A stretch of DNA of 64,000 nt, taken from the NCBI GenBank assembly GCA_002067975.1, contig MVRS01000244.1, positions 1 to 64,000 on the forward strand. The letters run 5' to 3'. The position numbers and the translations under genes are program-made. Every line of letters begins with the position of its first letter. Position 1 is the first letter of the stretch. This document shows, piece by piece, positions 1 through 64,000 of the stretch. The notes under the pieces were generated by a model. That model saw nothing but the letters and a program-made list of their open reading frames with translations, was not told the origin of the DNA and made no database searches. Source of the DNA: Syntrophorhabdus sp. PtaU1.Bin058 (GTDB taxonomy: Bacteria; Desulfobacterota; Syntrophorhabdia; Syntrophorhabdales; Syntrophorhabdaceae).

Positions 1-1
1 A

Positions 2-124
2 GCGATGTACGAGCGGTTTCTGAAAAAAGATCTGCCGAAAGATGTCCGGGACGTATTCGGTCGTCTCCTTGCCGGGTCCAGGAACCACCTGAACGCATTC
101 AAAAAGGGCGGGCTTACGAAATAG
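2..124 (+). CDS. C-terminal end of a DUF2202-like (ferritin-like) protein, partial
   Basis: An open frame enters from the left edge and stops with TAG after 40 residues. The visible tail contains a segment LLAGSRNHLNAF, the conserved last helix of DUF2202 proteins, a ferritin-like four-helix family of unknown role that often carries a metal-binding Glu/His set upstream. Only the end is present, so metal ligands and signal peptide cannot be judged. The call rests on this one motif, so it is moderate. Confidence 0.6.
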   Translation, partial: AMYERFLKKDLPKDVRDVFGRLLAGSRNHLNAFKKGGLTK

Positions 125-207
125 AGAAATTTTGAAGGCATGTCTAACGTATCCTTTCGCCGGATCGTGTACGCGCCTGACGGGCTTTCTCTTCGACAAA
201 GATCAAC

Positions 208-236
208 TTGACATCTCCATGATTATGACGTACTAT
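208..236 (+). promoter_or_regulatory. Sigma70-type promoter of the first toxin-antitoxin pair
   Basis: TTGACA (208-213) and TACTAT (231-236) are separated by exactly 17 nt and lie 24 nt before the antitoxin ATG. The -10 box overlaps the inverted repeat at 229-246, so binding there would block RNA polymerase. Confidence 0.75.
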
Positions 237-246
237 ATGTGGTACG
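229..246. promoter_or_regulatory. Inverted repeat, probable antitoxin operator
   Basis: CGTAC and GTACG flank an 8-nt centre that covers the -10 box of the promoter. Phd/YefM antitoxins normally repress their own operon through palindromes in this position. Assignment is by position and symmetry only. Confidence 0.5.
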
Positions 247-259
247 ACAGGAGGAAACA

Positions 260-502
260 ATGACGACCTTATCTGCATCCGAGGCAAGAAAACGGCTCTA
301 CAATCTGGTCGATGAAGTTAAAGAATCTCACAAGCCCGTCCAGATTGTCGGCAAGAGGAGCTCCGCCGTACTTGTTTCTGAAGAAGACTGGCGGGCCATA
401 GAAGAGACGCTATACCTTACTTCTATCCCGGGCATGCGCGAGTCCATCAAGAAGGGGTTGAAGACCTCCATTGAAAAGTGCGCCGAGGAACCCGGCTGGT
501 GA
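260..502 (+). CDS. Type II antitoxin, Phd/YefM family
   Basis: An 80-residue protein opening with TLSASEARKRLYNLVDEV, the N-terminal DNA-binding fold of Phd/YefM antitoxins, followed by the usual SAVLVSEEDWRAIEETLYL segment and a C-terminal tail that should bind the toxin. The ATG at 260 is chosen over an upstream in-frame start at 239 because AGGAGG sits 5 nt before it. The last codons overlap the toxin start (GTGA), typical of translational coupling. Expected roles are neutralising the downstream RNase and autorepression. Confidence 0.9.
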   Translation: MTTLSASEARKRLYNLVDEVKESHKPVQIVGKRSSAVLVSEEDWRAIEETLYLTSIPGMRESIKKGLKTSIEKCAEEPGW

Positions 503-762
503 GTTGGCGTCTGGTCTTTACCAAACAGGCCCAGAAAGACGCAAGGAAGATAGCGAAAGCCGGCCTCAAGAGACAAGCATCCCGCTTATTGGACATTATC
601 CGTGATAACCCGTATCAAAACCCTCCTCCTTACGAAAAACTCGTTGGCGACATCTCAGGCGCCTTCTCGAGAAGAATAAATATCCAGCATCGTCTTGTCT
701 ATCAGGTTCTGGAAGACATGGGAACCGTTAAAGTCATCAGAATGTGGACACACTGTGAATAG
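499..762 (+). CDS. Txe/YoeB-family toxin, mRNA interferase
   Basis: An 87-residue protein starting at GTG 499 inside the antitoxin stop region, which gives the family start SWRLVFTKQAQKDA. YoeB-type toxins cut mRNA on the ribosome. Glu46, Arg59 and Arg65 fall exactly at the YoeB catalytic positions, and the protein ends in WTHCE, so the catalytic His is present. The residue after it, Tyr84 in YoeB and Tyr in most Txe proteins, is Cys here. The longer ORF from 478 would extend into the antitoxin and lacks family similarity. Whether the Cys variant is active cannot be told from sequence. Confidence 0.9.
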   Translation: MSWRLVFTKQAQKDARKIAKAGLKRQASRLLDIIRDNPYQNPPPYEKLVGDISGAFSRRINIQHRLVYQVLEDMGTVKVIRMWTHCE

Positions 763-967
763 TGTGACAAACAAAACAGTACAGCAAAATATAGGGGGCG
801 GTTATTGAGAAGGACAATGGGAACGTCGCAACCGAATAACCGACTCAGGGGCAGTATGGCGAAATGTTGAAAGAAGAAAGCGATTGCACGTTGAGACATT
901 CTGTCGGGTCAACGAGAGAAGGCGCTTTCCTCCCGGTGAACTTTTCGTTGGGCTTAAGGTGAACATT

Positions 968-1864
968 ATGGAAAACAGACCGCGGAAAAGATGGATTGCC
1001 GGGTTGTTGAGCCTGGTTCAGCCCGGGCTTGGTCAGATATACAACGGCCAACTCCGAAAAGCCATCGTCATCTATATATTGCCGCTATTACTGATTCCAA
1101 TAATGATCCTATGCCTCAATGTCCGCCTTGTGAAGGTTTGTCTGCCCGCACTTGTCATCCTGGCTGTGACATATTACTTGTGGGCCATAATTGACGCAAT
1201 AAGAACTGCGGGGAAACTATCATCTGAATATTACCCAAAAAGATATAATATGCTCATAACGTACGTCGGCATATACCTGTTAGGGATGGTTATTTTCAGC
1301 ATAACCTCCGGAGGGATAAGAAGCCACTTCATCCAGGCATTCACGATCCCTGCTTCAAGCATGGAGCCGACTATCCTTGTGGGCGACCGCATTCTTGTGG
1401 ACCGCAGAGAACAAGCCAGAAACCCGCGAAGGGGAGACCTGATCGTCTTCGAATACCCCGGGGACGTGTCGAAGTACTTCATGAAGCGAGTTGTCGCAAT
1501 CGGTGGAGACACTGTTGAGATAAGGGACAAACAACTGATCGTGAACGGAAATCCCATGAAAGAGCCATACGTGATATATGGAGACCGCGATGTTCTACCT
1601 GCCGGCCAGAGCCCCAGAGACAACCTTGGATCGTTTATCATTCCTGCCGATAACTGTTTTGTACTGGGCGATAATAGAGATCGGAGCCTTGACAGCAGGT
1701 TCTTCGGTGTCGTTCACAAATCCAGGATAAAGGGGACGGTAAAGAGCATCTATTGGTCCTGGGACGGTAAAAAAGGTTCTGTCCGGTGGGAGAGGATCGG
1801 AAGAGATGTGCTGCAGCCCAACCGTTACGTGCAGCCAACTGCCGATAAAACCGGCTCTGGATGA
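968..1864 (+). CDS. lepB: Signal peptidase I with an N-terminal membrane extension
   Basis: A 298-residue membrane protease that removes signal peptides outside the inner membrane. The catalytic Ser131 lies in ASSMEPTI and the general-base Lys173 in FMKRVVAIGGD; the box-E motif GDNRDRSLDSRFFG follows. The first 110 residues hold several hydrophobic segments, beginning with LLSLVQPGLGQIYNGQ, a TM2-like sequence found in small integral-membrane proteins and unusual at the front of a signal peptidase. ATG 968 is preferred over an ORF start at 884 because the family sequence begins there. Confidence 0.92.
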   Translation: MENRPRKRWIAGLLSLVQPGLGQIYNGQLRKAIVIYILPLLLIPIMILCLNVRLVKVCLPALVILAVTYYLWAIIDAIRTAGKLSSEYYPKRYNMLITYVGIYLLGMVIFSITSGGIRSHFIQAFTIPASSMEPTILVGDRILVDRREQARNPRRGDLIVFEYPGDVSKYFMKRVVAIGGDTVEIRDKQLIVNGNPMKEPYVIYGDRDVLPAGQSPRDNLGSFIIPADNCFVLGDNRDRSLDSRFFGVVHKSRIKGTVKSIYWSWDGKKGSVRWERIGRDVLQPNRYVQPTADKTGSG

Positions 1865-1890
1865 CTTTAGCGTTTACTTGAAGATGAAAT

Positions 1891-2502
1891 ATGGCCGACA
1901 TTGATTGGATCAGCTTCGTGATAGCCTCAATAGCCGTGGTGCTGGCACCTGGTCCCGGCTCCTTGTTTGTCGCAAGGACTGCCGTTGTCTCAGGCGTGCG
2001 AGCGGGTTACAGGGCCATGTCAGGCATTATGCTTGGCGATACGTGCCTCATTGTGCTCTCGGTGTTGGGTGTATCGACCCTCTTTCGCGCATACCCGTCG
2101 ATATTCCATCTTTTCAGGCTCGCAGGGGCCGGGTACCTGCTCTTTCTCGGCATAAGGCTTCTCTTGAGGAAACCGGGGGCCGAGCCGTTGCGTTTACCGG
2201 GCGGCGATCGTTCGTTCATACAGGCTGTGTCTATAACACTCCTTAACCCCAAGGCCGTTTTCTTCTTCGTAACGTTCTTTCCTTTGTTCGTGAAGTCTTC
2301 CGGGCGCGGTCATTTTCTCGCTTATATCGTCATGGCCCTTGCTTTCCAGTGTATAAGCGCAACATATCTGAGCATACTCGTACGCGCCTCCTGCTGGACG
2401 GCCTCAACCCTGCGCAGAAGCTCCAGGTTTCAGGTTGTCATAGAGAAGCTCTGCGGGTGTGCGTTTATCGTTTTTGGAATAAAAGTGGCGCTTACCAGAT
2501 GA
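1891..2502 (+). CDS. LysE/RhtB-family amino-acid exporter
   Basis: A 203-residue, almost entirely hydrophobic protein with about six membrane helices. The N-terminus has the LysE/RhtB signature APGPGSLFVARTAVVSG, and AGAGYLLFLGIRLL and LLNPKAVFFFVTFFP match later family blocks. Such proteins export amino acids or derivatives such as homoserine, threonine or leucine; the substrate here is unknown. It starts 26 nt after the signal peptidase gene and converges with the DUF1460 gene. Confidence 0.88.
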   Translation: MADIDWISFVIASIAVVLAPGPGSLFVARTAVVSGVRAGYRAMSGIMLGDTCLIVLSVLGVSTLFRAYPSIFHLFRLAGAGYLLFLGIRLLLRKPGAEPLRLPGGDRSFIQAVSITLLNPKAVFFFVTFFPLFVKSSGRGHFLAYIVMALAFQCISATYLSILVRASCWTASTLRRSSRFQVVIEKLCGCAFIVFGIKVALTR

Positions 2503-2530
2503 TGCAATACAGGTAATATATAGGGTACCG

Positions 2531-3259
2531 CTATGCCTTCGGTCTGAGGACGATGATGCCGGGTTTTGTGGCGATGTAATGTTTGAAGTCCTGATCGACG
2601 ACCTTCCGGAATTCCTTGAATGACGAGGCGTGCCGGAGATAGAGCCCGTCGTCGTTTCGGACGAAGATCCCCACGTGGGTCACATCGAGCCCCGGCGCAT
2701 CAGTGTATATCCCAACGTAATCGCCCGTTATGATCTTGTCCGCAGTTTCACTGTCGATGGTGTCTGCCGGGATGTAGCATAATGTCCGCGCAGCCGGCGC
2801 TATCCCTTTCAGGAGCAGGGCACCGTCTTCTTTCCTGTTCAGGACCTTTTGAGCCTTCCGGGACCAGAAGGGCGAGACCTGTTCGGTAACATCTTCGATG
2901 AGGTCTTTGCCGGGTTCGCGCCAATCGGTGAAGAAGTGGTTCCTGGTCTGATAGGAGATTGTCCCGTTCCGGTACCGGATCCTCCGGAGGTTATCCCTGA
3001 ATTCCGCGAAGGAACCGGAAAGCCGCATCGCCTCGATGTAATCGAGAAAGGTGAAACAGTCAACCTCGTGGAGATCGATGACAAAAATTTCCGGCGTCTC
3101 TGCATCACCGATAAGCGTTGCCTCCCTGTACGGCGTGCCGAGAAACTTCCTCGAAAGAAATTCTATCCGCCCGCCCGCATCCGCGATCCGCGATCCTTCG
3201 GCGATCAGCCGGTCGAGTCTCTCCTCCGGCCATTTGCCGAGTACGATCTTTTCATTCAT
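2531..3259 (-). CDS. DUF1460 family, NlpC/P60-like amidase
   Basis: A 242-residue protein of the DUF1460 group, structurally an NlpC/P60 cysteine peptidase that hydrolyses peptidoglycan-type amides. Family marks seen are SRKFLGTPY (36-44), the putative nucleophile Cys68 in VDCFTFLDY, NHFFTDW (107-113) and His195 in THVGIF. No signal peptide is visible, unlike many members. The segment around residues 19-31 is encoded by a period-7 stretch near 3184-3218. It lies 81 nt downstream of the LuxR gene on the same strand and may be cotranscribed. Confidence 0.85.
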   Translation of the reverse strand: MNEKIVLGKWPEERLDRLIAEGSRIADAGGRIEFLSRKFLGTPYREATLIGDAETPEIFVIDLHEVDCFTFLDYIEAMRLSGSFAEFRDNLRRIRYRNGTISYQTRNHFFTDWREPGKDLIEDVTEQVSPFWSRKAQKVLNRKEDGALLLKGIAPAARTLCYIPADTIDSETADKIITGDYVGIYTDAPGLDVTHVGIFVRNDDGLYLRHASSFKEFRKVVDQDFKHYIATKPGIIVLRPKA

Positions 3260-3340
3260 GTTGCCAAAATCATATAGAAACAGGCAGGATCAGTCAAGCC
3301 GGAAACAGAGGGATCAAGGGTTGACCCTATATGTATATGT

Positions 3341-4030
3341 TTATGCGAGTTTGTTCGAGGCGGCCCACACTGCCGCCTGTGTACGGTCCTTGACGTTTAG
3401 CTTGGAAAATATATTTCTGACATGGGTCTTCACGGTATCGGGGCTTATATTGAGAATGCCGGCAATCTCCCTGTTGGAAAAACCCTGTGCAATGAGGCGG
3501 ATGATCTCCTGCTCGCGCAATGTCAGGTAGACTTCCTGTTCATTGGAGATTGTTCCGGCGCGATCATCAACCTCCGGTGCATTCAACCGCCTCAACGCAT
3601 CTTCGAGGTTTTCTATGTAGCGCCTGTTCCGTTCCTCCTCCTTTTTCTGCTGGCCGAGCGGCCTGAGGATCTCGAAGATGTATTTGACAAACCCCTTCCC
3701 ATCAAAGACAGGATAGGCCCTGACCTCAGCGTATATCCTTTCCTGGCCGGGAAGGTCAAGCCATCTTTCCATGATACAGGGCTCTTTTGTTTCGGAGACG
3801 ATCTTCAGCATGCAAACCGTACAGGGCTCTTCTCTCCTGCGAAACGCCGTATAGCAGGGTATGCCGATCATCTCGTCGAGAGATTTCTGTACCTGCGCGG
3901 CCATGAGCTCGTTTGCCCAGAGCACGGTATAGTCCTTATTCAGCAGATTGACCGCAATATCCCCGACCCTTTCAAAGACCTCGGTAAAGAGGTTTAAAGA
4001 GATGTCAAAAGAGGGACGTGATCGGCTCAT
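3341..4030 (-). CDS. PAS domain LuxR-type transcription regulator
   Basis: A 229-residue regulator. An N-terminal PAS domain (about 15-125, with ERVGDIAVNLLNKDYTVLWAN) is followed by a LuxR/FixJ HTH (about 165-229): LTLREQEIIRLIAQGFSNRE and DTVKTHVRNIFSKLNV. PAS segment cysteines (IPCYTAF and EPCTVCML) could bind a metal or cofactor, which is speculative. There is no receiver domain, so it probably senses a small ligand or redox state directly. It is read divergently from the FMN reductase gene. Confidence 0.9.
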   Translation of the reverse strand: MSRSRPSFDISLNLFTEVFERVGDIAVNLLNKDYTVLWANELMAAQVQKSLDEMIGIPCYTAFRRREEPCTVCMLKIVSETKEPCIMERWLDLPGQERIYAEVRAYPVFDGKGFVKYIFEILRPLGQQKKEEERNRRYIENLEDALRRLNAPEVDDRAGTISNEQEVYLTLREQEIIRLIAQGFSNREIAGILNISPDTVKTHVRNIFSKLNVKDRTQAAVWAASNKLA

Positions 4031-4068
4031 CGACGTATCCTGACATTTGAAATCCTTTATATTACCTC

Positions 4069-4097
4069 ATCATATATGTATCGCCAAAAACTGTCAA
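4069..4097 (-). promoter_or_regulatory. Promoter of the PAS-LuxR gene
   Basis: On the minus strand TTGACA (4097-4092) and TATGAT (4074-4069) are 17 nt apart, about 40 nt before the LuxR start codon. Confidence 0.65.
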
Positions 4098-4203
4098 GCA
4101 TAGAGCCATATTATATGCATAAAGAATTTGATTGAAAAATATATGTAATAGCAGGAAAATTACTAAGAAGCAAAACATCTCTAACCCTCAAAAGGAGGTC
4201 GTT

Positions 4204-4755
4204 ATGAATACATACAAGATCGCCGTTATCGTCGGAAGCCTTCGCAAGGATTCGTTCAACCGCAAACTGGCCAATGCGATTATAAAGCTGGCGCCCCCGG
4301 AGTTCTCGTTTAAGCAGGTGCAGATCGGCGACCTGCCGCTCTACAACCAGGACGACGACGAGAACCAGGCCGAGCCCGTCAAACGGTTGAAGGCCGAGAT
4401 CAAGGACGCCGACGGCCTTCTGTTCGTTACACCTGAGTACAACCGTTCGATCCCCGGCGTGCTCAAGAACGCTATCGACCACGCTTCGCGTCCTTACGGC
4501 CAGAGCGTCTGGCCGGGGAAGCCTGCCGGCGTCCTGGGCGCTTCGATCGGCGTCATCGGCACGGCCATGGCGCAGCAGCATCTGCGCAACGTCCTCGCTT
4601 ATCTGGACGTACCGACCCTCGGCCAACCCGAGGCATTTATCCAGGCAAAGGAAGGCCTGTTTGACGAGGCCGGTAACATCGGTGCCAACAGCAAAGGATT
4701 TCTCCAGGGCTGGATGGACAGATACGTCGCATGGGTGAAGAAGCACGTCGGTTGA
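4204..4755 (+). CDS. NADPH-dependent FMN reductase
   Basis: A 183-residue flavodoxin-like oxidoreductase. The N-terminal phosphate loop reads VIVGSLRKDSFNRKLA, and FVTPEYNRSIPGVLKNAIDHASRP is the signature of the NADPH-dependent FMN/quinone/chromate reductase family. ATG 4204 is chosen because AAGGAGGT ends 4 nt before it; the upstream in-frame extension to 4132 is unlikely. It is divergent from the PAS-LuxR regulator, which could control it. The natural substrate is unknown. Confidence 0.92.
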   Translation: MNTYKIAVIVGSLRKDSFNRKLANAIIKLAPPEFSFKQVQIGDLPLYNQDDDENQAEPVKRLKAEIKDADGLLFVTPEYNRSIPGVLKNAIDHASRPYGQSVWPGKPAGVLGASIGVIGTAMAQQHLRNVLAYLDVPTLGQPEAFIQAKEGLFDEAGNIGANSKGFLQGWMDRYVAWVKKHVG

Positions 4756-4962
4756 TACTGTAAGCTAAAGGAACAAACCGGATCGCATGCCTTGCCCGTA
4801 AAACAGGCTAAAGGAGACGACGTCATCGATCAACTGGCAAGGGATTCTGTGGGATAGTGATTGCATCCCTGATGCCGGCGGCCCTTTCAACGGCAGTGAT
4901 AATAGTGTGTGTGTTACGTCCTTGGACGACCATGATGAACCGGAGGACAGTGGATTCCTGCA

Positions 4963-5733
4963 TTATGCCGGATTTTTATTCTCATTAGTTGTTAAATAGA
5001 GCACCAATACGGAGATTGTCAAAAGACATATCATGTTTATCGTAAAGGTGCTTAGTCCCAGGCCTCCGTCAGTGATGGGTTGTATGAGCAGGTCGCCGCA
5101 AGATGCCCCGAGCGGGCGGGTCAGGATGTATGCTATCCAGAATGACAGGATAGGATCAAGCCTGAAAAGATAAAAACCGATAGCTACGGTTCCTATCAAG
5201 GCGGCAAAAATTACAGCCGAAAAAAAATAACCCAGACGCAGACTTTCTGACGTAAGATCACCGGCGGCAGTCCCCAGGGCAAACGTGAAAAGGATGGCCG
5301 CCCAGTAGAAGAGCTCGCGTTTTGTTGTGTAGATAGAGTGAATAGACAGGGTCTTTTCACTCATATACCAGGAAATAAATGTTACAATCAGTAAGATGCC
5401 GAATATTATTGTAGTTGTCTGCAAGGGAACACCAAAGTTGTCCACCAGATCATCCGTGATGAGGGTCCCTACAATGCTGATAAGGACAACGGTAACCCAG
5501 TAGATCCAGGGGATATATCTCCTGTATCGGATTTGCATGAACAGGGAGACCAGGAGAAGACCTCCCATGAAAACAGAGGTGACGGTGAGACCTAAGTGAA
5601 GATTGAATGAAAGATAATCCGCCGCAGTCTCTCCTACGGTTGTACCCATTACCTTGATAATCCAGAAAAAGATTGTGACTTCGGGAACCTTGCTTAACAT
5701 TTGCGCAGATTCTTTGCTTAGAACCGGTTTCAT
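4963..5733 (-). CDS. COG4705-type multi-spanning membrane protein
   Basis: A 256-residue protein with about eight hydrophobic segments, recognised by the repeated block KVPEVTIFFWIIKVMGTTVGE near the start and the related block ALGTAAGDLTSESL later, which suggests an internal duplication. It matches the uncharacterised membrane-anchored family COG4705. A strong AAAGGAGGAAAA site precedes the ATG. Function is unknown; the internal repeat resembles transporters but no substrate can be proposed. Confidence 0.8.
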   Translation of the reverse strand: MKPVLSKESAQMLSKVPEVTIFFWIIKVMGTTVGETAADYLSFNLHLGLTVTSVFMGGLLLVSLFMQIRYRRYIPWIYWVTVVLISIVGTLITDDLVDNFGVPLQTTTIIFGILLIVTFISWYMSEKTLSIHSIYTTKRELFYWAAILFTFALGTAAGDLTSESLRLGYFFSAVIFAALIGTVAIGFYLFRLDPILSFWIAYILTRPLGASCGDLLIQPITDGGLGLSTFTINMICLLTISVLVLYLTTNENKNPA

Positions 5734-6034
5734 TCTTTTTCCTCCTTTCTTCCGGCGCTGTCTATACTTGAAATCCTGGACCTACTTTACCATATAAAGA
5801 TTACTTGATGGTTACCGTGAGATTACAATGTAATGACCACTCTTGTTTTTCATCTTTTTTCTAAACCTCATAAGGATATTATGCGATAATAACAATATAG
5901 GTATGTGCTGTTTATGCTTAGCGGAGGCAACTGTATTCACGTAGGGGGGTCACTTTTTACACCTCAACTGTCTGCGGGAATATTTTGATATATTAGGGCG
6001 TCATTTACTCCATAGGGAGGTCTTAGAAGGCCCG
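5734..6034. other. Divergent intergenic region
   Basis: This region lies between the COG4705 gene (minus) and the hybrid kinase (plus). I see no reading frame worth reporting. A perfect 13-nt palindrome, ATTACA-A-TGTAAT, at 5822-5834 could be an operator. GGGAGG at 6015-6020 and AGAAGG at 6026-6031 precede the kinase ATG. Confidence 0.35.
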
Positions 6035-8470
6035 ATGAAAGATCCCTCCAGAACTAACCAGGAATTGCTCGAAGAGATATCCGCCTTAAAAAAAAGAATC
6101 CGGGAACTGGAACAACTGGAAACCGAACGGAAGCAAACAGAGGAGGCCCTGAAGGAAAACGAAGAGCGCTTCCGATTGCTCGCAGAACAGTCCTTGATGG
6201 CCATAGGGATAATACAGGAGGGGGTATTAAAATACTTCAATAAAGCCTATGAAGAGATCAGCGGATACTCCGCGGACGAGATAAACGGGTGGAGGCCGCT
6301 TGAGTTAGCCAAGCTCATTCATCCCGACGACCGGAACTTCGTCATGGACCAGGTTAAAAAGAAGCAAACCGGCCATCCGGAAGTTGTACCCCACCACTTC
6401 TTCCGGAGCTTACACAAGAACGGCGATATCCGATGGATAGAAATTTATTCCAAAACGGTAACATACGGAAATAAACCGGCTGACATGGTGACGCTTATCG
6501 ATATTACGGAACGTAAAAAAGCCGAGGAGGCCCTGAACAAAAGTGAGGCAAAATACCGCACCATTTTTGAGAATACCAGCATGGGCATCTATCAAACGAC
6601 CATACAGGGGCGTATCGTAAGTGCCAACCCGGCCCTTGCCCGTATGTTCGGGTATAGCTCGCCCGAAGAACTGATGGACTCTGTTCATGATGTCAGTGCA
6701 GAGTTGTACGTCAATCCCCAGGACCGCGTGAGGATCGGGGAACTCTGTCTGAAGCATGGCTTTGCGGAGGGGTTCGAGGCACAGTTCCAAAAAAGGGACA
6801 AGACAAAAGGCTGGGTCTCCATAAACGCCCGCGCCATCAAGGATGCGGAAGGCAACATCATGTACTTTGAAGGCACTATGGAAAATATCACGGCACGTAA
6901 GCGCGCCGAGGAGAAGCTGAAAACGGCAAATCAGCGGCTTTTCGACATCATCGAATTCCTGCCCGATGCGACCTTTGTCATCAATAACAATAAGAAGGTA
7001 GTGGCATGGAACCGCGCCTGCGAAGAGATGACCGGCATCAAAAAAGAAGAGATCATCGGCAAGGGCGGCTATGCCTATGCCATGCCCTTTTACGGCAAAA
7101 GAAGACCCCTGTTGATCGACTACGTCACCATGGATTGCGATGAGTTAGAACAGAAATATATGGCGGTAAGGAGAAAGGGACACATGCTGCATGTTGAAAC
7201 CTTTGTCCCGATGCTGAACAACGGGAAGGGCGCCTATCTTTCCGGTAATGCTTCACCGCTCTTTGACAGGGCCGGCAGAATCATCGGAGCCATAGAAAGC
7301 CTCCGGGACATCACAGAGTTTAAACATCTCGAATCACAGCTTCGTCAGTCCCAGAAGATGGAATCAATAGGCACCCTGGCAGGCGGCATCGCCCATGACT
7401 TCAACAATATACTTACGAGCCTGACAGGGTACACTGCCCTCATAAAGATGAAGATGGACAGGTCGAGTCCACTGCATTCATATGTGGATCAGATCCTCTT
7501 AGCCTCTCAGAAGGCGGCCGACCTTACCAGGAGCCTTTTGACCTTCAGCAGACAGCAACCCATAACCCTTACCCCCCTTGATATCAGCGATACGATAGAG
7601 ACAACGAAGAAATTACTCAAGAGACTTCTTACTGAGGATATAGAACTGCGTACATCCTTTACAAAGGATAGTACGGTCGTCATGGCCGACAAGTCGCAGA
7701 TCGACCAGATCCTTTTTAATCTCGTCACCAACGCGAGGGATTCCATGCCCCGGGGCGGTACGCTGACCATTGAAACGCGGATAGGCGAGATTGACGATGC
7801 GTTTATCATAAGCCATGGGTATGGCCAACTCGGTACCTATGTCCTCATCTCGGTTTCCGATACCGGTATCGGTATGGATAAGGCAACACAGGAGAAGATC
7901 TTCGATCCCTTCTTCACGACCAAAGAGACCGGGAAAGGCACGGGGCTCGGTCTTGCTACTGTCTACGGCATCGTCAAACAACATAGCGGCTACATTACCG
8001 TGCAGAGCGAATTACACCACGGCACGACCTTCCACATCTATCTCCCCGCAGTAAGGGCAGGGGTCAATGAGGAACGTGATAAAGGAATCCCTGTCGCAAC
8101 GGGACACGAGACAATCCTTATTGCAGAAGACAATGAAGAGGTAAGGCATTTTATGAAGGAGGCATTGCAGGAGTATGGCTATAAGATCGTAGAGGCTGTA
8201 GATGGTGAGGATGCGATAGACAAGTTCAGGCAACAGCGGGACATAGCCCTCATCATCGTTGACTCCGTGATGCCGAAAAAGAACGGACGGGAGGTTTACG
8301 AGGAGATACGCAGGGTAGTTCCCCATATCAAGGTTCTCTTTACCAGCGGATACACGAAAAACGTCATCCTCGATAAAGGGATTGAGGATGGGGAGTTCGA
8401 CTTCATCGCCAAACCTTTGTCGCTTGATGGTCTCCTCCGGAAGGTCCGCTTAGTGCTCGACAGGAAGTGA
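6035..8470 (+). CDS. Three-PAS hybrid sensor histidine kinase with receiver
   Basis: An 811-residue cytoplasmic kinase without membrane segments. In order: a coiled coil (5-50), three PAS/PAC units (about 50-165, 170-285 and 295-425), a HisKA domain with His454 in [11 protein letters not shown], a HATPase domain ([12 protein letters not shown] and [13 protein letters not shown]) and a C-terminal receiver with Asp743 in [13 protein letters not shown]. No output domain or cognate regulator gene lies beside it, so its target is unknown. The HDFNN type is common in deltaproteobacteria. Confidence 0.93.
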
Positions 8471-8588
8471 GCGCCTTTCCCGGGGCGATGCGACAGAATT
8501 TGATAGAAAAAATCTGCCGGTATTGTTACAATGAATCATTCGTTGCCGGCAACGGGATGTTAATATCTCTTGGTGGGTGGTTTTTGCC

Positions 8589-9731
8589 ATGGACCCATAT
8601 ATCGATAATGATCTGAAAGATGTTGAGAAGGCGGTAAGCGAATTCTGCGAAAAGGAGTTCGACCAGGAATACCTCCAGAGGCTGGAGGATGAGCACAGGT
8701 ATCCGCGGGAGTTCTATGAGAAGATCGGGGAACTCGGGTTTATAGGCGTGGGTTTCTCTGAGGATATCGGAGGTTCCGGATACGGGGCACTGGGCCATGT
8801 GGTTGCCGTCAAGGAGATGTGCAGAAGGCTGCCCGGCATGGGGATGGCCCTGAGCCTTGGATACATACCCGGCTTTGTCGTTGATATGTACGGAACCGGA
8901 GAACAGAGAGAAAAATATATCCGTCCGATGATAGAAGGAAGATACATATCTGCAATAAGCGTTACAGAGCCGGACAGCGGCAGCGATGTCAAAAGCATGA
9001 AGACAAAAATGGAGGATAAGAAGGATTATTTTACAATAAACGGTTCAAAGGTATTCACAACAAATGCAGGATATGCGGATTTCTACACGCTCCTTGTAAA
9101 GGATGAAGATGGCCTGACCGCGATGATCTTTGACAGGGAACTGATCGACGGGAACGGTTCCGGATGTTTTGAGATAAACGACCTTGGCAGGAAGATGGGT
9201 ATCAACACGACGACCTCGGGAGAGCTTGTTTTCACTGATTTCCACATTCCAAAAGACCGTGTAATCGGCCAGCGCGGCAAAGGCATGAAGACCGTGCTTG
9301 ACGGATTCGAGCTCGGCAGGATCGTGATAGCGGCCCAGGCATTCGGCAGCATGCTCTACGGCTACGAAAAGGCGTCAGACTATGCAAAGAAGAGAAAGCA
9401 GTTCGGCAGGTCTATAATAAAATTCCAGTCAATCGAGCACGACCTCGTGGACATGTACGTAGAGATCGAAAAATGCCGGAACCTCCTTTACAAGGCGGCC
9501 TGGTTCTTTGACAGGAAAGACCCCGAATCGAAGAAATACTCTTCGATGGTAAAATTGGCCTTACCGGAGAGTGCGATAAAGATATTGAACAGGTGTATAG
9601 ATATCCTCGGCGGCTACGGCTATATGCGCGACCAGGGGCTTGAGGGGGCCCTCAGGGACATAAGGATAACGTCGATATACGAGGGCACCGGCAACATACA
9701 GAAGAACGCCATCGCGAAGCTGCTCTACTGA
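8589..9731 (+). CDS. Acyl-CoA dehydrogenase
   Basis: A 380-residue flavoenzyme introducing the alpha-beta double bond into acyl-CoA. Typical blocks are SVTEPDSGSDVKSMKT, DRVIGQRGKGMKTVLDGFE, the QFGRSIIKFQSIEHDLVDM helix and, near the C-terminus, IYEGTGNIQ containing the likely catalytic Glu. ATG 8589 follows a GGTGG stretch; a GTG at 8577 in frame is an alternative. No electron-transfer flavoprotein or thiolase genes are adjacent, so the substrate chain length or pathway cannot be assigned. Confidence 0.93.
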   Translation: MDPYIDNDLKDVEKAVSEFCEKEFDQEYLQRLEDEHRYPREFYEKIGELGFIGVGFSEDIGGSGYGALGHVVAVKEMCRRLPGMGMALSLGYIPGFVVDMYGTGEQREKYIRPMIEGRYISAISVTEPDSGSDVKSMKTKMEDKKDYFTINGSKVFTTNAGYADFYTLLVKDEDGLTAMIFDRELIDGNGSGCFEINDLGRKMGINTTTSGELVFTDFHIPKDRVIGQRGKGMKTVLDGFELGRIVIAAQAFGSMLYGYEKASDYAKKRKQFGRSIIKFQSIEHDLVDMYVEIEKCRNLLYKAAWFFDRKDPESKKYSSMVKLALPESAIKILNRCIDILGGYGYMRDQGLEGALRDIRITSIYEGTGNIQKNAIAKLLY

Positions 9732-9763
9732 TCTCTTCTGTTCTTCCTGAAAAGATTTTATTA

Positions 9764-10132
9764 TTAGTGGGCTACGCATTTATAATTACCCGCACTCCCC
9801 TCAACCGTCAGCCAGCCCCCCGCCTTTATCGGAAAATTTTCGCAGATCCACCAGGTGTAGGGCCCGACATTGAACGTCACGATACCCTCCCTGTCGCCTG
9901 ATTTGTTGCAGTCCGTGTCCTGCCAGTTGCAGCACCCATTGTCGCCGGGATTAAGTTCGGCCTCAAAACCACGGTCTAAGAAACCGGTTTTCTGTCCCCC
10001 TGTTTGATGAACATAGATCTTTGTGTCCGTCTTGTTGTAAACGCAGAATGCACCCGCACTATCCACCGTTAAAAATGCTGGCAGGATAATAAGGACCAAT
10101 ACCGCAAAGATTAAATGGACCTTTTTCCCCAT
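9764..10132 (-). CDS. Secreted Cys-rich small protein, paralogue 1
   Basis: A 122-residue protein. ATG 10132 is chosen because AAGGAGGTAATTCCT precedes it; the upstream extension lacks a ribosome site. A signal peptide (KKVHLIFAVLVLIILPAFL) ends near SAGA, leaving about 95 residues with six cysteines in the pattern FCVYN, GCCNWQD, DCN, WICEN and YKCVAH. The next gene encodes a paralogue with the same six cysteines and the shared core FPIKAGGW. The even Cys count suggests periplasmic disulphides. I do not recognise a named family. Confidence 0.75.
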   Translation of the reverse strand: MGKKVHLIFAVLVLIILPAFLTVDSAGAFCVYNKTDTKIYVHQTGGQKTGFLDRGFEAELNPGDNGCCNWQDTDCNKSGDREGIVTFNVGPYTWWICENFPIKAGGWLTVEGSAGNYKCVAH

Positions 10133-10185
10133 AGGAATTACCTCCTTTGCTTCAATGAGCCTTTTGCAGGGGTCTTGCACAATCA

Positions 10186-10581
10186 TTAGAAATGGGCCGT
10201 GCACGTATACCGGTTGTTCTTTCCAACAACCGTCATCCAGCCCCCTGCCTTTATCGGAAAGTCGGTGCAGACATCAATGCTTGGAGGGTCATGAGAGGTA
10301 ATCGGGACCGTGTTGACCTCGAACGTCACGATACTGTCCCTTTTGCCTTCGCTGTTGCAGTCCTTGTCCTGCCAGTTGCAGCATTTGTTTTCTCCCGGTT
10401 GAAGGTTCCTGGCTATGAATCCCCCAAAACTTGCAATCTTGCCCCCTCCTGTTTGCTGAACAAAAAGTACTTTGTCCGTATCATTATAAACACAGAAGGC
10501 ATCCGCGCTCGCTACCGTGAAAAACGCCGGCAGGATGACAAGTGCCAATGCCGCAAAGATTAAATCGATCTTTTTCCTCAC
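10186..10581 (-). CDS. Secreted Cys-rich small protein, paralogue 2
   Basis: A 131-residue protein starting at GTG (10581-10579) after AAAGGAGGATAATACC. A signal peptide is followed by the same layout as paralogue 1: AFCVYNDTDK, QQTGGG, KCCNWQDKDCN, FPIKAGGW and a final Cys near YTCTAH. A roughly 10-residue insertion before IDVCTDF is the main difference. The two genes are 53 nt apart in the same direction and look like a tandem duplication. Function is unknown; extracytoplasmic location is well supported by the signal peptide. Confidence 0.75.
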   Translation of the reverse strand: MRKKIDLIFAALALVILPAFFTVASADAFCVYNDTDKVLFVQQTGGGKIASFGGFIARNLQPGENKCCNWQDKDCNSEGKRDSIVTFEVNTVPITSHDPPSIDVCTDFPIKAGGWMTVVGKNNRYTCTAHF

Positions 10582-10723
10582 GGTATTATCCTCCTTTTTA
10601 TTCTAAGAATCTTGTTTTCGATAAAGCACTTACCCTGATAAGCAAAGTATAAAAAAGGAACGGCGGTATGTCAAACTGTTCGGGACCTTGAACCTGTCCC
10701 GGCAGGGCTCCGGAAATTTTTGT

Positions 10724-10752
10724 TTGAGAAATTGTACAGGACGGTTTATATA
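10724..10752 (+). promoter_or_regulatory. Promoter of the DUF554 gene, possibly giving a leaderless mRNA
   Basis: TTGAGA (10724-10729), a 17-nt spacer and TATATA (10747-10752). The expected start point is about 10758, at the ATG itself, and no Shine-Dalgarno sequence is visible. Confidence 0.5.
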
Positions 10753-10757
10753 TAACT

Positions 10758-11435
10758 ATGCTTGGCACCTTCATAAACGCCGGCACCGTCATCCTCGGGA
10801 GCCTTATCGGTCTTGCGATCCATGCGAGACTTCCGGAAAGGTTGACCAAGATTGCCTTCCAGGGCATAGGCCTGTTCACCGTCTTTCTCGGATTTACCAT
10901 GGCAGCAAAAACAAACAATTTCCTCGTGATGATATTCAGCATCGTTCCGGGTTCGATCATCGGAGAGCTCATCGGTATCGAAAAACATATGGACAGGCTG
11001 GCCGGACGCATAAAGCAGAAGATAAAATCGGAAAACAAGAGTTTCTCGGAAGGGTTCATCACCGCCTTTCTCTTGTTCTGCATGGGCTCCATGACGATCC
11101 TCGGCGCGATCCAAGAAGGGCTTGGAGGGCGTCCGGATCTCCTCATTGCGAAATCGGTCCTCGATGGATTCAGTTCCCTTGCACTGGCAGCGTCCCTCGG
11201 CGTCGGGGTCATCTTTTCCGTGTTGCCGCTTTTGGTCTACCAGGGAGGGATCACGTTATTTGCCTCGTCGCTTCAGCAATTCTTCACGAGCGCACTGATA
11301 AACGAGCTGAGCGCCGTAGGGGGATTGCTCCTCATCGGTCTGGGCATCAACATATTGGAGATAAAAAGGTTGAGCATACTCAATATGCTGCCCAGTCTCG
11401 TCATCGCAGTCATTCTGGCCTATTTTTTCCAGTAA
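10758..11435 (+). CDS. DUF554 membrane protein
   Basis: A 225-residue integral membrane protein with about seven hydrophobic helices. The N-terminus GTFINAGTVILGSLIGL and the block GSIIGELIGIE match the DUF554 (YqgA/YdfK) family, whose role is unknown and has been guessed to be transport. Gly-rich helices at 100-130 (FCMGSMTILGAIQEGL) and a C-terminal GLGINILEIK segment are also typical. The start lies directly downstream of a good promoter without a ribosome-binding site. Confidence 0.88.
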   Translation: MLGTFINAGTVILGSLIGLAIHARLPERLTKIAFQGIGLFTVFLGFTMAAKTNNFLVMIFSIVPGSIIGELIGIEKHMDRLAGRIKQKIKSENKSFSEGFITAFLLFCMGSMTILGAIQEGLGGRPDLLIAKSVLDGFSSLALAASLGVGVIFSVLPLLVYQGGITLFASSLQQFFTSALINELSAVGGLLLIGLGINILEIKRLSILNMLPSLVIAVILAYFFQ

Positions 11436-11497
11436 CCGGCAAGAAAGCCCGGTCGCTTTTCATAATTGATCAGGCCGGAAGGATTTTATAGACACGT

Positions 11498-11526
11498 TTG
11501 ACAGAGACGGTTGATCACTATATAAT
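11498..11526 (+). promoter_or_regulatory. Consensus sigma70 promoter of the second toxin-antitoxin pair
   Basis: TTGACA (11498-11503), 17 nt, TATAAT (11521-11526): both boxes are perfect. The antitoxin ATG follows 24 nt after the -10 box, with GGAGG in between. Confidence 0.85.
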
Positions 11527-11550
11527 AAAGTCAATTGCGCGGAGGTTACA

Positions 11551-11754
11551 ATGAGATCACTTTATCTATCTGTCGATGAACATGTATATGGCAAGCTGGT
11601 TGATTTTTTAAAACTATTGCCGGCAAAGCAAATAAAGATAGAAGAGATCGCATGCAGCAAAGAGCTCAAGAAAGAAATTGCAGAAAGGAAAAAAGAGATA
11701 CGACGGGGAGAGTTTATTACACACAAAAAGTTTTGGGACAAGATCGGTGTTTGA
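11551..11754 (+). CDS. Probable antitoxin of a RelE-type pair
   Basis: A 67-residue, highly charged helical protein (SKELKKEIAERKKEIRRGE) directly upstream of and overlapping a RelE-like toxin gene by 8 bp. A ribosome site GCGGAGG precedes the ATG. I do not recognise a defined antitoxin fold in its N-terminus, so the role is inferred from position, size, promoter and overlap. Confidence 0.75.
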   Translation: MRSLYLSVDEHVYGKLVDFLKLLPAKQIKIEEIACSKELKKEIAERKKEIRRGEFITHKKFWDKIGV

Positions 11755-12001
11755 AGTTGTTTATGCAAAATCTGTTGAAAAGGATATAAAGAACATACCT
11801 TCCAGGTTTCTCTATAAGATCAAAGAAGAAATAGAACATTTAACCGAGTTCCCCCAGGTAAAAAACATTAAAAAATTGACCAACCACCCTGTCTCTGACT
11901 TCAGATTGAAAGTAGGGGATTATAGGGTTTTGTTCGATGTTGATATCAGAAACAGAGCGATATACACCCTGAAGATAGGTCACAGAAAAGAAGTCTACTA
12001 A
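11747..12001 (+). CDS. RelE/ParE-superfamily toxin
   Basis: An 84-residue toxin beginning at GTG 11747 within the antitoxin stop region, giving FEVVYAKSVEKDIKNIP at the front, the usual RelE opening. SDFRLKVGDYRVLFDVD and the ending LKIGHRKEVY are characteristic of RelE-type mRNA interferases. The longer ORF from 11678 reads into the antitoxin frame and is rejected. RelE proteins cleave mRNA at the ribosomal A site; ParE relatives act on gyrase, and sequence alone does not fully exclude that. Confidence 0.9.
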   Translation: MFEVVYAKSVEKDIKNIPSRFLYKIKEEIEHLTEFPQVKNIKKLTNHPVSDFRLKVGDYRVLFDVDIRNRAIYTLKIGHRKEVY

Positions 12002-12025
12002 AAAACTTTATTCACCCTGAACTTT

Positions 12026-13183
12026 ATGCAGATCATAAAAGATGAACTGAAGACCGCGGTTTTTCGCAAAAGGCCGAACAGGTTTGTCGTGGAGTGCACA
12101 ATCGGCAAGAGGCCTGCCAGCGCCTATCTACCCAATCCGGGGAGGCTGTGGGAATTGCTTGTCCCGGGATGCAGGCTCTACGTAAGGAGAAATTCCCCTT
12201 CGGTCCGGATGCCCTATACCGTTCTGGCTGTTGAGAAAGAGGGGAAACCAATCCTCCTCCACACCCACATGACAAACGATGTGGCAGAGACGCTCCTTAA
12301 GCGGAAACTCATACCGGGATGGGAAGACGCGGAGATCGTGAGGCGGGAGGCCGCATTCGGCGAGAGCAGGTTCGACTTCCTCCTCAGGCGGGGCAGGCAG
12401 GAGATGGTCCTCGAAGTAAAGAACTGCACACTTTTCCGGGACAGGCTGGCCATGTTCCCCGACGCAGTCACCCGGCGGGGGAGCCGCCACCTGCGCGGAC
12501 TGTACAGACTTGCCGGGGAAGGCATACAGACCGGCGTTCTTTTTGTCGTCCAGTGGCCCCGCGCGGAATACTTTATGCCCGAGCACCATACAGACCTCGA
12601 ATTTGCCCAAAACCTCCTGAAGGTGCACGATACGGTAGACATCAAGGCTGTCTCCGTCAGGTGGAACGGAGACCTTTCCTTAGACGGCACAGTGAGGGAA
12701 CTCATCATTCCCTGGGAAAAGATAGCGAAGGAAGCAAAGGACAGCGGGAGCTACATCGTCATCCTCTATCTCGACAGGGATGCCCGTATCGAGATAGGCG
12801 AGCTCGGCACGATACCTTTCAGGAAGGGTTATTACCTCTACACAGGTTCCGCGAAGAGAGGTCTCACAAAGAGGATAGAGCGCCACCAGAGGCTGAGAAA
12901 GAACCTCTTCTGGCATATCGATTACCTGAGGGGGAAGACGTCTTTCTGCAAGGCCCTGCCGGTCCGCACATCAGAGGACCTCGAATGCGCAATAGCAGCG
13001 GACTTAAGAAAGATAGCAGACTGGTCCGTGAAAGGATTCGGGTCGTCCGACTGCCGGTGCGAAAGCCATCTCTTCGGAATGGAGAACGACCCCGTGCAAT
13101 TGCCTGCCTTCATCAGGATGTTGTATGATTACAGGATGGGAAGAATAGAACGGGAGCTGACACATGCCGGTACGCCCCGGTAA
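12026..13183 (+). CDS. sfsA: SfsA fused to a DUF123 (GIY-YIG-like) domain
   Basis: A 385-residue fusion. Residues 1 to about 235 are SfsA (YLPNPGRLWELL, HTHMTNDVAETLL, RFDFLL and EVKNCTLF, then FPDAVTRRGSRHLR), with the D...EVK arrangement of PD-(D/E)XK-like nucleases. Residues about 243-365 are DUF123, a GIY-YIG-related domain (GSYIVILYLDRD, KGYYLYTGSAKRGL, KRIERHQR, WHIDYLR). SfsA was named for sugar fermentation stimulation in E. coli, but its fold and this fusion suggest nucleic-acid work. No clear ribosome site precedes the ATG. It overlaps nagA by 20 bp. Confidence 0.88.
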   Translation: MQIIKDELKTAVFRKRPNRFVVECTIGKRPASAYLPNPGRLWELLVPGCRLYVRRNSPSVRMPYTVLAVEKEGKPILLHTHMTNDVAETLLKRKLIPGWEDAEIVRREAAFGESRFDFLLRRGRQEMVLEVKNCTLFRDRLAMFPDAVTRRGSRHLRGLYRLAGEGIQTGVLFVVQWPRAEYFMPEHHTDLEFAQNLLKVHDTVDIKAVSVRWNGDLSLDGTVRELIIPWEKIAKEAKDSGSYIVILYLDRDARIEIGELGTIPFRKGYYLYTGSAKRGLTKRIERHQRLRKNLFWHIDYLRGKTSFCKALPVRTSEDLECAIAADLRKIADWSVKGFGSSDCRCESHLFGMENDPVQLPAFIRMLYDYRMGRIERELTHAGTPR

Positions 13184-14171
13184 AGACCGTAAGGCTCACG
13201 CCTCACGCCTAACGCCTCACGGGTTTATTGATATTCATACCCACGGCATCGGCGGTTACGATACGCGGGGTGCGACACCGGAAATCGTCCTGAAGATTGC
13301 CCGGATCCATGGTGCGCACGGTGTTTCGGCGATCCTCCCCACGATCTATCCGGCGCCCATCGGGGAGATGCGCGCCGATATGGCGGCGGTGAGAGAAGCG
13401 ATAAATCGTCAGGACTTGCAGTTCGGAGTTCGGAGTTCGGAGCGTAAATACTCAAAACTCATTACTACGAACCTGGAACTCGCCAAGAATCCTGCGGCCA
13501 GGATTCTTGGCGCCCACCTCGAGGGTCCGTTTCTGAATCCGGCCCAATGCGGGGCGCTGGATAAGACCTCGTTTCTTGAGCCGACAATGAAGAATTTCAA
13601 AAGGCTCATCGACGGTTTCGGGGATATCGTGAAGATCATCACCATTGCCCCTGAGCTGAAGGGTGCAACACGGCTCATCAAGACCATAGCGGATACGGGG
13701 ATCGTCGTAAGCATGGGTCATTCAGACGCAACCTATGCAGAGGCAGAGGCCGGTTATCGGGCAGGCGCAAAGGGCATAACCCATATCTTTAACGCGATGC
13801 GCGGCATCCACCACCGGGAGCCGGGTATCGCAGGGTTCGGGTTGCTGAATAAAGAGGTCTATATTGAGGTGATCACCGACCCCTTTCATCTTGGCCTGAA
13901 GACAATTGAATTGATCTTTAAGGTCAAGGATTTTAAGAAGATCATCCTCGTCTCAGACACCGTGAAAGACACAAAGGGCATATCGGCGCGCAGGGGTGTC
14001 AGGGACAGCAGGGGCATACTCCTCGGCGGCTCGATGACTATCCCTGAATCCGCCCGGCGGCTTATCGGCATGGGGTTCAAGGGGAAGGCCGTGATGAACT
14101 GCATCACCAGAAACCCTGCCGCTTACCTCGCAACACAGCCCATAGCTGGCAAGGTAAAAGATAACATGTGA
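13164..14171 (+). CDS. nagA: N-acetylglucosamine-6-phosphate deacetylase
   Basis: A 335-residue amidohydrolase that deacetylates GlcNAc-6-P in amino-sugar recycling. Metal and catalytic marks: DIHTHGIGG (23-31), GAHLEGPFLNP, SMGHSDATY, THIFNAMRGIHHREPG and LVSDTVKDTKG with the catalytic Asp. It overlaps sfsA and starts at ATG 13164 after GGGAGC. Two stretches are unlike the family: residues 11-20 (AHASRLTPHG) and about 87-94 (FGVRSSER). Both are encoded by 7-nt tandem repeats (13196-13223 and 13421-13441), so repeats have entered the gene in frame. The protein is shorter than typical NagA (about 380). Confidence 0.9.
   Translation: MPVRPGKDRKAHASRLTPHGFIDIHTHGIGGYDTRGATPEIVLKIARIHGAHGVSAILPTIYPAPIGEMRADMAAVREAINRQDLQFGVRSSERKYSKLITTNLELAKNPAARILGAHLEGPFLNPAQCGALDKTSFLEPTMKNFKRLIDGFGDIVKIITIAPELKGATRLIKTIADTGIVVSMGHSDATYAEAEAGYRAGAKGITHIFNAMRGIHHREPGIAGFGLLNKEVYIEVITDPFHLGLKTIELIFKVKDFKKIILVSDTVKDTKGISARRGVRDSRGILLGGSMTIPESARRLIGMGFKGKAVMNCITRNPAAYLATQPIAGKVKDNM
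13196..13223. repeat. Heptamer tandem repeat inside the start of nagA
   Basis: Four consecutive 7-nt units: CTCACGC, CTCACGC, CTAACGC and CTCACGG. A related series occurs at 21263-21293. Here it is translated as part of the NagA N-terminus. Confidence 0.85.
13421..13441. repeat. Perfect (GTTCGGA)x3 repeat inside nagA
   Basis: Three identical heptamers, 21 nt in total, so the reading frame of nagA is kept. It encodes a short extra segment before the conserved HLEGPF block. Confidence 0.9.
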
Positions 14172-14209
14172 AAGGTTTAAACATTTTACCTTTTACTTTT
14201 TACATTTAA
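14168..14209. repeat. Heptamer repeat overlapping the nagA stop codon
   Basis: Period-7 series GTGAAAG, GTTTAAA, CATTTTA, CCTTTTA, CTTTTTA, CATTTAA. The nagA TGA lies in the first unit, the same arrangement as at the end of larC. Confidence 0.75.
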
Positions 14210-14259
14210 TGTCTTACACTTTGACATGAATCACGAGCCATCATACTCGTTGATTTGCA

Positions 14260-14288
14260 TTGACTATCAGTACATTTTTGATTAAAAT
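14260..14288 (+). promoter_or_regulatory. Promoter of ffh
   Basis: TTGACT (14260-14265), 17 nt, TAAAAT (14283-14288). The ffh ATG is at 14299, so the leader would be only a few nucleotides and no Shine-Dalgarno is seen. A second, weaker candidate is TTGACA at 14221 with TACTCG at 14244. Confidence 0.6.
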
Positions 14289-14298
14289 ATATGATTCT

Positions 14299-15630
14299 AT
14301 GTTCGAGAAATTACAGGAAAGATTAGAAACGACCTTCAAAAAGCTGAGGGGTTACGGCAAGCTTACCGAGGACAACATCAAGGAGACGCTGAGGGAGGTA
14401 AGGGTCGCGCTTCTTGAGGCGGATGTCAACTTCAGGATAGCCAAGGACTTCCTCGAAAAGGTCAAAGAGAAGGCCCTGGGCGAAGAGGTCTTGACGAGCG
14501 TTACGCCCGGCCAGCAGTTCATAAAGATCGTCCATGACGAATTATGCGCGCTGCTCGGCACGACGAATAAACCCCTCGACGTGTCAGGGTCTCCGCCGGT
14601 GCCCATCATGCTCGTGGGGCTTCAGGGATCAGGGAAGACGACCACGGCAGGGAAGCTTGCCCTTGTGCTCCGAAAGAAGGGCAGGAGGCCGCTCCTTGTG
14701 CCGTCGGACATTTACCGGCCCGCTGCCATAGAACAGTTGACAAAGGTCGGAAAACAGTTGAATATCGAAACATTTGCAGTGCCGCAGATAAAGGACCCCC
14801 TCACGATATGCAAAGAGGCAAAGGCGTATGCGATGAAGAACGGCTTCGATACGATGATCGTCGATACCGCCGGCAGGCTGCATATCAACGACGAGATGGT
14901 CAATGAGCTTGTGGACCAGAAAAGGTTTTTAAACCCCAGAGAGACCCTCCTCGTTCTCGATGCCATGACGGGACAGGATGCGGTAAGCATCGCCGGGACA
15001 TTCGATACGAAGCTCGGCGTCGACGGGATCATACTGACCAAGCTGGACGGCGACACGAGAGGCGGCGCAGCGATCTCCATCAAGGCCGTTACGGGAAAAC
15101 CGATAAAGTTCATCGGGATCGGCGAAAAGTTCGATGCCCTTGAGGCCTTTTATCCTGAAAGGATGGCATCCCGTATCCTTGGGATGGGAGACGTCATCTC
15201 CCTTGTCGAGAAGGCGCAGGAGGTATTCGATGAGAAACAGGCAAGGGATCTGGAAAAGAAGCTGAGAAAAGACGAGTTTACACTGGAGGATTTCAAGGAA
15301 CAGATAAAACAGATGAAGAAGCTCGGATCCATAGAATCGATAATGACGATGTTTCCTGGTTTTAACAAGGTCAAAGGTATGATAAACTTCTCTGAGGCGG
15401 AAAAGGACATCAAAAGGATTGAGGCGATCATCAACTCGATGACAGCAAAAGAGAGGGTATATCCGAATATCATAGACGGGAACAGGAGGATCAGGATATC
15501 CAGAGGGAGCGGTACCAGCGTCCGTGATGTCAATGATCTCCTGAAGCGCTACATGGAAATGCGCAAGATGATGAAAAAGCTTACAAAGGGAGGCATGAAG
15601 GGCCTTCAAAGACAACTATTCATGAGGTAA
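14299..15630 (+). CDS. ffh: Signal recognition particle GTPase Ffh
   Basis: A 443-residue SRP54 protein that binds signal sequences and SRP RNA and docks with FtsY. Helical N domain (1-85), then the G domain with P-loop GLQGSGKTTTAGK, DTAGRLH and TKLDGDTRGG, then a Met-rich M domain with RISRGSGTSVRDVNDLLKRY and the tail KMMKKLTKGGMKG. ATG 14299 (MFEKLQERLETTFKKL) matches the family start; the upstream extension to 14260 does not. It leads a translation and secretion gene cluster and is followed 11 nt later by rpsP. Confidence 0.97.
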   Translation: MFEKLQERLETTFKKLRGYGKLTEDNIKETLREVRVALLEADVNFRIAKDFLEKVKEKALGEEVLTSVTPGQQFIKIVHDELCALLGTTNKPLDVSGSPPVPIMLVGLQGSGKTTTAGKLALVLRKKGRRPLLVPSDIYRPAAIEQLTKVGKQLNIETFAVPQIKDPLTICKEAKAYAMKNGFDTMIVDTAGRLHINDEMVNELVDQKRFLNPRETLLVLDAMTGQDAVSIAGTFDTKLGVDGIILTKLDGDTRGGAAISIKAVTGKPIKFIGIGEKFDALEAFYPERMASRILGMGDVISLVEKAQEVFDEKQARDLEKKLRKDEFTLEDFKEQIKQMKKLGSIESIMTMFPGFNKVKGMINFSEAEKDIKRIEAIINSMTAKERVYPNIIDGNRRIRISRGSGTSVRDVNDLLKRYMEMRKMMKKLTKGGMKGLQRQLFMR

Positions 15631-15641
15631 GGAGGTAGAGA

Positions 15642-15899
15642 TTGGCCGTTAAATTCAGATTATCCAGGTTTGGATCGAAGAAAAAACCATTTTACAGAAT
15701 CGTCGTAGCGGATGAAAGATCTCCGAGAGACGGCAGGTTTATTGAGAGGGTGGGGTCTTATGATCCCTTAAAGGACCCTGTGGAGATACAGCTCAACAGG
15801 GAGAAGATAAAGTCATGGTATAAAAAGGGGGCAAAACCTACAAGGACAGTTGAAAATCTGTTCAAAAAAGAAGGGGTTTTGAAGGAGTTAACACAATAA
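15642..15899 (+). CDS. rpsP: 30S ribosomal protein S16
   Basis: An 85-residue S16. The start is TTG at 15642 after AAGGAGGTAGAGA, giving [20 protein letters not shown], followed by [17 protein letters not shown]16 helps 30S assembly. It sits in the conserved ffh-rpsP-khpA-rimM-trmD-rplS order. Confidence 0.97.
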
Positions 15900-15915
15900 C
15901 TTACGGAGGTGGGGC

Positions 15916-16149
15916 GTGTTGAAGGAGTTAATAGAGTACATTGCTAAGGCGTTGGTCGACAATCCTGATCAGGTAAAGGTTTCCGAGATAGAAGGTGAGA
16001 AGACATCTGTCATCGAACTGAATGTTGCAAAAGACGACCTCGGAAAGGTGATCGGCAAGCAGGGCAGAACGGCAAGGGCAATGAGAACTATCCTGAGTGC
16101 TACTTCAACGAAGGTGAAAAAGAGAGCGGTACTCGAAATTATAGAGTAA
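15916..16149 (+). CDS. khpA: KH-domain RNA-binding protein KhpA
   Basis: A 77-residue single KH domain protein (YlqC). The KH loop reads [19 protein letters not shown], matching the GxxG RNA-contact motif. The start is GTG 15916 after GGAGGTGGGGC. Its stop overlaps the rimM ATG (TAATG). In other bacteria KhpA pairs with KhpB and binds many RNAs; here the context is the standard ribosome-maturation cluster. Confidence 0.95.
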
Positions 16150-16646
16150 TGAGATGGATCCCTGTCGGCAGGGTACTGTCAACGCACGGCATCAGAGGGG
16201 AAGTAAGCTTTCATTATTACAACGAGGCAAAGGAAGACTTTCTCCGGTATGCCTCACTCTATGCTGAAAAAGATGATACGATAATAGAGATAAAGCCGGC
16301 AAGCGTCAGGTCTCACAAAAATCTCTTTTTAATACGCTTTAAAGGTCTCAAAGGCCCGGAGGAGGTTTCCTTTCTCGTCAAAAAGGAATTGTACGTGCGA
16401 GAGGGAGACCTCCCTCAGTTGAATGCCAACGAGTATTACGAGTATCAGCTTATCGGGCTTAAGGTTTTGAACTCTGCCGGTGCAGAGATCGGCAAGGTCG
16501 AGAGCATGCTCCATACAGAAGCAAACGATACGCTGGTTGTTTCAGGAAAACAGGAGATCCTGGTACCGATGATCGATGAATACATCATTGAGATAAGCCT
16601 TGAGCGTTCTTTTGTAAAAGTACGGGAAGACCTGCTCGTTCCATGA
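16149..16646 (+). CDS. rimM: 16S rRNA processing protein RimM
   Basis: A 165-residue RimM: an N-terminal beta-barrel domain (WIPVGRVLSTHGIRGEV), then a PRC-barrel domain (NEYYEYQLIGLKV, ending in VPMIDEYI and KVREDLLVP). It assists maturation of the 30S head with S19. It is translationally coupled to khpA by TAATG and overlaps trmD by 4 bp (ATGA). Confidence 0.96.
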   Translation: MRWIPVGRVLSTHGIRGEVSFHYYNEAKEDFLRYASLYAEKDDTIIEIKPASVRSHKNLFLIRFKGLKGPEEVSFLVKKELYVREGDLPQLNANEYYEYQLIGLKVLNSAGAEIGKVESMLHTEANDTLVVSGKQEILVPMIDEYIIEISLERSFVKVREDLLVP

Positions 16647-17377
16647 TCTTCACGGTCCTGACACTTTTCCCTGATATCTTTCAATCTCCTTTGCAGGCGA
16701 GCATTATCAAAAAGGCCTCAGATAAGGAGTTGATACGCTTCAATATCATCGATATCCGGGATTTCGCCGGGGATGTCCATAAGACCTGCGACGATAAGCC
16801 CTATGGCGGCGGACCGGGGATGGTCATGAAGATCGAGCCGATCTACCGTGCCATGGAGTTTGTTGAAACCACATACGGAAGGCCGAGGTATGTGCTTTTA
16901 ACACCCCAGGGACGACCCTTTGACCAGGCAACTGCAGAGAGATATGGAAGGCTTGCCCACATATGTCTTGTCTGCGGCAGGTATGAAGGAGTTGACGAAC
17001 GGGTAATAGACTGCGTCGATGAAGAGGTTTCGATCGGTGATTACGTGCTCTCCGGCGGTGAGATACCGGCGCTGGTATTGATCGATGCGATATCAAGGAT
17101 CATACCCGGTGTCGTCGGGAACGAAGGGTCTGTCGTTGATGAGAGTTTCAAAGAGCCCCTTCTTGAATATCCCCAGTATACGAGACCTGAGGCGTTTATG
17201 GGTATGGAGGTGCCGCCGGTGCTCCTTTCCGGAAACCACGAAGAGATCAGGCGATGGCGGCGAAAAGAGGCGATCAGGAAGACGCTCCTCAAAAGACCCG
17301 ATCTCATGAACAGGTTTACCCCGACGGAAGAGGACGGGAGATTCATCAGAGAGATTATGGAGGAGATCCCTGGGTAG
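16643..17377 (+). CDS. trmD: tRNA (guanine37-N1)-methyltransferase
   Basis: A 244-residue SPOUT enzyme that methylates G37 next to the anticodon. Seen are the N-terminal FTVLTLFPDIF, PYGGGPGMVMK, CGRYEGVDERV and the knot segment IGDYVLSGGEIPALVLIDAI. It overlaps rimM and is followed by a second SPOUT-type gene. Confidence 0.97.
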   Translation: MIFTVLTLFPDIFQSPLQASIIKKASDKELIRFNIIDIRDFAGDVHKTCDDKPYGGGPGMVMKIEPIYRAMEFVETTYGRPRYVLLTPQGRPFDQATAERYGRLAHICLVCGRYEGVDERVIDCVDEEVSIGDYVLSGGEIPALVLIDAISRIIPGVVGNEGSVVDESFKEPLLEYPQYTRPEAFMGMEVPPVLLSGNHEEIRRWRRKEAIRKTLLKRPDLMNRFTPTEEDGRFIREIMEEIPG

Positions 17378-17390
17378 CGTAAAGATTGCT

Positions 17391-17942
17391 GTGGTCCATT
17401 ATCCGGTCTATGATAAGCAGGGCGAGATTGTCGCTACGAGCATAACAAACCTGGAGATCCATGATATTGCGAGAAGCTGCATGACTTTTGGTATTGACCT
17501 GTGCTATATTGTTACACCTTTGGCAAGGCAAAGGGATATTATGGAGAAACTCATACACCATTGGACGGAAGGGTACGGCGCCCAATATAACCCGGTAAGG
17601 GGCGAGGCCCTGCAGCGCGTGAGGATTAAGAACACTGTCCGTGAAATGATCGAGGATGCGGCGATGGACGGGAAGCCCCTTGTGATAGGGACGTCCTCCC
17701 GGGAGAGAAAAGAGAAATCGATAACATACCGGGAGCTCCGGAAATTTATAGAGGAGGGAAAAGACCCCTCCCTTATACTATTCGGAACGGGCTGGGGTTT
17801 ATCGGGTGAAGTGGTGGATTTGTGCGACAAGATGCTGGTACCCGTCCAGGGAAGCGGAGATTACAATCACCTGTCGTTAAGGGTTGCGATGGGTATAATT
17901 CTTGATAGAATTTTTGGCCGGAGAGGAGGATACGATGAATGA
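17391..17942 (+). CDS. SPOUT-superfamily RNA methyltransferase (TM1570-like)
   Basis: About 183 residues in the group of small TrmD-related RNA methylases placed between trmD and rplS in several deep-branching bacteria. [12 protein letters not shown] and [18 protein letters not shown] at the front and [16 protein letters not shown] in the knot are characteristic. The first usual start is GTG 17391, but the preceding codons spell SVKIA, which fits the first beta strand of the family. Translation may therefore begin upstream, for example at CTG 17370 just after GGAGGAG. It overlaps rplS by 8 bp. The RNA target is unknown. Confidence 0.88.
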
Positions 17943-18282
17943 GATGGTAGATATGATCGAAAAAGAACATATGAGGCTTGATTTGCCGGAGATCAGCGTT
18001 GGCGACAACGTTAAGGTATATACGAGGATTTTTGAAGGCGACAAAGAAAGGATCCAGGTATTTGAAGGTCTCATTATCCGGAAAAGGGGCGGGAACACAA
18101 GGGCCACCTTTACGGTAAGGAAGGTCTCGTACGGCGTGGGCATTGAAAAGACATTCCCCAAGCATTCGCCGCTCATCGATAAGATTGAAATAACCAACAA
18201 GAGCAAGATCAGAAGGTCCAAACTGTACTATCTGAGAAACCTGAGAGGCAAAGCAGCCAAGCTGAAAGAAAAAAGGGATTAA
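17935..18282 (+). CDS. rplS: 50S ribosomal protein L19
   Basis: A 115-residue L19 at the 30S-50S interface. The core reads [46 protein letters not shown] and [19 protein letters not shown] 17935 follows GAGAGGAGGATACG; an in-frame start at 17902 is less likely. The stop shares bases with the rnhB ATG. Confidence 0.97.
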
Positions 18283-18866
18283 TGCGCTGCCTGCTTAAAG
18301 GCCTTGTGGGAGGAATAGACGAGGCCGGCAGGGGGCCTCTTGCAGGGCCCGTTGTCTCTTCGTGCGTTGTCTGGAAGGAATTGCCGGAAAATAAGTGCGG
18401 CGTTGCCGATTCAAAACTTTTAAGGGAAAAGAAAAGGGAAGACCTCTTTTCCTGGATTACGGACCACGCCCACAGGGTAGGGATCGGGATAGCGACCAAT
18501 GAAGAGATCGACGCACTGAATATCCTCAACGCAAGCCTTCTCTCGATGGAGAGGGCTGTCCGCTGTACCGGCATAACGCCGGACCTCATTCTCGTGGACG
18601 GAAATCATAAAATAAAAAATTTCCCTGACAGCAGGCCCGTTGTAAAGGGTGACAGGAAATGTTTTTATATTGCCTGCGCCTCGATCATCGCCAAGGTCGT
18701 CCGTGACAGGATAATGGAGATGTACCATTCCCTCTATCCGGTGTATAATTTCAAACAGAATAAAGGCTATCCGACAAAAGACCACAGGATGTTTATTGGA
18801 AGTCACGGGGTCTCGCCGATCCACAGAAGGACGTTTAAGGGGGTTAAAGAGAACCTTGCCCGGTGA
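18282..18866 (+). CDS. rnhB: Ribonuclease HII
   Basis: A 194-residue RNase HII removing ribonucleotides from DNA. The active-site acidic residues are in GGIDEAGRGPLAGPVV (Asp, Glu) and LILVDGNHKI (Asp), with SIIAKVVRDR further on. It is coupled to rplS by TAATG. Confidence 0.96.
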   Translation: MRCLLKGLVGGIDEAGRGPLAGPVVSSCVVWKELPENKCGVADSKLLREKKREDLFSWITDHAHRVGIGIATNEEIDALNILNASLLSMERAVRCTGITPDLILVDGNHKIKNFPDSRPVVKGDRKCFYIACASIIAKVVRDRIMEMYHSLYPVYNFKQNKGYPTKDHRMFIGSHGVSPIHRRTFKGVKENLAR

Positions 18867-19212
18867 CAGCAGAAAAGAAGAGGGAAGGAAAGGCGAGGAG
18901 AGGGCGCTGGTCGCCCTTAAGAAGGACGGGTACAGGATTATAGAGAAGAACCACAGGAACCCTCTCGGTGAGATAGATATTATTGCGGAAGAGGACGGCT
19001 ACCTTGTATTCGTGGAGGTAAAGAAGCGTAACTTCTTGAAGTTCGGCAGCCCCCTTGACGCTGTAGACAAAAATAAAAAGAGGCATATCATCAGGTCTGC
19101 AATGTACTATTTAAAAGACCATCGGTGCCTTGACAAAAAGATCAGGTTCGATGTCGTCGGGATAGACGGCAGCGGCGTGCGGATCATAAAACATGCATTT
19201 ATGGCGGAATAA
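18856..19212 (+). CDS. YraN-type endonuclease-like protein (UPF0102)
   Basis: About 118 residues with the UPF0102 layout: GEERALVALKKDGYRIIEKNHR, GEIDIIAEEDGYLVFVEVKKR, a PD-(D/E)XK-like D...EVK core. The usual companion of rnhB. I place the start at TTG 18856 inside the rnhB tail; the longer frame from 18796 reads the rnhB gene out of frame. The biological role of YraN is unsettled. Confidence 0.9.
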   Translation: MPGDSRKEEGRKGEERALVALKKDGYRIIEKNHRNPLGEIDIIAEEDGYLVFVEVKKRNFLKFGSPLDAVDKNKKRHIIRSAMYYLKDHRCLDKKIRFDVVGIDGSGVRIIKHAFMAE

Positions 19213-19213
19213 A

Positions 19214-19248
19214 CGGCTCACGACGTAAACCGTATATCGTATATCGGG
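19214..19248. repeat. Heptamer repeat after yraN
   Basis: Period-7 series CGGCTCA, CGACGTA, AACCGTA, TATCGTA, TATCGGG between yraN and larB. Confidence 0.7.
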
Positions 19249-19316
19249 GTTATAAAGAAAACCGTGAGGCGCAAGGGGGTAACACCTCATATTGCATTTG
19301 GTAGTTGGGGAACAAG

Positions 19317-20060
19317 GTGACTGATAAAAAGATCAAAAAGCTATTAGCTGATATAAAAGACGGCAGGACAACCGTGGATGAGGCATACGATCAGTTGAAG
19401 CATATGCCCTTTGAAGACCTGGACCATACGAAGATCGATCATCACAGGATGATCCGCAAGGGCCTCCAGGAGGTCGTATTCGGGGAAGGGAAGAGTCTGA
19501 AGCAGATCATGGATGTCGTGGGCTCGATGAGAAAGAAGGGTCTCGATGTGCTCGTGACGAGGATAGACGGCGCTGCCGGAAAAAAGCTCTGCAGCAAGTT
19601 CCGTTCAGGCAGATACAGCGAAGAGGCCCGTTGTTTTTACATAAAGGAAGATCACGCGACAGCAGGCAAGGGCACTGTCCTTGTCGTATCTGCGGGGACA
19701 AGCGATATGAGGGTCGCCGAGGAGGCCTATATCACCTCGATGTTTTTCGGAAATAATACGGAGAGGCTTTACGACGTCGGAGTAGCGGGGATCCACAGGC
19801 TGTTCCAGAATCTCGAGACGCTGGAGAAGGCGAGCGTGATCATCGTTGCCGCAGGGATGGAGGGGGCATTGCCGTCGATTGTGGCCGGCATTGTCGGTGT
19901 GCCGGTCATCGGCGTCCCGACGAGCATCGGCTACGGGGCGAGCTTCGGCGGGATTACGGCGCTTCTCGCAATGCTCAATTCCTGTTCCACCGTCTCTGTC
20001 TTTAATATCGATAACGGGTTCGGCGCTGCGTACTTTGCAACGCTCATAAATCGACTGTAA
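19317..20060 (+). CDS. larB: Nickel-pincer cofactor biosynthesis protein LarB
   Basis: A 247-residue carboxylase/hydrolase related to PurE that acts on nicotinic acid adenine dinucleotide in making the nickel-pincer cofactor of lactate racemase and relatives. The PurE-like C-terminal half shows VVSAGTSDMRVAEEA, DVGVAGIHRLF, VAAGMEGALPS and GVPTSIGYGASFGG. GTG 19317 is preferred because GGGG lies 6 nt upstream; TTG 19305 is the alternative. larC follows 12 nt later. Confidence 0.93.
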   Translation: MTDKKIKKLLADIKDGRTTVDEAYDQLKHMPFEDLDHTKIDHHRMIRKGLQEVVFGEGKSLKQIMDVVGSMRKKGLDVLVTRIDGAAGKKLCSKFRSGRYSEEARCFYIKEDHATAGKGTVLVVSAGTSDMRVAEEAYITSMFFGNNTERLYDVGVAGIHRLFQNLETLEKASVIIVAAGMEGALPSIVAGIVGVPVIGVPTSIGYGASFGGITALLAMLNSCSTVSVFNIDNGFGAAYFATLINRL

Positions 20061-20072
20061 GGTGCTTTATTT

Positions 20073-21251
20073 ATGAAGGTGCTCTATATAGATCCCATAT
20101 TCGGCGTAAGCGGCGACATGATGGTGAGTGCGCTTATTGATGCGGGCCTGCCCTTGGGAGAACTGCAGAATACCCTCGGGAAGATCCCTGTCGGATTGCC
20201 TTCCATCACCCCCGTTCAGAAGGAGCAGGGTGTGATCAAGGGCGTCCATCTTGAGATCGGGGAGAGCGACCTGCATTTCACCGTGAGGGAGATGGAGGAG
20301 ATCATCGACGGGCTGGAGGTTGAAGATGCCGTGAGAAGAGATGCCCGCGGCATGCTCGACATCATACTGGACGGTGAGGCGAAGGTCCATGGAACGACAA
20401 GAGACGAGCTCCACCTCCATGAGCTTTCACATGTAGACACCCTGATCGATCTCGTATCCGTTGCAAAGGGTGTGCATTATTTCGGCATTGACCGTGTATT
20501 CTGCGGGCCCGTTCCTCTCGGGCGAGGGACGATCAGGACCTCGCACGGGATCATACCCAATCCTCCCCCGGTGACACTGGAGATCCTCAGTGGATGCAAT
20601 GTCGTCTTTTCTGAGGAGCCGCTGGAGTTGACAACGCCGACAGGCGCGGCGATCGTGAGATATTATACGAAGAACAGTGACGGCATCCCGTCGTTCAGTA
20701 TGGATACAATCGGATACGGAATCGGGTCCTATGCGACGGATAAACCGGATGCCCTCAGGATATTCATAGGTGAGTCCGGCGGGCCTCTCTCCGATGAAGA
20801 GGTATGGCTCATCGAGGTCGATCTCGACGATATGGAAACGGAATATACGGGAGCGGTTGCCGAGAGGATCCGCAATGAAGGGGCTCTCGATGTCCTCTGT
20901 TTCCCGGTCTATATGAAAAAGGGAAGACCGGGCATAAGGCTCTCCGTTACGGCAACCCCGGAAAAGGTGCAGCACCTTGTTGAAAAGATCTTCCAGGAGA
21001 CGACGACCTTCGGGATGAGGATGACCAGACAGCAGAGAAGGGTGTTAAAGAGAGAGGAGCGATCCATCGAGACGTCCTTTGGCCTTGTAAGGATCAAGCA
21101 CGGCTTTGATGCCGGTGGGACGCTTATAAAGACACACATCGAGTTTGACGACGTAAAGAGGATCGCCGACGAACGCAAGATCCCGTACAGGACAGTGCTT
21201 GACACCATACGATCAGAGATAGCAAGCAAGAAAGTGAAAGGTGAAAGGTGA
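20073..21251 (+). CDS. larC: Nickel insertion protein LarC
   Basis: A 392-residue LarC that loads nickel into the pincer cofactor. Marks are YIDPIFGVSGDMMVSALIDAG at the N-terminus, HLHELSHVDTLIDL (His-rich), CGPVPLGRGTIRTSHG, PTGAAIV, and the later ferredoxin-like part with EVDLDDMETEYTG. The last codons (KVKGER) and the TGA stop are formed by a 7-nt repeat (21234-21261). LarE and a LarA-type enzyme are not in the window, so the client enzyme is unknown. Confidence 0.94.
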   Translation: MKVLYIDPIFGVSGDMMVSALIDAGLPLGELQNTLGKIPVGLPSITPVQKEQGVIKGVHLEIGESDLHFTVREMEEIIDGLEVEDAVRRDARGMLDIILDGEAKVHGTTRDELHLHELSHVDTLIDLVSVAKGVHYFGIDRVFCGPVPLGRGTIRTSHGIIPNPPPVTLEILSGCNVVFSEEPLELTTPTGAAIVRYYTKNSDGIPSFSMDTIGYGIGSYATDKPDALRIFIGESGGPLSDEEVWLIEVDLDDMETEYTGAVAERIRNEGALDVLCFPVYMKKGRPGIRLSVTATPEKVQHLVEKIFQETTTFGMRMTRQQRRVLKREERSIETSFGLVRIKHGFDAGGTLIKTHIEFDDVKRIADERKIPYRTVLDTIRSEIASKKVKGER

Positions 21252-21290
21252 AAGGTTTAAAACGCCTCACGACTTACGCCTAACGCCTTA
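21234..21290. repeat. Heptamer repeats spanning the larC stop codon
   Basis: GTGAAAG three times, GTTTAAA, then in a shifted phase CGCCTCA, CGACTTA, CGCCTAA, CGCCTTA. The first part resembles 14168-14181 and the second 13196-13223. Confidence 0.85.
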
Positions 21291-21298
21291 CGGTTTTA

Positions 21299-21595
21299 TC
21301 AGCCGGTCGGCTTGAGGAAGAAGCGGAGGTCTTTGAAGGCGCCCTTCTTGATCTTCATATCTATCTTTTCAAGGATATCGATCTTCATGTATTTGAGTTG
21401 CGTGAGCCACATGGGGTCATCGACCTCCACGTAGAGGATATGGTCTTTTATTCTTACAGGCCTTGTGTGTTTCGCCGTCTTGTCCCCCACGATATCACTC
21501 CACATCGGGAAGATCCTGAAGAGATCAAGGTCCCCTGTTATCTTCTTTTCTTTCAGGACCTTTGTGAGGGTCTTCTGTAAAGAGACAAAGGGCAT
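21299..21595 (-). CDS. DUF721/DciA-like protein
   Basis: A 98-residue protein of the DUF721 group, whose best-known member DciA loads the replicative helicase. It shows LFRIFPMWSDIVGDKTAKHTRP and the RIKDHILYVEVDDPMWLTQL core. It ends the long minus-strand gene string, 1 nt after metG. Confidence 0.8.
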   Translation of the reverse strand: MPFVSLQKTLTKVLKEKKITGDLDLFRIFPMWSDIVGDKTAKHTRPVRIKDHILYVEVDDPMWLTQLKYMKIDILEKIDMKIKKGAFKDLRFFLKPTG

Positions 21596-21596
21596 C

Positions 21597-23123
21597 TCAG
21601 CCCTCGATCCTCGGGAAGACCGGCGCTATCTTGTCTATGCGGGATATATCGCCGGGATGATAGAACTCTTTTTCATTGTCAAAGAGGACCTCTTCAAAGG
21701 ATGTGCCTATGCCGAGGGCCTTCCGGATGGCCTCTGATTTATGCGGCATAAAGGGGTAGAGGAGCATCGACGCTATCCGCAGGCTGTTCCAGATGTTGTA
21801 GAGCACCGTCTTGATCCTTACGTCGCCCTCCTTGGCGAGTTTCCACGGGGCCTCGGAGTCTATATACTTGTTGAGGATCGATATGATCTCGAAGACATCC
21901 TGCAGCGCCTTATGGTACGCGAATACCTCCATCTCTTTCCGGTACTCGTCGATGAGCCTCCTCACGTTTTCCTCGACGTATTCGTCCATGCCGCCTTTCT
22001 TTTCAGGTCTCTCTATCTTTCCCTGGAGGAATTTTCCTATCATGGTGACGCTTCTGCTCGTGAGGTTACCGAAGTCGTTCGCAAGGTCTCCGTTGATCCT
22101 GTGTACGATGGCCTGTCTTGAAAAATCCCCGTCAGACCCGAAAGGGACCTCCCTGAAGAGGAAAAACCTGAACTCATCGACGCCGTATGTTTTGGCAACC
22201 TCATAGGGATCAACGACGTTGCCCAGGGACTTCGACATCTTCTGTCCTTCTATGGTCCACCAGCCGTGGGCGAAGACGTGTTTCGGAGGCTCCACGCCGA
22301 GGGACATAAGGAAGCTCGGCCAGTATACAGCGTGGAACCGCAGGATGTCTTTCCCTATCAGGTGGGCGTCGCAGGGCCAGTACCTGTTGAATTGATCCGG
22401 GTCGTCGAGAAAGCCGATGCCGGTGATGTAATTTGTGAGCGCGTCAAACCACACGTAGACGATATGTTTTTCCTGCACCGGTACAGGGATTCCCCAGGAA
22501 AAGCTGGTCCTGCTTACGCTTAAGTCGCGCAGGCCGCCTTTCACAAAACTCGCAACCTCGTTGTATCTGATATCGGGCATGACGAAGTCTTTCCGCTCCT
22601 CAAGGAGGTGTATGAGCCTGTCCGTGTATTTCGACAGCCTGAAGAAGAAGCTCTCCTCCTTCAGCTTCTCCGGTTTCCTGAGGCAGTCAGGGCAGAGTCC
22701 GTCCTTGAGCTGGAGATCGGTAAAGTAGCTCTCACAGGGGACGCAGTACCAGTCTTCATATGTGTCGAGATAGATATCGCCGTTTTCGTACGCCTTTTCG
22801 AACATGTACTGTACTACCTTTTTGTGCCGTTCCTCCGTTGTTCTGATAAAGCCCGTATTGGATATATTGAGCACCTGCCAGAGGTCCGTGAACCTGTGGA
22901 CCATCCTGTCGGCAAGCTCTTTCGGGTGGATCCCGTGCTTCTCCGCGGCCTTTTCAACCTTCTGGCCGTGTTCGTCGGTGCCTGTAAGAAAAAAGACGTC
23001 ATACCCGCAGAGTCTTTTGTAGCGCGACATGATGTCTGCCGCAATGGTTGTGTATGCATGACCGATGTGGGGTACGTCGTTGATGTAATAGATCGGGGTT
23101 GTTATGTAGTATGTCTTGTTCAT
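21597..23123 (-). CDS. metG: Methionine-tRNA ligase
   Basis: A 508-residue class I synthetase. HIGH-type motif in YYINDVPHIGHAYTT, a zinc-knuckle region CVPCESYFTD...CPDC, and KMSKSLGNVVDP. It lacks the C-terminal tRNA-binding (Trbp111-like) domain found in longer MetRS, which is normal for this shorter form. It overlaps ricT by 4 bp. Confidence 0.97.
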   Translation of the reverse strand: MNKTYYITTPIYYINDVPHIGHAYTTIAADIMSRYKRLCGYDVFFLTGTDEHGQKVEKAAEKHGIHPKELADRMVHRFTDLWQVLNISNTGFIRTTEERHKKVVQYMFEKAYENGDIYLDTYEDWYCVPCESYFTDLQLKDGLCPDCLRKPEKLKEESFFFRLSKYTDRLIHLLEERKDFVMPDIRYNEVASFVKGGLRDLSVSRTSFSWGIPVPVQEKHIVYVWFDALTNYITGIGFLDDPDQFNRYWPCDAHLIGKDILRFHAVYWPSFLMSLGVEPPKHVFAHGWWTIEGQKMSKSLGNVVDPYEVAKTYGVDEFRFFLFREVPFGSDGDFSRQAIVHRINGDLANDFGNLTSRSVTMIGKFLQGKIERPEKKGGMDEYVEENVRRLIDEYRKEMEVFAYHKALQDVFEIISILNKYIDSEAPWKLAKEGDVRIKTVLYNIWNSLRIASMLLYPFMPHKSEAIRKALGIGTSFEEVLFDNEKEFYHPGDISRIDKIAPVFPRIEG

Positions 23124-23896
23124 TTCACTATATCCTTCAGAGGCAGCGTGACCTCTTTGCCGTCGTCGAGCTGAACGGTTATCGTAAAGTTCAGGGTATT
23201 ATGTTTTACTACTTTCCCTTCTCCCTGAGGGATGGTGACCCTTTTACCTACTTTCGGAAAGTTTTTTTTGCACTCTGCATAGGTGTTGTATTCGTAAGCG
23301 AGGCAGCACATCAATCGCCCGCATATCCCGGAGATCTTTGAGGGGTTCAGCGCTAAGCTCTGTTCCTTTACCATCTTTATGGACACGATGGAGAAGTTGT
23401 TCAGGAACCTCCTGCAGCAAACGACATTGCCGCAATTGCCGAGTCCTCCTATGATCTTTGCCTCATCCCGGACGCCGACCTGCCGGAGTTCGATCCTGAC
23501 CTTGAACTCCTTTGCCAGTTCCTTGACGAGTTCCCGGAAGTCAACCCTGCTCTCGGAGATGAAATAAAAGATGAGCTTTGTGCCTCCGAAGAGGTACTCG
23601 GCACTGAGGAGTTTCATCGGCAGTTTCATTTCCTCGATCTTTTGTTTGCAAAAATTAAAGACCGATCGCTCCTTTTCCCTCAATGCCCTGTATTCATTGA
23701 TCTCGTTCTCAGTGACCTTTCGTGTAATCTTTTTTAATCCTGTCTTGTCTGTTTCAAGCGGTTCGGTAAGGACAACACCCAGGCACGTGCCTTTATCGAT
23801 CTCGCAGATTACGTAGTCGCCCACCTTGATATCGTCAGGCGTTTCCAACTCTATTACACCCGTCAGTCTGTCTATACTTACATAACAACTTTTCAT
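23120..23896 (-). CDS. ricT: PSP1-domain protein, RicT/YaaT-like
   Basis: A 258-residue PSP1 protein. The conserved block GGLGNCGNVVCCRRFL plus GICGRLMCCLAYE supplies the cysteine clusters that bind Fe-S in the Bacillus RicAFT complex, which affects RNase Y. The role outside Firmicutes is less clear. Placement beside holB and tmk is the classical tmk-holB-yaaT arrangement; overlap with holB is 4 bp. Confidence 0.9.
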   Translation of the reverse strand: MKSCYVSIDRLTGVIELETPDDIKVGDYVICEIDKGTCLGVVLTEPLETDKTGLKKITRKVTENEINEYRALREKERSVFNFCKQKIEEMKLPMKLLSAEYLFGGTKLIFYFISESRVDFRELVKELAKEFKVRIELRQVGVRDEAKIIGGLGNCGNVVCCRRFLNNFSIVSIKMVKEQSLALNPSKISGICGRLMCCLAYEYNTYAECKKNFPKVGKRVTIPQGEGKVVKHNTLNFTITVQLDDGKEVTLPLKDIVK

Positions 23897-24888
23897 GCAT
23901 GCCTCATAATATGGAGGAGTAAGTTTTCAAAGATCAGCCACTTGTTTACATTATAACGCATAATGCGGATCGTTTCCTGAATTCTTTTCATCGATTCTTC
24001 GATCCACCGGAGGTCCACCCTCTCGAGTTCGAGGATATCCCTGATATCCCTGTTGATTATCATCGACGAGTCCCCTGAGACGTTGAGGACGAAGATGTCC
24101 CTGAAAAGGGAGAGGAGAAATGACAGGTACACCGTAACCCCGTCGCCGGTTCTGGTGATCCTTTCGGACAGGAGCGTTGTGTTGAGGAAACCTTTATGCT
24201 TTCCGGTGATCAGTTCCACCAGCCTGTTTCTCATCTGAAGGTTATCCCGTTCCAGCCAGAAGATCCCTGCGCCGACACTGCCATGGGAGATTAAGGAGAG
24301 GGTCTCGGCCTGTGCGCCGTCGAGCCGGAGGACGTCTGTAAAATAGCGTTTTAATTGTTCCTGCCGGAGGGCAGTGAAAAAGACCCTTGAGCAGCGGGAC
24401 CGTAGAGTGTGGGGGATCTCCTCTTCAGATGCGGTGATAAGGAAGAAGATATTAAAGGGCGGTGGTTCCTCGAGTGTTTTCAGAAGGGCGTTCGCCGCTT
24501 CACGGGTGAGGCTGTCCGCACCGTCGATGATAATCGCCCGTTTTTCACTCTCGTAGGGATATTCATAGATCTCCTGGTTGATGCCCCGGATCTTTTTTTC
24601 ATCATTCCCTCTGATAAGGTCGATACCGATAGACCCCTCGCTCCCCTGCCTCGACAGGATGATAAGATCAGGATGGTTCCCCCGGTCGATCCTGATGCAG
24701 GCCTTGCAGGTCCCACAGCCATTTCTGTGTTCGCAGAAGATATGTTTGACGAATTCGAGGGCTGTCTTTTTCTTTCCGATGCCGTCCTGACCGCTGAATA
24801 AAAATGCATGAGGCATCCTTTCATGTTCCAGGAAAGATAAAAGGAGGTTTTTCTGTTTTTCATGACCTATGATCTCTTCAAATCCCAT
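23893..24888 (-). CDS. holB: DNA polymerase III delta' subunit
   Basis: A 331-residue clamp-loader subunit: HAFLFSGQDGIGKKKTALE (P-loop), a zinc module CEHRNGCGTCKAC, and IIDGADSLTREAANALLKTLEEPP, a hallmark of delta'/gamma. It overlaps tmk by 11 bp. Confidence 0.94.
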   Translation of the reverse strand: MGFEEIIGHEKQKNLLLSFLEHERMPHAFLFSGQDGIGKKKTALEFVKHIFCEHRNGCGTCKACIRIDRGNHPDLIILSRQGSEGSIGIDLIRGNDEKKIRGINQEIYEYPYESEKRAIIIDGADSLTREAANALLKTLEEPPPFNIFFLITASEEEIPHTLRSRCSRVFFTALRQEQLKRYFTDVLRLDGAQAETLSLISHGSVGAGIFWLERDNLQMRNRLVELITGKHKGFLNTTLLSERITRTGDGVTVYLSFLLSLFRDIFVLNVSGDSSMIINRDIRDILELERVDLRWIEESMKRIQETIRIMRYNVNKWLIFENLLLHIMRHA

Positions 24889-25495
24889 AGTTCTTCAGAA
24901 GGTTCTCCACTTTTTTTCTTATAATGGTCTCTATGTCTTCAACGCGTTTTTTGCCGTCAACGATAAGAAACCTCTTCGGCTCCTCGCCGGCGAGTTTCAG
25001 GTAGGCGTTTTTTATCCTTTGATGAAAGGCGATATTTTCTTTCTCGAACCTGTCCATTACGTTGGCGGCCTTTCTTTGCAGCCCCTTTTTGACGGGGCAA
25101 TCAAGGAGGATGGTGAGGTTGGGTCTAACCCCTTTTGTGACAAACCGGTTCAGCGTTTCAATGATCCCCAGGTCTATGCCCCTGCCGTAACCTTGGTACG
25201 CATAGCTTGCATCTACAAACCTGTCGCAGAGAACGACCTTGCCGTCCTTTAATGCCGGCAGTATAAGCTCTTCCACGTGTTGCGCCCTCATCGCCATAAA
25301 TACCAGAAGTTCGGAGAGGGGCAGGACGTTGAGGTTTTCATGAAGAAAGATCCTCCTCAGCGCCTCTCCGAAGGCGGTGCCTCCCGGCTCACGGGTCTTT
25401 ATGACCTCATATCCTTTTTCTTTCAGATGATTATAGAGCAGCTCTATCTGAGTTGTCTTCCCGCTTCCCTCTATGCCTTCAAATGTGATCAGCAT
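24878..25495 (-). CDS. tmk: Thymidylate kinase
   Basis: A 205-residue dTMP kinase: P-loop FEGIEGSGKTTQIELL, TREPGGT, and the LID-adjacent DRFVDASYAYQGYGRG. It provides dTDP for DNA synthesis. It follows efp by 7 nt. Confidence 0.97.
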   Translation of the reverse strand: MLITFEGIEGSGKTTQIELLYNHLKEKGYEVIKTREPGGTAFGEALRRIFLHENLNVLPLSELLVFMAMRAQHVEELILPALKDGKVVLCDRFVDASYAYQGYGRGIDLGIIETLNRFVTKGVRPNLTILLDCPVKKGLQRKAANVMDRFEKENIAFHQRIKNAYLKLAGEEPKRFLIVDGKKRVEDIETIIRKKVENLLKNYGI

Positions 25496-25502
25496 GGTTC
25501 TC

Positions 25503-26069
25503 CTATTTTAAAACCCTTTCAATGTATTGACCGGTTCTCGTATCTATCCTCACCGCATCGCCTTCTTCAACAAAAAGAGGGACCTGGATCGTATAGCCCG
25601 TTTCCAGCAGTGCCGGTTTTGTGGCATTCTGGGCCGTGTCGCCCTTGATGCCCGGTTCGGTCTCGGTAACCGTCAGGACGACAAAATTCTGTATCTCCAC
25701 CCCTATGGGGTTTCCCTTGAAGAAGAGTATCATTAATACCAGGCCGTCCTTAAGATAATTTTTCGTATCGCCGAGACTCTTTTCGTTGACGAAAAGCTGT
25801 TCGTATGTCTTCTCGTCCATGAAATAGTAGTTGTCCCCTTCCTTATAGAGAAATTGCATCTCCTTCTCTTCCATCTCGGGTACCTCTGCCTTGTCGCCCG
25901 ACCTGAATGTCCTGTCAAGGACGTTCCCGCTGATGAGGCTTTTCAGGCGTGTTCTCACAAAGGCCCCGCCCTTGCCCGGTTTTACATGCTGGAAATCAAC
26001 GATCACAAAGGGCTCATCATCCTGGAGGATCCTCAACCCTTTCCTGAACTCCGACGTTGAAACAATCAT
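25503..26069 (-). CDS. efp: Elongation factor P
   Basis: A 188-residue EF-P that relieves ribosome stalling at polyproline. KOW-like domain 1 carries HVKPGKGGAFVRTRLK; Lys33 is the residue normally modified. The C-terminal OB domain ends with GDAVRIDTRTGQYIERV. A GAAGGAGGAAATA site precedes the ATG. No EpmA, EpmB or EarP gene is seen nearby, so the modification type is open. Confidence 0.97.
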   Translation of the reverse strand: MIVSTSEFRKGLRILQDDEPFVIVDFQHVKPGKGGAFVRTRLKSLISGNVLDRTFRSGDKAEVPEMEEKEMQFLYKEGDNYYFMDEKTYEQLFVNEKSLGDTKNYLKDGLVLMILFFKGNPIGVEIQNFVVLTVTETEPGIKGDTAQNATKPALLETGYTIQVPLFVEEGDAVRIDTRTGQYIERVLK

Positions 26070-26140
26070 TATTTCCTCCTTCTTCTATCACAAATATTCA
26101 TATACGGTAACCTATGGTGCTCCTTTTCGTGAACACGCCG

Positions 26141-27208
26141 TTACATTGTAAGCGCATCTTTTCTGATCTTTGTCATGACCTGCGGTCCTTCGGCAGTCAA
26201 AAGCACCATATCTTCCAGCCTGACGCCGCCAAGCTCCGGGACGTAGATGCCGGGCTCGACGGTCACCACCATGTTTTCTTCGAACACCCCTTCGGCGCTG
26301 CTGTTGATTGACGGCGTCTCATGCACCGCTATGCCGATCCCGTGGCCCACACCGTGCCTGAAAAAGTCGCCGTAACCGGCGTCTTTGATAAATGCCCGGA
26401 CCATGCCGTCGAACTCTTTGATGGAAAGACCTACCTTAATGTTTGCCAGGGCAAAGATCCTGGCATTATTGACAACAGAGAATATCTCCTCTATCTTGCC
26501 GTTTGTCTTGCCTGCCGATATGGTGCACGTCTCATCGCTGCAGTACCCGTTCACCTGTGCGCCGAAATCGATAATCACCGCCTCGCCTTTCAGGATCGGT
26601 CTATCCGTCGGCTCTGCGTGCGGCAATGCGGCCCTTGGCCCTGAAGCGACGATCGTATTGAAAGAGGGGCAATCGGCCCCGAGCCGCCTCATGGCAAAGT
26701 CGAGATCGCTGGCGACCTCTTTCTCCGTCTTCCCCTGAACGGGTTTCCCGAAGACCTCCAAGTAGGCCCCGGTGGCAATCCTGACTGCCTCCAGGATAGA
26801 CCCGACCTCTTCCGGGTCCTTGCACTTCCTTATCTCTTCGATCCTGTTGCCAAGGGGCATAAAGAAGATATCCGGAAGGGCGTCTTTCCATGTCTGGTAT
26901 ATATTGAAGGTTGTATGGAAACTGTCGAAACCGAACTTTTTTACCCCCTGTTCCCTGCATAGTTCGGAGAGGCTTTGCCTTAACGGCTTTATCTCCACGA
27001 TCTGTACATCCCGCGTTACTTCGCGTGCATATGTTATGTATCTGAAGTCTGTGAGGAGGAACAGGTCCTTACGGGTAACGACGAGCGTTCCCTCAGAACC
27101 CCTGAACCCTGTAAGATAGAAGATATTCTCCATACCCCGCAAGACGCAGGCGTCCAGGTCCATGTCCTCAATGACATTGAGAACCTTTGTAATCCTGTCC
27201 TCTCTCAT
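26141..27208 (-). CDS. Xaa-Pro peptidase, M24 family
   Basis: A 355-residue creatinase/prolidase-type peptidase. The N-terminal domain is followed by the pita-bread fold with metal ligands in IIDFGAQVNGYCSDETCT, FFRHGVGHGIGIAVHE, VVTVEPGIYVPELGGVRLED. It cleaves N-terminal residues preceding proline. It precedes efp, a common pairing (pepQ-efp). Confidence 0.94.
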   Translation of the reverse strand: MREDRITKVLNVIEDMDLDACVLRGMENIFYLTGFRGSEGTLVVTRKDLFLLTDFRYITYAREVTRDVQIVEIKPLRQSLSELCREQGVKKFGFDSFHTTFNIYQTWKDALPDIFFMPLGNRIEEIRKCKDPEEVGSILEAVRIATGAYLEVFGKPVQGKTEKEVASDLDFAMRRLGADCPSFNTIVASGPRAALPHAEPTDRPILKGEAVIIDFGAQVNGYCSDETCTISAGKTNGKIEEIFSVVNNARIFALANIKVGLSIKEFDGMVRAFIKDAGYGDFFRHGVGHGIGIAVHETPSINSSAEGVFEENMVVTVEPGIYVPELGGVRLEDMVLLTAEGPQVMTKIRKDALTM

Positions 27209-27212
27209 GTGC

Positions 27213-27425
27213 TTACCAGATCTTCGTTTTCAGAACTTTTTTAAACCCGGCGGTTTTGCCTTTTGCTTTCAATTCCTTTTTTAGAGCCGCAAGTCTTTTC
27301 CTGAAGATGTCATTATCAGGCTCTTTTCTGACAAGCTTTTCATAAATATCTATGGCCGCCTCAACATGTCCCTGCTGCAGATATATGTCTGCAAGGGTCG
27401 GGGACGCGATATTCAGCGTATCCAT
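27213..27425 (-). CDS. Small TPR protein
   Basis: A 70-residue protein with one clear tetratricopeptide repeat (TLADIYLQQGHVEAAIDIYE) followed by a basic helix. Probably a protein-protein adaptor of unknown partner. It ends 4 nt before the peptidase start. Confidence 0.75.
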   Translation of the reverse strand: MDTLNIASPTLADIYLQQGHVEAAIDIYEKLVRKEPDNDIFRKRLAALKKELKAKGKTAGFKKVLKTKIW

Positions 27426-27483
27426 AGGGGATAGTTAAAAGAATATCGCCGCAAAAATCAAGCTAAATCGTATGAATACGGCT

Positions 27484-27508
27484 CATGGGCCATGACGTGC
27501 GGCCCATG
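27484..27508. other. Hairpin between yqeC and the TPR gene
   Basis: CATGGGCC (27484-27491) pairs with GGCCCATG (27501-27508) around a 9-nt loop. There is no following T-run on the minus strand, so it is not a standard terminator. Confidence 0.5.
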
Positions 27509-27525
27509 GCAAATTATGGAAAACG

Positions 27526-28248
27526 CTATGTTTTTTGTACTGCGTAGAATATCCCGAAGGGTATGGCGGAGGCAATGACCTTCCCTCCCGGCAGTATATC
27601 CTGCAATGCCCTGGCGAGCGTCAGCGCATTTCCTTTCAGGGCCAGCGTATCGAGCTTGTTCAAGACAATGGTACATTGCATTTCATCCACGCCCTTCAGC
27701 AGGATGTCCCGGGAAAAAAGACGTAAAAAGATATCCGGGCCGATAATCTCATCAGCCTTTATCCCCGTCCTGTCGCATAGGAGTTCCCATCTGAAGATCT
27801 TTTCCCTGACCGTACAGAACAGGCCGTCAAGGCCGGCAATAACAAATATCATCTCTGAACGGGGCGGTATCACGGGTTCATATTCTGCCGGGTATTTGAG
27901 GGGCAGTCTCTTCGACCCGTCGGCCTCTATAAGGACAAGGTCAAAGAGTTCACCCATCCTGTCGATCTCGTCAAAGGTTACCCCTGTCAGTTTCCCGTCC
28001 TCAAGCGATCCCCCTATCCTGAGGTATGACGGCATATCCGGTCTGTCGATACCCTTTTCCGCCGTGAGGATGTAAGGGTCCTTTGCGAAGATCTTCGTCG
28101 TCGTTGTGATCGCGACCCTCTTGCCCTGCCGTACTGCACCCGCCGCGAGATATTCGATAAGGGTCGTTTTACCGCCTCCGCCGACGAACGTCACGTACCT
28201 TTTGCCGAGAATGTCGTTGAGGGGGTCAATCCTTTGAATGCGCAACAT
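27526..28248 (-). CDS. yqeC: YqeC-like selenium cofactor biosynthesis protein
   Basis: A 240-residue protein with a P-loop FVGGGGKTTLIEYLA, TTTTKIF, LVLIEADGSKRLPLKYPAEYEPVI and a G4-like IVLNKLD. This matches YqeC, associated with selenium-dependent molybdenum hydroxylases (with YqeB and selD). None of those partners lies nearby, but the molybdate genes are 22 kb away. Overlaps the DUF2007 gene by 23 bp. Confidence 0.88.
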   Translation of the reverse strand: MLRIQRIDPLNDILGKRYVTFVGGGGKTTLIEYLAAGAVRQGKRVAITTTTKIFAKDPYILTAEKGIDRPDMPSYLRIGGSLEDGKLTGVTFDEIDRMGELFDLVLIEADGSKRLPLKYPAEYEPVIPPRSEMIFVIAGLDGLFCTVREKIFRWELLCDRTGIKADEIIGPDIFLRLFSRDILLKGVDEMQCTIVLNKLDTLALKGNALTLARALQDILPGGKVIASAIPFGIFYAVQKT

Positions 28249-28477
28249 ATGGAAGTGATTTAATCCGTTTGATGATGGTCAGGGCCCTGTCTTTATCGCG
28301 CCCCATAACGGAAAGCGATGCGTAACCTTTCTGGAGTATGAAAAGACCGTCGTATGCCGTATCCTTATATTCTTTGATCCTATAGTCGATGCCTTCTTTA
28401 TCGAGGGCATCCCTGAGCATGTCCATCTCAAAGATGCTCTCGATGATATGAACCTTGACCCATTTATTTGGGTGCAT
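28226..28477 (-). CDS. DUF2007-type small protein
   Basis: An 83-residue protein with the DUF2007 (putative signal-transducing) layout: WVKVHIIESIFEMDMLRDALDKEGI, a beta-rich middle and SVMGRDKDRALTIIKRI. Members are often fused to or near regulatory genes; the function is unknown. It overlaps genes on both sides. Confidence 0.75.
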   Translation of the reverse strand: MHPNKWVKVHIIESIFEMDMLRDALDKEGIDYRIKEYKDTAYDGLFILQKGYASLSVMGRDKDRALTIIKRIKSLPYVAHSKD

Positions 28478-28925
28478 TTCCTTTCTGCTGGCCGGCCTTT
28501 TCCGCCGGTCCTACCCAGATCTCAACCTCGGTCTGGAAGGCGCCGCGCGACATCTTGATGTTGCAGGTCTTGTCTTCCTTCTGGTAATTGAGTACCACGT
28601 CTTTATACCGGAAGCTGTTGATGTATTTCCATCCGTTCTTTGCCATGTTGATCTTGAAATAATTTTCGAGGGACTGCACGTCTACGTTACCGTTGAGAAA
28701 CATTACCCCTGCCCTCATTGCGGGGTTTTCGTAAACAAAACTCTTCTCAGGCACATAGGTCAGCTCCTTGGGGACGGGGATATCCGGGAAGCCGTAGAAG
28801 GCCTGGTTGGCCACTTCCTGCCTGGGTTGGGCAGTTCCCTCAGAACCCGTGGTTCCTTTCTGGAACAATGTACACCCTGAGAATGCCAGAAGCATAATAA
28901 ACGATAGAATAAAAATCTTCTTCAT
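28464..28925 (-). CDS. Uncharacterised lipoprotein
   Basis: A 153-residue protein with a lipoprotein signal peptide (FILSFIMLLAFSGC, Cys18 as the lipidation site). The mature part includes PDIPVPKELTYVPEKS and AGVMFLNGNVDVQSLENYF, a pattern I recall from deltaproteobacterial lipoproteins of unknown role. It overlaps folE2 by 4 bp. Confidence 0.8.
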   Translation of the reverse strand: MKKIFILSFIMLLAFSGCTLFQKGTTGSEGTAQPRQEVANQAFYGFPDIPVPKELTYVPEKSFVYENPAMRAGVMFLNGNVDVQSLENYFKINMAKNGWKYINSFRYKDVVLNYQKEDKTCNIKMSRGAFQTEVEIWVGPAEKAGQQKGNAPK

Positions 28926-29740
28926 GTGTTCCCTCCCTCATTTTTTCTTTCAAGATACGCATACGCGCTGTGGTTGTGGATGCTTTCAAAATTTTCAGCC
29001 TCTATGGCGAACCACGTGATATTTGTATCCTTTGATAGAGTCTCCGCAATATCTCTTACCACGTCTTCGACAAATTTTGGATTCTCAAATGCCTTTTCAG
29101 TGATGTACTTTTCGTCCTCCCTCTTGAGGATGGAGTATACATCGGTACTTGCACAATTTTCTATGACATTTATCATGTCTTCGATCCAGAAGAATTTTTT
29201 AAAACTCACATCAAGCCTTGCAACTCCTCTCTGGTTATGCGCCCCATACTCGCTGATCTCTTTTGAGCAGGGGCAGAGGGTGTTGATCGGCACGGACACT
29301 GATACAACAAACCTTTTCATCCTGTCCATGTTGTCCATGTAGCCTGAAAAACCGCAGTGGTATTCAAGAAAGCTCTGGGTCTTTGAGACCGGCGCCTCTT
29401 TTTTCATGAAATAAGGGAACTGTACGATCATGTGGGCGGATTCGGCATTGAGCCTGTCCTTCATCTCTTTCAGTATGCCGGGGAAGTTCTTCATGTTGAT
29501 CATATTCTTGTTGTCATGGAGGATCTCGACGAACCTGCTCATGTGGGTGCCCTTATAATTATGGGGGAGGCTGACATACATGTCTATGGTTGCGATGGTA
29601 TGCTGAAGGCCGTTTACCTTGTCCATAACGACAATAGGATACTTGACATTCTTTACACCCACCTTATCGATCTCTATCTTCCGGGTGTCTTCCATGTTCT
29701 GCACATCTATCATGTCTGCTTTAGATACCATAAGCCGCAT
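28922..29740 (-). CDS. folE2: GTP cyclohydrolase FolE2
   Basis: A 272-residue type IB GTP cyclohydrolase making 7,8-dihydroneopterin triphosphate. The zinc/catalytic Cys region NTLCPCSKEISEYGAHNQRG is diagnostic, as are RFVEILHD and EDVVRDIAETL. The start overlaps the end of queD by 20 bp, so the two steps to carboxy-tetrahydropterin (queuosine route) are adjacent. FolE2 also feeds folate synthesis and can work under zinc limitation. Confidence 0.96.
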   Translation of the reverse strand: MRLMVSKADMIDVQNMEDTRKIEIDKVGVKNVKYPIVVMDKVNGLQHTIATIDMYVSLPHNYKGTHMSRFVEILHDNKNMINMKNFPGILKEMKDRLNAESAHMIVQFPYFMKKEAPVSKTQSFLEYHCGFSGYMDNMDRMKRFVVSVSVPINTLCPCSKEISEYGAHNQRGVARLDVSFKKFFWIEDMINVIENCASTDVYSILKREDEKYITEKAFENPKFVEDVVRDIAETLSKDTNITWFAIEAENFESIHNHSAYAYLERKNEGGNT

Positions 29741-30095
29741 ATGCCTTCTCTGATTCCCATACCCTGACTTCTTTCAGGGATATGTTTTCCTCTTTGATGA
29801 TCTTTTTCATCTCATCGTATATGTACATTGATACATATTCCGCCGAACTTGCCCTGTCGGCGAAAAAGGCAATCTCGTTGAGGTATTTATGATCCAGTTT
29901 TTCCAGGACATCGTGGAGGTACCCCTTGATGATCTTGAAATCCACAAGAAGGCCGTCATCACCGAGCCTTTCGCCTGTGACCAGGACCTCAACGGCAAAG
30001 TTGTGCCCGTGCAGTTCTTCGCATTTTCCCTGGTAGCCTTCCAGCCTGTGTGCGGCTGCAAAGGAATCTTTAACGCTCAGCGTGAACATGAACAT
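29721..30095 (-). CDS. queD: 6-carboxytetrahydropterin synthase QueD
   Basis: A 124-residue PTPS-family enzyme. Zinc ligands His16 (AAAHRL), His29 and His31 (LHGHNF) and catalytic Cys25 (GKCEELHG) are present, so it is QueD rather than a Cys-less PTPS relative. It is first in the minus-strand string after the rplC gap. QueE and QueC are not in the window. Confidence 0.95.
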   Translation of the reverse strand: MFMFTLSVKDSFAAAHRLEGYQGKCEELHGHNFAVEVLVTGERLGDDGLLVDFKIIKGYLHDVLEKLDHKYLNEIAFFADRASSAEYVSMYIYDEMKKIIKEENISLKEVRVWESEKAYAAYGI

Positions 30096-30135
30096 AATCT
30101 ATCGTCTGGGGCGTTTAAAGTCAATAGAAACACCT

Positions 30136-30226
30136 GGAAGAGCAGAGGAGCAGATACTCGTCGCTGGTTGCTGCTTACTTGATACTGGTTTGGACAAGCA
30201 TCGAGTATCGAGGAACGAGGAACAGG
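30136..30226. repeat. Degenerate heptamer repeat array of thirteen units
   Basis: Thirteen successive 7-nt units in strict phase, including CTGGTTG, CTGCTTA, CTTGATA, CTGGTTT and CATCGAG, TATCGAG, GAACGAG, GAACAGG. It fills most of the gap between rplC and queD. Confidence 0.75.
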
Positions 30227-30243
30227 GTCTTCATCGTAATGTT

Positions 30244-30891
30244 TTATTTTTGTTTCTTGACTGCCTTTTTTATGATCACGATCCCGTTTGCCGGACCCGG
30301 AACGGCACCCTCCACGAGAAGGATATTCGTATCGCTCCGCACGTCCACGACCTTCAGGTTTTGTATGGTTACCTTTTTTGCACCCATGTGTCCCGGCATC
30401 TTCATACCTTTCATGGTTCTGCCGGGTGTCATGTTCTGGCCGATGGAGCCGCCGTGCCTGAAGAATTCGTGGCTGCCCCGTGAAGCAGGGGCACCATGGA
30501 AGCCATGTCTTTTTATTACGCCGGCAAAGCCCTTTCCCTTCGAAGTGCCGGTAATATCGACGAATTCACCGGGCTCGAAGATTTCAACCGAAAAGGTCGA
30601 GCCTACGTCGTATGACTCCAGATCTTCGGGGGTGACCCTGAATTCCCGGAGGATTTTTGCCGGTGCTGCAGATGACTTTTTGAAATGGCCAGAAAGGGGT
30701 TTATTGACCCGCTGTACATTCCGGACCTGTTCGAAACCGCACTGGAGGGCGGCATATCCTTCCTTTGCAATACCTTTTTTCTGAACAACATAACAGGGTC
30801 CTGCCTGTATGACGGTAACCGGTGTCATGCCACCGTTCTCATCGAATATCTCGGTCATGCCGATCTTTTTTCCTATAAGTCCGATTCCCAT
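30244..30891 (-). CDS. rplC: 50S ribosomal protein L3
   Basis: A 215-residue L3. ATG 30891 after GGAGGTGCAGTA gives GIGLIGKKIGMTEIFDENG; the ORF extension to 31005 is not family sequence. The core GFHGAPASRGSHEFFRHGG, PGRTMKGMKMPGHMG and VTIQNLKVVDVR is full length. L3 normally sits in the S10 operon between rpsJ and rplD; here it is alone, with an intergenic repeat array and queD downstream and a divergent HDOD gene upstream. Confidence 0.96.
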   Translation of the reverse strand: MGIGLIGKKIGMTEIFDENGGMTPVTVIQAGPCYVVQKKGIAKEGYAALQCGFEQVRNVQRVNKPLSGHFKKSSAAPAKILREFRVTPEDLESYDVGSTFSVEIFEPGEFVDITGTSKGKGFAGVIKRHGFHGAPASRGSHEFFRHGGSIGQNMTPGRTMKGMKMPGHMGAKKVTIQNLKVVDVRSDTNILLVEGAVPGPANGIVIIKKAVKKQK

Positions 30892-31057
30892 TACTGCACC
30901 TCCAAAAAGTATAACAGCATAGTAGAAAATACCTTCAAAGTCAAGTGCTTTGGTGTTTTGGGGTCTTTTTCTTGTGGTAAGGCCGGTTTTTTCCGGTTTT
31001 TTCAAAAAAAAACTTAATTTTTCACCAATTTATTCGAAAAGGTATATAGACACGACT

Positions 31058-31870
31058 ATGATGAACCTTACCGTCAGAGACACCCTACTGCAAAAGGCCA
31101 CTGATTTAAAGATCATACCGACGCTGAACGGCATTATCAATAAAGTATTTCATATCCTGGGCAATAAAAATTCGTCCTTTAATGATCTCTGCGATGTGGT
31201 GCAATACGACCAGGCCATCTCGTCCAAGATCATCAGTATTGCCAACTCGGCTTACTATAGCAGGGGCGTTGAGATCTTCCACCTCCAGCGCGCCATGCTT
31301 ACCATCGGTTTCGAAGAGATAAAGGGTATCGTGACGTGTCTTCTGTTCATGGACAATATCCTGAAAAAGCTTAAACTGAAAGAAGAAGACCTTTTCGGTC
31401 TCTGGGAGCATTCCATCAAGGTAGCCTGTGCCGCCAAGATCCTTTCGGAAAGGATGCTCATTGAAGATCCTCAGAAGATATATACGGTATCGTTGCTCCA
31501 TGATATCGGAAAGATCGTCTTTTATCTTGGCGTGGAGAACTATGGAGCACTTGTCCGTGAGGCCGAAAGAAACAGACAGGATATAAGCGTTCTGGAGAAG
31601 CAGAGCTTCGGCATAGACCACCAGGAGGCGGGGTATATCATCTCCATTAAGTGGAAATTCCCTGATTATTTCGGACACGTCATCCGCCGCCACCACGAAA
31701 AGGGCTATGCCGGCGCATACGCGCCTCTTGTAAACATAGTGAACGCTGCCGACCAGTTCCTCCTTTTCCCTGAAAACGTAAACACAAGTGAAGGTCTTAT
31801 CCTCCAGAAAGAAAAAAACGGCATAACCAGAGAGATGGAAAAGATCATGAACTTTTTACAGTTGGTATAG
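31058..31870 (+). CDS. HDOD-domain protein
   Basis: A 270-residue HDOD protein, a degenerate HD-type domain used in signalling. FNDLCDVVQYDQAISSKII, SIANSAYYSRG, IGFEEIKGIVTCLLF and LLHDIGKIVF are typical. It ends 1 nt before the next kinase gene, so the two probably form a signalling pair. ATG 31058 or 31061 are equivalent choices; the ribosome site is weak. Confidence 0.9.
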   Translation: MMNLTVRDTLLQKATDLKIIPTLNGIINKVFHILGNKNSSFNDLCDVVQYDQAISSKIISIANSAYYSRGVEIFHLQRAMLTIGFEEIKGIVTCLLFMDNILKKLKLKEEDLFGLWEHSIKVACAAKILSERMLIEDPQKIYTVSLLHDIGKIVFYLGVENYGALVREAERNRQDISVLEKQSFGIDHQEAGYIISIKWKFPDYFGHVIRRHHEKGYAGAYAPLVNIVNAADQFLLFPENVNTSEGLILQKEKNGITREMEKIMNFLQLV

Positions 31871-31871
31871 C

Positions 31872-33821
31872 ATGAGACACAACGATCTCAAATCTGAATC
31901 ATTAAAAGTACAGTGGAATTTTTATGAGAGGGCTGTAAACAACTATTCCATCATCATGCGGATCATGGACAGCATCGATAACGGCGAAGGCCTCGTCAGG
32001 CATATGCCGAAGGTCTTTGTGGAGGAATCGTTTTTCGACATGTGCAAGATCATCCTGGACGGGAACGGCACGATCCACGAGGGTTTCTACAGTATAGACG
32101 GCACAGAGGACAGCATTGACAGCAAAGGTATTTTGATGAAAAACGGCAACAACACCGCGCCGGCAATTATAGACGACGCATTCGGATATGGGGTTGTCTA
32201 TATATATCCCCTCAAACAGGGCATCAGGACCGTCGGTTTCATCGTCCTCGGAAAAAAATACTATATGGATATCCAGTTGCGGTCCCTGAGGGAGCTGGAG
32301 ATAGTGTGCGACCTTTATAATAAGGCCCTGATCCTGAATAACAATGGTCACGACCTTCAGCAGGACGTTGAAGGGAAAAGCACCTTTGAACATATCGTTG
32401 ACGGATTCCCCGATGCCTTCATGCTTGTCGATAAGGACGGTTTTGTCTGCTATGTCAACGAAAAGGCAAAGAGTGAATTCGAGACGCAGAAAGGCTTCCT
32501 TACCGGGGAGAGGATCGACAAGGTCATCCCCGGCGTAACCGACGAAGTCTTCAGGGAAAACGGCGTGCTCTACGGGAAGGTGACGTATAAATCAGGCAAT
32601 GCCTATAAGATCTTCACAATTGAGCGTTTCCCCGTTCAGATAGACAGGGATGACGGGACGCTGCGGGGTATCATCTTCAAGGACGTTGCGGAGCAGGCGA
32701 TCAGGAAAGAGGAAAACCTGCTGCGCGAGAAGATGGGCAGCGTGGGGATGCTCGCCGGCGGTATTGCCCACGATTTTAATAACCTTTTGACAGGGGTGCT
32801 GGGATACTCTTCGTTAATGAAAAAATTCCTCGCCGATAATCCTGCCTTACTCCGGTATGCGGAGGCAATCGAAAATTCCGCGCAGAGGGCCTCCAGGCTG
32901 ACACAGCATCTTCTCAATTTTTCAAGGAGGCAGAAGAGGACAACGGGTATCGTCGTACTCAACGACCTCCTTGACGATATCCTTTATCTGTTGAAGGAGA
33001 GTTTTAAAGAGATAGAGATCGAGAAATCCTTCGATCCCGCCATACCTCCCATTAAGGGCGACGAAACAGAACTCCAGAACGTTTTCCTCAACCTCCTTGT
33101 GAATGCGAAGGATGCCATGGAAGGCAAGGGTTCTTTACGGGTGAGGACCGAAAAGAAAAACTACGGCAACAGCGGGGAATTTGCGCTCATTGAGATCGAA
33201 GATACGGGGACGGGGATCGATGAGACATTACGACAAAAGATCTTTGAGCCCTATTTTACAACAAAGGGAAACTCTTCAAATCTGGGCATGGGGCTTTACC
33301 TCGTTGATAAGGTGATAAAGGGACACGGCGGCTTCATTGAGGTGGAAAGCAGCGAAGGGAGAGGCACGAAATTTTCTCTCTATCTGCCTTTGCCTGCGGA
33401 CAGGATGCAGAAAAAGGCGGCACAGGAAAAGGCACAGAACAGTGAGATCTTAAAAGGCAAAACCGTACTCGTCGTCGATGACGAGGATATAATACGGGAA
33501 CTTTTAAAAAGGACACTCACGGAGACCGGCGCCAGGGTGCTGGAGGCCGGGAACGGTTCGGATTGCCTGAAGACCTTTCAGGATCACGTTGACGAGATCC
33601 GGGTCATTATCCTTGACATGATCATGCCGGGACTGAAGGGCGACGATGTGCTGAAGAAGATCAGGGAGATCCGCCAGGATGTTATCGTGATCATCGCCAG
33701 CGGTTTCATGGGCGACGAACAACGGATAAAAATTAAAGAGTACAGGCCTGACGGGTTTCTGGACAAACCATTTACGGACAGGGACATCATCAAATCAATT
33801 GTGGCGACCCTTTCAACGTAG
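31872..33821 (+). CDS. Hybrid histidine kinase with GAF-like, PAS and receiver domains
   Basis: A 649-residue cytoplasmic kinase. The first 165 residues look like a GAF-type sensor (GVVYIYPLKQGIRTVGFIVLG), then PAS (about 185-285), HisKA with His300 in [11 protein letters not shown], HATPase (NAKDAM, DTGTGID, GMGLYLVDKV), and a receiver with Asp582 in VIILDMIMPGLKG. It probably works with the upstream HDOD protein. The last codons overlap the convergent uvrC gene by 9 bp. Confidence 0.93.
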   Translation: MRHNDLKSESLKVQWNFYERAVNNYSIIMRIMDSIDNGEGLVRHMPKVFVEESFFDMCKIILDGNGTIHEGFYSIDGTEDSIDSKGILMKNGNNTAPAIIDDAFGYGVVYIYPLKQGIRTVGFIVLGKKYYMDIQLRSLRELEIVCDLYNKALILNNNGHDLQQDVEGKSTFEHIVDGFPDAFMLVDKDGFVCYVNEKAKSEFETQKGFLTGERIDKVIPGVTDEVFRENGVLYGKVTYKSGNAYKIFTIERFPVQIDRDDGTLRGIIFKDVAEQAIRKEENLLREKMGSVGMLAGGIAHDFNNLLTGVLGYSSLMKKFLADNPALLRYAEAIENSAQRASRLTQHLLNFSRRQKRTTGIVVLNDLLDDILYLLKESFKEIEIEKSFDPAIPPIKGDETELQNVFLNLLVNAKDAMEGKGSLRVRTEKKNYGNSGEFALIEIEDTGTGIDETLRQKIFEPYFTTKGNSSNLGMGLYLVDKVIKGHGGFIEVESSEGRGTKFSLYLPLPADRMQKKAAQEKAQNSEILKGKTVLVVDDEDIIRELLKRTLTETGARVLEAGNGSDCLKTFQDHVDEIRVIILDMIMPGLKGDDVLKKIREIRQDVIVIIASGFMGDEQRIKIKEYRPDGFLDKPFTDRDIIKSIVATLST

Positions 33822-35414
33822 GTCCTCCCTTTTTTTCCATCGTTTGTGAGAGGCCACGGCAAACCTGTGTGCCTCATCCCGCATCCGGAGGATCTCTTTA
33901 AATACGATTGAAGACCTTGACAGCGGAAGAGGGTTTTTGCGAAGCGGTATGTAGATGAGCTCTTCCATCTTTTTCCTTCGCTGTCCCTTTGCAACGCCGA
34001 TGACATCACTGTTGATATCCAGGGATTTGAGTATTTTCACGGATGCCGACAATTGTCCCTTGCCTCCGTCTATGATGCACAGGTCAGGGAGAGGGGCGAT
34101 CCCGGCGTCCGTCAGTCTTCTTCTCAGCGTTTCCCCTATCATTGCCACATCATCCATCGACGGTGCCTCTTTTATATGAAAGACCCGGTAAGACCTTTTG
34201 GATGCCTTGAATTTCTCAAATACCACCATAACCCCTGTAGGGTGTGTGCCGTGGCCGTGCGAGATGTCGTAGACCTCGACCCTGTTTGGTATCCTTTTCA
34301 GGTGAAGGGCCCTTTTGAAGACCTCTTCCCTGGGGATCGCTTCGGTCTCGTGAAGATTTTCAAGGGCGAGCTTCACGATCTCCCGTGCAGTCTCTTTCTC
34401 CGGCCCGTATATCCTGACAGGCCCGTTCTTCCTGTCACGCAGATACGCTTCAAGGGGCCCCATGTCTCCTGTCTCTTCCGACAGGATGATCTCTTCAGGG
34501 ACCGGCCGTGAGTCGTAGTACTGGAACAGGAAGGTTGGAATGATCTCGTGCAGGGTAGTGGCGACAGAGGGTTCCCGGAAGGTCTTTTTTGCGATGAGTA
34601 CCCCTTTTTTAAAGCTGAGGAGGATAATGCGGACCATCCGGTCTTCACCGGAAAAGGCCCACACGTCCCTGTCTTTTCCAAGGTGTTCGTGGACACTTTG
34701 TCCTTCCATCATGCCCTTGACGGCAAGATACCGCTCCTTAAGGGCCTGGGCCTCTTCGAACCTCCATGAAGAGATCGCACGGGCTATCCGCCTTTCAAGC
34801 TCCGCAAGGAGATTTTCGCTTCGCCCGGAGAGGAAATCCCTGAGTTCGGATACCATATCCCGGTAACCGGCATCATCGATCTTTTCAGCGCATGGTCCGG
34901 GACATTTCCCCAGTTGAAAAAGGATACAGGGCCTTTTCCGTTTTTTGAACACGCTGTCCTTGCATCTCCGTATTGCATAGAAGTTCTGGATCAGTTTCAA
35001 AACGTCCTTCACGTCCCTCGCGTGGGGGTAGGGACCGAAATACAGGGCGCCGTCATCCTTGATCTCCCTTGTCAGGTAAAGGGCAGGGTATTGGTCGTTG
35101 ACCGTCAGCTTCAACGAGATATAGCTCTTGTCGTCCTTGAGGTTCACGTTATAGCGCGGCCTGTTCTCCTTGATAAGGTTGTTTTCCAGGAGGAATGCCT
35201 CTTTTTCGTTCTTTGTCAGGAAGACCTCTACCTCTTCGATATTGTCAACGAGCCGTTCGGTCTTGATGTCCCGTTTTGTTTCGGCCATGTAGCTCCTGAC
35301 CCTTTCCTTTATGTTCTTTGCCTTGCCGATGTAGATGATGCTCTTTTCCCTGTCCCTGAAGATATAGACGCCGGAGGACTCCGGCAGGGTATTGAATTTC
35401 TGTTCCGTAATCAC
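33813..35414 (-). CDS. uvrC: Excinuclease ABC subunit C, short form
   Basis: A 533-residue UvrC, about 75 shorter than usual. The GIY-YIG nuclease ([21 protein letters not shown]), the Cys cluster ([13 protein letters not shown]), the UVR motif ([13 protein letters not shown]) and the RNase H-like 5'-incision domain ([31 protein letters not shown]) are present, ending at [17 protein letters not shown]. The C-terminal helix-hairpin-helix pair is absent. Start GTG overlaps the uvrB stop (GTGA). Confidence 0.95.
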
Positions 35415-37399
35415 AGGGTGATCTCCATCTTTTCAAGCTTCAGGAGCCGGTCTCTCAGGCTGGCGGCCTTCTCGAAATCCCACCTCTTCGCCGCCTCGTT
35501 GATCTCTTTGCGCAGCTTCTTCACCATCCGGGACAGCTTTTTCGGCTCTATCCCTTTCTCTTCAAATTCGTCGACCGGGACGGTGTAGTAATCCTTTTCA
35601 TAGATGGACGACAGTATATCGACGACGGATTTCCTGATGCTCTCAGGCGTGATGCCGTGTTCCTCGTTGTACCTCATCTGGAGGTCCCTCCTCCTCTCTG
35701 TTTCCCCGATAGCCTTTCTCATGGACTCTGTCATTACGTCGCCGAACATGAGCACCTTTCCGTTAATATTTCGTGCAGCCCTGCCGCAGGTCTGTATCAG
35801 GGACGTCTCCGACCTGAGGAACCCCTCCTTGTCTGCATCGAGTATCGCCACGAGGGACACCTCCGGCAGGTCAAGACCTTCACGGAGGAGATTGACTCCC
35901 ACAAGGACATCGAATTTTCCCATTCGCAGGTCCCTGATGATCGCAACGCGTTCGAGGGTGTCGATATCGGAGTGGAGGTATTTTGTCCTGATATTCCGGT
36001 CCAAGAGAAAATCGGTAAGGTCTTCGGCAAACCTTTTCGTAAGCGTTGTGACGAGCACCCGCTCTTTCCGCCCGATGGTCTCCTGTATCTCAGGGATAAG
36101 CGTCTCGATCTGATTTTTTGCCTTTTGAATGTGGATAACGGGGTCCATGAGACCAGTGGGGCGGATAACCTGTTCGGCTATCCTGCCAGCCGCCTTATTG
36201 AGCTCATACTTTGCGGGCGTTGCCGATATATAGAGGACCTGTCCCTCCCTCGCCTCAAACTCTTCAAAGGTCAGGGGGCGGTTATCAAGCGCCGAGGGCA
36301 AACGGAACCCGTACTCCACAAGCGTCGTCTTCCGGGAACGGTCGCCGCGGTACATGCCCATCAACTGGGGGATGGTGACGTGGCTTTCATCGATCATGAT
36401 CATGATGTTCTTCGGCAGGTAGTCCATCAGGGTAGGCGGCGGCTCGCCCGGTTGCCTCCCCGTCAGATGGCGGGAATAATTTTCTATGCCGGTACAGTAG
36501 CCCAGCTCGCGCAGCATCTCGAGGTCGTATTGGGTCCGCATGGAAAGACGCTGGGCCTCGAGGAGCTTCTTCTGCTTGTTCAGGGCCTCGAGGTGTTGTT
36601 TCAACTCCTCTTCGATGGAGACAATGGCGCCTTCGAGGGTCTCTCTCGGCGTCACGTAATGCGTGGCAGGGAATATGGTGCATCTCTTCAGCCTGCCAAG
36701 CGTCTTTCCGGTGAGCGGGTCTATGGAACAGATGGATCCGACGCGTTCATCGTCGAGGATGACCCTGACGGCCTTCTCTTCCTCGTAAGGAGGGAATATA
36801 TCGATATTTTCACCGCGGATCCTGAACCTGCCCCTGTAGAAATCGATGTCATTCCTCTCGTACTGGCACTGAATGAGCTTGTTCAGGAGGGTTTTTCTCT
36901 CCATCGCCTGACCTTCTTCGAGCGAGATGAGCATCCCGTAATAGGCCTCCGGTGAGCCGAGCCCGTAGATGCAGGAGACGCTTGCGACGATGATCACGTC
37001 GTCCCTTTCAAAGAGCGCGTTGGTGGCAAGGAGCCTCAGCTTGTCGATCTCCTCGTTTATAGACGAATCCTTTTCGATATAGGTGTCCGTTGTGGGAACG
37101 TAGGCCTCGGGCTGGTAGTAGTCATAATAACTCACAAAGAAATGGACCTCGTTCTCGGGGAAGAACGTTTTGAACTCGGTAAAGAGCTGGGCGGCAAGCG
37201 TCTTGTTGTGGGATATGATCAGGGCGGGCCTCTGGACCTTTTCGATAATATTGGCCATGGTAAATGTCTTGCCTGAACCCGTTACACCGAGGAGAACCTG
37301 GTGCGGGGCCCCCTGCCGCAGTTGTTCAGAGATCCTTTTGATGGCCTCCGGCTGATCTCCCCTTGGAGTGTAGTCGCTGACGAGCCTGAACTTTTTCAT
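35411..37399 (-). CDS. uvrB: Excinuclease ABC subunit B
   Basis: A 662-residue UvrB: Walker [16 protein letters not shown], beta-hairpin region [36 protein letters not shown], helicase motifs [19 protein letters not shown] and AARNINGK, and a C-terminal UVR motif ([15 protein letters not shown]). Works with UvrA (not in window) and UvrC in nucleotide excision repair. Confidence 0.97.
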
Positions 37400-37601
37400 A
37401 CGGTTATATTGTAATGCCGCCGGAAGGTTCTGTCAAAAAGATAAAGACAGAGGATTAAATAGTAAGTCAAACCTCCGTTAATTACAAAGTGTTTTTTTCT
37501 TTGCAGGGTATGGCCGGAGTTGATAAAAGCTCTTGACATATTGAGGAAAAATGTTCCATCATTAAACAAATATATTATAAATTCATAGGAGGTAGGAGAA
37601 C

Positions 37602-38138
37602 ATGAAGAAGGTCTTATTGTTTGTACTCGTGTTAATGGTCAGTATTGCATTCGTCGGCACGGGTTTTGCTCAGGAAAAGCCGAAGGCTGCACCGGCGGCA
37701 AAACCGGCAGCAGAGAAGCCGGCAGCAGCAGCCGAAAAGCCGGCAGCAGCAGCCGAAAAGCCGGCAGCAGCACCGGAGAAACCGGCGGAACCGGCAAAAC
37801 CGAAACCAAAGCCAATCCCTGGTTTTGTCGGAACCGTTACGCAGGCAGGCAACGGTTTGTTGACAGTGAAGGGCGCCAAGGATACGGTCACATTCGACGT
37901 CTCAAAGGCGAAGCTTAAAGGGTATAAGAACATCGCCGATGTAAAGGTAGGCGACAAGGTAGCAGTACAGTACAAGAAGGACGGCACGATGGTGACAAAG
38001 ATTGCCGGCGCGAAGGTAAAGAAAGAGAAGGCAAAAGAGGACAAGCCGAAGGCCGACAAACCGAAGAAAGAGAAAAAGGCAGACAAACCGAAAAAGGAAA
38101 AACCGGCAGCACCCGCTGAGAAACCGGCAGCAAAATAG
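37602..38138 (+). CDS. Secreted Lys/Ala/Pro-rich protein
   Basis: A 178-residue protein with a signal peptide cleaved near GFAQ. An N-terminal Ala/Pro/Lys/Glu stretch with 7-residue repeats (KPAAAAE, see 37716-37778), a folded middle (GFVGTVTQAGNGLLTVKGAKDTVTFD to VAVQYKKDGTMV, a small beta-barrel-like domain as in DUF5666-type proteins) and a basic tail with repeated DKPKKEK. Likely periplasmic; the charged tails could bind polyanions. The gene is preceded by a ribosome site (GGAGGTAGGAGA) and possibly a TTGACA -35 box at 37533. Confidence 0.85.
   Translation: MKKVLLFVLVLMVSIAFVGTGFAQEKPKAAPAAKPAAEKPAAAAEKPAAAAEKPAAAPEKPAEPAKPKPKPIPGFVGTVTQAGNGLLTVKGAKDTVTFDVSKAKLKGYKNIADVKVGDKVAVQYKKDGTMVTKIAGAKVKKEKAKEDKPKADKPKKEKKADKPKKEKPAAPAEKPAAK
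37716..37778 (+). repeat. 21-bp tandem repeat inside the Lys/Ala/Pro-rich gene
   Basis: Three 21-bp units, the first two identical, each coding for KPAAAAE or KPAAAPE. A likely source of length variation between strains. Confidence 0.9.
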
Positions 38139-38171
38139 TTGGTGGCAGAATAACAGGGAAGAGTTTGACAA

Positions 38172-38210
38172 AACAAACCCTGCTTCTCATTACGGGAAGC
38201 AGGGTTTGTT
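38172..38210. terminator. Bidirectional transcription terminator
   Basis: A perfect 15-bp stem (38172-38186 with 38196-38210) around a 9-nt loop. Stem ends are A-rich on one side and T-rich on the other, so it can serve both the plus gene at 37602 and the minus atp operon. Confidence 0.88.
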
Positions 38211-38250
38211 AATAAATTGCAAGGAGCGGTGTTCAACCGCCCCTTTAACT

Positions 38251-38577
38251 TTACAGCTTAAAGATCAGAAGTAATGAGACAACGAGAGAGTAAATGACGA
38301 GAGATTCGATCATGGCAAGACCGATGATCATCGGTGTCACGATCTTTCCCGATGCCCCAGGATTTCTGGCGATGCCGTCAAGGGCGGATGCGATACTCCT
38401 TCCCTGACCCACGGCCCCTCCAAAAGCTGCGATCGCAATCCCGAAACCTGCTGCGAGCGCCACCATCTGTTTGACCTGCGAATCAAGGCCGGCGGCCGGC
38501 TCTGCTGCCATTGCAATACCGCCAGATACGCAAACGAGGATTCCGAGAAGCATAACGATTGTTAGAAATTTTTTCAT
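38251..38577 (-). CDS. atpE: ATP synthase F0 subunit c
   Basis: A 108-residue subunit c with an N-terminal signal-like extension (KFLTIVMLLGILVCVSGGIAMA), then two helices joined by the polar loop ARNPGASGK. Ion-binding residues by alignment to the Ilyobacter c subunit: Gln58 (its Gln32), Glu91 (Glu65), Ser92 (Ser66) and Tyr96 (Tyr70), while Thr67 is Leu93. Most of the sodium-binding set is therefore present. Last gene of the F0 operon. Confidence 0.95.
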   Translation of the reverse strand: MKKFLTIVMLLGILVCVSGGIAMAAEPAAGLDSQVKQMVALAAGFGIAIAAFGGAVGQGRSIASALDGIARNPGASGKIVTPMIIGLAMIESLVIYSLVVSLLLIFKL

Positions 38578-38610
38578 TAAATCTCACCCCTTTCTTGTAT
38601 TTTATTTATT

Positions 38611-39306
38611 TTAATGTTCATGTGAAATCGCACCTGAAAAATACGCCATTGACAGAAGCATGAATACGAAGGTCTGAACGAATGCCACAAAGAGACCGAG
38701 GAACATGACCGGGAGAGGGACAAAAAGCGGAACGAGACCGAAGAAGATTGCCGTAACAAGGTGGTCGCCGGTTATATTGCCGAAAAGCCTGAGACCCAGC
38801 GAGAGCGGCCTTGCGATGTGCCCGATAAGCTCGATGGGTACCATTAACGGCGCAAGCCACCAGAAAGGCCCCATGAACTGTTTGAGATACTTTATGCCAT
38901 GTTCCTTAACGCCGTAATAGTGGGTCATAACGAAGACCGTAAGAGAACATGCAAAGGTCGTATTGACGTTATCGGTTGCAGGCAGAAATCCAGGAACGAG
39001 CCCGGAGAGGTTATTAAAGAGGATAAAAAGCCCCAGGGTGCCTATCAGAAGTACAAACTCCTTGCCTTTTGGTCCCATGGTGTCGACGACAATATTCGAG
39101 AAGCTTTCAACGATCATCTCCGCAAACGTTCCGAAGGTCAGCTTCCCTTCCGGGACAATGTCGTCCCCCCTCTTTTTGAGCTTTGTGTAACCGAGTATCG
39201 CAATAACGACGAGGATAACCGATATAATGAGGGCATTCGATACGTGAGGGGGCAGTTTTTTCAGAAAAGGAAAGAGGGATGCCCAGGTAAAGACTTCGTG
39301 CTCCAT
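38611..39306 (-). CDS. atpB: ATP synthase F0 subunit a
   Basis: A 231-residue subunit a. ATG 39306 overlaps the atpI stop (TAATG). The helix with the essential Arg reads RPLSLGLRLFGNITGDH, preceded by PIELIGHIA. It forms the ion half-channels with the c ring. Confidence 0.96.
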   Translation of the reverse strand: MEHEVFTWASLFPFLKKLPPHVSNALIISVILVVIAILGYTKLKKRGDDIVPEGKLTFGTFAEMIVESFSNIVVDTMGPKGKEFVLLIGTLGLFILFNNLSGLVPGFLPATDNVNTTFACSLTVFVMTHYYGVKEHGIKYLKQFMGPFWWLAPLMVPIELIGHIARPLSLGLRLFGNITGDHLVTAIFFGLVPLFVPLPVMFLGLFVAFVQTFVFMLLSMAYFSGAISHEH

Positions 39307-39689
39307 TAGTTTTGTCTCCTTTTCGCAACAGGTGTCAGGGCTACCTGAATCTGATTTACCACAATAGATATAAATACTGTTGACAGGCCGATGAGAAAAC
39401 ATACTACGTCAATATCGCCGAAGACAACCACCAGAACTACCAACCCGACAAGGACAAGAAACTTCAGCGGGAGTTTGATGAGAAGGTCTTTTTTCTGGAC
39501 CTTGGACTGGGTAAATCCGCCTTCAATGATCTTTTTCAGGAACCTGAAGTTGAGGGTCATGATGGAGCTTGCAACGGCGAAGCTGAAGATATACTTAAAT
39601 TCGCGGGTTATGAGTAGAAGGATGATCGAACCGAGGATAAGAATGATTACGTTTATCCGCTCTATGTCATTTATGATTGTCTCTTTCAT
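39306..39689 (-). CDS. atpI: ATP synthase subunit I-like membrane protein
   Basis: A 127-residue protein with four hydrophobic helices (ILILGSIILLLIT, FSFAVASSIMTLNF, FLVLVGLVVLVVVF, FLIGLSTVFISIVV). Position between atpZ and atpB and the KLPLKFLVLVGL segment fit the ATP synthase I family, which helps assemble the c ring. Overlaps atpZ by 23 bp. Confidence 0.82.
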   Translation of the reverse strand: MKETIINDIERINVIILILGSIILLLITREFKYIFSFAVASSIMTLNFRFLKKIIEGGFTQSKVQKKDLLIKLPLKFLVLVGLVVLVVVFGDIDVVCFLIGLSTVFISIVVNQIQVALTPVAKRRQN

Positions 39690-39942
39690 TGTCCTTCTGA
39701 ACCTTTTTCAAAAGCGTGAATATGGTTTTCATCGCTGCGGCGACGCCGAAGATCATAAAGATGATCGTCAGATACGGCGACGTTTTAAAAAACGAATCCA
39801 AGAAGTAGCCGATGGCAATGCCGATGGCAACGGACAGGCCCATCTCCAATCCCAGCGAGCTGTAACTCAAAAGAGATCTGACCACATCCTTCTTGCTACT
39901 CTGAATAGTCATGTCCATCAGATTTCCGTCTTTTTCTAACAT
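39667..39942 (-). CDS. atpZ: AtpZ-like F0 accessory protein
   Basis: A 91-residue protein with two helices, GLEMGLSVAIGIAIGYFLD and YLTIIFMIFGVAAAMKTIF, the AtpZ/AtpI pattern first seen in alkaliphiles and common in deltaproteobacteria. First gene of the F0 operon. The b subunit and all F1 genes are absent here. Confidence 0.85.
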   Translation of the reverse strand: MLEKDGNLMDMTIQSSKKDVVRSLLSYSSLGLEMGLSVAIGIAIGYFLDSFFKTSPYLTIIFMIFGVAAAMKTIFTLLKKVQKDNERDNHK

Positions 39943-40041
39943 ATGGGTACCTTTTAGTCAACGTTTTTTGTTATTTTATTCACAATTTCATTTTCATATA
40001 ATAGCCTGACGCCATTACGTGCATATTATATGAAAATTGTT

Positions 40042-40071
40042 TTGAATTTCCCTTTTCTTCTATGTTATAAA
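40042..40071 (+). promoter_or_regulatory. Promoter of tRNA-Lys
   Basis: TTGAAT (40042-40047), 18 nt, TATAAA (40066-40071), ending 11 nt before the mature tRNA. Confidence 0.6.
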
Positions 40072-40082
40072 AGACAACTCAG

Positions 40083-40156
40083 GGGCCGTTAGCTCAGTCC
40101 GGTAGAGCAGTTGACTCTTAATCAATTGGTCGGAGGTTCGAATCCTCCACGGCCCA
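40083..40156 (+). tRNA. tRNA-Lys (anticodon CTT)
   Basis: A full cloverleaf: acceptor GGGCCGT/ACGGCCC, D arm GCTC...GAGC, anticodon arm GTTGA-CTCTTAA-TCAAT, T arm GGAGG-TTCGAAT-CCTCC, discriminator A. CCA is not encoded. It marks the left edge of an AT-richer island. Confidence 0.97.
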
Positions 40157-40261
40157 TATTCAATTTTTAACAATATCGGCTATATAGTCATTATTTACAA
40201 TTGAAAACAATTCTCTCCCCATGCCGTGCCTTACGCGACACCCTCGAGGAATGTGAATAAT

Positions 40262-40461
40262 GTATCCCGGAACCTTCTTGAGGATGGTCATCGGTGTCGG
40301 ACTCTTCCCCGCAAACACGCTCATACGCTCCAGCGGCTTACATTCGCTCGCGTTCGGCTTCGGAACTTTTGCCTGACGGCAAAAGACCGAGCTTCCTCGC
40401 CTCACGACGGTTTGCTACAGGAAAGTCCGGCGCCGATGACCTGATGACATATCCGGGATAC
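40262..40461. repeat. 200-bp imperfect inverted-repeat element (MITE-like or large RNA hairpin)
   Basis: The left arm has GTATCCCGG (40262-40270), a GGTCATCGG...CGGACT block (40286-40308) and GCAAAC (40311-40316). The right arm has their complements at 40453-40461, 40420-40441 and 40410-40415. The centre has a further perfect hairpin, CTTTTGCC-TGAC-GGCAAAAG (40366-40385). This could be a nonautonomous mobile element or a transcribed structured RNA; no transposase is near. Confidence 0.7.
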
Positions 40462-40636
40462 GCTATTTTCTATGTAATGGGAAAAAATAGGGATATTTCT
40501 GTTAGGTTCGTTGCGTTTTGCAAACACGACCGGAATGATGGAAAGAAATGTCGAAAGAGAATGTGCAAATTGGAGCAAGAGATCAGCAATAACAACGATC
40601 GCAATGGAATGGCGAGTCAGCCGCGCCCTTAAACAT

Positions 40637-40910
40637 CTTTCCGCCTGCCGTAAACAGACATTTTCCGCTTGACATTTGACATCAGCCTGAAGATAATAGA
40701 TTTATTAGAGGGGGTAGCAGTAATGCTCTCGTGGGTTGCAGACACGTGGGTAGGAAAAAGATCGGAAGATTCCTGTAGTATACCTCATGTAATATCAGCA
40801 AAAATCACTCGGAAGCTCAATTTACCCGTTAAAAAGCGGTATCTTTAACCTCCCCCTCTTCGTCTTGATATGTGTTTCAAGAAAGCTAGGTTGGCAGATT
40901 AAGCGTTAGG
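40637..40910 (+). repeat. Promoter-leader repeat, copy A (before the protease operon)
   Basis: This stretch aligns over most of its length with copy B at 44024-44248. It includes the promoter, an identical 20-mer at 40777-40796 (44134-44153 in B), ACCCGTTAAAAAG at 40824-40836 (44161-44173 in B) and AGATTAA...TAGG near the end. Copy A is about 50 nt longer because of internal insertions. Confidence 0.88.
40669..40697 (+). promoter_or_regulatory. Promoter of the protease/Trypco1 operon
   Basis: TTGACA (40669-40674), 17 nt, GATAAT (40692-40697), the same boxes and spacing as in copy B. Transcription from here leaves about a 240-nt untranslated leader. Confidence 0.75.
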
Positions 40911-40945
40911 ACACAGCGAAGAACTTTCTTATTTGGGGGTAATCA

Positions 40946-41866
40946 ATGAATATCGAGAAAAGCACCGGCCCCAGGCTGCTTCCAGATGACTACTCTCTTG
41001 ACAGGTTAGACTCCCACTCCTTTATGGGGAAACTGTTTAGCAGAGCGAGTGAGTATTTGGAAGACAATGAAGCTCTGAAAACATTTTACTGGACTATTCG
41101 TTTGATGTTGGCTTCGCGCCCCATTGTAAGATTCGTGAGGCCAGTCATTGGGTTTAGGTTTTTAGGGTTTGGCTTCCTTGACCCCGAATTGGAAGAGGAC
41201 AACTTTGGTGTTATTGTGTTTGCTACCAATCCCAATTACGGAAAGCCATTTTTTCTTGAACCTATCGAACTTGAAGAAAAATCGTTCCCGGTAGTAGTAC
41301 GTCCGTTTATCGAAATTCCACACTGGCCATCTATCCACCTTTCTCTGGGGAGATGTGGGTGTTGGGCTGAGACCCGAATGTCATCAAACTCTGTTGGTCC
41401 AGGCGGCCTCACTGCGAAACACTGTGTCTCAGGCTTGACAATGGGTTCCAAAGTGCCCCTTACTGATGGTACTTGGGGTACTCTTTTAGATATCGCTCCC
41501 GAAGGTATCGACGCCGCAATAGTAGCCACAGGCGAAACTCCTGGCAGCACAATACTCAAGACGGAGGAGTTTGTCACTCCTTACACAGACGTTGAGTTTG
41601 AAGGTGCTTCAGGCCCGGTGAAGACGAAGATCACGGCCGTTACAGACACTTTCGGTATCCTATCTTCGCCAGTTTTGCCATCGAGGGTAGCACTCGCCAG
41701 AAGCGGTGCGCACGGTGACTCTGGTGCTATAGTTAAAAGTATACCTTTGGGCCGTGCAGTCGGAATCTACATGGGGGCCTATACCGACACTGCCGGGAGA
41801 TATGGCGGTCTGGCACAGACCGCTCATCAGGTAGCGCTAACAATGGATGGGAGGTTTTTGCAATGA
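40946..41866 (+). CDS. Cytoplasmic trypsin-like serine protease
   Basis: A 306-residue protein with the S1 triad by motif: His159 (LTAKHCV), Asp189 (GIDAAIV) and Ser259 (GAHGDSGAIV). There is no signal peptide or clear membrane anchor, so it acts inside the cell, unlike most trypsins. The first 130 residues are an extra N-terminal region without recognised domain. It is followed, with 4-bp overlap, by a Trypco1-like gene; trypsin plus Trypco1 is a pair known from NTP-dependent and kinase-linked bacterial conflict systems. Start ATG follows TTGGGGGTAATCA. Confidence 0.85.
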   Translation: MNIEKSTGPRLLPDDYSLDRLDSHSFMGKLFSRASEYLEDNEALKTFYWTIRLMLASRPIVRFVRPVIGFRFLGFGFLDPELEEDNFGVIVFATNPNYGKPFFLEPIELEEKSFPVVVRPFIEIPHWPSIHLSLGRCGCWAETRMSSNSVGPGGLTAKHCVSGLTMGSKVPLTDGTWGTLLDIAPEGIDAAIVATGETPGSTILKTEEFVTPYTDVEFEGASGPVKTKITAVTDTFGILSSPVLPSRVALARSGAHGDSGAIVKSIPLGRAVGIYMGAYTDTAGRYGGLAQTAHQVALTMDGRFLQ

Positions 41867-42189
41867 ACACAGAGAAACGAAGCAAGAATCAAGTATTGTT
41901 TATAGCTCGCGAGACAGTACCATCAGTTGGCAATGTTGAACTCCACAGATTTAAAGAGAATGGTCTGACTCGCACTCTGAAAGAAGTGAAAGACGATTGG
42001 CGTGTCGTGAGCAAGCAGGTAATTGAATTGGTTGAAGAAACTGAAAGAGAAGCATCTGGGAAAAAGTATCGTTTAGACCAAGTGACTGTGGGGCTCGGAT
42101 TCAACGCTAAAGGCAAGCTCGCATTTCTCGCAGAGGCCGGCGTTGAAGCTTCGGTTACAGTTACCTTCAAGCGCTATGAGTCACCATGA
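41863..42189 (+). CDS. Trypco1-like protease partner
   Basis: A 108-residue protein whose C-terminal half, LDQVTVGLGFNAKGKLAFLA and EASVTVTFKRYE, fits the beta-rich trypsin-co-occurring domain 1. Its ATG overlaps the protease stop (ATGA), so the pair is translationally coupled. Expected role: regulator or substrate adaptor of the protease. Family assignment is from pattern and context, not a profile search. Confidence 0.72.
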   Translation: MNTEKRSKNQVLFIARETVPSVGNVELHRFKENGLTRTLKEVKDDWRVVSKQVIELVEETEREASGKKYRLDQVTVGLGFNAKGKLAFLAEAGVEASVTVTFKRYESP

Positions 42190-42341
42190 CTGCCTCCTTT
42201 GCTTTAGATGTAACGAATGGAGTGTTCTAACAAATCGCTCCAAAGGAGTGAATATCTCAGATATTGCGGTAATAGTGTTGACGAGCATATTGCGTATGCC
42301 CAGATCGTGGCTACGAGGGGAAAATCAACTTCACATGAAAT

Positions 42342-42434
42342 ATGGCTGGCACTAAAATCGAAATGATCCAAACTGCCCAACAAGTGCGCACAGTGGGGGA
42401 GGGGATCATTGCTAATAACATTGGCTCCAACTGA
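42342..42434 (+). CDS. Possible 30-residue peptide
   Basis: ATG to TGA encoding a peptide that starts MAGTKIEMIQTAQQVR and ends IIANNIGSN. Preceded only by a weak AT-rich context. It might be a remnant of a larger gene or a small expressed peptide. Very uncertain. Confidence 0.2.
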   Translation: MAGTKIEMIQTAQQVRTVGEGIIANNIGSN

Positions 42435-42457
42435 TTTCAGTGTTGGGGGGGGAGGTG

Positions 42458-42517
42458 ATGCAATATACAGCTAACGGGCTTCACGATGCACGCAAGGTGG
42501 AACTGCAACAAAAATAA
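42458..42517 (+). CDS. Possible 19-residue peptide
   Basis: A frame MQYTANGLHDARKVELQQK directly after GGGAGGTG. The ribosome-site spacing is only about 2 nt, which is short. It lies just before the RiPP-like precursor and could be a leader peptide or chance. Confidence 0.18.
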   Translation: MQYTANGLHDARKVELQQK

Positions 42518-42534
42518 CAGAGAGGAGGTTCAAT

Positions 42535-42810
42535 ATGAGCGTTGAGGTAAAATCAAATGATATTGATTTCCCACGCGCAGGAACAGCCAAATTAACTAGT
42601 TCGTCGTTGGTCAACGCATTGATTAAGGATCAAGATGCAGCTGTCGGACTCCTGAGGGAATGTTATACGGAATTCAGTCTTGAAACTCTTTCCATTGATT
42701 CTTCCGGCCGTGTTGTAATCGAAAACGAGGGATTTACAAAAGCCCTTCAATCAAAGTTGGCATTACCAACAAGAGGGTTGATAAACGTAATCTGCGGCTT
42801 ATCGTGTTAA
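42535..42810 (+). CDS. RiPP-like precursor peptide with C-terminal CxxxC
   Basis: A 91-residue protein with a strong ribosome site. Leader-like part: helix SLVNALIKDQDAAVGLLREC, then SLETLSIDSSGRVVIENEGF. The last 11 residues after Arg80, GLINVICGLSC, are short, hydrophobic and end with Cys87 and the terminal Cys91. The next gene, 15 nt away, is a radical SAM peptide-maturase type enzyme. Size, leader/core layout and neighbour make this a probable modified-peptide precursor. I do not recognise a named precursor family. Confidence 0.72.
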   Translation: MSVEVKSNDIDFPRAGTAKLTSSSLVNALIKDQDAAVGLLRECYTEFSLETLSIDSSGRVVIENEGFTKALQSKLALPTRGLINVICGLSC

Positions 42811-42825
42811 TCCGCGGTATGCTGG

Positions 42826-43881
42826 ATGATGTGTAACACAAGAATGCGCGAAGAGATTATGGAGGCTCTCAATAGTGAGAGCCTCCACCTTATCATATTT
42901 CCGACAGAACAATGCAACTTGCGTTGTTGGTATTGCTATGAACAGTACCAGATTGGAACAATGCCTGATAATATAATTGCTGGCGTGAAAAGGCTGTTAA
43001 CCAAAAGGTATCAGGGTCTCAAGCAATTAAATATAAGCTGGTTTGGTGGAGAACCTCTTCTTGCAGTAGGTTGCATTAGAGCCATTTCCCAGCATATTCA
43101 TTGGCTCAATTCGCAGTTCCCATCAGTTCAATACCACGCCAATATTACCACAAACGCAACATTGCTTTCTCAAGATCTTTATAACGAACTGTGCATATAT
43201 GGAATTAATCTTTTCCATATAACATTGGATGGCCCAAGATGGATACATGACCGTCTGAGACGCTATCGAGGAGGACAAGGTAGTTTTGACAGGATATGGG
43301 GGAATCTGCTATCCATCAGGAACGAGTCTAAGGGGGGAGCAGGCAAAATTTTGCTTCGGATACATTACTCTATGGACACTTGGCATCATCTTGAGTTTTT
43401 GATTAAGGATATTTGTAGGGAATTTGAGGCCGACAAGAGATTTAAGCTTTATTTCAGGCCTATACAGCGTTTGTCAGATAAGTGCAATCCTGCGTTGCTA
43501 TCATTTCCGAAAAAGAGACAGGCGGAGATTGAAAGCTCTCTCAGAGGTTTCATGGCAGCATCTGAGATGGAGGAAGTGCTTCCCGCAAATGAAAATTCCA
43601 TTTGTTATGCCGCCGCAGCAAATTCACTCGGTGTTCGTTCAAATGGCACATTATGTAAATGTACGGTTGCTCTGGATAAACCCATAAATAACATTGGCAG
43701 AATTGATTCAGATGGTACTTTAGTAATAAATCAAATGAGATGGCGTCTTTGGCTTCATGGATTAAGCACAGGAGATCAAAAATCTCTGGTGTGCCCATTA
43801 AGAGCTATGTTGAATGGTTTTGCGGACAACTGGGCGAAAGTAGAAAACGAAGAACTCTCCAAGCTATTAAATTCGCAATAA
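42826..43881 (+). CDS. Radical SAM peptide maturase with SPASM/Twitch-like tail
   Basis: A 351-residue radical SAM enzyme. The 4Fe-4S site is Cys30, Cys34 and Cys37 in EQCNLRCWYCYE, with ISWFGGEPLL as the SAM-binding GGE region. The C-terminal part has ICYAAAANSLGVRSNGTLCK followed by Cys, which fits the CX9-15GX4C start of SPASM/Twitch domains, plus one later Cys (VCPLRAM), so the auxiliary-cluster domain seems reduced. It probably modifies the small peptide encoded 15 nt upstream. No transporter or leader-binding PqqD-like domain is seen. Confidence 0.85.
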   Translation: MMCNTRMREEIMEALNSESLHLIIFPTEQCNLRCWYCYEQYQIGTMPDNIIAGVKRLLTKRYQGLKQLNISWFGGEPLLAVGCIRAISQHIHWLNSQFPSVQYHANITTNATLLSQDLYNELCIYGINLFHITLDGPRWIHDRLRRYRGGQGSFDRIWGNLLSIRNESKGGAGKILLRIHYSMDTWHHLEFLIKDICREFEADKRFKLYFRPIQRLSDKCNPALLSFPKKRQAEIESSLRGFMAASEMEEVLPANENSICYAAAANSLGVRSNGTLCKCTVALDKPINNIGRIDSDGTLVINQMRWRLWLHGLSTGDQKSLVCPLRAMLNGFADNWAKVENEELSKLLNSQ

Positions 43882-44023
43882 AACATGTGTTTAATAAGGT
43901 TAACCAATAGAAAAACTTATCATTCTATATTTTTCATCGTGACGGCCATAGACTAACACAACAATTATAGGTGAAATTCTTAATGTAATTACCCTACCCT
44001 GCCTACTCCGCGTCCTCGAGCGC

Positions 44024-44248
44024 CTTTCTACCAGCCTTAATCAAATATTTTCCGCTTGACATTGGACAACAGCCTGAGGATAATGGATTTATTGGAGTTG
44101 GAGGGGGTTGCAGTGCTCTCGGAAGTTCCCGGCAGTATACCTCATGTAATATCGGTATGCACCCGTTAAAAAGTTGCATTGCAAGTCTTTTCTTTAGTTT
44201 ATATATGTTGTTTTAAGAAAAAACCGGGTTAATAGATTAAATGCTAGG
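44024..44248 (+). repeat. Promoter-leader repeat, copy B (before the kinase gene)
   Basis: Homologous to 40637-40910 (see copy A). The conservation extends well beyond the promoter boxes into the untranslated leader, so the RNA itself may be selected. The two copies are direct repeats flanking the protease, peptide and maturase genes. Confidence 0.88.
44056..44084 (+). promoter_or_regulatory. Promoter of the Ser/Thr kinase gene
   Basis: TTGACA (44056-44061), 17 nt, GATAAT (44079-44084), identical boxes to the protease-operon promoter. The leader is about 190 nt. Confidence 0.75.
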
Positions 44249-44283
44249 TTGCACATATAGACTTTCCACAAAAGGATAATTCC

Positions 44284-45591
44284 ATGAGGGTAATACGAAG
44301 AATTGATCGTGGCGGTTTTGGCTTCGTGGAGGAAGTGGAGACGTCTCAGGAAGACCGTGTTGCACGAAAAACGTTCGACCCTCTAACAAGAGACCCAGTA
44401 GAATTATCGGCCCTAAGGCGTCGGTTTGAACGCGAGGTTCGAATCCAATCGGCTATTCGTCATTCTAACATCATGCCGGTGCTTGAGGCTGGTCTTAGCG
44501 ATTCACCACCTTGGTTTCTTATGCCACTTGCCTCTATGTCCCTTGAAGGAAAACTCCAAGATGATCATCGCAACAGTAGGTTCGACACCCAACCATGGCC
44601 AGATATTCTTGCTGCAGCTGAAGAACTTCATCGACTAGGGTATGTCCATCGGGACTTGAAGCCCGCGAACATCCTTTTGGTTCAGAACAAATGGGTCATT
44701 GCTGATTTCGGTCTCATCTTGCCGACTATGCGTGACACCACCATCTTAACGGGGTCAAGTTCTGCCTATGGTTCACGTAACTACACTGCTCCCGAGCAAA
44801 CAACTGACTTCCGCAACACCCCTGAACAGGCAGATATCTACGCACTTGGCTGTATTCTTCACGACGCCACCGATCCAACTCCTACACGTATCCCATTTGC
44901 CCAGATTCGCACAGGAGGTATTTACGGTCCTTTGCTTGAGAAGTGCACGGAAGTCGACCCCCGGAGACGTTTTCCAACGATAGCCGCTCTCCGTGCCGCA
45001 CTATTCGACTTGTGGAGAACTTCGTCTTTCCCTCCTCCTCCTGTAGATGACGCAGCAATCTTACAACACGTTCTGGACAATCCCGAATCGCCTGAGGCAT
45101 GGAGACGGTTTCTGAAGTATGTCGAGAACCTCCCTGCCAATAGTCACGATCTTCTATTGCGAGCGATAAATTCAGATTTATTGTTACAGCTCAACACGCT
45201 AGATAATGTTTTGTTCGGGCGTCTCGTAACACTCCTATGCCAATGGGCAGGTGGGAACGCATTTGAATGGGAATATTGTGATGTAGTCGGTGACCGATTG
45301 CTCGATGTCTACAGAGTCGGACCTGTTCGCTTACGATGCGACATCGTTCTCGCAGCTTTGAAGCTTGCCGTCTCACATAATCGTTGGCACGTTATGAGAC
45401 AAGCTGGTGGTATGCTCGGTACAGCTGCTGACAACGGTCTTGTGGATCGTTTGCTTATTGAAATTTCGTTAGACCCAACAATCGAGAATAGACTACGCCA
45501 AATCGAAAGTATCATCCACTGGCCGCGTGAACACTGGCATGAGCGCATTGCGAACTTCCTTGAGGAAAGCTTAGCTACCACACAGATCTAG
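44284..45591 (+). CDS. Serine/threonine protein kinase with helical C-terminal region
   Basis: A 435-residue Hanks-type kinase. Gly-rich loop 9-14 (RGGFGFV), Lys29 (VARKTF), catalytic HRDLKPANI (122-130), DFG 141-143 and TAPEQ (168-172) are all intact, so it should be active. After the kinase domain (about 1-245) comes an Ala/Leu-rich helical region of about 170 residues of unknown fold. There is no transmembrane helix or PASTA domain, so it is not a cell-wall sensor. The same duplicated promoter as the protease operon suggests joint regulation; soluble kinases of this kind occur in phage-defence modules. Confidence 0.9.
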   Translation: MRVIRRIDRGGFGFVEEVETSQEDRVARKTFDPLTRDPVELSALRRRFEREVRIQSAIRHSNIMPVLEAGLSDSPPWFLMPLASMSLEGKLQDDHRNSRFDTQPWPDILAAAEELHRLGYVHRDLKPANILLVQNKWVIADFGLILPTMRDTTILTGSSSAYGSRNYTAPEQTTDFRNTPEQADIYALGCILHDATDPTPTRIPFAQIRTGGIYGPLLEKCTEVDPRRRFPTIAALRAALFDLWRTSSFPPPPVDDAAILQHVLDNPESPEAWRRFLKYVENLPANSHDLLLRAINSDLLLQLNTLDNVLFGRLVTLLCQWAGGNAFEWEYCDVVGDRLLDVYRVGPVRLRCDIVLAALKLAVSHNRWHVMRQAGGMLGTAADNGLVDRLLIEISLDPTIENRLRQIESIIHWPREHWHERIANFLEESLATTQI

Positions 45592-45743
45592 CCGGGTATT
45601 CGGAGGCGACGCTGCTGAAATGTTGAAATAGTGAAACTAGCCGTTGGAGTCAATCGGTAGAAAAAAATGCCCGCCTCTGGCGCAATTCTTTGTTGGGCAA
45701 AAGAATGAATGCACTGCAAGTCCGAATATGATACGATAAATTC

Positions 45744-47039
45744 ATGCAAACGCAATTATCACTATTTGAAAATGATATGAAGACAAGGTCCGACGTTAAG
45801 GTGTCGAGGTCAGGCACTTTCCTTGATAATATGGCGCTTCCTATTCATCGGTGGTTTCGCTATTCAGCCGGTTTTGCAGCCCAATGGGTTGAGCAGGTCT
45901 TGGCCGGATGGGGAATAACAAAAGAACAGATTGTCCTTGACCCGTTCGCAGGTTCCGGTACAGTATCTGTCGTTTGTGATACCATGGGTATTCCAAGTAT
46001 AGGAGTCGAAGCACATTCTTTAGTATCGAGAATATTAAAGGCCAAGCTGCTTTGGCCAACACCTCCCCAACATGTCGTTGAATTTGCTTCTAAAGTCTTA
46101 AAACGAGCCCAAAACGAAAGACCTCATACAACGACGTTCCCTCCTCTGCTTGAACGAAGCTATGAACCGAAAGCCCTTGCGTCTCTTAATGCATTGAAGT
46201 CTTCATGGCTGTCCCTTCGGGATGAGTCCCCAGAATCAGAATTGGTCTGGTTAGCATTAACGGCAATTCTTCGTTCAACTTCCACGGCTGGAACTGCACA
46301 GTGGCAGTACATCCTGCCTAACAAAACAAAAAAACATATCATTGAACCATTCTTCGCTTTTCAGCAACAAATTAGAATTATCAAGGCAGATTTACGGTGG
46401 ATGCAAGCACGAGCCGACCGATCATGCGCTGATATTATTGCAGGGGATGCCCGAGCGTTTGCTGGCATCGTCTCGAGGAAGGTGGATGCTGTAATTACTT
46501 CTCCGCCATATGCAAATAATTACGACTATGCAGACGCATTACGTCTTGAGATGACGTTTTGGGGTGATGTGAATGGATGGGGAGACATCCATCACGCAGT
46601 AAGGCGACATCTTATCGTTTCATCATCCCAGCATTCGTCACGCGAAAGACTCCTCCTTGAAGACCTACTTGCTTTGGAAGCTGTTGCCCCTATTCGTAGT
46701 GAGCTGGCGCAAGTTGTCCATGAATTGGCAGCTGTGCGCGAAAACCACGGGGGCAAGAAGCATTATCATACCATGATTGCAGCCTATTGCCGCGACATCA
46801 GTCTTACTCTGCAACAACTACAACGTGTCTGTAAGCCAGGCTCTCGAATGTGTTGGGTCATTGGCGATTCCGCCCCATACGGTGTATATTGCCCGATTGA
46901 AAGATGGATTGCCGAACTTGCAATAGCAGCTGGTTTTAAAAATTATAGTTTCGACAAACTACGAGATCGAAATATTAAATGGAAGAATAGAAAACATAGG
47001 GTCCCGCTTAAAGAAGGACTACTTTGGATTGAGGGGTAG
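45744..47039 (+). CDS. DNA methyltransferase (N4-cytosine/N6-adenine type)
   Basis: A 431-residue methylase. The AdoMet site DPFAGSGT (66-73) precedes the catalytic motif SPPYANNYDYAD (253-264), and a late GDSAPYG segment follows. SPPY is common in N4-cytosine and some N6-adenine enzymes, so the modified base is left open. The restriction-like partner starts 3 nt after its stop. The target sequence is unknown. Confidence 0.88.
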   Translation: MQTQLSLFENDMKTRSDVKVSRSGTFLDNMALPIHRWFRYSAGFAAQWVEQVLAGWGITKEQIVLDPFAGSGTVSVVCDTMGIPSIGVEAHSLVSRILKAKLLWPTPPQHVVEFASKVLKRAQNERPHTTTFPPLLERSYEPKALASLNALKSSWLSLRDESPESELVWLALTAILRSTSTAGTAQWQYILPNKTKKHIIEPFFAFQQQIRIIKADLRWMQARADRSCADIIAGDARAFAGIVSRKVDAVITSPPYANNYDYADALRLEMTFWGDVNGWGDIHHAVRRHLIVSSSQHSSRERLLLEDLLALEAVAPIRSELAQVVHELAAVRENHGGKKHYHTMIAAYCRDISLTLQQLQRVCKPGSRMCWVIGDSAPYGVYCPIERWIAELAIAAGFKNYSFDKLRDRNIKWKNRKHRVPLKEGLLWIEG

Positions 47040-47042
47040 GAT

Positions 47043-47912
47043 ATGGCAGAATCACCCGCACATAGATTCGGACAGGTCATTGGAGAATTACTTGAAACAG
47101 TCGTCCTTCCACAACTTGAAACATTTTGTAAAAACCAAGGTCTTTATCTTGATCATCAGAAAAAAAACAGACCAGCCAGAACCGGCAAAAGGGTTTCTTG
47201 GACTGACCAATATGGAAATGTTCATGATCTTGATTTTGTGATCGAGAGAGAAGGCACGGATCATCAGATTGGTAGTCCGGTTGCCTTTATTGAAAGCGCA
47301 TGGCGCAGATATACAAAACATTCACGGAATAAGGCTCAGGAAATCCAAGGAGCAATTCTACCTCTCGCCGAAAAATACCAATGGAACAACCCATTTCTCG
47401 GAACAGTGCTGGCGGGGGTGTTTACCGAAGGATCGCTAGAACAACTACGTTCGCTTGGATTCCAGGTCCTCTATTTTCCATACGAGTCACTCGTTGCAGC
47501 ATTTGGGTCGGAAGGGATCGATATAGCATTTGACGAAAGCACGGCAGATGACGTATTTAGGCAAACAACGAATCGGATAGCACGTGCCCCAAAGAGGCAA
47601 ATGGACAGAATAAGGTCGCATCTTATTGCGGCCAACCAACATGTGATTAATAGTTTTTTTATGGCTTTAAGGCAGAGACTGGGTAGGCACATTACCCGTA
47701 TAGTTGTGATCCCCCTTTACGGACGTATAAACGAGTTCGCTACAATAGAAGCCGCGCTTCGATTCCTCGATGGCCATATGATATACGAAGGCTCTGGAGA
47801 ATTCCGAAAGTATGAAATTCGCATTGAGTTTTCAAATGGTGACAAGGTTGAAGCTTCATTAGAGGCCAAAGACAAAGTAAAGGATTTTTTAGATTTTGTT
47901 GCAAGACAATAA
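47043..47912 (+). CDS. Probable restriction endonuclease partner
   Basis: A 289-residue protein immediately behind the methylase. GNVHDLDFVIERE followed by PVAFIESAWRRYTKHSRNKAQEIQG gives the D...ExxW/R arrangement of a PD-(D/E)XK-like nuclease core (about residues 58-105). The C-terminal 100 residues show no recognised domain. Nuclease function rests on this motif and on the gene pair; it could be a related restriction-specific protein. Confidence 0.68.
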   Translation: MAESPAHRFGQVIGELLETVVLPQLETFCKNQGLYLDHQKKNRPARTGKRVSWTDQYGNVHDLDFVIEREGTDHQIGSPVAFIESAWRRYTKHSRNKAQEIQGAILPLAEKYQWNNPFLGTVLAGVFTEGSLEQLRSLGFQVLYFPYESLVAAFGSEGIDIAFDESTADDVFRQTTNRIARAPKRQMDRIRSHLIAANQHVINSFFMALRQRLGRHITRIVVIPLYGRINEFATIEAALRFLDGHMIYEGSGEFRKYEIRIEFSNGDKVEASLEAKDKVKDFLDFVARQ

Positions 47913-48143
47913 AATACCTAATAGGGTAATTCTGCAAATGTCTTTCAACTGCCACTGATCGCAGTGTTGAGCCTGTAGAAAAAGTCCTCAAGGAATTTTT
48001 TAGGTGCGATGTAAAAAAGAATGATCTTACAGAATGCGCCACTTCATGTTCGGGGGAGGGGTAAATGATTGTCCAAAAACTAACCTCTAATCGTTTTAGG
48101 ACGCAGGAAAGGGTTTCTCTACAGGTGGGAGGCACGGTAGGTC

Positions 48144-48779
48144 ATGAATGAACCGAATATAGAGAAACTCAGACGATTTGCTCTTGCTGTCGCCCTCATT
48201 GTATTGACATATTCCGTTGCTGGTATATCTCTTGGGCCTGAAAGTAAGATTTCTGTACTGGGTATGACCTTCAAGGTATCGAGACCAGAGTTGTTGCCAA
48301 TCGGACTACTCATGGCGTCGGTATGTGTCGTCCTACGGTTCTATTATTATGGTTTTATGCTTAATAGAAGTCCTTATCGCTTACGCCGCGATGCTATAGA
48401 TGGACTTATAGACACAACACCGCGCGTATCCCGTACCAGAAAAAGGAAGATATCGGTTTATTTTAGTTCAGCAACGGAATTCGACTCGCTAGTCTGGGAG
48501 TCAAATCGAACGAAGGTCGAAAAGTACGTTGAGGATTTTCCTAATCTTTTCCCCAAATTCGCTCGGGCAAGGGCATCAGCGCAAATTAATTCAGAGCCAT
48601 CCTATACGGAGAATGGAGACCCGGCGGGTCCCATGTATAGCGCCAAAGTGGTGATCCCGATACGGTGTAGAATGGCTGCAATTTTTCAGGACATAGACTA
48701 TGCCTCCCCTGTATGGTTAAACGCGATTTCATTGGGTACATTTTTCTGGAGAATATGGAAAACCGGGATAAACGCATAA
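48144..48779 (+). CDS. Hypothetical membrane protein of the island
   Basis: A 211-residue protein with two N-terminal membrane helices (ALAVALIVLTYSVAGISLG and LLPIGLLMASVCVVLRFYYYG), a soluble region of about 110 residues (RKISVYFSSATEF onward) and a final hydrophobic segment near WLNAISLGTFFW. Gene spacing is loose (about 230 nt after the nuclease). I do not recognise a family; membrane effectors are frequent in defence islands, which is only a contextual hint. Confidence 0.6.
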   Translation: MNEPNIEKLRRFALAVALIVLTYSVAGISLGPESKISVLGMTFKVSRPELLPIGLLMASVCVVLRFYYYGFMLNRSPYRLRRDAIDGLIDTTPRVSRTRKRKISVYFSSATEFDSLVWESNRTKVEKYVEDFPNLFPKFARARASAQINSEPSYTENGDPAGPMYSAKVVIPIRCRMAAIFQDIDYASPVWLNAISLGTFFWRIWKTGINA

Positions 48780-48844
48780 CAACGAGGCGCCTGATCAGCA
48801 GGAAAGGAGCCAGATCCTAGCGATCTGGTATCAGGTTTGGATAG

Positions 48845-49438
48845 ATGAATAAACAATTCTATACCGTATTTGGATACCTTACTTCGGCCTTCGCATGCAT
48901 GGAAGGTGATTTGCGGTTTCTTGTGGCAGGCATCGCGTTTGGTAACGATTCAATTACTACTTCGGCCTTTATGGATAGCTCACAGTTGATTGACAATCTC
49001 AGAATTTTGAGAAAACTATCTCGACAGTATTGGGGCGCTGAGTCTCAATTCGCTGAAGTGATTGATAGCATTGAACAGATTCGCTCTACGAGAAACCTTT
49101 TTATTCATGGGTTGTGGACGCCGGGCAAGTTCGGAGAGACAAATGGTGTTGCATCTGTACAGGACCTCAAAACCAGTTTTGAAAGCAGCTCGACTATGCG
49201 GGAATGGAGACACGGTCAAACCATGGATTTCTCATTGGACGATTTCCGTATTCTCTTGGCAGATGTAAATGAAGCTATTGATAAAATTGCCAAGCTTCGT
49301 GAGTGGCTCGAGAAACATGAAGGTATTGAGTTTGGATACATAGGCTTCACCAGCAAACTCAAGCCGGTGTCTATTCGTATTGATTCCGGTGACAAGTTTG
49401 AGAAAAGCCTGCCAGCGGAAATAGAAGAAGAAACCTAA
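48845..49438 (+). CDS. Helical protein with HEPN-like RxxxxH motif
   Basis: A 197-residue, mainly alpha-helical protein. RSTRNLFIHGLW (about 84-95) contains Arg-x4-His as in HEPN ribonucleases, preceded by a long helix (IDSIEQI), with more helices after it (DDFRILLADVNEAIDKIAKL). HEPN proteins are RNases or helical partners in conflict systems. The motif is short, so the family call is tentative. Confidence 0.55.
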   Translation: MNKQFYTVFGYLTSAFACMEGDLRFLVAGIAFGNDSITTSAFMDSSQLIDNLRILRKLSRQYWGAESQFAEVIDSIEQIRSTRNLFIHGLWTPGKFGETNGVASVQDLKTSFESSSTMREWRHGQTMDFSLDDFRILLADVNEAIDKIAKLREWLEKHEGIEFGYIGFTSKLKPVSIRIDSGDKFEKSLPAEIEEET

Positions 49439-49446
49439 CGCGAGAC

Positions 49447-49683
49447 TTATAATCCCACATCTCTATCTTTAACTTCACCCCCGGCCATTCCTTTTGAGAT
49501 CTTCAGGACCGCATTATGGATATCTTTCACGTCCCTATATATCTTGTAGATAAAATAGGACATGAGGGTAGCAAGAACCGCCATGATGATAAGAAAGTCA
49601 ATAAGTATAAAAAAGAAAATTTCCCTGTCATGCAGAACTAGGATGTAATTGCCAAGATACGAAAAAGAAGTATAATATGTCAT
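49447..49683 (-). CDS. Doubtful small membrane protein
   Basis: A 78-residue frame with one strong hydrophobic segment (FFFILIDFLIIMAVLATLMSY) and a charged tail. No ribosome site precedes its ATG, and the promoter of the plus-strand antitoxin lies within its 5' part. It may be real from an internal ATG or just chance. Confidence 0.3.
   Translation of the reverse strand: MTYYTSFSYLGNYILVLHDREIFFFILIDFLIIMAVLATLMSYFIYKIYRDVKDIHNAVLKISKGMAGGEVKDRDVGL
49649..49676 (+). promoter_or_regulatory. Promoter of the orphan antitoxin gene
   Basis: TTGCCA (49649-49654), 16 nt, TATAAT (49671-49676); the ATG follows at 49706 with AAGGAG between. Confidence 0.6.
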
Positions 49684-49705
49684 CTAAAAAATAAGGAGAT
49701 ATTCA

Positions 49706-49891
49706 ATGGCAAGAAGCATATTGAAGGCAAAACCACAGGTGATAATGAAAGACGGCAGGCCAAGCGCCGTAATCATTGAAATCAACGACTACCGTGCATT
49801 GCTTGAAAGGCTTGAGGACAAAGAAGACCTTGCAGACCTTGAAAAAATACGTATGGGTGGTGTGCGGACAAGGAAGGCGGATGGGTTTTAA
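49706..49891 (+). CDS. Orphan Phd/YefM-type antitoxin
   Basis: A 61-residue protein: ARSILKAKPQVIMKDGRPSAVIIEINDYRALLERLED is the prevent-host-death fold in short form. No toxin gene follows; the next gene is modB on the opposite strand with a 4-bp overlap at the ends. Either a solitary regulator or a decayed toxin-antitoxin pair. Confidence 0.72.
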   Translation: MARSILKAKPQVIMKDGRPSAVIIEINDYRALLERLEDKEDLADLEKIRMGGVRTRKADGF

Positions 49892-50598
49892 ATGTCCTTT
49901 ATGCTCAGGCCGGATATCCTGTTTTTGCTTACAGCGTTTAAGACCAGCAGGACTATGATGGCTATTGCCGACAGGATAACGGAAAATATGGCTGCCCTCA
50001 TGAACTCGCCTTCAAAGACCGCGTTGTAGATCGCCAGGGAGAGCGTTTCCGTGCGCCCGATAATATTGCCGCCGAGCATCAGGCTGATGCCGACCTCTCC
50101 TACCGAGCGCCCGAATGCAAGCAAGAGCCCGGCAACGATGCCGTTTTTGATGTTCGGCAGTATGACTTTGAGCAGGGTCTCGCCCCTGGTCTTTCCGAGG
50201 GTGGCGGCCGCCTCGATTAACGAATGATCCATTTGCCGGCGTGCCGCCTGCACGCTCTTGACCATAAAGGGGAGGCCTACAATGTAGACTGCCGCAAGCA
50301 CTCCCCAGGATGTGAATATTATCTTAAGATCGAATATCTTCAGGAGAAGGTGTCCTATAACTCCGTTTTTTCCCAGGAACAAAAGGAGAAAAAAGCCCAG
50401 TGCCATCGGCGGAAAGATCATGGGCAGTGCAGCGATGATCTCCAGGATGCTCTTCAACGGGCTTTTTTTACCGGCCAGATACAGCCCCAGCGGTAAGCCT
50501 GTCAGCAACTGCAAGACCAGCGCCAGCAGGGTTACCCTGAGGGTGAGTCCGATCGCCGGATGCGCAAGGTAATCGCTTGCCAGTGTCTGAAGCGTCAT
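49888..50598 (-). CDS. modB: Molybdate ABC transporter permease
   Basis: A 236-residue permease with about six helices and the EAA motif EAAATLGKTRGETLLKVILPNI that contacts ModC. Together with ModA and ModC it imports molybdate or tungstate. Overlaps modA by 4 bp. Confidence 0.93.
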   Translation of the reverse strand: MTLQTLASDYLAHPAIGLTLRVTLLALVLQLLTGLPLGLYLAGKKSPLKSILEIIAALPMIFPPMALGFFLLLFLGKNGVIGHLLLKIFDLKIIFTSWGVLAAVYIVGLPFMVKSVQAARRQMDHSLIEAAATLGKTRGETLLKVILPNIKNGIVAGLLLAFGRSVGEVGISLMLGGNIIGRTETLSLAIYNAVFEGEFMRAAIFSVILSAIAIIVLLVLNAVSKNRISGLSIKDI

Positions 50599-51344
50599 TT
50601 CAATCCGTATTTTGCAAATATGTCTTTCGCATTCTTTGTCTGCAGGTAGTCAATAAATTTGCCTGTCTCAGGTTTGTTTTCGAACCCTTTTACAATACCG
50701 GCAACGATCCGGATCTCCTTGTACTTATCCTGCGGGACGATCAGGTAACCGCCCAGCCTGTCCTTATTGGCCATGGCCTCGGTAAGGTTGATAAATCCCG
50801 CATCGGCCTCGCCCGTAAGGAGGTACGAGACTACCTGGGGGACGGTAGCTACCTGGGTTATTTTGCCGGCAAGTTTTGTGGTGTAGCCGTAGGATTCCAG
50901 GGCCTCAGTCCCCGCTGTCCCGTAAATGGCCTTTTTATCCTGCGGCATGAACAACGATTTTACCTTGTCCGATGCAATGTCTTCAGGTTTTTCCAGTACG
51001 ACCCCTTTGCGGTATGCAAGGACCAGTATCCCTTTTCCTATGAGGCGATAATCGGTGAATTTTACCGTGGAGCCGAGCGCATCAAGTAATTTTTGGTCGC
51101 CGATAATGCAACTGATCTCACCGGTCTGTTTTGCCTGGCTGGCCACCATCTGTATGTTCCCGAATGCGGCATCGGTCTTTATCCCTGTGTCCTTTTCAAA
51201 TGCCTTCATCACTTCGGTAACGGGCTTTTTGTATCCTGCCCCTGCCGCGATCATCAGGTTTCCGGCAAAGAGCGCGGACGCGCCGAACAAAAAGATAACT
51301 GCACAACAGAAGATTGTTCCGATAAAAAGATGTCTTCTCTCCAT
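50595..51344 (-). CDS. modA: Molybdate-binding periplasmic protein
   Basis: A 249-residue protein with a signal peptide (FIGTIFCCAVIFLFGASALFA) then NLMIAAGAGYKKPVTEVMKAFE, the opening of ModA. The IQMVASQAKQTGEISCIIGD and TGEADAGFINL segments belong to the ligand cleft. The mature N-terminus AAGAGYKKP is somewhat unlike the common AAAS/ASSL, so tungstate or a broader oxyanion specificity is possible. Confidence 0.9.
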   Translation of the reverse strand: MERRHLFIGTIFCCAVIFLFGASALFAGNLMIAAGAGYKKPVTEVMKAFEKDTGIKTDAAFGNIQMVASQAKQTGEISCIIGDQKLLDALGSTVKFTDYRLIGKGILVLAYRKGVVLEKPEDIASDKVKSLFMPQDKKAIYGTAGTEALESYGYTTKLAGKITQVATVPQVVSYLLTGEADAGFINLTEAMANKDRLGGYLIVPQDKYKEIRIVAGIVKGFENKPETGKFIDYLQTKNAKDIFAKYGLK

Positions 51345-51349
51345 TTTGT

Positions 51350-52252
51350 TTAATTACCTCCTTCTTCTTTTTCTTTAGAATTTAGTTTTTGAATAATCGG
51401 GTTAAATGCCTTGGAGATGATCAGCGCCTTGTCGCCCGGTAAAAATGATTCCTGGTGATTGCTGCATACGGCAATTTTAACGGGAGAGTTCCCTATGAGC
51501 AGGGTTAATATATTCACGACATCTTCCTTTTCAACCTTCAGTACCTCGGCAACGAACTGGAGTTTGCCGCTGGTCTTGTTTCTGGCAAATATTTCATAAG
51601 GATTTCTGTCGTCGGTGACTCGTCCGTCTTTAAATGTTATCACCCGGTTGCACAATTTGAATACCTCGGGCAGATCGTGGCTGACCAGGATCGTGGTGAT
51701 GCCCCATAATCTGTGGATATGCAGGATCTCGTCCTGCAGCGTGCTCCTCATCTCAAGGTCCAGCGCGGAAAGCGGTTCGTCCAAAAGGAGTAATTCGGGT
51801 TTCCGGGCCAGGGCACGCGCCAAGGCGACCCTCTGGTTCTGTCCTCCCGAAAGCACAGCGGGTTTGCGGTGCTGCAGGTTGGAAAGTCCGAATATTTCGA
51901 GCAGTTCGTCAATGTGTTTTTTGTCCACCCTTGGTTGGGCAAACCGCAGGTTTTCGCGGACGCTCATATTAGGGAAGAGGGCGTAGTCCTGAAATACGAA
52001 ACCGACTTTCCGTTTGCGCGCCGGCAGGTTTATCCCGTCTTTCGAGTCAAACCAGGTCTGCCCGCCGACCTTGACAAACCCTTCGTCTGCATCAGTCAGT
52101 CCTGCAATAATGCGCAGCATGGTCGTTTTCCCTACGCCGGACGGACCGAAGAAGGCCACTATCTCGCCGCTACCGATATTCAGGTCGGCCTTAAATGAAA
52201 ATTCACCCGTAGCCGTGAACAGTTTCTTCTTTACGGATAATTCAATCTGCAT
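51350..52252 (-). CDS. modC: Molybdate ABC transporter ATPase
   Basis: A 300-residue ATPase: Walker A GPSGVGKTTM, signature LSGGQNQRVALARAL, Walker B LLLLDEPLSALD, switch HD. The C-terminal 70 residues look like a worn TOBE-type domain. It overlaps the start region of modA's upstream and the end of the Mop gene by 11 bp. Confidence 0.93.
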   Translation of the reverse strand: MQIELSVKKKLFTATGEFSFKADLNIGSGEIVAFFGPSGVGKTTMLRIIAGLTDADEGFVKVGGQTWFDSKDGINLPARKRKVGFVFQDYALFPNMSVRENLRFAQPRVDKKHIDELLEIFGLSNLQHRKPAVLSGGQNQRVALARALARKPELLLLDEPLSALDLEMRSTLQDEILHIHRLWGITTILVSHDLPEVFKLCNRVITFKDGRVTDDRNPYEIFARNKTSGKLQFVAEVLKVEKEDVVNILTLLIGNSPVKIAVCSNHQESFLPGDKALIISKAFNPIIQKLNSKEKEEGGN

Positions 52253-52664
52253 TCCAGGGCTCTTCCGGTTCCTTCAACAGTACCTCGTTGGTTTTAATAA
52301 AGGCCGTTACATTGTCTCCGATCTTGAGATTTAAGCTTTCAGCCGACCTTGTGGTGATCAGCGAAGTTAAATGTTCTCCGTTAAATGAAAGCATCACCTG
52401 GGTAAATATTTCTCCGGAAATAAGGTCATCGATAGTGCAGGTCAGTTGGTTGATAAAGCTTATCTGCCCCTGCATGAGCTTTCCTATTGAAACCTCAGAC
52501 TCATTGAACAGCAACTCGATGTCTTTCGAGATCTGAAGATAGCCGACCTTTTCGGGTATCCCGATAGTAATGGCGGTCATCTGTGCCCCTTTTACGTCGA
52601 CATCCACCAGCGTCATGTTGCCGGATGTTGTCAGGTGCGATATTTTTCCGCATAATCTGTTCAT
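52242..52664 (-). CDS. Two-Mop (TOBE) molybdate-binding protein
   Basis: A 140-residue protein with two Mop-type halves. The second is clear (GEHLTSLITTRSAESLNLKIGDNVTAFIKTNEVLL, given here in parts: LITTRSAESLNL and GDNVTAFIKTNEV); the first is worn. Its size and layout equal the C-terminal half of E. coli ModE. As first gene of the modCAB operon it may store molybdate or act with the separate DNA-binding ModE. Confidence 0.88.
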   Translation of the reverse strand: MNRLCGKISHLTTSGNMTLVDVDVKGAQMTAITIGIPEKVGYLQISKDIELLFNESEVSIGKLMQGQISFINQLTCTIDDLISGEIFTQVMLSFNGEHLTSLITTRSAESLNLKIGDNVTAFIKTNEVLLKEPEEPWNAD

Positions 52665-52759
52665 AGATTCTGATATTTTGTTATCCGGCTGAATGAGTAA
52701 TATGTAATTGCAATGGATAACGGTAAACTTGCAACGTGATTATAACGTGCCCCCCGGCA

Positions 52760-52787
52760 TCCATTGTATATTAAAATATATAACGAA
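52760..52787. promoter_or_regulatory. ModE-box-like operator of Mop-modCAB
   Basis: Compared with the E. coli ModE consensus (ATCGTTATATA, 6 nt, TATATAACGAT), the right half TATATAACGAA matches 10 of 11 and the left half TCCATTGTATA 7 of 11, with the exact 6-nt spacing. It covers the -10 region of the promoter, as expected for repression by ModE with molybdate. Confidence 0.7.
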
Positions 52788-52799
52788 GGGTAAAGTCAA
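52770..52799 (-). promoter_or_regulatory. Promoter of Mop-modCAB
   Basis: On the minus strand TTGACT (52799-52794), 18 nt, TTTAAT (52775-52770), overlapped by the ModE-like box. Confidence 0.6.
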
Positions 52800-53032
52800 T
52801 CATATTTCGATTAATTATATTAATATCATATAGTTATGCAGTATCAGGATTTTCCTTCCACGAAACCGGTTGTGGTGAATAATGTATCTGTTGCGGGGGG
52901 GGGTATTACCGGGAGGGAATAATCCCCGATATGTCTTACTAAGGCCTGAGGACTTTATGTATTTATACTTTGCGTAAAGGGCGGGGGTAAATATACAACC
53001 CGGGGGTTATGGTAGATGTGTTGCAGGTTTTT

Positions 53033-53359
53033 TTATCCGAAGTGCTTGTGAAACGTCTTTTCGATTGCGTACCGGACGTCCTCACGGAACCGTTCATATT
53101 GTTTTAAGAAGGCTTTTCCTGCCACGGTGAGGTTGGACCCGCCGCCGGATACCCCGCCGACCCTTCTTTCGATCACGTCGAATCCAAGCTTTTTCTCACA
53201 ATCGTTCAGGACGTTCCAGGCCTTCTGGTAAGACATTTCCAGGTTCATGGCTGCCATATGCAGGGATCCCGTCTGCTCAATCCCCCTCAGGAGTTGGTAT
53301 GGACCTTCACCGAACGCCTTTCCTTCATTCTCAAGCCATACTTTATAGGCTACTTTCAT
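53033..53359 (-). CDS. modE: ModE-type winged-helix regulator, DNA-binding domain only
   Basis: A 108-residue protein equal to the N-terminal half of ModE: LLRGIEQTGSLHMAAMNLEM and SYQKAWNVLNDCEKKLG (HTH), then GGVSGGGSNLTVAGKAFLKQYE (wing). The Mop domains that bind molybdate in full ModE are missing and are found in the separate protein at 52242-52664. It lies divergent from the TonB receptor gene and both carry ModE-like boxes in front or nearby. Confidence 0.9.
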   Translation of the reverse strand: MKVAYKVWLENEGKAFGEGPYQLLRGIEQTGSLHMAAMNLEMSYQKAWNVLNDCEKKLGFDVIERRVGGVSGGGSNLTVAGKAFLKQYERFREDVRYAIEKTFHKHFG

Positions 53360-53380
53360 TCTAACCCCTTATATTAGGGT

Positions 53381-53409
53381 ATTGTAATCAATAGTATTAA
53401 CCATGTCAA
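53381..53409 (-). promoter_or_regulatory. Promoter of modE
   Basis: On the minus strand TTGACA (53409-53404), 17 nt, TACAAT (53386-53381), 22 nt before the ATG. A small inverted repeat (CTAACCC...TTAGGGT, 53361-53380) lies between the promoter and ATG. Confidence 0.72.
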
Positions 53410-53458
53410 CCGGTAGATTCAAATAATTTCCTTGCCTTAACTTAGTGAAAAAAAATAC

Positions 53459-53488
53459 TTGACCTACCGTTATACTAAATGATATATA
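53459..53488 (+). promoter_or_regulatory. Promoter candidate of the TonB-receptor operon
   Basis: TTGACC (53459-53464), 18 nt, TATATA (53483-53488), overlapped by the first ModE-like box. A leader of about 170 nt follows, containing two copies of GGATTATACCT (near 53561 and 53594). Confidence 0.5.
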
Positions 53489-53493
53489 ACTCA
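53466..53493. promoter_or_regulatory. ModE-box-like site 1 before the TonB receptor
   Basis: ACCGTTATACT, 6 nt, TATATAACTCA: 8 of 11 matches in each half to the ModE consensus, in correct spacing. It overlaps the promoter candidate. Confidence 0.65.
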
Positions 53494-53519
53494 CGTTATA
53501 TAATAAATAAAATAACGAT
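53492..53519. promoter_or_regulatory. ModE-box-like site 2 before the TonB receptor
   Basis: CACGTTATATA, 6 nt, AAAATAACGAT: 9 of 11 matches in each half. It directly abuts site 1, so two dimers could bind side by side. Confidence 0.72.
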
Positions 53520-53665
53520 GAATTTATTAGATAAAAGCTGCAGCATATAGTTGATGGCAGCGGGATTATACCTATAATCGCTTTGGGATGAAAGGATTAT
53601 ACCTTTATAGATAAGTATGTATAACGAAATACTTAAAAGAATTAAAAAAGATTAAGGAGGGAGAT

Positions 53666-55741
53666 ATGAGGAAAAGATGTATTGGGCAAATGGTTGTTTT
53701 GTTTATCTTTATGCTGTCATGCATATTGGTGTCTCATCAGACATCGCAGGCAGCAGAGGATACGAAACAAGAAAGTAACGTATTTACCCTCGGCGAGATT
53801 GAGGTGAGGGATAAGTCGGAAACAACGAAAAACGTTACAGTAGAAAGGATCAGCAGTGAAGAGATCCAGGAGTTCAACAGGGACAGGCTTACCGATGCTC
53901 TTGATCTGCTCCCCGGCGTAACGGTCTCGGGCACGTCTCAAAGAAATGAAAAGACTGTAACGGTGAGAGGGTTCGGCCCGACAAGGGTGCCTGTATTCCT
54001 TGACGGTATCCCCATCTACGTTCCAAACGACAGAACATTCGATTATAACCGTTTTACAACATTTGATCTGTCGGAGATCATTGTTTCGAAAGGATTTACC
54101 TCGGTACTGTACGGTCCGAATACCATGGGCGGGGCCATAAACATGGTAACGAGGAGGCCGGTGAAGGCCTTTGAAGGGACGGCAGGCGCCGGGTATTCAA
54201 CGGGAAATACCTATTACGGCTATGCCAATGTAGGGACCAACCAGAAGAAATGGTATCTCCAGGCAGGGGCATCATACCTTAACAGCGACTATTACCCCAT
54301 GTCCAACGACTATACCCCAACACCGAGGCAGGGCGGCGGCAGAAGGATAGAATCATATTCAAAGGACGACAAGGTGAGTTTCAAAGTGGCCCTTACGCCT
54401 GCCGACAATCACGAGTATGCCTTTGGCTTCAGCACCCAGCATGGAGAAAAAGGCGGTCCTCCCGATACGAGGCCCTACGGCCCGAACATCAACAACAGTT
54501 TCTGGACGTGGCCGAAATGGGATAAGACGAGCTATTACTTTGCGTCAAACACGCCTCTCGGAGACAAGAGTTATGTAAAGGCAAGGCTTTATTACGACAA
54601 GTTTGAAAACTGGCTCGACTTTTTTACCAACAACACATACAGCGCACCCAATTTAAGGCAAGGGGACAGGAGCTACTACAACGACTGGACTGTTGGGGGC
54701 ACCATTGAGGCAGGTACGACCTTGATCCCGAGAAACAATATCAAGGCAGCCTTCCATTACAAGAGAGACACCCATAACGAGCGCAACAGGGCGGGCAGGA
54801 CCACGATAGGCACCCGTTATTTGCCTGAACCATGGCAGCGTTCAGATGATTTAACGACCTCAGCCGGTATCGAGGATACGATTGATATCACAAAAAAATT
54901 CTATGCCATTGCAGGGATAAGCTATGACAAATCAGAGGGACTGCGCGCCACGGAATGGAACCCGGCCAACTATGGCGCCATCGGATGGCATCATTTCGAA
55001 ACCGGCAGCGAATCTACCTGGAACCCACAACTTGGCCTCTTTTATATGATCTCAGACACGGGAAAGCTCCATGCAACCGTTGAAAGGAAGACGAGGTTCC
55101 CGTCCTTGAAGGATAAGTTTTCTGGGGGGTTCGGGACCAGGCTGGAAAACCCGGACCTGAAAGCGGAAAAGTCTATAAATTATGAAGTAGGTTATGAGGA
55201 CGTCTTTTTGAAAAAGATAAAGTTCAAAGGCAATATCTTTCATAATGACATTACCGATGCGATCCAGAACATAACGCTTACCGGCGGCCTTACCCAGAAT
55301 CAGAATATCGGGAAGGTAAAGCAGTACGGTATAGAACTGGAGGGGATTGTCTCGATAATGGACAACCTTGAAGGGGGCGCCAATTACACGTTCATCAACA
55401 AAAGCAACGAAACGGATATGGATGTCAACAATCCGAAATATCTCAGGATCACCGATGTGCCGGTACACAAGATATTCAGTTACGTGAAATATACAACCCC
55501 ATGGAAAGGGCTCAGTGTGCTGGGCAGCGTGGATTATGCCTCGGGCCGTACCAGCAGTTCCGATGGGATGTACAGCACAGGGGCCTTTGCAAGGGTGAAC
55601 ATGAAGGCATCGTATAAGATAAAAGAAGGATTGACCTTTGAGGCAGGTGTCAACAACCTGCTTGACCGGAATTATGAATATTCGTCCGGTTATCCCGAGC
55701 CGGGGAGGATCTGGTTTACGAACGTGTCATACAGATTTTAA
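53666..55741 (+). CDS. TonB-dependent outer-membrane receptor A
   Basis: A 691-residue receptor with signal peptide (ending near SQAA), a TonB-box-like region after ESNVFTLGEIEV, a plug (LTDALDLLPGVTVSGTSQRN, VTVRGFGPTRVPVFLDGIPI, SVLYGPNTMGGAINMVTRRP) and a 22-strand barrel ending in the aromatic pattern WFTNVSYRF. Ribosome site AAGGAGGGAGAT. ModE-like boxes upstream and the mod genes next door point to a molybdenum or tungsten compound as ligand, but nothing in the barrel sequence proves it. Confidence 0.93.
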   Translation: MRKRCIGQMVVLFIFMLSCILVSHQTSQAAEDTKQESNVFTLGEIEVRDKSETTKNVTVERISSEEIQEFNRDRLTDALDLLPGVTVSGTSQRNEKTVTVRGFGPTRVPVFLDGIPIYVPNDRTFDYNRFTTFDLSEIIVSKGFTSVLYGPNTMGGAINMVTRRPVKAFEGTAGAGYSTGNTYYGYANVGTNQKKWYLQAGASYLNSDYYPMSNDYTPTPRQGGGRRIESYSKDDKVSFKVALTPADNHEYAFGFSTQHGEKGGPPDTRPYGPNINNSFWTWPKWDKTSYYFASNTPLGDKSYVKARLYYDKFENWLDFFTNNTYSAPNLRQGDRSYYNDWTVGGTIEAGTTLIPRNNIKAAFHYKRDTHNERNRAGRTTIGTRYLPEPWQRSDDLTTSAGIEDTIDITKKFYAIAGISYDKSEGLRATEWNPANYGAIGWHHFETGSESTWNPQLGLFYMISDTGKLHATVERKTRFPSLKDKFSGGFGTRLENPDLKAEKSINYEVGYEDVFLKKIKFKGNIFHNDITDAIQNITLTGGLTQNQNIGKVKQYGIELEGIVSIMDNLEGGANYTFINKSNETDMDVNNPKYLRITDVPVHKIFSYVKYTTPWKGLSVLGSVDYASGRTSSSDGMYSTGAFARVNMKASYKIKEGLTFEAGVNNLLDRNYEYSSGYPEPGRIWFTNVSYRF

Positions 55742-55749
55742 GAGGTGTA

Positions 55750-56562
55750 ATGATATTACCGGAGACGATAAGCATCATTGAAGGTTTATACGGGGAGAGC
55801 TTAAGGCGTATTACCATCGAGAGGATAGTGATTGGTATATTTTTTACCGGGGTTAAACTTTCCAACGGATGCGGGGGCGTATCATATACGCCCGTCTCCG
55901 AGATACATGAAGATGTGAGCCGTAAGAGCCCGATATTTACGAAAGACAGACCCGTTATGCTCAAGGGCATGTCCGCCCATGAGGTTCTGGACGGTCTAAA
56001 CGATACCCCGATGCATACGACAGTGAAGCTTGTTGTCCTGAATGCCCTTTCCACTCTTTTTTTCAACCGTGAACGGTATTTTATCATCGAAGACGGTGAT
56101 GCCCTTGACAGCATCAACCTGGATATTACAAAAAGGGTCTGCATGGTAGGTGCCTTCCCTCCTTTCCTGGAGAAATTTAGAAAGATCAACAATATTGAGC
56201 TCAACGTGATCGAAAGGAGAAAGGAAAGCCTGACCGGTGATGATGCCCGATATTTTGTGCCTGCCTCTGCTGCACAATCAATAATCCCTCTATGCGATAC
56301 GGTAATCATTACAGGGGCCTCTATTGCCAACGGGACTATAGATGAACTTTTAAACTATACGCGCCCCAATGCCCAGGTAATAGTTACGGGACCTACGGCG
56401 AGTTTTCTGCCTGACGCCTTCTTCAGAAGAAACGTGAATGTTGTAAGTGGTGTAACGGTCACGAAACCGGACGAGGCCCTTGATATGCTCTCGGAGGGTG
56501 TGGGTGCATATCACCTTTTCAAGGGGTGCGTGAAGAAGATGAACGTACTGGACAGGATATAA
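55750..56562 (+). CDS. DUF364 (DUF4213-DUF364) putative metal-chelation protein
   Basis: A 270-residue cytoplasmic protein. The N-terminal part (ERIVIGIFFTGVKLSNGCGGVSY) is DUF4213 and the C-terminal Rossmann-like part (RVCMVGAFPPFLEKF, DTVIITGASIANGTIDELL, QVIVTGPTASFLPDAFF) is DUF364. Family structures have suggested heavy-metal chelation. It starts 8 nt after receptor A, consistent with handling of the imported metal. Confidence 0.88.
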   Translation: MILPETISIIEGLYGESLRRITIERIVIGIFFTGVKLSNGCGGVSYTPVSEIHEDVSRKSPIFTKDRPVMLKGMSAHEVLDGLNDTPMHTTVKLVVLNALSTLFFNRERYFIIEDGDALDSINLDITKRVCMVGAFPPFLEKFRKINNIELNVIERRKESLTGDDARYFVPASAAQSIIPLCDTVIITGASIANGTIDELLNYTRPNAQVIVTGPTASFLPDAFFRRNVNVVSGVTVTKPDEALDMLSEGVGAYHLFKGCVKKMNVLDRI

Positions 56563-56608
56563 CGGCAGACAAAGGCTGTAAGTCTGAAAAAGAAGAAGGA
56601 GGGTGATC

Positions 56609-57034
56609 ATGGAATGGCTTCATTACATAATTGATTACGGCATCATAGCAGTGCTTATCGTGATGAGCGTGATAGCCGTGGCTGTGGCCATAGAGAGAAA
56701 ATTCTTCTACAGGAAGGTGCAGATTGCTGCATATGCCGATAAGAAGACGCTGGAGTTGCAGCTTACCAAGAGGCTCCACCTCATCGCCACGGTGGGGAGC
56801 AATGCGCCCTACGTCGGGCTCCTCGGCACGGTGCTCGGGATTATGCTGACCTTTTCCACGATCGGAACGCAGGGGATCGCGGATACAGGCCAGATCATGT
56901 ACGGCCTTGCGCTTGCCCTGAAGGCAACCGCTGTAGGCCTTGCCGTTGCCATCCCCGCTGTCATCATGTACAACCTGCTTTTAAGATCGGCAAAAGAACT
57001 GATCTTTCAATGGGAGATCAGCAATGGAAGATAA
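56609..57034 (+). CDS. exbB: ExbB-type proton channel protein
   Basis: A 141-residue short ExbB with three membrane helices. [23 protein letters not shown] and [24 protein letters not shown] are typical. ATG 56609 follows AGGAGGGTGATC. With ExbD it powers TonB. Overlaps exbD by 11 bp. Confidence 0.93.
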
Positions 57035-57407
57035 AGGTTTTGACTATATGAATGTGATTCCGCTGGTAGATGTGATGATGGTGCTGCTTACGATCGTCCT
57101 CATGACATCGACATTCATTGCAAGCGGTGCGATCCCGGTGGAACTCCCAAAGGTCACGCAGGATCAGAAGGCGGCCCTCAAGACGGCAACGGTTGTTGTT
57201 GACCGTCAGGGCATGATCTACTTCGAGTCAACTCCGACAACGCTCCAGGGCCTCAAGGAGAAGATAAACACGCTCAAGCGGGAAACGCCGGTACTGGTAA
57301 AGGCGGATCGTTATGTTGCAGTACAGGCCTGTGTCGATGTACTTGATCTGCTTTCCGGCAGCGGGTTCAAAAAGGTCGGCCTGCAGACCGAGCGGGACCG
57401 GTTGTAA
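57024..57407 (+). CDS. exbD: ExbD-type protein
   Basis: A 127-residue ExbD. One membrane helix, [19 protein letters not shown], holds the conserved Asp; the periplasmic domain has [13 protein letters not shown] and the end [14 protein letters not shown]. Confidence 0.93.
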
Positions 57408-57419
57408 GGTTTTTTGTTT

Positions 57420-58223
57420 ATGAGGTTGTATTATTTACTTTCCCTCCTGATCCACTCGGTGCTGGTGACGGCAGTCTTTGTTGTGGGTGCTTCAGGCGTG
57501 CAGAAGCCGGCTGAGACGGTTACAGTCGTTTTACACAATGAAGCATTCATGGCCGGCGGTTCCGGCGGCGATGGAAAGAGACCGGGATCCCAGGTGATAG
57601 AAAACACTAAAAAAAAGATCATCAGGGAGGTCGTGAAGTCTAAGCATCGCAAGGCACTGGTGATGGACAAAACCGAGGCAGCCCCCGATAAAAGTATGCC
57701 TCCCAAAGAGGCTGAAAAGGATAACGCGATACCATCGAATGAATCGTCCGAGCTTGCCATGCTCGGCAAGCCTATGCAGGCAGGCGGTGATTTCGATGCC
57801 GGTGAGTCGGGGATCGGCCTGGGAGGAGGCGGCACCGGTATCGGGGGACACGGTTCCGGTTCGGGCTTCGGCGGTACCGGTAAAGGGGGTACAGGCGGCA
57901 CCGGCAAGGGTTATGGCATAGGTCAGTCTGAAGAATACATGAAGATGAAATACGTTAAGGAACATTTCCGTTATATACGGGACCTGATTATGAAACACCT
58001 TACCTATCCGTTACTGGCAAGGAAGATGGGCTGGAAGGGGCAGGTAACGGTCTCTTTTATAATCGGCGAGAAGGGCACCGTTGAACAGATCAGGATCATA
58101 AAGAGTTCCGGTTATAAGATCCTTGACGAGAACGTGGAAAGCACTATCAGGGAAGTACAGCCCTTCCCTAAACCGCCGGTGAGGGCGGAGATTATCATCC
58201 CCGTCGTATACCGGCTGGGATAG
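57420..58223 (+). CDS. tonB: TonB energy transducer with a Gly-rich linker
   Basis: A 267-residue TonB: N-terminal helix (YYLLSLLIHSVLVTAVFVVG), a charged linker, a stretch of nearly pure Gly/Thr/Ser (about 135-170) instead of the usual Pro-Lys linker, and the C-terminal domain (YPLLARKMGWKGQVTVSFIIGEKG, ESTIREVQPFPKPP). It links ExbBD to receptors A and B. ATG 57420 is chosen; TTG 57414 in frame is possible. Confidence 0.92.
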   Translation: MRLYYLLSLLIHSVLVTAVFVVGASGVQKPAETVTVVLHNEAFMAGGSGGDGKRPGSQVIENTKKKIIREVVKSKHRKALVMDKTEAAPDKSMPPKEAEKDNAIPSNESSELAMLGKPMQAGGDFDAGESGIGLGGGGTGIGGHGSGSGFGGTGKGGTGGTGKGYGIGQSEEYMKMKYVKEHFRYIRDLIMKHLTYPLLARKMGWKGQVTVSFIIGEKGTVEQIRIIKSSGYKILDENVESTIREVQPFPKPPVRAEIIIPVVYRLG

Positions 58224-58261
58224 TCAAAGATAAACAGAACATTTGCAGGAAGGAGACATGT

Positions 58262-58858
58262 ATGGGTGCAGACAATCTTGATTTAGAAACATGCCTTGAA
58301 GAGGCAAAGGCGTTTCACGGCGATCTTTGCGCGGGGATTATGCTCGGTACGAGGATGTCCATTCTCGGACTTAAATCCATAGGCATAGACGACCCGAAGG
58401 GGAAAGACAGAAAGAGTATCATTGTATTTGCCGAAACGGACAGGTGCGTGACGGACGCAATCCTGGTGACGACAGGCTGTCATCCCGGCAAACGGACCAT
58501 GAAGATATTCGATTACGGTAAAATGGCAGCCACGTTCGTGAACGTTAAAACAGGCAAGGCAGTCCGGGTTTTCTTGAAGAACAGGGACGGCGATAAGAAG
58601 ATGACACGTGAAGAGATCGAGAAGTCGCCCCATTCGGATGCCTTCGTGATGGGTCCCGCGGAAGAACTTTTTAACGTAGTAGAGGTTTCCGTAGACCTGA
58701 AGCCGGAGGACCTGCCGGGTAAGCCTTTACAGATTGTGACCTGTTCCGTATGCGGAGAGCGCATCATGGATAAAAGAGAGGTTTACAGGGACGGCAATAT
58801 TCTATGCAAACCCTGTGCGGAGGGCAGGTACTACTATACGGTGGTCAACCCCGGTTGA
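58262..58858 (+). CDS. FmdE-like protein with zinc finger
   Basis: A 198-residue protein of the formylmethanofuran dehydrogenase subunit E family. The core shows AFHGDLCAGIMLGTRM and DRCVTDAILVTTGCHPGKR; the C-terminus has a CSVC...CKPC zinc finger. FmdE occurs with molybdenum and tungsten formylmethanofuran dehydrogenase, but stand-alone copies are found in many bacteria without that enzyme, which fits here. A metal-related role in the TonB cluster is inferred. Confidence 0.88.
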   Translation: MGADNLDLETCLEEAKAFHGDLCAGIMLGTRMSILGLKSIGIDDPKGKDRKSIIVFAETDRCVTDAILVTTGCHPGKRTMKIFDYGKMAATFVNVKTGKAVRVFLKNRDGDKKMTREEIEKSPHSDAFVMGPAEELFNVVEVSVDLKPEDLPGKPLQIVTCSVCGERIMDKREVYRDGNILCKPCAEGRYYYTVVNPG

Positions 58859-58868
58859 TAAAGCAGCG

Positions 58869-58903
58869 GAGAGCTGAGAGCAAAGGGCTGAGAGCGAAAG
58901 ACG
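58869..58903. repeat. Heptamer repeat after the FmdE gene
   Basis: Period-7 series GAGAGCT, GAGAGCA, AAGGGCT, GAGAGCG, AAAGACG in the 119-nt gap before the methyltransferase. Confidence 0.7.
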
Positions 58904-58977
58904 AACCTTTCAATTATCACTGTATCAGCTGATGGCCGGATGACGCGGCGAGTCACAGGATATAGAAGCGGCAGCAC

Positions 58978-59844
58978 ATGCCGCAGGATATATCTGTTTG
59001 GTGGGATAACGACATGAAGGATGTCAGGGCAATTGACTGGAACAATGTATGGAAGAATGCAAGGATGCAACGTACCACCCCGGTGCGCAGTCCCTCCTTC
59101 TGGAACAAGAGGGCGCCGAGTTTTGCTGAAAATTCACTGAAAAAAGGGTACGCCGAGGCGTTCGTGAAGATAGTGAATCCCAGGAAGACATGGAGTGTCC
59201 TCGATATGGCCTGCGGTGCAGGCATTCTTGCCGTCCCTTTTGCAAGGCATGTCAGGTCTGTTACCGCGGTGGACTTTTCCGAAGCAATGTTGGAAAGGCT
59301 TCAGGAGCGATGCAGAGAGACCGGGATCTCCAATATAAGGATACTCAAGGCAAGCTGGGAAGACAACTGGAGCAAGGCAGGTATAGGACTGCATGATGTC
59401 GCTATAGCTTCACGTTCACTCGTGGTGGATGACCTCAGGCATGCCGTTATGAAATTGAATAACATTGCGCGAAAACGGGTTTACATATCCACCATTGTAG
59501 ACGACGGTCCTTATGACAGACGCATATTCGATGCCGTAGGCAGAAAGCTCGATGCAGGACCCGACTACATATACAACTACAACCTTCTCTATCAGATGGG
59601 CATCCATGCCAATGTCTGTTTTATCACGGAGGATTATCAGAAGACCTATGGAGACCGTTATGAGGCGCTGGATTCCGCAAGGTGGATGGTGGGCGATATG
59701 ACGCCTGAAGAGGAGAAAAGATATGTGGACCATTTCGATAAACACCTTGTCTGCTATGCGGGACGATGGGTGCTGGATTACCGCAGGACCATTCGATGGG
59801 CCGTGATCTGGTGGGACAAGGGAACAAATACAAATCACCGATGA
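58978..59844 (+). CDS. Class I SAM-dependent methyltransferase
   Basis: A 288-residue methyltransferase: SVLDMACGAGILAVPFARHV (motif I), VTAVDFSEAMLERLQ (motif II), then NIRILKASWED. No signal peptide. The substrate is unknown; placement between FmdE and receptor B suggests work on the imported or exported metal ligand. ATGA overlap with receptor B. Confidence 0.88.
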   Translation: MPQDISVWWDNDMKDVRAIDWNNVWKNARMQRTTPVRSPSFWNKRAPSFAENSLKKGYAEAFVKIVNPRKTWSVLDMACGAGILAVPFARHVRSVTAVDFSEAMLERLQERCRETGISNIRILKASWEDNWSKAGIGLHDVAIASRSLVVDDLRHAVMKLNNIARKRVYISTIVDDGPYDRRIFDAVGRKLDAGPDYIYNYNLLYQMGIHANVCFITEDYQKTYGDRYEALDSARWMVGDMTPEEEKRYVDHFDKHLVCYAGRWVLDYRRTIRWAVIWWDKGTNTNHR

Positions 59845-61907
59845 GAAGAAGGAGGATGAGAGAAAGGATGAAAGGTCTGGACAGGGGTTTCATAGTATTC
59901 GTACTCGTACTCGCAGTTTGTTGTTTTACTCAGACAGCATTTGCGCAAAAGGAAGAGGAACAGAAGAAGGATAAGCATGAAACGTCGTACAACCTGGATG
60001 AGATCACAGTTTCCGGCAAAGGCGTGAAGGAGCCGGTAACAAGCCCCTATGCGGTGACTGAAAGCAGTAGACTTCAAACAGAGGTCTTTACGCGGGAAGA
60101 GATCGAGGCACTCCACCCGGAGAGCGTATGGGATATCATCGAGCAGGTCCCCGGCATGGAGGTAACATTCCAAGGGAGGCAGCACATGGATTTTTCCAAC
60201 ATGAGAGGGACGGGAAGCTATGGCGTCATCCTTGACGGTGTATATGTTCCAAGCCTTGACAGACTTCTCAAAACCCTGCCTGTTGACGCCATAGAGTCCA
60301 TGACCGTTGTGAGGGACGCGACAGCCCTTACCCTCGGTCCTCTCACCAACTTCGGATCGAGTACAGGCTCCGGCAATCAGGGATTTGTCATTATCAAGAC
60401 AAAGCGCGCCTCAAAGCTGGAAGGAGGTTTTGTGGCGAGTTACGGAAGTTTTCATACGGAAAAGGAACATGTCTACCAGGGTTCAAAGATAGGCAATTTT
60501 GATTACAGGATAGCCGGAACGTACAATAATACACTGGGCAAAACGAACTGGTATAATGCAAGCCGCAACGCCTCTGTTCTTTTCCGCGGCGGGTATACGG
60601 CGCCGGTATTTAATGCCGATGTATTGTACTACTCAAGCCGGGGGATGAGAGAATTCCAGCGGTCGGAGACCGTTGCACCATCTGTCGTAAAAGGGAAGCT
60701 TTACTGGGGGAATGTGGGGGAACTCAGCAATGCCAAATGGAAGATAGACCCAATGGTCTCCGACATGTTTGCCATAAACTTAAGCAAGCCCTGGAACGAT
60801 GTGCATACAACAACCTTCAGTTACGCATACAACAATCTTATTGTGGCCAGCGAGACGACCAATTTTCCCGACGGGTCGGCAAAAATAAGTGTAGGTGATC
60901 AGAACAGCCGCGGTCAGAGTGCAAATCTCAGGCATGTTATCAATGCCCGCAATAATATCCTCAAGGTGGGAGGGCAGTTCCTTCAGGCAATTGCCCCTGA
61001 CGGTTCTGCCCCTAATATAGGCCGAAGATCCGGAGAAGACATGTACGGTCTTTATGCGCAGGACGAATATCATATGCTGAATGATAGACTCACCATTGAC
61101 GGCGGTGTCAGGGTAGACAAGAAACATTATGAAAACAGTCCTGCGACAGGTAACTCTGTTAACGAGTGGGCGAAGGAGACCTACGCCTGTGCCCTCGGCG
61201 CTTCATATAAGCCGGGCTCAATTTTTACCCTTACCGGACGCTATGCATATACGGAAAACTCCCAATCGAGTTATCAGGCAAGCAGCGACGGGACAACGCT
61301 GCCTCCTGAGAGACGATCGAGATATGAGGCCGGTGTCCTTGCCAACATCCATCCCGTCTTTAACCCGTGGCTCACGCTTTACTATTACGACACAAAGAAC
61401 CAGAAGGTAAGTTCCACGGGTATCGATCCCTACACGGGGAAAAAGGTTTCGTCTTACACAGACCCTTTCACAGGGGAAGAGGTAAACTTTGTGGCGGCCG
61501 ACGATGTGGTTACCAAGGGTCTGGAATTCGGCATATCGGGACAGATATTGAAGCATTTCAGCTACAGGCTCCAGTATACCCATGTTACGACGGATAATAC
61601 AGACACCAATAACAGCAGTCCCCATCACCTGGCAAGCGGACGCTTCAGCTACAAGTACAAAAAGTTTTTTGCAAATGCCAGTCTTCGTTACGTAAGTTCT
61701 TACAGCCGCACCCTATATGATGAACGTGGCGGCTATACAAGGCTTGATGCCAATATGGGATACAATTTCCAAATATTCGACAGGGATACCCGGATCACCC
61801 TCTACGGCAGAAACCTGGGCAATAAAGCCTATTATACCTCGGGCAATGGTCAGTACTACGACCCCGGCATCCAGTATGGCGTGGAGCTGGCATATAAATT
61901 CTGGTGA
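59841..61907 (+). CDS. TonB-dependent outer-membrane receptor B
   Basis: A 688-residue receptor. ATG 59841 overlaps the previous stop; ATG 59868 after AAGGAGG (12 nt) is also possible. Signal peptide (GFIVFVLVLAVCCFTQTAFA), plug (PESVWDIIEQVPGMEVTFQG, GSYGVILDGVYVP, ESMTVVRDATALTLGP, SSTGSGNQGFVIIKTKR) and a barrel ending VELAYKFW. It differs clearly from receptor A and may bind a different form of the ligand. Confidence 0.93.
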   Translation: MRRRRMRERMKGLDRGFIVFVLVLAVCCFTQTAFAQKEEEQKKDKHETSYNLDEITVSGKGVKEPVTSPYAVTESSRLQTEVFTREEIEALHPESVWDIIEQVPGMEVTFQGRQHMDFSNMRGTGSYGVILDGVYVPSLDRLLKTLPVDAIESMTVVRDATALTLGPLTNFGSSTGSGNQGFVIIKTKRASKLEGGFVASYGSFHTEKEHVYQGSKIGNFDYRIAGTYNNTLGKTNWYNASRNASVLFRGGYTAPVFNADVLYYSSRGMREFQRSETVAPSVVKGKLYWGNVGELSNAKWKIDPMVSDMFAINLSKPWNDVHTTTFSYAYNNLIVASETTNFPDGSAKISVGDQNSRGQSANLRHVINARNNILKVGGQFLQAIAPDGSAPNIGRRSGEDMYGLYAQDEYHMLNDRLTIDGGVRVDKKHYENSPATGNSVNEWAKETYACALGASYKPGSIFTLTGRYAYTENSQSSYQASSDGTTLPPERRSRYEAGVLANIHPVFNPWLTLYYYDTKNQKVSSTGIDPYTGKKVSSYTDPFTGEEVNFVAADDVVTKGLEFGISGQILKHFSYRLQYTHVTTDNTDTNNSSPHHLASGRFSYKYKKFFANASLRYVSSYSRTLYDERGGYTRLDANMGYNFQIFDRDTRITLYGRNLGNKAYYTSGNGQYYDPGIQYGVELAYKFW

Positions 61908-62022
61908 AAAAGGGATTTTAAGAATGGAAATAGTGTTTGATGGAATCACTCACAGGATACCTGCTTCTTATCGGAGAAGAAGGCAAAACATAAATGAAAA
62001 GTTTATCGGGAGGTATAAGAAT

Positions 62023-62769
62023 ATGAAAAGCAGGATGGGAGGTCTGATTGTAAGCGTGGGTATTGTTCTGATTTTATGTGTATTCCATACGGGTTTTGCA
62101 GGAGAGAAGGCTGTGCAGGATAAAGACGCCTCAAAGAAGATGAACGTGTCAAGGTACGACGAGACCGCCCGTGGCATCAACGCGCCTATGTATGCCTATT
62201 ACGCAGAACAGATAAAAAAGAAGACAGGCATCACAAAGGGCGTCTGTCTTGATGTCGGATCAGGTGGCGGATATATGGGGTTGGCACTCGCGAAGATCAC
62301 CGATCTCGATTTCATATTTCTCGACATATCGGCGGATGCCCTGGAGAAGGCAAAACTGCATATCGTCGAAGATGGCCTGCAAAAAAGGGCAAAGACCCTC
62401 CTCGCCGATGTGCACAGCATTCCCCTATCGGATGGGTCGATCAACCTTGTAATCAGCCGCGGATCCATACCGTTCTGGAAAGACCCTGCAAAGGCACTCA
62501 AGGAGATATACAGAGTGCTTGCACCTGGAGGGAAGGCATATGTGGGCGGCGGCAGGGGCACGCCGGAGGTTCGAGCACAGGTCGAAGCGAAAAGGAAAGA
62601 GCTGGGCATGGAGCCGCAGTTTGGACCAAAGCCGCGTAAAGACTCCAATGACAAAGGTCCCGGAAGAATACCGCAGCGCAATTACGAAGAGATATTAAAA
62701 AATACCGGCATTGTGAATTATACAATGAACAGGGGCGATGACGGCATGTGGATACAGATTTGGAAATAA
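62023..62769 (+). CDS. Methyltransferase with an N-terminal signal or anchor sequence
   Basis: A 248-residue class I methyltransferase (VCLDVGSGGGYMGLALAKI, FIFLDISADALEKAK, SDGSINLVISRGSIPFWKDP, YRVLAPGGKAYVGGG) preceded by a hydrophobic stretch (GLIVSVGIVLILCVFHTGFAG) that looks like a signal peptide. ATG 62023 follows GGGAGG by 9 nt. An in-frame ATG at 61924 would add a basic extension and make the stretch an anchor. A SAM enzyme outside the cytoplasm would lack its cofactor, so topology needs checking. Confidence 0.85.
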   Translation: MKSRMGGLIVSVGIVLILCVFHTGFAGEKAVQDKDASKKMNVSRYDETARGINAPMYAYYAEQIKKKTGITKGVCLDVGSGGGYMGLALAKITDLDFIFLDISADALEKAKLHIVEDGLQKRAKTLLADVHSIPLSDGSINLVISRGSIPFWKDPAKALKEIYRVLAPGGKAYVGGGRGTPEVRAQVEAKRKELGMEPQFGPKPRKDSNDKGPGRIPQRNYEEILKNTGIVNYTMNRGDDGMWIQIWK

Positions 62770-62784
62770 CGCGCATGGACCGCT

Positions 62785-64000
62785 ATGACATTTAAGAGAA
62801 GACTGAACCTTTTTGATGCCGTGATGCTCGTCGTGGGCAATATGGTCGGCGCCGGCATCTTTACCACCGCCGGTTATCTGGCCGGGGAGCTTACTAACCC
62901 GTGGCTCTTTACAGGCATATGGATCATCGGGGGACTCCTCACGCTGTGCGGGGCGCTTACCTATGCCGAGATGGCAGGCATGTTCCCCCGGTCGGGCGGT
63001 GACTACCTCTTCCTGAGGGCAGCTTACGGGCCATGGGCCGGCTTTCTCCTGGGATGGATCTGTTTCTGGATCATAAACCCGGGGTCCATCGCCGTCCTCT
63101 CTATCGCGCTGGTAAAATACCTGACAGGGTTTTTCAATTATACGGGAGTTGTAAGCGAAAAACTATTAGCTGTGGCCGTTGTCGTCTTTTTCTCCATTAT
63201 CAATTACAGGGGGATCCGGCTGGCAGGCACAACACAGAACCTCTGGACCATGGGGAGTCTTGTGATACTCCTGTTCTTCATAATAGGCGGACTGGCATCG
63301 GGAAAGGGTGACTGGGGACATATCACCGGAGGCGAGGTTGGGATATCGTCAATGCCGAAACTCCTTGGACCTGCCATGATCGCCGTGATCTTTTCCTACA
63401 GCGGCTGGTTTGTTACGGCTTACATAGGGGATGAAGTCAAGGATCCCGAACGAAACCTCCCGCTGTCCCTCACCCTTGGGACAATCATTGTCGTCGTGCT
63501 CTATACGGCCGTCAATGCGGTCTATCTCTATGCCACACCCGTTGATAACCTGAAGGGCGTTATCAACGTCGGGCAGGTTGTCGGGGAACATCTTCTGAGC
63601 AGCGGATTTGTCCGGATCATTACCGTAGCCATTGTCCTGGCAATTGCAGCAAGCATAAACGCCACGATTCTCTCAGGTGCGCGCCTCTCCTATGCGATAG
63701 CCAGGGATAGCCTCTTCTCGTCGCATTTTAAGAAGGTCCATGCCCGGTACGGTACGCCCCATACGGCCTTGCTTGTCCAGGCAGTACTGGCATGTATTTA
63801 CATCGTCGCAGATACATTTGAGAACCTGCTCGGCGCCGTCGTTTTTATCATGCTCCTTTCCTCCATCGGATCAGGTCTGGCACACCTGGTCCTGCGCCGG
63901 CAGGGGCCCTTCATTAAAAGACCTTACAGGACATGGGGTTATCCCTTCACCCCGTTGCTCTTTGTTGCCGCCTACGCGTGGATTGCCGTGCAGGTTTTTC
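62785..64000 (+). CDS. APC-family amino-acid permease, partial
   Basis: Runs off the right edge (about 405 residues seen). The N-terminus LFDAVMLVVGNMVGAGIFTT carries the APC glycine-rich helix 1; AEMAGMFPRSGGDYLFLRAAYG, SYSGWFVTAYIGDEVKDPERN and GARLSYAIARD are further family blocks. Probably an amino-acid or polyamine exchanger. It follows the exported methyltransferase by 15 nt, but its link to the metal cluster may be only positional. Confidence 0.92.
   Translation, partial: MTFKRRLNLFDAVMLVVGNMVGAGIFTTAGYLAGELTNPWLFTGIWIIGGLLTLCGALTYAEMAGMFPRSGGDYLFLRAAYGPWAGFLLGWICFWIINPGSIAVLSIALVKYLTGFFNYTGVVSEKLLAVAVVVFFSIINYRGIRLAGTTQNLWTMGSLVILLFFIIGGLASGKGDWGHITGGEVGISSMPKLLGPAMIAVIFSYSGWFVTAYIGDEVKDPERNLPLSLTLGTIIVVVLYTAVNAVYLYATPVDNLKGVINVGQVVGEHLLSSGFVRIITVAIVLAIAASINATILSGARLSYAIARDSLFSSHFKKVHARYGTPHTALLVQAVLACIYIVADTFENLLGAVVFIMLLSSIGSGLAHLVLRRQGPFIKRPYRTWGYPFTPLLFVAAYAWIAVQVF

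Follow-up and report, generated by a model that had tools for sequence, protein, structure and literature searches.

The window analysed here is a stretch of 64,000 nucleotides from Syntrophorhabdus sp. PtaU1.Bin058. It carries a tRNA-Lys (CTT) gene on the forward strand (40083-40156), which was found by ARAGORN and Rfam and is alone in reaching its Rfam family cut-off. This gene is an integration hotspot and forms the left edge of an island. To its right, five ORFs lie on the forward strand within 4.7 kb (40946-45591); the ORF list and ARAGORN thus bear out the first-pass annotation, which had placed five ORFs beside a tRNA gene. In order, they encode a predicted trypsin-like serine protease (40946-41863), a Pepco-domain protein (41863-42189), a RiPP precursor peptide (42535-42810), a radical SAM/SPASM peptide maturase (42826-43881) and a soluble Ser/Thr protein kinase (44284-45591). 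Spacing is tight inside the two pairs, with overlapping protease and Pepco genes and 15 bp between peptide and maturase genes, and wide between units, with 345 bp from Pepco to peptide and 402 bp from maturase to kinase. A restriction-modification pair on the same strand lies directly 3' of the kinase gene: a type II DNA methyltransferase (45744-47039; PADLOC profile PDLC03306, 2e-117) and a type II restriction endonuclease (47043-47912; PADLOC profile PDLC03525, 1.7e-63).

In a comparison with four congeners and another genome of the family, synteny over the ATP synthase operon breaks off where the tRNA-Lys gene stops (40156-40177). In two of these relatives (L139 and L141), integrase genes adjoin the same tRNA-Lys gene, and two of the relatives compared have extra tRNA 3'-end fragments at a distance of 7 to 9 kb. 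Furthermore, positions 53018-53535 of the window correspond to the sequence that directly follows the tRNA gene in one congener (L137). Therefore, the inserted material begins at 40157 and ends at some point before 53018. Among the nine island proteins scanned, none matched an integrase profile, and the window holds neither a second att site nor a copy of the tRNA 3' end. The five genes occupy the tRNA-proximal end of a decayed, putative defence/accessory island at a tRNA-Lys integration hotspot. This island is modular and, in our best reading, was built from independently acquired modules: protease with Pepco, peptide with radical SAM enzyme, kinase, and restriction-modification. Further to the right, a protein of 197 aa (48845-49438) that has no Pfam match contains RNLFIH, which resembles the HEPN RNase motif RxxxxH, and a Phd/YefM-like antitoxin scoring 25.3 bits, under the cut-off, is encoded at 49706-49891 with no evident toxin adjoining.

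The predicted protease has 306 aa and, by eye, no obvious signal peptide. Its motifs occur in order and with the usual spacing, namely TAKHC with His159, then Asp189 and GDSG with Ser259, and in this respect the trypsin-like identity proposed by the first-pass annotation stands; however, no match was obtained to trypsin families in Pfam or NCBIfam or, at the sequence level, to PDB chains. The AlphaFold model, computed from the single sequence without relatives, is uninformative (pLDDT 31). Since no profile, solved structure or usable model supports it, the trypsin-like call rests on the motifs. The motif pair is rare, being present in one of 92 comparison loci (24,324 ORFs), and searches of 297 genomes of the phylum, of plasmids, of phages and of viral contigs returned no relatives of the protease.

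The adjoining protein of 108 aa had been taken for a Trypco1-like protein. The profile search did not uphold this name: Trypco1 (PF19493) scores 23.2 bits (E=1.1e-4), below its curated cut-off of 24.6, whereas Pepco (PF24393) reaches 41.8 bits over residues 40-104, against a curated cut-off of 27. The first-pass annotation had therefore named a neighbouring family, and the protein would be at most a distant relative of Trypco1. The coupling of the protease to a small partner, also proposed, fared better: the start of the Pepco gene overlaps the stop of the protease gene by a few bases, and this overlap together with the Pepco match supports a predicted functional pair. At locus L112, another Pepco gene over the cut-off has a 4-bp overlap with a gene that encodes a HELGH motif and has no Pfam match, an arrangement that would fit Pepco proteins as peptidase partners.

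The kinase (435 aa) matches PF00069 over the cut-off with 85.4 bits and keeps its catalytic motifs (HRDLKPAN at 122, IADFG at 139), so its earlier description as intact is confirmed. One relative of its C-terminal region of 240 aa was found, in an Acinetobacter plasmid kinase with a PP2C phosphatase, and none in the phylum. The whole draft genome of 3.4 Mb contains two kinase matches.

Protease and kinase genes are further connected by what precedes them, a feature that had escaped the first-pass annotation, as had the division into units and the restriction-modification pair. A repeat search found two homologous forward-strand regions of about 300 bp, one upstream of the protease gene (40621-40945, with a promoter at 40669-40697 and a long 5' leader) and one upstream of the kinase gene (44008-44283, with a promoter at 44056-44084). 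Their best blocks are 80-89% identical, the similarity extends towards the start codons, and both carry identical promoter hexamers, TTGACA-17-GATAAT. A search of the genome gave one further copy (79%, E=2e-40), at 6298-6480 of contig 178 (L121). The promoter pattern occurs at exactly three sites in the draft genome, against none for the backward-pattern control, and at none in 59 other genomes. Moreover, conservation is higher in the promoter core, at 34 of 42 columns, than elsewhere, at 46 of 83 (Fisher p=0.006). Across all predictions, promoter and terminator scans were at chance level (18 promoter sites for 17.7 expected, 10 terminators for 8.9), and weight was therefore given to the repeated promoter site only. 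The leader RNA folds no better than its shuffles (z 0.04 to 1.47). Each leader copy also contains, after a G-rich Shine-Dalgarno-like stretch, a short ORF in a kept frame, of 41 codons (start 40723), 18 codons (44113) and 38 codons (L121:6358). Codon changes in this ORF, 15 of them non-synonymous and 1 synonymous, led us to reject a conserved peptide.

The copy on contig 178 is followed, after 187 bp, by a caspase-domain gene (PF00656, 105.6 bits), one of two caspase matches in the genome. In 14 stretches of other genomes that carry caspase relatives, neither protease/Pepco nor kinase genes adjoin them. The closest relative (70%, L176:4238-10465) has a second caspase adjoining and a DUF900 alpha/beta hydrolase nearby, an arrangement that resembles described caspase-hydrolase conflict pairs.

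The common upstream promoter region lends independent support to a predicted link between protease and kinase. Since copies of promoter and leader precede the protease/Pepco genes, the kinase gene and the caspase gene, a small regulon is most likely, and these hints point to a putative common switch for suspected defence genes. Hence, the reading that we favour, and consider reasonably probable, is that of separate modules at a tRNA island, among which protease/Pepco and kinase, together with the distant caspase, are placed on a common promoter region. Caution is required, as the pairing of this promoter region with such gene functions was a post hoc observation and duplication alone is no proof of common control. 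Indeed, it is possible, if on the unlikely side, that the locus is a plain defence island where unrelated cassettes have gathered at a tRNA hotspot and where the upstream likeness is left over from a promoter duplication, with no common control. The integrases at the same hotspot in relatives, the adjoining restriction-modification pair and the confinement of the upstream element to this genome would all agree with such an origin; it accounts less well for the sole distant third copy standing before one of only two caspase genes in the genome, and for constraint that is concentrated in the promoter core.

The peptide and its maturase stand apart from this putative regulon, as the shared upstream region is missing before the peptide gene; a separate promoter-like site precedes the pair on the forward strand (42330-42358, 10/12), which is weak evidence. 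The first-pass annotation had described a peptide of 91 residues ending in CxxxC beside a radical SAM maturase, and both are there: the peptide has the leader motif IDSSGRVVIEN, the core NVICGLSC and thus a CGLSC end, and the maturase (351 aa) passes its Pfam cut-off, with CxxxCxxC at Cys30/34/37 and further cysteines at 260, 277, 279 and 323. Together with a common leader in related loci, CxxxCxxC and the SPASM-type cysteines identify a RiPP maturase with its adjoining precursor. Relatives of the maturase at 36-40% are carried by plasmids of Streptomyces, Sinorhizobium and Deinococcus. A first genome-wide scan with the maturase as sole query confirmed no relatives; a scan of the genome collection with an alignment of the plasmid relatives gave 80 loci, from cyanobacteria, planctomycetes, actinobacteria, Bacteroidota, proteobacteria and others. 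Related loci of the pair number 92 over many phyla and plasmids, and in 59 of them an iterated precursor profile recognises a precursor with the common leader next to the maturase. With the peptide alone as query, viral contigs and plasmids returned nothing.

The leader motif of this precursor family is [I/V]xxDxxG[R/K][V/I][V/I]IxxP. The closest full-length relatives, from Nostoc, a planctomycete, Winogradskyella and Tenacibaculum, share Asn84, Cys87, Gly88 and Cys91 with the peptide in the alignment. Across the precursor group, N-terminal and C-terminal halves resemble each other beyond shuffles (0/200), and the leader therefore looks duplicated, a feature that is not visible in the peptide of the window alone. 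Several loci (L019, L037, L039, L062, L080, L086, L103) have two precursors per maturase, whose Cys-containing cores differ in several cases. Relatives of the maturase also occur in 13 viral-database contigs (L145-L157), with recognisable precursors in five of them (L145, L146, L147, L148 and L151). On two Deinococcus plasmids (L022 and L023), precursor and maturase lie close together on opposite strands; L023 encodes lantibiotic dehydratases too, and L022 has hypothetical genes at similar positions.

The distribution of this pair bears on the proposal, made by the first-pass annotation, that all five genes form one conflict system in which the kinase senses a signal and activates the Pepco-bound protease, which cuts the modified peptide after Arg80 and releases a product of 11 residues. 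Gene order, a common strand, a span of 4.7 kb and the upstream region common to protease and kinase speak for such a system, as does Arg80-Gly81, which is present in the peptide just before the modified-looking core. However, this Arg-Gly is absent from the relatives, where other residues precede the core. Moreover, no homologue of the protease or of Pepco occurs within the flanks examined of any of the 92 loci of the pair, a kinase is found in three, 2.5 to 6 kb away, and the peptide gene does not share the upstream region. The check set beforehand for a single system, its recurrence in other genomes, yielded no genome with the full set, and the linear route from kinase to peptide is not supported for a pair that occurs without this protease or Pepco in 92 loci. 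Altogether, we regard this proposal as very improbable. Peptide and maturase are an independent two-gene RiPP module, best read as a bystander in the island. Even less credible is the upstream repeat being a MITE-like mobile element inserted by chance before three genes and donating a promoter. Three dispersed copies, one of them on a distant contig, would suit such an element; against it, the copies have no inverted repeats at their termini, where the longest exact match is 6 bases, and no common sharp ends, and all lie upstream of genes in gene orientation.

In the favoured reading of separate modules with a common promoter region, a stress or invasion signal would act at the TTGACA/GATAAT promoter or at the leader of 200-250 nt, and the three units (protease/Pepco, kinase and caspase) would be induced together by this common signal. 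Pepco may hold the protease and the kinase may tune one or more partners, so that kinase and Pepco together would gate both proteases. The activity of the freed protease and of the caspase would then damage the cell, and the infected or stressed cell would stop growing. These gating steps are suggested because trypsin, caspase and kinase effectors recur among surveyed conflict systems (PMC7159879). The RiPP pair would act on its own: directed by the I-D-x-x-G-R-V-V-I leader, the maturase would modify the C-terminal N-x-x-C-G-x-x-C core, probably by Cys-derived cross-links. The analysis shows the modular structure, the hotspot, the homologous promoter regions at three places of the draft genome and the independence of the RiPP pair; co-expression, protease activity, a defence role and the peptide chemistry are inferred. 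That the three loci make up a single pathway of proteolytic cell suicide, brought together through promoter capture and not operon linkage, is a speculative extension that we think unlikely.

Clustering of genes is the usual sign by which protease-based conflict systems of bacteria are recognised. In this genome, only the common promoter region points to the link between protease, kinase and caspase, and promoter sharing suggests a way of finding defence pathways with scattered parts. Furthermore, the precursor family is broad across phyla and unnamed in the curated libraries searched; its leader motif is clear, its Cys-containing cores vary, and it is a ready target for RiPP discovery.

No described system that joins all these parts was found in the open-licence literature, and the parts have separate counterparts. 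In conflict systems, trypsin and caspase peptidases and kinases are recurrent effectors, and trypsin genes come with dedicated small partners, as far as the available text of the survey goes (eLife 2020, PMC7159879). The ternary VMAP (MoxR-vWA) systems with trypsin-Trypco1/Trypco2 are matched here by a predicted trypsin-like gene beside a small Trypco/Pepco-type partner, and their repertoire of effectors includes kinases and caspases as well; however, the partner is Pepco and not Trypco1, and that text (PMC7159879) describes no promoter common with a caspase gene. The nine island proteins scanned had no match to MoxR, vWA or VMAP families. The maturase is near TIGR04463 and the geopeptide maturase TIGR04280, with which it shares the maturase domain, a SPASM-type C-terminus and an adjoining Cys-containing precursor; it differs from them in scoring 134 bits on TIGR04463, for an equivalog cut-off of 525, in lacking the N-terminal 76 profile positions, and in having a precursor family with no model in Pfam or NCBIfam. 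The best kinase-domain profile in PADLOC is that of the single-gene defence kinase PD-T4-6 (2.5e-31), and the likeness is confined to the kinase domain. Finally, although the scanned island proteins and the window provide neither integrase nor second att site, the methyltransferase and endonuclease directly downstream of the kinase gene resemble the type II restriction-modification systems found at tRNA hotspots.
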